Below are positions 1-25,471 of a stretch of DNA of 25,471 nt, piece by piece; position 1 is the first letter of the stretch, and the number at the start of each line of letters is the position of its first letter. A program made the position numbers and the translations under genes. Under the pieces are notes generated by a model that did no database searches, was not told where the DNA came from, and saw only the letters and a program-made list of their open reading frames with translations. Location: positions 163,546-189,016 of the forward strand of contig NW_003145285.1 in assembly GCF_000003605.2 (NCBI RefSeq), given 5' to 3'. Source of the DNA: Saccoglossus kowalevskii (lineage: Eukaryota; Hemichordata; Enteropneusta; Harrimaniidae).

Positions 1-774
1 TCAGTCTCGTATTTGATTTCACATGTTTGGTTCGATCTTGTTTATGGTGGACATTATTGCTACGCGTATGTATTATTACCAATTTTATATGGCCGTGTGA
101 TCCACCGTATTTTTTTCAACGGTCGTTCTATAAATTTTTGATTGTATTTATTCTTATTTTAACATCATAAAAACAAAATTGACACACTTGTACATGAAAC
201 AGTAGGTAATGAACTGTAAATGCGGGCGGTTGCTCTGCCAGGCGAGCGAGCGAGCGAGCGATTGCGCGAGCGGATACTTCCGGATTTGCGCGGTCGAAAA
301 AAAGCGGAAATTGCGCGGTCGAATTAAACAAAGCGAGCGAAAAAAAAGCGATCGAAATCCGGAAGCGGGCGGGAGGCTGGGCGAAATGAGTACTGTACAT
401 GTAGCTCATGTCTATGATACAACCTGAGACTTTCTCATTGGCAATGACTTGTTTTCTGTTATTTTTTTTTATTTTGAACCAAAAGGGACATCATTCTTCC
501 GTGGATACATATCTTGATGATCAAAATCTTTGTGAATGTATGAACAAAATTATGCAAATTTATTTTGTGAATGGGTGACAAATGTAGAATTTGGCATTCA
601 AAGAGTAAAAAGGAAAAAAAAAATGTGAATATGAAACAAAGTGTAACATTGTGTAATAAAAATCATTCAAATAGTAGTATGCCATAAAATGTAAGGTGGG
701 GTGTCATAAAATAATTCCAAGGCAGATATAATGATTTCATTTTAATTAATGAGATGTATACTTTGTACTTTCAG
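1..774. other. Intron of IPO9 (left edge of window)
   Basis: No coding exon recognised. The stretch is AT-rich except for a CpG-rich patch at about 205-400, listed separately. A 17-base word at 665-681 (ATTCAAATAGTAGTATG) recurs exactly at 1690-1706 in the next intron, both times preceded by A-rich sequence. This suggests two copies of an old dispersed element. Confidence 0.6.
205..400. promoter_or_regulatory. CpG-rich patch with a GAGC run and inverted ETS-type sites
   Basis: In otherwise AT-rich sequence this block has many CpG dinucleotides, a (GAGC)n run at 242-260, two copies of GCGCGGTCGAA (285-300 and 313-323) and a perfect 11-bp inverted repeat, CTTCCGGATTT at 277-287 and AAATCCGGAAG at 355-365. 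Each arm contains the ETS-family core (C)CGGAAG, common in animal promoters. It could be an intronic regulatory element or internal promoter, or simply the end of a repeat. The two short ORFs across it are not convincing. Confidence 0.3.
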
Positions 775-902
775 CTCCAGATCAGTGGACTACAATACAA
801 ATACATGTAAAGATGTTTAAACTATTGGTGAATGAGTTGTCCAATGCCGTAGAAACTAATATGTCAAGACAGGCGTCAGCAGGTGGTGAAGACTTGGATG
901 AA
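775..902 (+). CDS. IPO9: IPO9 exon (fourth from the end)
   Basis: The acceptor follows a pyrimidine-rich stretch ending in TTTCAG (AG at 773-774); the donor is GAA|GTGAGT. Two bases complete a codon begun in the exon left of the window. It encodes 42 residues, starting PDQWTTIQIH and containing KLLVNELSNAVE, the last helical repeat before the acidic segment. Confidence 0.9.
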
Positions 903-3300
903 GTGAGTCTGCACTCTGGACAGTGTTGCTGTAGCTTTAAAGTTGTAGTCATTGTATGAATGTATGTGAAATATCACTTCAAAAACGAAGCTAAAAACAT
1001 ACCATGTGTTAAAATGATGGTTTGCCGATTCGTAAAAGTAAAGATCCTGTCCTGACCTTTCAACACCATTTCATTTTGAGAGTACAAGGCAAAGATACAA
1101 CCTTCAAGTTTGGACAAAGCCTCAATTCATGTTGTCGATTTCCAGTTACCCATCCACAACCTCAAAATGTTGGGGTGCATATACATGTAATTGTCAGGGA
1201 ATTATGCCTCACAGAAATGAATGCAACTTTAAAGATGAATGTGTTTTAACTTAAATAGAAGCGACTTCCTCATGGCATTGAGCCTCTTTCTTTTGTGGTG
1301 ACAATTGATAACATGCAGTAGTTGGCGGTACCCTTGAACTGTCTGTCTAGGGAAAATCAAAAATTTGTCGGTCATATCCATTCGTTATGATGCTTTACCA
1401 TGTTGTGTGTTGTTAGGCCAGACTAAAAAAAAAATTCCTTGTTCATCAGATCCGCTCACACCTGCCAAATTTGTGCAAAAATCACTTGATGTTGGTGGCA
1501 ATGGTGGGACTTAGGGAGTTGTGTGTTTTCCAACCGCATTCATTGCCATTGTTCGCCGCTGTTGTGATCATCTGCTTCAATGTATGCAATATGAGTATGA
1601 AAATTTAAAATTGGCAAAAAAAAGAAAAAAAGAAATTCACTTGCAAGGATATTGGACAAAACAACACAAGTAAAACATTGCATAATGAAATTCAAATAGT
1701 AGTATGATAATCTGCTTCAATGTTTGCAATATTTGCTTGCACTTCAATGTTATACAATAAAAATCTAATTGTTTTGAAGATTTTTTTTGGATCTAATGGC
1801 AATGTACAAAGGACAGTGTAGACTACTGGTAATTTTTCTGCATGGCAACATACATGGAACTGTGTTAATTGATTTTAGAGTCAATAGAATAATTTCAACA
1901 TTGTTAACTCTGTTAACAGGATGAAGGATGGGATGACTGTGAAGAAGACGATGGAGATGATGAGACTGAAGGCCAAACGTTAGAAAGTATGTTGGGAATG
2001 TTTGCTCCAGCCACAGATTTTCCAGGTAACCAGCTTATCTGCTCTATTCCATACATGGCCTAGCTATTCTGTGGTCCGCAACGCTGTGCACTATATATTA
2101 ACCAGTATAGGCCAGATTGGTGTAGGCAAACAAATCAGTTGAATTACGCTCGCTTGTCATGAAATCTACAAATGAAAATAAATAATTGACCAATGGAGCC
2201 GGTTATCTTTTGATTCAATCTTGACTCAGTATAAGTGTACATCTCTCGTGTTTCTATCCAGGTTATGATTTTGAATGTGACGATGATGAGGAAGATGACC
2301 CTGATGCTCTCAACGACCCGATTTATCGAATGGATATGCAGGTAATGGGAAGTAACAACAGGTTCATAGTGCCACCAACAGGTTCATAGTGCCACCAACA
2401 GGTTCATAGTGCCACCAACAGGTTCATAGTGCCACCAACAGGTTCATAGTGCCACCAACAGGTTCATAACACCACCAACAGGTTCATAACACCACCAACA
2501 GGTTCATAGTGCCACCAACAGGTTCATAACACCACCAACAGGTTCATAGTGCCACCAACAGGTTCATAACACCACCAACAGGTTTATAACACCACCAACA
2601 GGTTTATAACACCACCAACAGGTTCATAGTGCCAACAGGTTCATAGTGCCACCAACAGGTTCATAGCGCCACCAATAGGTTCATAGCGCCACCAATAGGT
2701 TCATAGCGCCACCAATAGGTTCATAGTGCCACCAACAGGTTCATACCGCCACCAACAGGTTCATAGCGCCACCAACAGGTTCATAGCGCCACCAACAGGT
2801 TCATAGCGCCACCAACAGGTTCATAGCGCCACAAACAGGTTCATAGCGCCACAAACAGGTTCATAGCGCCACAAACGGGTTCATAGCGCCACAAACGGGT
2901 TCATAGCGCCACCAACGGGTTCATAGCGCCATAAACGGGTTCATAGCGCCACAAACGGGTTCATAGCGCCACAAACGGGTTCATAGCGCCAGCAACAGGT
3001 TCATACCGTCACCAACAGGTTCATACCGCCACCAACAGGTTCATAGCGCCACAAACAGGTTCATATTGCCACCAACATTAGGTCAACACGTAGTCATACA
3101 TGTATGTTGGCTTATTTGCTTATCTGGCTTGGCTTGCATATGGATGCTAACACAGATTATTCTTTTAATTCTTTTGGTAGGCTTATTTAACGGAGTATTT
3201 TCAGCGGCTTTCACAGCAGGACTGCTATAGAGTTGTCTTCATACCTAATTTAAATGACAATGAGAAACATGCGCTGATTGCGGCTGGTATCCCAACATGA
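775..3300 (+). CDS. IPO9: Importin-9, C-terminal part (last four exons; gene continues left of the window)
   Basis: Importin-9 is a karyopherin-beta nuclear import receptor; known cargoes include histones H2A-H2B and ribosomal proteins. Four exons join in frame: 775-902, 1920-2025, 2262-2341 and 3181-3300, with AG/GT boundaries and phases 2-0, 0-1, 1-0 and 0-stop. They give the last 143 whole residues. Diagnostic stretches remembered from vertebrate IPO9 are present: KLLVNELSNAVE (family KLLINELSNVME), EEDDPDALNDPIY (family EEDDPDALKDPLY), QAYLTEYFQRLSQQ (family QAYLTDFLCQFAQQ) and LNDNEKHAL near the end. Between the first two lies an acidic loop rich in D and E, as expected in this protein. 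It ends at TGA 3298-3300 after AAGIPT, close to the vertebrate C-terminus. Earlier exons are outside the window. Alignment was by eye. Confidence 0.93.
903..1919. other. IPO9 intron without visible genes
   Basis: GTGAGT donor to TTAACAG acceptor. It contains A-runs around 1617-1640, two related passages with ATCTGCTTCAATGT at about 1570 and 1711, and the second copy of the 17-base word shared with the preceding intron. The 75-codon ORF at 1022 has no recognisable features. Confidence 0.6.
1920..2025 (+). CDS. IPO9: IPO9 exon encoding the acidic loop
   Basis: The acceptor is TTAACAG (AG 1918-1919) and the donor is CCAG|GTAACC. The exon starts in phase 0 and leaves one base for the next. It reads DEGWDDCEEDDGDDE and then LESMLGMFAP, matching the E/D-rich segment followed by a short hydrophobic stretch in vertebrate importin-9. 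Confidence 0.88.
2262..2341 (+). CDS. IPO9: IPO9 exon with the EEDDPDAL motif
   Basis: The acceptor is CTATCCAG and the donor is CAG|GTAATG. Two bases complete a glycine codon, then 26 codons follow. The reading contains DDDEEDDPDALNDPIYRMD, almost identical to the remembered vertebrate sequence. The donor lies 19 bases before the minisatellite starts. Confidence 0.92.
2361..3077. repeat. 20-bp minisatellite, 36 tandem units, in the last IPO9 intron
   Basis: The unit is GGTTCATAGYGCCACCAACA. Units 1-13 run without a break from 2361 to 2620; unit 14 is shortened to 17 bp (2621-2637); 22 more units run from 2638 and the last is interrupted by TTAGG. Variants are grouped by position: GTGCC and ACACC in the left third, GCGCC with AATAGG in the middle, GCGCCACAAACGGG further right, and CCGCC near the end. 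The array fills about 717 of 839 intron bases (2342-3180). The unit length is not a multiple of three, so it is non-coding. Confidence 0.98.
3181..3300 (+). CDS. IPO9: IPO9 terminal coding exon
   Basis: The acceptor is TTTTGGTAG. Thirty-nine codons and TGA follow. The reading AYLTEYFQRLSQQDCY, then NLNDNEKHALIAAG, fits the conserved importin-9 C-terminus, which in vertebrates ends shortly after LNDNERRVL. Confidence 0.92.
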   Translation, partial: AYLTEYFQRLSQQDCYRVVFIPNLNDNEKHALIAAGIPT

Positions 3301-4187
3301 TGAGTCCTTTGATGGGAGAACTGATGTTTCCATGACGGCCAAGTTGCACAATTGGTGACAGAACAATCGAGAACAGAACACCAAGTCATATTCATCTCCG
3401 TGGAATGGTTTCATGTCTATTTATTTAATAGTTTACCAGTTTTGCCCAATTTAAAGTAAAACGCTGGTTACTTGAAATGTGCAGTCAAGTTTACCCGTGG
3501 AATACATTCCTTGGACGAGGTGCTATTCGCTTGCATAATTGTAAATGATTAGGATAAAGGATTTTGTATATATTTTGTAAAATTATCTCATGTTATTGTC
3601 ATGTACCTTTCTATATGCGATGAGATGCTGATTAATTTAAATGAAGCTGCACGAGAGATAGTGATCATACCCTGTAACCTATAAATTCCATGCTTGTCAA
3701 GAGATCTAGCAAAGTTCCAGGAATTGGGTCTTGGTTGAAAAAGTCTATTAGTGAAAACAATTGTAGCACAAACGTGATTGATTTTTGTCATCAACTCCAT
3801 CTTGATGTAAAGGTTACTTGACTGCTTCACAGAACACTGATGTTGTAGTATTTAAACTTGAAGGCTCGTTTGCCAGGGGACTTAAACCATGGCGAAAAGC
3901 AAATTTGTGATCACTTGCTGTCAGGTTTCATTTACATGACAGTGAATAAGTAGTTTGTTTTTATAATTAGTGCAGGGTAGCATTATTCTGAGAAACGATA
4001 CACGTCACATTCTGAGCTGCATTATTCTGAAAACCTGTGCCATGCAGTGTTTATTACATTGCTGAACAGTTCGGGGAATCAATGCAACATCGCATTGCTT
4101 CTAAGAATCTGTGTAGTGTAGCATTACTGCATTATTTTAGTCATTAGTGAAGACCCATTAAGGAAAGAGAGATGTACGAAGAGATTG

Positions 4188-4193
4188 AATAAA
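4188..4193 (+). terminator. Candidate poly(A) signal AATAAA for IPO9
   Basis: First canonical AATAAA on the coding strand found after the IPO9 stop, about 890 bases downstream. Its use cannot be shown from sequence alone. Confidence 0.4.
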
Positions 4194-4401
4194 CATGTGT
4201 GCTAAGAAATTGTATTCTGTTGCAACAAACTACGTGTCCTGAATTATGTTATCATCCACACATGATCATCTTCAGCCTATGGAAACGAGCTGTACAACTA
4301 CATTCACTCTTGCATGTTGGCCATACTGAATAGAATGAAAAGTATATTTTAATTTGAGACTAGCCTAGGTAGTAAGTAGTATGTGATGGGTATGGTTTTA
4401 C

Positions 4402-4407
4402 AATAAA
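4402..4407 (+). terminator. Second candidate poly(A) signal AATAAA
   Basis: The context is TACAATAAACATG, and a T-rich stretch (TTTTACTTTTTTCC) begins about 20 bases downstream, as expected for a downstream element. This makes it the best supported of the three candidates. Confidence 0.42.
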
Positions 4408-4592
4408 CATGTATTGCCAAAATATTTTACTTTTTTCCTTCTAATCACTTGCAACCAACAAATTAAAAAAATCAAAATTGCATTATTTTTATACTGTTAT
4501 TACAAAGAAACTAAGAATATCTGCATTGGTCTGGAGTGAGTTTCAAAACAAATAGTTTTGTACTGAATAATCTGCAGTGATAGGGACCTTCC

Positions 4593-4598
4593 AATAAA
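4593..4598 (+). terminator. Third candidate poly(A) signal AATAAA
   Basis: CCAATAAAGCC followed by ATTATTTTTTAAA. It may be an alternative distal site for IPO9. Confidence 0.3.
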
Positions 4599-4610
4599 GC
4601 CAATTATTTT

Positions 4611-7285
4611 TTAAATATACAAGATGTATTTTTAGTTCAGATTTTTAATGTAGCACCACATTTCCAATGCAATTGAGTTGCAGGTTTTACTTATCAATGA
4701 ACGTATTTAGTGAAGACGTGGCTACAGATCGTATGTATGTATGATCAGTAGCAAACTCACTGACCCCCTGAAGTTTGTACGATTAACCAAAAATACTAGA
4801 AAAATATTTTCTGGACTACCGGCAAGTGTCTTTGGTTTAACGAGATACTGAAGTTAAATTTTAAAGAACCTCTAAAATTACCTGCACATGGCCTTGAGTG
4901 ATTACATTGAAAATTTGATTTAGTGATTAGATTTGTTGCCATGCCAACTGATTTTATCATTTCTTATGGTGGTAAGTGTTCTGCATATAATACAAAGGAA
5001 CACAACTTTTTTTTTACCAAAATGTTGGTGCAACATTTTTCCTATATTTTTTTAAGATTTTGATATAATTTTAGAACAAATAGATATCTTTTTCTATTAG
5101 TTACAGGTCTTGTCAAAATTTATAAACAAATCCAATGGGTTTAATTTTGTGAATTGTGTCTAAGAGTTAACATCTCAAAATGGCTACGATATATTTCATT
5201 TGGAAATGACATGACACCGAGATTTCAATTTACCAATCAAATCAATGCAGAAACATGTGTCTTGGTTTACTCTGAACTGAATATTCATTATTATTGTAAA
5301 CTAGGTATTGCAAGGGAGAAAAAAAATGCACGTCATGCTCTTCCAGCCCAACAATTGATTTTGAATGTTCAACCCCTAATCATCTACTAGGGTAGATTTA
5401 GTATCGGTTTTTCAAACCAGACTTGCAGTTGACCTGTATATACTTTGCAAACACAGAAGCCAAAATTTAATTGTGACCATTTATCCTTGGCAGATTTCAC
5501 GATTCACTTCTTAAATGCACATTACATGGTGAAATATAGAAATCAACAAGTTGCTATCATTTTCTTCGAACGAGCTTAGTGCAACGAAGACTGGATCAGA
5601 CAAGTTACTGTATGTTATCTGTTTCAAAAAACACTGCACAAATATTTAGACATTACATTTTCATTCACTTGTCCCAAAATTATGTTATCAACGTTGGGAT
5701 AAGACATTTTGGAAATGTCTGTGAATCCCGGTAAATCAGTGTCATGCCACCATTGTTCTCTGATCACCCCCAGACCTTCACATTTATGATATGGCAACAG
5801 ATAAGTGGTGCCAGCTCCTTAGCACGCCCAATCAAAAGACCCAATTTAACTGCAGCTTTTCCCTAACACTATCACACACTGGCTCGTGGGTTATGAATGG
5901 CTGGCATTAGTAAAACCGTGTGATTCGGACGATGGCTAGTGATGTTAAATTTGCAGTAATAAAATAGAACTTTAATGCTATTATGCTGGAAACTATAACA
6001 CTGTAGTACATTAAATTCAATGTTAACACTGGCAATGCATTGTAACAAGGTCGGCATAGCCTAATAACTAAAACTTAGAGTACACATTTCTTAAATCTGA
6101 AATATACTTTGACTACAATAGATTCTTCACTCATGGGGGAAAAAAGTCAACAACCAGATATCGATTAATGCATACCAAAGTTTTACGGTATAAAAACGAT
6201 GCATTTGAACCTTGGGTGACTGAATATATCCATCGTTGACAAAAAGTTCAGCTCAATTTCAACTTTTGGTGTTTTTAATACATAATTGTTAAAAGTGATA
6301 GAGTACTATGAATATATTACATGACAGACTGGTTTAACAAATAACTATCAGTCCCAAAGATATTAAAGTGAAAAGTTAGGATGTGATTACAACTATGAGC
6401 ACAATCCCTGGCAGTGTTCTTGGAATGTGATGTGCTCAGAGTTTAATGAAAACAATATTGCACAATGTATACTCAAAGTCTTAATAAAATATGACGAAAA
6501 TATATAAATATTGTCAGTTAACTTGAACACAAAATACTGGCACAATGGTTCGGAGTATTACCCAATAAATGTCATCAAACTGTGGGTTGTACCACCCATA
6601 AAAAAAAATTGGTGCCTCCTTAAATGCGAAGTTCAAGCCCTGCTTTTATGCACACAATGTGCTAGCAGGTACCACCCATAAGTATAAGTGCAATTTTATA
6701 AATTAAATTAATGTATGGAGGTACAACTGAATCTTTTACAGAAATGGACTAATCCGTGATCATGTTCTATCAAATCTGTACATTCAATTCAAAAAAAATG
6801 CTTAATACAATTCTTTATCAACTATGTAGTCTTCTCTTACATAGATAGTCAGTGAACAGTAAAAAAAACTTCTTATTTTAACAAAACATATACTTAAATT
6901 AGAAAGACCAAAAGTAATACTTGATATAAAGATAACGTCATCAACATATTAAAAACTTGGAAGGTGCTCGAGAAAACTGGCATACCATGACCTCCCCACT
7001 CTATAGTCCCGTTTTTTTTTACTAGCTCCCCCCTTCCTATCTTTAAGATGACACGCTACATATATTCATCCTTATCTTACATTAATATCTGGATATAAAA
7101 CTTGGCAAAGATAAAGTGATGAACATTACTAAACAAAGTAACTTTCAAATGAGATTACTATTCCCCTTGTGCACGCACTACTTGGAATCCTTATCTCTGT
7201 CTGTAGTTTGTTTCGAAAAGGAAGGGGTTTTCACGATACAATTTCAAAACGCATATTGAGAAAATGGCGTATAATCATAACAGTA
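4611..7285. other. Intergenic stretch between two convergent genes
   Basis: AT-rich sequence without a supported gene. The ORFs here (78 codons at 5154, 61 codons at 5872) show no recognisable domain or splice context. ACCACCCATAA occurs twice, at about 6590 and 6670. A passage near 6970-7000 resembles one near 19378-19412 (AAACTGGCATACCATGACC against AAACTAGCATAGCATGACC), a trace of a dispersed repeat. Confidence 0.6.
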
Positions 7286-7488
7286 TACTGTAAAATACTT
7301 TATTTTCGCTTGGATTTAATTTTCACTGAAGGAATGATCAGTGAAATTAAAATCCAGCGAATATCCCATTTTTCCTATATTTTACATTCAACTCGTCAAA
7401 AATCTGTGAAAATACATTCCATACAAGACACCCAAAAAGTCTTTTCAGCGAAAATTTATTCCAGTGAAAATAAAAGTATTCTACAGTA
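7286..7488. mobile_element. Palindromic MITE-like element, copy 1 (203 bp)
   Basis: It starts TACTGTAAAATACTTTATTT and ends with the inverted form, AAAGTATTCTACAGTA. Internally it repeats TTTTCGCT / AGCGAAAA and TCCAGCGAAT motifs in both orientations. A second copy at 16523-16726 is collinear over the full length, including the middle words CTGTGAAAATACATTCCATAC and CACCAAAAA with small changes. It has no coding capacity, so it is a non-autonomous inverted-repeat element. The transposase family is unknown. Confidence 0.75.
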
Positions 7489-7529
7489 ACACCAGATTCT
7501 CTACATCTGCTTGAATAGACTGGGAAGAC

Positions 7530-7535
7530 TTTATT
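7530..7535 (-). terminator. Candidate poly(A) signal of the large minus-strand gene
   Basis: TTTATT on the + strand, AATAAA on the minus strand. It is the first canonical signal I find downstream of the stop at 8105. Other TTTATT words at 7455 and 7299 lie inside the MITE. Confidence 0.3.
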
Positions 7536-7645
7536 CCTGCTTACAATTTTAGGTGTGTTTCATTACTCAATAAATGTAAAGATTTTCAACAAAATTATCA
7601 CATGATTCAAAAGAACACAATACAAAACAGAAATCAAGACACATG

Positions 7646-7831
7646 TTAACACTTTGAGCACCAAAGTAAACGTTCGTCAACATTGACAATTTCAAACCCA
7701 CAAAATGTGAATCAAGGTCTGTAGCCAGTAGGAAATTAAGTCCAATTTCGTCCAAAATTGCCAAAAAAAATATAGAAGAACATATCAAAAGACAAAATGT
7801 TGCAAAAAAATTATGGTGCTCGAAGGGTTAA
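7646..7831. mobile_element. TTAA-flanked MITE with piggyBac-like ends (186 bp with flanks)
   Basis: Left end TTAA-CACTTTGAGCACCA; right end, read inverted, TTAA-CCCTTCGAGCACCA. The terminal inverted repeats match at 12 of 14 positions and both are bordered by TTAA. TTAA target duplication and CCCTT-type ends are characteristic of the piggyBac superfamily. The interior has no transposase. A matching right end (GAGCTCAAGGGTTAA) occurs at about 18916-18931, so a relative lies in intron 1. Confidence 0.65.
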
Positions 7832-8104
7832 GCATTTTCCAGATGCCCAGTATTCATGTGGTACCTGAAAACCCATACCCTTGCAATACAACATATTGCC
7901 CCCCCCCCCAATAAACATGCACCATCCAAGTTTCGATACAAAATGCTTCGAAACCAGCATGGTATCAACTGTACAAGTAGAATATTATGAAATTCGAGAC
8001 GCTGGTGATAAATATCAAAACTTACACATGATTAATATTTTCCTGAGTGTATAAATATAGTGGAACTGCGTGTGTAAACACCCGACATCCCTTCTGATTC
8101 ACAA

Positions 8105-11100
8105 CTAATGTGATTGGTTCCGGCATCTCCTAGTGGGTTTAGCTGGATTCTCCGGCGACGTGTCTCTGCTACTGTTGGTACCCTCCAATTCGTCCTCCTC
8201 GATATGTGTAATGCTCTTCCACTTGTACTGTCTGGTCTTACCACGTTTGATGTACGTTGCAATACCAGGTACTTTGCACTTATTCGCATCTCCACCAAAC
8301 GCAATTGACAAATTGTCTTTACTAGTGGGCGTAACATTGTTTGATGTTGCATTACTAATTTGTTTCTTGGCAGTGTCAGTATACCTTGCCTGTGAACACA
8401 ATTCAGATGAAGTGCTCTCATCATCAGACTTTCTATTTTTAACCAGAACTGATTTTTTGTGTGCATTGTTACCATCTGATTCTGGTTGTTTTTCATTAGG
8501 ACAGGGCACACCATTATGGTGTGCTCTTTTGATATCTAAATCTTCCTCTTCGCACTCAACTGCCTCGACTTTATGAGAAAGAATGCACGTCTTGGAACGT
8601 TTACTATTAGAATTAACAGATACTCTAGAGCGTTTGCGTACATCTGGCCGACAAGCCTTCACCTGGGATTTATTAGGTGCGCTATTTCGTTCTGGAAAAC
8701 TTGGGAGACTTTTTTCTGTTTTAGTATGACTAACTTTCTTTCGATTTTTTTTTCTGGCCTTTGACGGGGCAAATCGATTTTTTCTGACCCTTTTTTTTCT
8801 TTTTGTACCTTTTTTAGGATGTTTCATTCCTTCATCAACTCCTATTGTTATGTTATTTGCTAACTGAGCTTTGTTCTGGTTGAATTCCTTTCTTTGCCGA
8901 GTCAATGGAAGCTCAAATTTACTTGTGGGTTGACAAGCCTCGTCCCCAATATTAAGGGATTTTTCATCACCATCTGTAATCGGCAAGACAACACTGCTTG
9001 GTTGGTCAGCTTTATCGGTTTTATGAAGAACAGTTTTCTCCAAAAGTATTTTTTTACAAGGTGGTTCAAATGTAGTGTTACCGCAAACTGAGGGTTGTAG
9101 TGCGGCTGTTTCTGATGCGACTTCCTTCATGTACCGCTTGTTACTTTTCTGACTAGTGTTCTGGTTTAGAGTTGAGTCATTATTTGAAATGTCTAATTCA
9201 GGGTTGTCATTTTTGGTGTCAATTATTGCACAACGTTTTTCCGTGGAATAACTTCCAAGAGATTTTCGGGCAATAGAACTCGCCCTTGAAGACTGTCTCA
9301 CACCTGACTGGTGAGACTCTAGAAATGTTGCCCATGATTTTTTTGTTTTTTGGCAATTTTCTGGCTTTTTGTCAATATCATTTATTTCTAATAAGTTATT
9401 TTTCACTGTTGTGGAACAATTTTTACATACTGGCTTCGGTTCGTCTTGACTGTTTGCACATGTAGCAATCTCATTAGTCACAAGTGTTTTATTATTTTTC
9501 TCCGCTGTGGAATGATTTTTTTGCACTGGTATTGGTTCATCTTGACTATTTACACATGTAGTTGTGTCATTTGTCTTGAGAGCCTTTCTATTTTTCACCC
9601 TCTTGGAACGATTTTTTCGTACTGGTACCGATTTATCTCGACTATTTGCACTTGCAGCAAAGTCATTAGTCTCACTTGTTTTGCTATTTTTCACTGTTGT
9701 GGAACAATTTTTTTGTACTGGCACCGGTTCGTCTTGACTGTTTGCACATGTAGCAATCTCATTAGTCACAAGTGTTTTGTTATTTTTCACTGTTGTGGAA
9801 TGATTTTTTTGCACTGGTATTGGTTCATCTTGACTATTTACACATGTAGTTATGTCATTTGTCTTGAGAGCCTTTCTATTTTTCACCCTCTTGGAACGAT
9901 TTTTTCGTACTGGTACCGATTTATCTCGACTATTTGCACTTGCAGCAAAGTCATTAGTCTCACTTGTTTTGCTATTTTTCACTGTTGTGGAACAATTTTT
10001 TTGTACTGGCCCCGGTTCGTCTTGACTGTTTGCACATGTAGCAATCTCATTAGTCACAAGTGTTTTATTATTTTTCTCCGCTGTGGAATGATTTTTTTGC
10101 ACTGGTATTGGTTCATCTTGACTGTTTACACATGCAGTTATATCATTTGTTTTGAGCACCTTTCTATTTTTCACCCTCTTGGAACGATTTTTTCGTATTG
10201 GTACTGATTTGTCTTGACTGTTTGCACTTGCAGCAGAGTCATTAGTCTCAGACGTTTTGCTATTTTTCACCGTTGTGGAACAATTTTTTCGTACAGGCAC
10301 CAGTTTGTCTTGACTGTTTTCACTTGGAGAAATGTCATCAGTCTTGGACGTTTTGTTATTTTTCACCTTTGTGGGACAATTTGTTTGTACTGGCATCGGT
10401 TCGTCTTGACTGTTTGCACTTGCAGTAGTGTCATTAGTCACAAATGTTTTGTTATTTTTCACTGTTGTTGAATGATTTGTTTGTACTGGTTCATCTTGTC
10501 TGTTTGCACATGTAGTTATGTCATTTGTCTTGAGCACCTTGCTATTTCCCCCCCTCGTGGAACGATTTTTTCGTACTGGTACCGATTCGTCATGACTGTA
10601 TGCACATGCAGTAATGTCACTAAGCTCAACTGTTTTATTTTTCACCGTTATGTTACAATTTTTTTGTTCTTTTACTGGTTCATCCTGGCAATTTGTTTGA
10701 GACATACCAACAGTTTCTACAAAAGAGAGAAAACAGCTCTCGCCTTCTGAACATCCTGTTAGCCTTGCCGGAGAGCATGTTTGCTCAGAAAGACATGAAT
10801 AAGGAATTTCTTCTCTGTTAGGACAATCACTCACTTTTATATCTACCTCATCACTAGGTCTACATGAATCAGTAACGCTTTTGTGTTCTTTTTCTTCCTG
10901 TGAATTTTTAAATACCTCATCCTGCTTTTCAGGACTACTGCTACTATGAGCTGATATCAAATCATTCTGGTTGGTAGCATCCTCACTCTGACACGAGTTC
11001 AAATGTACCAATGAAAGATCAATTTCACACAATAGATGATGATCCTCTGCCTCACTGTTCTGCAGTTTGTCTTCGTTGATTGGTGATGTCAAATCACTGT

Positions 11101-13243
11101 CACCACCACTCGTATCAGGACAAGAGGCATCGGATAAGATCTCAAAGATGTTACCTCTAGAGTTTGTTTGATTGTCTGTTTCAATCATGTCATCTGAAAT
11201 GACTTCATCAACGTCGCTATCATCACTGTTTGACTGACACAAACGTGCTAACCATATGCATGTTGAACCGACATCCTCATCATTTTCCTCCTTCACACAC
11301 ATCGACTCTCCTGAATCATTATCCACTTGTTCTGCAATGCAAGTTTCTTGTGGTTTAGAACAACTTTTTTCTTTTTTGTCATTGTCAGCAATTGTCACAT
11401 TAGGTTCTTCGGGACTAGATTCTGTCACACGAGTACCTCTGTTAACATTGTTATTACCATCCTTGTGACGTCGTGGTGCATGAAAATTACCAGCATTGTC
11501 CGAGGAGCTCTCAGCAATAAAAGTACGTGCAACAACAGAATATTTGGAATGTCTCTTATCATTGTTCGATGACTGTTCTGCTTCTAGAGGCTGCCTGTCA
11601 ATGTTTGATGAGTGTAATGACACTTGATGCCCCTTTTCACAGACATCACTAACAATGAAATTTACATCATCAACATTGCTCTCAGTTCTCAGAACTTGTA
11701 ACCCTGACAACGCATCATTATATTCCCCAGGCTGCAAGTGTTCCACATCAATAACATTATGAGCAGAATCAACAACATTTATCTCCCCAACTTCCATCAT
11801 ACTGCCAGAGTTTTCTTTCACTTCATCAACTATACAAAGATTTTTTCCAATTTTTAATTCTGGTTCATGACATGTAATGTCTTGATGTGTATCGTCATGA
11901 ATATTTAAATGCGCTTCTGTGTCATTCATGGATTTAACGGAAGAGTTGGAGATTGAACATACTTTCCCTGAAGATATTTCCTCACATTGAGATGCATCTG
12001 CAAGTTCATAGTTTGTTTCAGATGCTTTGACTTTCTTATCAACTATAACCATCTCCCCATCTTCACATGTTTTATCAGAGAGAAACATATCTATGTTGGA
12101 TGCATCTTTGCGAGAACAGGTCAATGCACTATGTAGAATTTCATTTGTAACCTCTGCAAGAATTTGATCTCTCTCGACAGACAATTCACCTGGCAAATTG
12201 ACAGTAACATCATCAGCAGCAAGAACAGGTAATTCCAACTTTTGAGTTTCACAGTGATTATCAAGATCATCTATTTCTAAAAATTTCTCTTCACAATGCA
12301 AGGTTTTGTCATCAGTATCTGTTAAAACTTCTTGCCATTGTTGATTGTCTGATTTTGTTTGAGAAGCTTGTTCAGTGCTAGACGTTTGAGTAAACATATC
12401 AACTCCTGAATCTGTCAAGTTAGCATTGCTTATTGATTTTAAAAATGTCTTTGGCTCTGATATAGATGAATTCTCAGCAGCAACAGAAGTCTCAGTAGTA
12501 ACAGAACTGTGATTTTGGCTGCTAAGATCGTCATCGCCATCAACAACTACAATGTCGCTTGGTGCATAGTCATAGTCACAGATTGTTTCATCATCAGAAG
12601 ACTTCGCATCATGGACTACAACATCTGCATCAACAGAAGATCTGCCACTACTTGTAGAGCCATTGGGCAAACCAGATTTACGTGACTTATTCTTCTCGTA
12701 GCTTCCTTGAAGCAGCATGGTCCTCTGACATCCGCTAGGTTCACCCTTGGACTTTCTACCCCTTGAACTGTTTTTACCTTTCACGGTTTTCGGTTTAGAT
12801 TTATTTCCTTGACTGATCTGAGTTCCCTGAATATCCAACAGTGACAGTAGCTGTTTTTCTATATCTTTATCCCACATGTTGTACGGACTGACAGTGATGG
12901 GTCTCAAATTCCTAAAGCAGTGCACTAACTTAGCTCGCATTGTGGATGGCAGCACAGGCCAGATAGCTTGCTCATCAGAAAGACCCAGCTCTTCCGCAGA
13001 AGTACTATAAATCTGTTTCAACCAATTAAATGATTCCATTTCTGGATGAAGCATGTAGTACGTCATAGCGCTATCCTTAAATAGATCCAAATCTATCTGT
13101 TGAAACAACGTGTTGAGAATCTTGATAACGTCTTGGTTGCTTCTCCTCTTCTGCCATCGGTTCATTTGACTGTCTCGAACATTGAGTTCCCTAACTGTGC
13201 TAAGACACAGTTCAGCAACAACTTCCGTCACCTCTTTTAGAAG
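8105..13243 (-). CDS. Exon 6 of the ZNF292/RLF-like gene (5139 bp; 1712 codons plus stop)
   Basis: The acceptor is TGATTTTGCAG and the first residues are LLKEVTEVVAELCLSTV. The first ~130 codons finish the conserved helical region: AELCLSTVRELNV, DLDLFKDSAMTYYMLHPEM, WPVLPSTMRAKLV and MWDKDIEKQLLSLLDIQ match the ELC, DLEVKRA, PNSLRCELL and WDWKTLKRQCLALM landmarks of ZNF292. The remaining ~1580 codons are low-complexity. They contain acidic and hydrophobic SIM-like cores, T/S-Q motifs, a 32-residue tandem array at 9388-10700, K/R clusters at about 8735-8825, and the C-terminus RCRNQSH. A single uninterrupted exon encoding the tail is also the gene structure of vertebrate ZNF292 and RLF, where that exon carries the zinc fingers. 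Confidence 0.92.
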   Translation of the reverse strand, partial: LLKEVTEVVAELCLSTVRELNVRDSQMNRWQKRRSNQDVIKILNTLFQQIDLDLFKDSAMTYYMLHPEMESFNWLKQIYSTSAEELGLSDEQAIWPVLPSTMRAKLVHCFRNLRPITVSPYNMWDKDIEKQLLSLLDIQGTQISQGNKSKPKTVKGKNSSRGRKSKGEPSGCQRTMLLQGSYEKNKSRKSGLPNGSTSSGRSSVDADVVVHDAKSSDDETICDYDYAPSDIVVVDGDDDLSSQNHSSVTTETSVAAENSSISEPKTFLKSISNANLTDSGVDMFTQTSSTEQASQTKSDNQQWQEVLTDTDDKTLHCEEKFLEIDDLDNHCETQKLELPVLAADDVTVNLPGELSVERDQILAEVTNEILHSALTCSRKDASNIDMFLSDKTCEDGEMVIVDKKVKASETNYELADASQCEEISSGKVCSISNSSVKSMNDTEAHLNIHDDTHQDITCHEPELKIGKNLCIVDEVKENSGSMMEVGEINVVDSAHNVIDVEHLQPGEYNDALSGLQVLRTESNVDDVNFIVSDVCEKGHQVSLHSSNIDRQPLEAEQSSNNDKRHSKYSVVARTFIAESSSDNAGNFHAPRRHKDGNNNVNRGTRVTESSPEEPNVTIADNDKKEKSCSKPQETCIAEQVDNDSGESMCVKEENDEDVGSTCIWLARLCQSNSDDSDVDEVISDDMIETDNQTNSRGNIFEILSDASCPDTSGGDSDLTSPINEDKLQNSEAEDHHLLCEIDLSLVHLNSCQSEDATNQNDLISAHSSSSPEKQDEVFKNSQEEKEHKSVTDSCRPSDEVDIKVSDCPNREEIPYSCLSEQTCSPARLTGCSEGESCFLSFVETVGMSQTNCQDEPVKEQKNCNITVKNKTVELSDITACAYSHDESVPVRKNRSTRGGNSKVLKTNDITTCANRQDEPVQTNHSTTVKNNKTFVTNDTTASANSQDEPMPVQTNCPTKVKNNKTSKTDDISPSENSQDKLVPVRKNCSTTVKNSKTSETNDSAASANSQDKSVPIRKNRSKRVKNRKVLKTNDITACVNSQDEPIPVQKNHSTAEKNNKTLVTNEIATCANSQDEPGPVQKNCSTTVKNSKTSETNDFAASANSRDKSVPVRKNRSKRVKNRKALKTNDITTCVNSQDEPIPVQKNHSTTVKNNKTLVTNEIATCANSQDEPVPVQKNCSTTVKNSKTSETNDFAASANSRDKSVPVRKNRSKRVKNRKALKTNDTTTCVNSQDEPIPVQKNHSTAEKNNKTLVTNEIATCANSQDEPKPVCKNCSTTVKNNLLEINDIDKKPENCQKTKKSWATFLESHQSGVRQSSRASSIARKSLGSYSTEKRCAIIDTKNDNPELDISNNDSTLNQNTSQKSNKRYMKEVASETAALQPSVCGNTTFEPPCKKILLEKTVLHKTDKADQPSSVVLPITDGDEKSLNIGDEACQPTSKFELPLTRQRKEFNQNKAQLANNITIGVDEGMKHPKKGTKRKKRVRKNRFAPSKARKKNRKKVSHTKTEKSLPSFPERNSAPNKSQVKACRPDVRKRSRVSVNSNSKRSKTCILSHKVEAVECEEEDLDIKRAHHNGVPCPNEKQPESDGNNAHKKSVLVKNRKSDDESTSSELCSQARYTDTAKKQISNATSNNVTPTSKDNLSIAFGGDANKCKVPGIATYIKRGKTRQYKWKSITHIEEDELEGTNSSRDTSPENPAKPTRRCRNQSH

Positions 13244-16200
13244 CTGCAAAATCAAACAAAAATGGAAATTTACAACTTTAGTATGAGCAATTATGCATCC
13301 AATCTAAAACTACAGCACTTATAACAAGATGTTGATGACATTTGTGTCTCGTTTTGAGACAACCAGTAATTGCATTACATAGTCTTCATGAACTCTTCAT
13401 GAGTTCTCAAGTTTGAGGAATATATCAAGTTTGAACATGATCAGCCAATGAACCAAAGCATGTCAGAAATAGGGCTCCAGGAACGACATTATTTTAAAAC
13501 AAAATACTCCATCTGTAATCAAAATTAACAAGTCATGATGCTTTAATTCAAATTAAATTGCATTTAACGATGACTACATATTGATTATGTATCAAATATT
13601 GAATACTGTGACATCTTGTTATGTTAAAGCGCGGTGGTCGTCACGCAGCACGTGTTTGAATTTCATGTAAATAAACAATGTATACGTTGCTACGAGTCCC
13701 ATATCGAACAAGACGCAACGCTACGACTGTGGCCCTTTAATATCTGGACATGTCTTGGAATAAATGCATTTTTAGCCACAAGCCTTGTTTTATATAACAA
13801 ATTTTATGGATTTTTTCAATATAAAGTTTGGTGAGTGAATGAACATATAACTGTGTCCTTCTGAAATTTGCTACATGTGAACAGTGTCTATTTATTAAAC
13901 TGTATTACACTTGTAAGATGTGGAAATGAATGTAGTTGACATAGAACGCCCCAATTTAGGTAATACTATTGATGAAATGTCAGCAAAGTTTAGTCTTCAC
14001 ATCCCTGTTTGTAATTGCATCAATATAAACAAAAATGTTGTATTTCTTGCCATTGAGGGCATTTTGCATTAAATATGTGCAAAGGTCAAATTATTTGATT
14101 TAATTGCCGCGCCGGTTCTTGTGATTATAATGATGTTTTGACTAAAAAGTACTATACTATATTCAGATGTGTTAAATTTTAGGACTTGGTCAGCATACCT
14201 TTTCCACTTTTTTGCTCATTTTGAATATTTAATTACATGTAGATTGAGTTTACAAGTCGTTTGAAAAGTCGTATTTCTGTTATTTGAAAGAGTCAACAAC
14301 AGATTGTGATGTGATGAGGCCAACAAATAAATTCTTAGTTTCCAGTACCCCGACCTGCTAATTTCAGGTTTTTTAATGTTAATAAGCTCAAAATTATTTA
14401 CAGTAGTATTTCATGTTTTGATTACATGTCTGGTACATTATTTTGTGCATGTGTCCCAATGAAAAAACAAAACTAACAAGTCATTTTTAACGCCAGTCAG
14501 CCATCTTGAATTGAATCAGTAAACCACTGCATTGAATGAACAGATTTGTTCCACAGGGTCATGTATTCAACCCTCCCCCCACCCCTCAACAATGTGTATA
14601 AGTTTCCCCAATTTTCAACGTTCTGCATCTTGAATGAAAATATGGGTCCGAGACTCGAGGGGAGACAAATAATCATNNNNNNNNNNNNNNNNNNNNNNNN
14701 NNNNNNNNNNNNNNNNNNNNNNNNNNNNNNNNNNNNNNNNNNNNNNNNNNNNNNNNNNNNNNNNNNNNNNNNNNNNNNNNNNNNNNNNNNNNNNNNNNNN
14801 NNNNNNNNNNNNNNNNNNNNNNNNNNNNNNNNNNNNNNNNNNNNNNNNNNNNNNNNNNNNNNNNNNNNNNNNNNNNNNNNNNNNNNNNNNNNNNNNNNNN
14901 NNNNNNNNNNNNNNNNNNNNNNNNNNNNNNNNNNNNNNNNNNNNNNNNNNNNNNNNNNNNNNNNNNNNNNNNNNNNNAAGTTGAGTCAGCTCGAGTCTCA
15001 AGAACAAAATAAATTTGCATGTGAATCGTGGCCCGTGATTCTTTTGTATTTACTTATTTTGTCTATAAAATGTCAACTTAATTTTACAAAATTACAAGTA
15101 TAGTGAGATTTGTGTTCAAGATCACTATATCATTGAACTATTTTCTGTCACAGCAAATCTTCATGGGTCAGTGGCACGCTGTATCGACTTAGAGGGCACA
15201 CTGCGTGTAACTGTAAAAACAGTCTTTCATTTATTAAATATTTTAAGGTGATGAACACAATGCATATAAAATGTAATGTTATAGTTAATGCAAAAATGCT
15301 TGCCAAAACAAGAGGATACAAGTATAACATAACATACTTACACTTAACGGTAAACAGGAAATGATACTTCTTACAAAATCACACACTACGCTTTTCTTAT
15401 AGGTTTTGCAGATCTCGATGAGACAGGACACGCGGTCTTTTATTTCTGTGTGGTCCTCCTTGCAGTGGTTTATCTGAGCGTCAAACCACACTGTTGACAG
15501 ATCTTGAACACAGTCACAGGGTTTTTTTCGTTCCCAGTACATCAAGAGAGCTAGTGTGCTAATATGTACGGCAGCACCACTAAGATCTACATTTCGAAAA
15601 ATCTTCACCAAATCCAAAATTTCGCAGCACGATTTGCTGTCCAACTATGAGAAAAAACAAACAATTCAAAACAAGTTCTGTAGAATTCCCAAATTAACTG
15701 CTACACATATGACAAACAAGTCATTGTCAATGACATAGTCCCTGTATGAATTTAGTGTAATTTTTGAGTACGTGGAATGTGAAAAAACGATTGTAAAAAA
15801 ATTTGCCTAGCTGCAGTGTATATGGGAATTTATAATGAATGTATATTACGTCAACAGTTACAACAGTAAACAACATTTACATCCTGGTTGCTATAGCAAC
15901 CACATATCATGCAACTTTAACAAAAGACTAGTTACCTGTCGTAGATAAAACACTTACCTCATGTTTCACAGACTGCCAATACTGCTGTTTACACATAAGG
16001 TAAACGGCCATTCGAAAAAATATACCATCCTTTCCTAGTTTAGGATGATCAGCGCAGCATTTGGCAAGATGAAGGGCTTCCTCAATGAGGTCATTGGCAG
16101 TCAACATTTTAATTCTTTGTGACATTAGTCGCGGTCCTTCTTGAGACACAAATCCGAATGCTGTAGAGTGAAAGAAACGAGTCATGAATGACCGACAGAG

Positions 16201-19200
16201 TCAGAAAAAAACAACTTCATTTTTAGTGTTTTACATGCAGTTGCTATAGTTACCTTCTTCCTCCATAACCGGTATTCCAGAGACTATTTTAACAAGCGCA
16301 GGATTAGTCCAGGCAGACATCACCAGGTCAGCACATACTTTAAATCTGTCCCCAACAATACTATGATACGTTTTATCAGCCTTCATATATAGGTCACATA
16401 GGTAAGTTTTACTTGATTCAGGCAAGAGGATTTCATACCCTTCATGCAGTATTAGCTTTTCAATATAACTGCAAATAACGTGGGAAAAGAAATTAATATT
16501 TTTGACAATTGTTTAAGATGAATACTGTGGAATACTTTATTTTCGCTTGGAATTAATTTTCACTATTTTCGCTGAAGGAATGATTCAGCGAAAATAAAAT
16601 CCAGCGAATATACCTTTTTTCCTATAAACCTGTCAAAAATCAGTGAAAATAAATTCCATACAAAACACCAAAAAAAAGTCTATTTAGCGAAAATTAAATC
16701 CAGCTAAAATAAAATATTTTACAGTAACTATCACTTGGCAATCTAGGATTCATTGAAAATTGAAACACAACAAATCTACATAACAATGTTTTGGAACTCA
16801 ATGCAAATGACTGGGGTAAATATCAAGACCAAGTACTTTTAAGATAAGAATATTTTCATACCCATGTATGGTGATATGCAAATTTTGACATGTGTCAAAC
16901 CAAATTCACTCTGACCAATAGGAGAGTATGAACTTGGAGTTTAGAGGGCACCCATATTCAAGGCTATAATTTATAACATAGGAAAACTATTATAGCCTTT
17001 GCAAATCAATGCACCAGAACTGTAAGATCATCATGCTAGGCAAGTGTTGAATTTAAATTATTAGTTTTCATAAATTTTGTAATACTAGGGGATTTTCCCG
17101 TTCATCTCGCGTAATGCATGAAAAACTTCTGTCGCTAAATTCAAATGAATTGATTTTTAACTTCTCTTTTTTATAGTTCAGTGACAATCTTTTAGAGGGC
17201 AATATAACGTTGAGATACCATGACTTCATCACAATGTGTATAGAAATAAAAATAGGGGAAATACCCAGAAACACTTTCGCACTTGTTGAATCCCATGTGA
17301 TGTGCTGAAACCACTAAGACACTATGAACTTTGTTTGTCCTTTATTTAGATTCAATTTCTATAATACTATAACGCAGAATCTTGCAGTATACAGAAAATG
17401 ATCTACTTGTTGATATATGCACCAGCATGCAATATACACCGGAACAGTATGACATCATGCATACCAAGTTTCAAAATGATGAGTGCACGTGTGTTTAAAT
17501 TTGGAGAAGAACAGTGTATAAATTGTCATCACTCTGCATTAATATATGCATAAAATACGCATACAATTGACACCTATTTCCACCAGATCTGTATGGAGCA
17601 CCACATACCAAATTTCAAAATGAAGAGTGTGGAATTTCTTATAGATATGATACTGTACAGACACTGGTAACCACTATATGCCCGATCAGTACTACATGAC
17701 ATGGGGGGACAACAAATCCTTGATGAAACTTATTAGAGAACAAAAAAAGACAGAAATGTACATGTACTTACTCAACCAGTTCCGGTATAAGTGCTCTATA
17801 CTGTTGACAATCATTGTCCAGTTTATCAGAAAGCTCTAGTAGATTAAATATGATGTGGTTGCCAAGGTAAAACTGCTGACTCACAGACACTGGGGGACAT
17901 GTATAAAATTCCTAAACAAGAAAATAAAGATATAGTGAAAGAATTCAACCAAATTCACAACAAGACAAATATTGTTTGATTCTGACTTGTACATAAACAG
18001 GTTTTTGTTTTTAGAAAAAAACTGCAAGAGGGAGCACTGAAATTCAGCGGCACCACCAAGTGCAGGAGATAGGGTTCTCCCTACCAGGGTGTGGAGTTTT
18101 TGATAATTCTAAGTTAAAATGGAGCATTCTATGGCTTCCTTGGGTCCAAAATCAGACTTGTCACAGTTGATCCCTGGTCAATCAGAATTTTATGATTGAC
18201 GGGGGATCTGCTCCGCAGTGTAAGGGGTGCATGGCCATGGCATGAGGGCACCACGCCCTTGTTCCCTTGTTTAACCACCAAGTGCAGGAGATAGGGTTCT
18301 CCCTACCAGGGTGTGGAGTTTTTGATAATTCTAAGTTAAAATGGAGCATTCTATGGCTTCCTTGGGTCCAAAATCAGACTTGTCACAGTTGATCCCTGGT
18401 CAATCAGAATTTTATGATTGACGGGGGATCTGCTCCCCAGTGTAAGGGGTGCATGGCCATGGCATGAGGGCGCTGCGCCCCTGTTCCCTTGTTTAAAAAA
18501 ATCCCTGATAAATAAATCTTTTCACAAAATCCCATTGTGGATAGAATCGACTCTGAATCAAATATTAATATAATTGTGATACAGTATAACAACAAAATTT
18601 GTCAGATTTGACTTAAATTCACAATTATTTGAGCTGGAATCACAATCCCTCAACATCACATGTGAACTGTTACTAGCCAATGGAATGTTGGATAATGCAT
18701 ACAGCAATACAAATTTTAACCAAGCATCAAGTCAACTTTTGGCACCATCCGCAAAACAGTTCCTTTCATAGTCTGCACTTTTCGACAGGAATTGTTGACA
18801 AAAATTTCAAATTTTTTGATCAAAAACTAGAAGCAATGTCCCATCTGGTCTGTTTGGCCCAAAATTAAGATCAAGATAAGATTTGAACAAATTTACCCCA
18901 TTTAGAGAAAAAAATTTGGAGCTCAAGGGTTAAATAGAATACTAAGCAGATACTGTAGAAAAAGAACTATTCACAGGAATTAATTTTATCCGATTTCATC
19001 AAGTTATAATGAATTATTGTAAATTCAGTGGCTTGTGAGTGAAACAATACATTCCATACTTCAACAAATAATAAACTCTTATACAGTAACGCAATGAAAT
19101 ACACAAAATAAGAAGGGCTTTGGTTTAATAGGTTGCTTCTCAGCCAGTCTGCCTAATTTGCATATCCATGAGCCTCACTCTAGCATTCAAAAGGCCCAAA

Positions 19201-22200
19201 CTATCAAGGTTGAAATAATGAATCACACAAGCATTGACAATGTACAATTGTAACTTGGTATTACTGGTAGTCAATCTCAGTGTTCAATACAAGTCACATC
19301 CCTACCAAAAGGGCTCCATGCATCACCTGCATGCAGTATGACTGGAAGCACATACACTGACAAAATGTAGTGATTATAAGAAACTAGCATAGCATGACCC
19401 CCCCCCCCCCAATACAAAGTTTGAATGAAACAAGTCATTGTCAATGACAAGTCCCCGTCCAGTTTTTAGTGAATGTCTACATTGGTTCCAAATAATTATT
19501 TACACGCATGTGACAGACATGATACAAAGTGGAACCACTTTATTTGTGTCACTCTTTCCTTTATTTTGTCCATGACATTCATAATGCACTTCTAGCATGA
19601 AAATGACAATCGGCCATTTTGAATCAGATTTTAAAACAGATGCATGTGCAAATGTATTACATGATATATGTGTAAAGTTTGAACATAATCAGTCCAGCAA
19701 TGTTGATAATATGGCTCCAAAAACAGCATTTTGTTAAAAACAAAATGGCCATCAGTCAGCCATTTTGATTCAAATCTGAAAAAAAAAATGATGAGGACCC
19801 ATTATATTTAATGGACATACACAGTTTGAACATAATATGTCCCATGCACGACTGAGATCCAGTTCTGGAATGGCAGAAATGCAGGATTTTTAGTGTGAAG
19901 ACAGCGTACAGTTCGATTCATGTACGATTGGAATACAATGGACATACAATTGATACTCCCATTGGAATACCTACCTATAGTTCACGCAAATGTATATAGC
20001 AATTTGCGCCAATTTAACAATATTTTTTTGCGAGAAAATAGGAATCAATTTAGTGTTTTTCACAAGCATCAAGGTTATAAATACTTTCATAATGTGCATG
20101 ACAGTTGTTTGACTTGTCTACAAATGCACAGAAGGTCAAAGGGCAAAGAATATAAATAAAAACATCGTCAATGTCCTTGTTTCAAATATTTTAGTTTTTT
20201 ACCAATGAGTGGTGATAATTTGAGACTATATTTTTTTTTACATGTTATTCATGTTCTTTTAAACATATTTTTGCGTATTTCGTGTATTTCTATTTCTATT
20301 TTATATCTACACTTCCAATGTGAGCGAGACTGTGACTATTTATAACCATGATTTTCACCAAAAAAATTGGTTAACCTCTATCTTTCTACACAAAAATATT
20401 GCTATATATAAACATTTGTGTAAATTATAAGTATTTCAATCTTACATCTATTGTACGCCAATCATATGTCAATCATACGTGAATCAAATCGCACACACAC
20501 TTGTTGATTTCGAAAAATTTTTAGCACTAAAATGGCCACAATTCAGCCATCTTGAATATGATCATGAAACAAATACATGTGTTTATATATGATATTATGT
20601 GTGATGTACGTGTAAAGTTTGAATGTGATTGATCAAAGCATGTCAGAGATATGACCCTAAAACTGCAAATGGATGCACATAGGCAAAATTACAAGTCCCC
20701 ATTTTTCAGACTATGCGCGCCCAGGGACTAATTAACCTGTTCATCCCGGAGAAGTATTTCTGAAAGTACATACTACAATCAAACCTGTCTATAAAGGACA
20801 GTCAGTGGACTGAGGCAAACTGTCCTTTACAGACAGGTGGAGGTGGTCTAATTTATTTATTCAACCATGAATATAAATTAGGGCGGATATTTTAAGGGAG
20901 ATCATAAGCAAAGCATAAAAACAAACCTACACATTGTACAATGAATAGATCTCTTTTAATAAAAGTCACTTATTTTCATCTGGATAATTACACAGCTTTA
21001 CCTTTTTACTACAAATTATATCATGTACAATCACTGAAACCAAAATTGCCGTGTTTGAAAAAACAAACAAACAAGCATTAAAAATGAAGAAGCATTGGTA
21101 ATAAACAAAATTTACCAAATTCATAACAATTGCTCCAACTCTCGGTGTTGAATCAGTAAGTCAAACGAACTGGAAATGAAACATGATGATCGTTCACGCA
21201 GTTATACAGTTTTTTGTTGCAAGCATCGACGTGTCAAAACTGCCCAAACGAAACGAATTTTCTCGTTTATAAAAAAAAGAGCATCAAAATAAAAAACATC
21301 TTTCGTTGAGAATAACCCCGAGATGACCCCTCAGTAACAATACGTTTTGCCCATGCGCTAGCTTCATTAGCATAATTTATAACGATCAACAACAAACAAC
21401 ATGGCGGCTTAAATAAGTCGGATTTTGCAATCCCGCGATGAAAACGAAATAAACAAATGTTTTATTATTTTGTTTGGATATTTCATGTCGACAAGGTAAA
21501 TAAAACATCTCTCATTTAATAAAACTGGTTAATTTTTCTTGTTTTCGAGATGGAGGAATTTGCTCTTCATGTGCGAGACAGTCCACAGAAGTGATGCTGG
21601 CCGGCTGGGGAACGATAGTATAGTACCGATCGGATACAAGCTAGTTTTTCATTTCAAACTTTGTTTTAATTTGTTATTAAAATCTTTCCAGTCTACAGAA
21701 GTTACTTTCAGATGATATTCAACTTTTTTTTTTACTTTTTCGCAACTTCACAAACCAATTTGCGATGGTCACCCCTGTCTATTAGCCCTAAAGAATGCGT
21801 ACTCTGTAATCTGAACGTAACATATGGCCACTTTCCTGTTAGCGATTAGCAAGTAGCTATTGTCTTTTTGCTGAGACCGTCTGATGGAAATGTTGGTGGT
21901 CGTTATACAAAGGTTAAAGGGTGAATAGGTCTACAATAGGGTGGTCGCTGGTCGCTTTGGACAGGTGGTCGCTATATCCAGTGTCTTTAACATGTAAATT
22001 GCGAAGGGACTGTACTAAGGCTGTCGCTATGAGCAGGTGGCCGCTCTGCACAGGTGGTCGTTAACACAGGTTTGACGAGTTACCCAATTCACGCGAGCCA
22101 CAATAAACATTGTACTCTTGAATAGACGTCAGTGACTACTAAAAACCTAAATTAGACTCTTAACTTAAGCTTCAGGAAAGATTGAAATATTTGAAAAATT

Positions 22201-24786
22201 ACACCTAAACTAGAGATTTTATAGCAAATGAATAAGTAAAGCATTTTATTAGCCTTCATCAGTCAGTACTCAGTCTGATGTACAATACCGAAATGATTAG
22301 TCCCGAGATTCACACATCTCGTTGTCTTATCTGCCGTATTGCCGGGACCATGCGCTGCTACTGAAATGGCTTCTATATCACGACCCCATTTTTTCACCCA
22401 ATTAAAATTAAAAAGGTTGCAAGACAAGGTTTCAAACATCACTGTCAAAAAGACATCTTGACACGCTGGCTGCGTGACAGTGTAAACAAAACTCTGTCCA
22501 ATAAAAACGCTACAAAATGTCGACTTTGTATCGACTTGTTGGACATTCCACATACAATAAAATTTGCATGTCGAGTGTCGGCCTGAATTCAGTGGTTTGC
22601 CAGACCCATAAGGCTTCGTTTTGTTAGTGATTGCTAGCAACGACTTAAAATAATTGTTCGTCGTGAATAGTTTGTGCATCACAATGATTTTTTTATTTTG
22701 CGATTATTTACAACTGATGTACTGGGTAATTTGTAATGACACAGAATGTCATTTATATGTCCCTTAAACAGCCACGGTTGACACGAGTCTATGACTGCAC
22801 ATCTGGTGATCTGGTGGATATTCTAATTGCTTTACATCGCATTTACGTGCATGTGTAAAACAACACCTTTGTTGAGAGAGTGACGGGAAAAATCGGGCGA
22901 TTTCCTCACTGGACGAACTGCTAATTTGAATCGAATTATTTGAGTGGCCGAATTGATTGAGTTTTTATGGTATGTTTTAAGCAGACCCGTGAATTCTCAA
23001 TGGAAGCAGAATTAGTTATTCTGGGGTTTTCCAAAATTGTAAGCAAATATATAGCAAATGAATTTTCCTTTTTAGTGACAAATGCACAGTGTCAAATTAG
23101 AATTAATTTCCTTGTTTCAAAGATGAAATTAAATTTATAGTGTCAGCCAGCTAGCTAGCTAGCCATCATGTATTGTTCATTGCATCAGCTGTTAATATAA
23201 TAAACCAACCCAAGCCTTGGAGCCTAGATTAAGGCAGGATACAAAGGAATATACACATACGGATTTTAAATGTATACAAAGAGGTGGGGAAGGGGTACCA
23301 ATTAATTAATTTATCAAAGTTACTTATGGGAGTGGTAAGGTTAACCTGTACAAAATTTATTATTTATCTCAGTATAGATATTTCTGCTAATTCATATGAA
23401 CATGTAAAATAACAATAGAACTCTTTGTTTTCTTGCAAAATTTGTGAACTTAAAGTGCTAGTGAAATGCCTGCCAACAGATTTGTTTTGGTTTTTTTGGT
23501 TTATATTGCACTGAAATGGGCATTTGTTTTTAAAAAATAAATAAAAATTAAATAGTAGTCAAGATCAATCAAATAAGGAGTACATTTCTGACAAATAAAT
23601 AGTGATTCTATTTTATTTCCGCGATTATTAAACAGTTGGTATAGCAACATTACATTGCAACATGCATAGCCAATTAAGAATAAGGTTTATACTCAGAAAA
23701 CAAGAAGTCTTGTTTCACTCCAAACTATCATGATAAAAGTTCATCAGAAATCTAATTTTACACAACAAGCTGGTGATCTTACACATCAAGTATTACACAC
23801 TGAATATATGTACTATGGCAGTAATTTAGGATCACAATAACAAAAGTCAGACACAGAGCAAATAGTCGTTTTTATCTCTTTCTCTGCGAGACGACATTTT
23901 ATTGTTAATTGTAGGTATAACTATCTCTCAGTGATATTTAAATTCAGTAAATACAGTGTACAGCAATCGTCTGTACCGAAGTTGTATGTACTTCACGGTT
24001 TTCTATAGTATACTGGGTTTATATAAGCCTAACTTATAGCCTAACAAATTCCTGTTGCAAGTGCCCCTGGGGTTGGGTTATCCAAACTACACACACTTTT
24101 GTTTTATTTGGTCCTATCCCAGCTCTGGAACCCCTACAATGTAGGGTGTGCAAATGACTACAGTGCACACGAATACAAAGGTCCGACTACAATGATCATC
24201 AGGGTATATGCAATCGTGTAAAATACTACAAGTCAGCTGAATAATCTTATTGGCATATCTAGGGATACCGCCCCGCCCACCTTCAAGATGGCGCCAACGG
24301 ATTACCATCTTAACCACGTGACCAGGCTGAAATATTACGTGCAAGTACGCGATCTCCGGCGATTCCCGTTCAAATACATAATAACCACGTGTAACAATAA
24401 CAACAAAGCACTGTACACAATCACCGTGGTCAAGTGTTATCAGTCGAGTGTCGCAAGATTTGAACCAGGTTTGCTTTATTGCAATACTTAAGGAGAACCG
24501 TCGCTAGCAAATGAGAATTGTAAAAGAACAGGTCAGGTTCGTCCGTTAAATGAGTTTCACTGGCTCACTTGACCTCTAACCAATCGAGCGTAAAACGTTT
24601 GATTTTCTTTAACCGTACCTTGGCAATCACGGCGATGTACCTTTTGGTAAAACCATCAATATCCGTGAGGGTTCGATATGCATGCGTAACTGACAGGATG
24701 TTTTCTACAGCTTGGCGAAATAGGCTATTTGCGTTCCAAATCTCCTGGTCCTCTTCAAAACGCTCTTCAGCGTCGTTGTCCGCCAT
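8105..24786 (-). CDS. Large nuclear protein with ZNF292/RLF/ZNF654-type N-terminal region, no zinc fingers (six exons, ~2055 aa)
   Basis: Exons in order: 24786-24619, 17911-17772, 16468-16254, 16160-15958, 15644-15342 and 13243-8105. All introns are GT-AG and phases agree (0,2,1,0,0), giving 2055 residues and a TAG stop. Residues 1 to about 475 align by eye, in order, with the N-terminal region of vertebrate ZNF292 and RLF: AWTNPALVKIV (family VWKNPVLCTIL), QEGPRLMSQRIKML (family FEGPILLDMRIKHL), LAKCCADHPKLG (family LAKLCSDHPEIG), then DLFKDSAMTYYML and LPSTMRAKL. The remainder is S/T/N/D/E/K-rich and probably disordered, with SIM-like motifs (about 550-880), 32-residue repeats (about 1191-1629), basic clusters (about 1817-1846) and a C-terminal segment around VPGIATYIKRGKTRQYKW. 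I see no C2H2 finger. Vertebrate relatives are DNA-binding zinc-finger proteins, so a nuclear chromatin role is inferred. Orthology versus lineage-specific paralogy is undecided. Confidence 0.85.
8735..8825 (-). other. Basic NLS-like cluster (residues ~1817-1846)
   Basis: Reads KKGTKRKKRVRKNR followed by SKARKKNRKK. Dense K/R runs separated by a short spacer fit a bipartite nuclear localisation signal and possibly nucleic-acid contact. More K/R-rich motifs follow at RKRSRVSVNSNSKRSK. Confidence 0.7.
9388..10700 (-). repeat. Coding tandem array: thirteen 32-residue (96-bp) units in a 288-bp higher-order repeat
   Basis: Type units are NDITACVNSQDEPIPVQKNH (type A, ending NNKTLVT), NEIATCANSQDEP (type B, ending KNSKTSET) and NDFAASANSRDKSVPVRKNR (type C, ending KNRKALKT). 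Their order from the N-terminus is roughly C, A, unclear, B, C, A, B, C, A, B, C, A, B, followed by a decayed end. Unit 2 lacks two residues; units 1-4 are the most diverged. The identical word GTAGCAATCTC at 9462, 9750 and 10038 shows the exact 288-bp period. The frame is kept throughout, so the array is translated. No known domain recognised; the units are polar, with conserved NSQDE or NSRDK. Confidence 0.95.
12520..12630 (-). other. Acidic SUMO-interacting-motif-like sequences (residues ~550-582)
   Basis: DVVVHDAKSSDDE and, shortly after, DIVVVDGDDDL (residues 573-582). Both have a short hydrophobic core of V/I flanked by D, E or S, which is the standard SIM pattern. Further weaker candidates in the same tail are MVIVD (741-745), LCIVDEV (812-818), INVVDS (831-836) and FIVSD (872-876). 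Functional binding is inferred from pattern only. Confidence 0.45.
12836..13243 (-). other. End of the conserved helical region (residues ~344-479)
   Basis: Residues from LLKEVTEVVAE to LLSLLDIQGT. Hydrophobic periodicity suggests helices. The D-L-x3-x-A...L-x-P...P-x2-S-x-R-x3-L...W-x6-L-x-LL landmarks match the last part of the ZNF292/RLF N-terminal region. Low-complexity sequence begins immediately afterwards, at SQGNKSKPKTVKGKNSS. Confidence 0.75.
13320..13520. repeat. Dispersed repeat family, degenerate copy
   Basis: Contains GTTTGAACATGATCAG and, further on, GCATGTCAGAAATAGGGCTCC and AAAACAAAATACTCCATC. The same words in the same order appear near 19678-19760 (GTTTGAACATAATCAGTCC, ATGGCTCCAAAAACA, AAAACAAAATGGCCATC) and near 20617-20670. 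It is an old interspersed repeat of unknown class. Confidence 0.55.
13624..13740. mobile_element. TTAA-bordered short inverted-repeat element (117 bp)
   Basis: Begins TTAAAGCGCGGTGGTCGT and ends, read inverted, TTAAAGGGCCACAGTCGTAG. The right arm, inverted, continues as GCGTCTTGTTCGATATGGGA. A related fragment at 25051-25114 carries TAAAGGGCGGTGGTCGTCGC and GCGTCCTGTTTCATATATGG, intermediate between both arms, so this is a dispersed family. TTAA borders suggest a piggyBac-type MITE, but the two arms are imperfect. Confidence 0.5.
14677..14977. other. Assembly gap (301 N)
   Basis: Run of 301 undetermined bases inside intron 5. Apparent ORFs across it are artefacts. Confidence 1.
15342..15644 (-). 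CDS. Exon 5 of the ZNF292/RLF-like gene
   Basis: The acceptor is TTTTCTCATAG and the donor is AAGT|GTAAGT; 101 codons in phase 0. It reads LDSKSCCEILDLVKIFRNVD, then LALLMYWERKKPCDCVQDLS and VWFDAQINHCKED. This is collinear with the ZNF292 stretch running from DCKDALEMICNL to FWSKLQQR. All-helical character is likely. Confidence 0.88.
15645..15957. other. Intron 4 of the large minus-strand gene
   Basis: 313 bp between GT-AG boundaries. Holds ACAAGTCATTGTCAATGACA (about 15715-15735), which recurs at about 19430-19450 followed by AGTCCC in both places. Part of a dispersed repeat. Confidence 0.65.
15958..16160 (-). CDS. Exon 4 of the ZNF292/RLF-like gene
   Basis: The acceptor is CACTCTACAG and the donor is GAG|GTAAGT. 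It encodes AFGFVSQEGPRLMSQRIKML, then ALHLAKCCADHPKLGK and FFRMAVYLMCKQQYWQ. This is the most clearly conserved block: EGP-x8-RIK-x-L and LAK-x-C-x-DHP-x2-G are shared with ZNF292 and RLF. Confidence 0.92.
16254..16468 (-). CDS. Exon 3 of the ZNF292/RLF-like gene
   Basis: The acceptor is TTATTTGCAG and the donor is GAAG|GTAACT. It completes an aspartate codon from exon 2, then reads YIEKLILHEGYEILLP and later DRFKVCADLVMSAWTNPALV. The W-x-NPxL motif is a recognisable family feature. It ends after MEEE in phase 1. Intron 3 downstream is only 93 bp. Confidence 0.88.
16469..17771. other. Intron 2 of the large minus-strand gene
   Basis: 1303 bp. Contains MITE copy 2 (16523-16726); a hairpin with perfect 10-bp arms, AGGCTATAAT at 16961-16970 and ATTATAGCCT at 16989-16998; and two related passages 144 bp apart (ATACCAAGTTTCAAAATGAT at 17461 and ATACCAAATTTCAAAATGAA at 17605). 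No exon seen; the 68-codon minus ORF at 17068 is unsupported. Confidence 0.65.
16523..16726. mobile_element. Palindromic MITE-like element, copy 2 (204 bp)
   Basis: Starts TACTGTGGAATACTTTATTT and ends ATAAAATATTTTACAGTA; the ends are inverted repeats. Same orientation and architecture as the copy at 7286-7488. It preserves the AGCGAAAA and TCCAGCGAATAT motifs better than copy 1. Confidence 0.75.
17772..17911 (-). CDS. Exon 2 of the ZNF292/RLF-like gene
   Basis: The acceptor is TTGTTTAG (minus strand) and the donor is TTGA|GTAAGT. Starts in phase 0 with EFYTCPPVSVSQQFYL and ends in phase 2 within VD. FNLLELSDKL corresponds to the hydrophobic helix after the conserved RPYLTSECE-type segment in ZNF292. 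Shorter than the usual ORF cut-off; found by phase and homology to the family. Confidence 0.8.
18052..18495. repeat. Tandem duplication, two copies of 222 bp
   Basis: Copy 1 is 18052-18273 and copy 2 is 18274-18495, head to tail. They are nearly identical; visible differences are CTCCGCAGTG/CTCCCCAGTG and a cluster of changes in CACCACGCCCTT/CGCTGCGCCCCT. Each copy contains a hairpin, GTCAATCA...TGATTGAC, and the word GCATGGCCATGGCATG. The divergence is small, so the duplication is recent. It lies about 140 bp upstream of exon 2 on the transcribed strand. Confidence 0.95.
19375..19810. repeat. Dispersed repeat family, longest copy
   Basis: Begins near AAACTAGCATAGCATGACC plus a C-run (19398-19410), then ACAAGTCATTGTCAATGACA, GGCCATTTTGAATCAGAT, GTGTAAAGTTTGAACATAAT and ATGGCTCCAAAAACAGC. 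Parts recur at 13320-13520, about 14492, about 15715 and 20520-20700. No coding region. It could be a decayed retroelement or a non-autonomous element. Confidence 0.5.
19892..20501. mobile_element. Fold-back element: long imperfect inverted repeat (~610 bp)
   Basis: The left arm at 19914-19970 (CGATTCATGTACGATTGGAA ... ATTGGAATAC) matches the inverted right arm at 20486-20431 (TGATTCACGTATGATTGACA ... ATTGAAATAC) at about two thirds to three quarters of positions with one gap. Similarity continues inward: CACGCAAATGT...ATATAGCAAT against CACAAATGTTT...ATATAGCAAT, and a shared GGTTATAAATA (20073-20083, inverted at 20347-20337). The centre is near 20200. The ORF of 79 codons inside is a by-product. 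Outer limits are approximate. Confidence 0.65.
20520..20720. repeat. Dispersed repeat family, further copy
   Basis: Contains ATTCAGCCATCTTGAATATG, GTGTAAAGTTTGAATGTGAT and AAAGCATGTCAGAGATATGA, the same order of words as at 19610-19710. The fold-back element lies between this copy and the previous one and may have inserted into a tandem pair. Confidence 0.5.
20779..22075. mobile_element. TIR-bounded region, possible DNA transposon or composite (1.3 kb)
   Basis: The left end is TCAAACCTGT (20779-20788) and the right end is its exact inverse, ACAGGTTTGA (22066-22075). Beside both ends are related subrepeats: GGACAGTC...GACTGAGGCAAACTGTCC with GACAGGTGGAGGTGGTC on the left, and several GACAGGTGGTCGCTATA-type units on the right (about 21938-22065). 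The middle has no transposase and includes a CAACATGGCGGC motif at 21399-21410. It could be one non-autonomous element or two related elements flanking unrelated sequence. Confidence 0.5.
24284..24391. promoter_or_regulatory. YY1-like site and two CCACGTG E-boxes in a GC-richer block
   Basis: TTCAAGATGGCGCCAACG at 24282-24299 matches the AAGATGGCG core typical of YY1. TAACCACGTGACC (E-box 24314-24320) and TAACCACGTGTAAC (24385-24391) follow. The block stands out from AT-rich surroundings and lies about 230-330 bp inside intron 1 after exon 1. A + strand ORF of 67 codons starts at the ATG of the YY1-like word, but no family similarity is seen. It may be an intronic enhancer or an antisense promoter. 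Confidence 0.35.
24619..24786 (-). CDS. Exon 1 (start codon) of the ZNF292/RLF-like gene
   Basis: Begins MADNDAEERFEEDQEI and ends IAVIAK, followed by the donor AAG|GTACGG. The ATG at 24786-24784 lies in CCAAGATGGCGGAC, a strong Kozak context that also resembles a YY1 site. The frame stays open upstream to another ATG at 24942, which would add 52 residues with no recognisable similarity. I prefer the inner start because its context is stronger and an acidic N-terminus is plausible. The segment LFRQAVENILSVTHAY aligns with the FCQTLLEYA-type helix of the family. Confidence 0.75.
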
Positions 24787-24960
24787 CTTGGCAAGTTCGC
24801 AGACCACGTGATGCAACCGTTTACGTTGGGACGAGATCTGCAGCGCACTATGTTCTTTTGTCACAGGATTGTCAAATGAAGCCAATAATTTGAAAAGCAG
24901 TCCAGTTTTACATTTGATGGCGCTGTTTCGATGAATAAACAAGAAAATGGTGGAGTCAAT
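24787..24960 (-). promoter_or_regulatory. 5' leader / core promoter region of the large minus-strand gene
   Basis: Immediately upstream of the chosen ATG. It contains CCACGTG at 24804-24810 and GC-richer sequence. AAGATGGCGGAC over the start codon is the YY1-type word often found just downstream of TSSs of housekeeping genes. No TATA box at a suitable place; the true TSS cannot be set from sequence. Confidence 0.35.
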
Positions 24961-25471
24961 TTTTAAAAATTGCCTTCAATGTTCGTCATAAAAACAAGAA
25001 GTTGTATTTTTCCAACACGAGATGGCAGTGTTGTAGTCTGCCTCACTATGTAAAGGGCGGTGGTCGTCGCGCCGCGTCCTGTTTCATATATGGGACTCAT
25101 AGTGACGTATACAAAATATATATCTATGAATTCCAATGGTTGAATGCATCCAGTCAATCAATGAGCACAGTGCCCATCGACGGCAAAGTTCCAGTGATAT
25201 TTAATCAGCCAATAGAAACCAACTGTTTCAGTTTGACTTGTAAAATTTATAAATAATTATAAAAATGAGAGTATTGTATTTACCCATTAGCTCATTATAC
25301 ATGAAAAAAAAAAAAATGTCGAGGATTGTCGTTCTCTACAAAACCTTCAGTTAAATATTTTTGACGAAAGGAGACATGTAAAGAAATGAAAATAGTCTGC
25401 ATATATATATACATTCAAAAATTATTAATGTTGTAGATATATAGTCATATTCTGCGTCTATATAATATATC
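24961..25471. other. Upstream sequence at the right edge
   Basis: AT-rich. Contains the TTAA-family fragment at 25051-25114, an A-run at about 25303-25316 and TA-rich stretches at the end. No gene supported; the 64- and 84-codon ORFs overlap the repeat fragment. Confidence 0.55.
25051..25114. mobile_element. Fragment related to the TTAA-bordered element at 13624
   Basis: TAAAGGGCGGTGGTCGTCGC, then GCGTCCTGTTTCATATATGG and GACTCATAGTGACGTATACA. It matches, in inverted orientation, the right half of the 13624-13740 element (TATGGGACTCGTAGCAACGT when inverted). No second arm seen here. Confidence 0.5.

Follow-up and report, generated by a model that had tools for sequence, protein, structure and literature searches.

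The minus strand of the stretch of Saccoglossus kowalevskii DNA analysed here (25,471 nucleotides, hereafter the window) carries what is probably a single-copy gene for an RLF/ZNF292-family protein devoid of zinc fingers, a nuclear adaptor with a partner-binding helical module. The widely spaced C2H2 fingers which follow the N-terminal region in proteins of the RLF/ZNF292 type are absent from this gene.

The gene, rebuilt from sequence, comprises six minus-strand exons running from 24786 to 8105, all bounded by GT-AG sites and with compatible phases (Table 1). Their joined coding sequence of 6135 nt specifies 2044 residues and ends in a single terminal stop. The in-frame join of six exons given in the preliminary description of this DNA is confirmed, whereas its count of 2055 residues was 11 too many. 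The last exon carries 5139 of the 6135 coding nucleotides and is open over 1712 codons, compared with a longest frame of 222 codons in 200 order-2 Markov copies of the exon; chance does not account for an open frame of this size. Two 222-bp tandem copies (18052-18496, 97% matches) lie in the long intron that separates exon 1 from exon 2.

Exon 2 is the least certain exon, with a small score margin and the weakest support of the six. Between exons 1 and 3, no segment scores higher for coding than its core (8.35, with a runner-up at 7.19), on a scale trained on the other exons of the same gene, and the best segment of a downstream control stretch reaches 7.73. A search with a strict splice filter returned one candidate, which is not exon 2, and when a provisional ZNF292 segment was used as the query the frame of exon 2 lay outside the top eight.

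Table 1. Features of the gene and of its neighbour, in positions of the window
Feature	Position	Strand	Details
Exon 1	24619..24786	-	168 nt; residues 1-56; donor AAG|GTACGG
Start codon, exon 1	ATG at 24786	-	context CCAAGATGGCGGAC
Exon 2	17772..17911	-	140 nt; acceptor TTGTTTAG, donor GTAAGT; phases compatible with both neighbouring exons
Exon 3	16254..16468	-	215 nt
Exon 4	15958..16160	-	203 nt; stretch most similar to ZNF292/RLF
Exon 5	15375..15644	-	270 nt; PF25580 match begins here (residue 247, about 15632)
Exon 6, giant last exon	8105..13243	-	5139 nt including TAG stop; residues 333-2044
Last-exon part of PF25580 (TPR_Rlf)	12839..13243	-	residues 333-467
Finger-less tail	8108..12817	-	residues 475-2044; mainly disorder-like composition
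Tandem repeats	9397..10681	-	96-nt (32-residue) unit, 13.5 copies
Basic cluster	8735..8803	-	residues 1813-1835; NLS-like or nucleic-acid-binding-like
Importin-9, last four exons	775..3300	+	convergent neighbour; stop 3298-3300; bounds the 3' side

The family assignment is carried by the Pfam profile TPR_Rlf (PF25580), which matches residues 247-467 with 30.2 bits (E 3.6e-7), above its curated cut-off of 27 bits. The alignment spans profile positions 6-213, that is 208 of 226. Taken by itself, the last exon falls just below the cut-off in the Pfam search (26 bits), while the search of the genome gives it 30.1 bits. A second line of evidence comes from alignment to provisional sequences of the human ZNF292 and RLF N-termini, compared with 300 shuffles, which serves as a lead only. 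Residues 1-474 are collinear with both (z 25 for ZNF292 and 30 for RLF), with 22% identity to each. The strongest segment is residues 160-246 (z about 21 and 17); residues 247-474 give z 5.9 and 7.6, the ZNF292 score being reached by one of the 300 shuffles. Residues 1-160 taken alone have no similarity to either provisional sequence (z -0.5 and 0.1). The earlier proposal of a ZNF292/RLF-type N-terminus therefore holds for the main part, where PF25580 exceeds its cut-off; residues 1-160 are without signal. Judged on similarity, residues from about 160 to 470 appear to be RLF/ZNF292-like, the contribution of exons 1 to 3 being less sure.

It is very improbable indeed that residues 1-470 belong to some other helical-repeat family and match TPR_Rlf only through a fortuitous likeness between helices. 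The Pfam score lies just 3 bits over the cut-off and the first 160 residues are silent, as such a reading would have it. However, the E value is low across almost the full profile, the next-best Pfam family for the protein is at E 0.018, and residues 160-246, outside the Pfam match, add signal of their own against the provisional sequences. Other collections return little. With a limit of E 1, the N-terminus matches one solved structure only, an antibody chain (E 0.17), and NCBIfam gives no match at the same limit. In prokaryote contigs, 30 stretches match a pattern from the last-exon domain (query of 141 residues) and none of them encodes a relative. The helical fold of the protein rests on the family, because a single-sequence structure model of the last-exon domain has a mean pLDDT of 43, which is too low for it to be of use.

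Beyond this domain, no finger is found. The strict pattern C-x2-4-C-x12-H-x3-5-H has no match in the 2044-residue protein, and a loose C2H2 pattern has one match, at residue 285 in the N-terminal region, and none in the tail. At E up to 1, Pfam detects no zinc finger in the last exon and no match of any kind in the 1570-residue tail. The tail has one C-x2-4-C pair where shuffles average 5.0, and outside the repeats it has none where they average 3.8. Decayed fingers in the tail were considered and rejected, since these pairs fall below the shuffle mean and show no excess. H-x3-5-[HC] pairs number 10 in the whole tail against 5.7 expected, a count reached by 5.9% of shuffles, and again 10 against 5.3 outside the repeats, reached by 3.0% of shuffles; this slight excess, in one among six patterns, is taken as chance. 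The preliminary description had reported no C2H2 pattern in the tail, and the strict search, the Pfam search and the lack of a cysteine-pair excess all agree with it. Within the limits of a single genomic sequence, the absence of fingers appears real, and DNA binding mediated by fingers would not be expected of this protein because it has none.

Two histories could account for a finger-less member of the family. Lineage-specific loss has about an even chance of being correct: from an ancestor with fingers of the RLF/ZNF292 type, the last exon would have lost all of them, retained a disordered linker-like sequence and then grown by tandem repeats. In vertebrate ZNF292 and RLF, small exons precede a giant last exon in which the fingers sit, and the layout of the present gene is the same, as loss would predict. 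The repeat array also looks recent, with 91% matches between its 288-nt higher-order units (96 residues). Rlf and Zfp292 are described as products of one ancestral gene, both with putative fingers (PMC4381397), which is again consistent with loss. On the other hand, no decayed fingers are seen in the tail, which is short of cysteine pairs, although the mild H-x3-5-[HC] excess outside the repeats leans in the opposite direction to this deficit. Alternatively, the finger-less form could be the older one, with an ancient helical module that acquired fingers solely in the ancestry of RLF, ZNF292 and ZNF654. This seems unlikely, even if a single-copy finger-less gene with no evident finger relics, whose conserved part is the helical part, is what such a history would leave.

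Fingers could also belong to the gene and be hidden from the rebuilt model, either because alternative splicing skips the stop and reaches finger exons, or because an assembly error removed them. Alternative isoforms are possible on genomic sequence alone. Moreover, intron 5 includes an assembly gap (301 N at 14677-14977), the 10 kb on each side of the window read as N, and a six-frame search of the window has its only strict C2H2 match on the strand of the gene and downstream of it, starting at 3380. This explanation is nevertheless very improbable. The gap sits before the last exon, in a phase-0 intron, and the last exon itself is open from end to end. The lone match at 3380 is within chance: order-1 Markov windows contain a mean of 0.32 such matches and 28 of 100 contain at least one. 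The earlier view that the minus strand between 3.3 and 8.1 kb is without fingers is upheld accordingly by a sole strict match at chance level. On the same strand, AATAAA signals occur beyond the stop (7535, 7460 and 7304), and no segment between 3.3 and 8 kb exceeds a coding score of 6.1, a control that leans low since this stretch also served to train the score on non-coding sequence. These signals, the low coding scores and the proximity of importin-9 make finger exons past 8105 unlikely.

This neighbour was recognised by joining four plus-strand exons into a C-terminus of 144 residues, which match solved importin-9 to its last residue (E 1.2e-28); four weaker matches of the same join, at E 2.9e-7 or worse and over join residues 103-139, are to immunoglobulin-binding protein A constructs. 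Importin-9 and the finger-less gene are arranged tail to tail, with stop codons 4.8 kb apart. The last intron of importin-9 harbours a 20-bp minisatellite of 36 copies (2356-3077).

The single-copy status of the gene was examined in the genome from which the window derives (572,110,611 bases in 4830 contigs). PF25580 has a single match in these 572 Mb, which is this gene. Searched with the N-terminal 474 residues, the genome yields six matches at E up to 10, namely the gene's own six exons; this recovery shows the reach of the search for identical short exons and not for diverged ones. The provisional ZNF292 N-terminus yields two matches, the best being exon 4 of this gene (E 2.3e-4) and the second a locus at E 0.16 whose first 600 bases are tandem repeats. 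No finger-bearing paralogue is detected in the genome with these three queries. A vertebrate-like ZNF292 gene should be within reach of the provisional query; a very diverged paralogue could escape it. Residues 475-1188 of the tail match themselves only.

Fission is a further explanation for the missing fingers, which would then reside in a gene of their own within this genome. C2H2 fingers are detectable in this genome, since a provisional ZNF292 finger block of 112 residues, with 150 of 357 candidates scored, gives at least 201 matches within E 10, and so many fingers leave room for a detached finger gene. Fission is nevertheless very improbable. The best match is 39% identical to the block (45.5 bits), and the top four of the eight loci returned are ordinary close-spaced arrays. 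The signatures CRRxF and HEAQH, taken from provisional family sequences, occur in none of the nine loci tested (the eight and L001), and a single C-x4-C finger occurs in one of the nine.

The mitochondrial contig of the same assembly (17,037 bases) encodes 26 predicted tRNAs, including doubtful ones, which cover all 20 amino acids. Its COX1 gene has seven internal TGA codons that need read-through and uses neither AGA nor AGG, with ATA at conserved Ile positions and AAA at a Lys position. Such a code, apparently with TGA as Trp, ATA as Ile and AAA as Lys, would suit a hemichordate-like bilaterian more than it would an arthropod, an echinoderm or a vertebrate.

The tail which stands in place of the fingers is repeat-rich, as the preliminary description had it, owing to the array of 96-nt units listed in Table 1. 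Over 11 units, pN/pS is 0.65 in frame, the two alternative frames giving 0.73 and 1.09, and by class the values are 0.58, 1.14 and 0.20. Purifying selection on the repeats was considered and set aside, this contrast being too weak to argue from. A pattern-based cut of the repeats was also dropped, having yielded two full units only. A simple rule based on composition classes as disorder-like 27 of the 31 windows of at most 50 residues over residues 501-2044, and three of ten before residue 501. Acidic stretches occupy residues 551-700 and 1001-1100. The same earlier description had called the tail SIM-rich, a claim which does not survive the count: with the pattern devised for this analysis there are three SIM-like sites, against shuffle means of 2.0 (global) and 2.5 (local), and as many as three occur in 300 of 1000 shuffles of the global kind and in 461 of 1000 of the local kind. 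A SUMO-binding scaffold built on such sites was accordingly discarded as an explanation, the motifs being not above composition.

The reading of the protein as a finger-less nuclear adaptor combines these features, its mechanism being drawn from family membership. The protein is probably nuclear, as its basic clusters suggest. Its N-terminal helical module of about 470 residues would bind chromatin or transcription partners, in keeping with the family, and the long disordered tail, with its acidic and its basic stretches, would provide a flexible platform. Chromatin would then be reached through partners or through the basic clusters rather than through C2H2 fingers. From the conservation of the helical region we infer that it may represent the shared functional core, as previously suggested. 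A broader version of this idea, in which the helical module is the conserved working part and acts as an adaptor without C2H2 fingers throughout one animal lineage, the fingers being dispensable or later additions, is possible and rather doubtful.

A natural relative without fingers would point to the N-terminal region as a separate functional module, and would offer a way to study this region without finger-mediated DNA binding; the front half of these proteins may do a job of its own that does not involve DNA binding through fingers. No finger-less relative of RLF or ZNF292 appears among the matches listed in searches of the open-licence literature, most of them worded for other questions.

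The known members of the family provide the frame for comparison. ZNF654, the third of them, has the same N-terminal region and a few fingers. The present protein resembles RLF by its TPR_Rlf region, the profile being named after RLF, and by its collinearity with the provisional RLF sequence, which is strongest over residues 160-246. Mouse Rlf is described as a modifier with DNA-binding fingers, through which epigenetic marks are maintained at enhancers and CpG island shores; in vitro, DNA is bound by one of a pair of finger fragments assayed. From human cells, tagged RLF brings down KDM1A, RCOR1, CBX5, MRE11A, RAD50 and NBS1 (PMC4381397). Unlike this gene, which has none, Rlf is predicted to contain 16 widely spaced zinc fingers (PMC4381397). 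Similarly, ZNF292 differs in being listed as a C2H2 finger protein; it is associated with autism as well as with intellectual disability (PMC7034409). It differs also in sequence, the N-terminal region being 22% identical to the provisional ZNF292 sequence. The likeness to ZNF292/Zfp292 lies in the TPR_Rlf region, in the giant last exon typical of the vertebrate genes, and in the fact that, within the whole genome, the provisional ZNF292 N-terminus finds this gene best.
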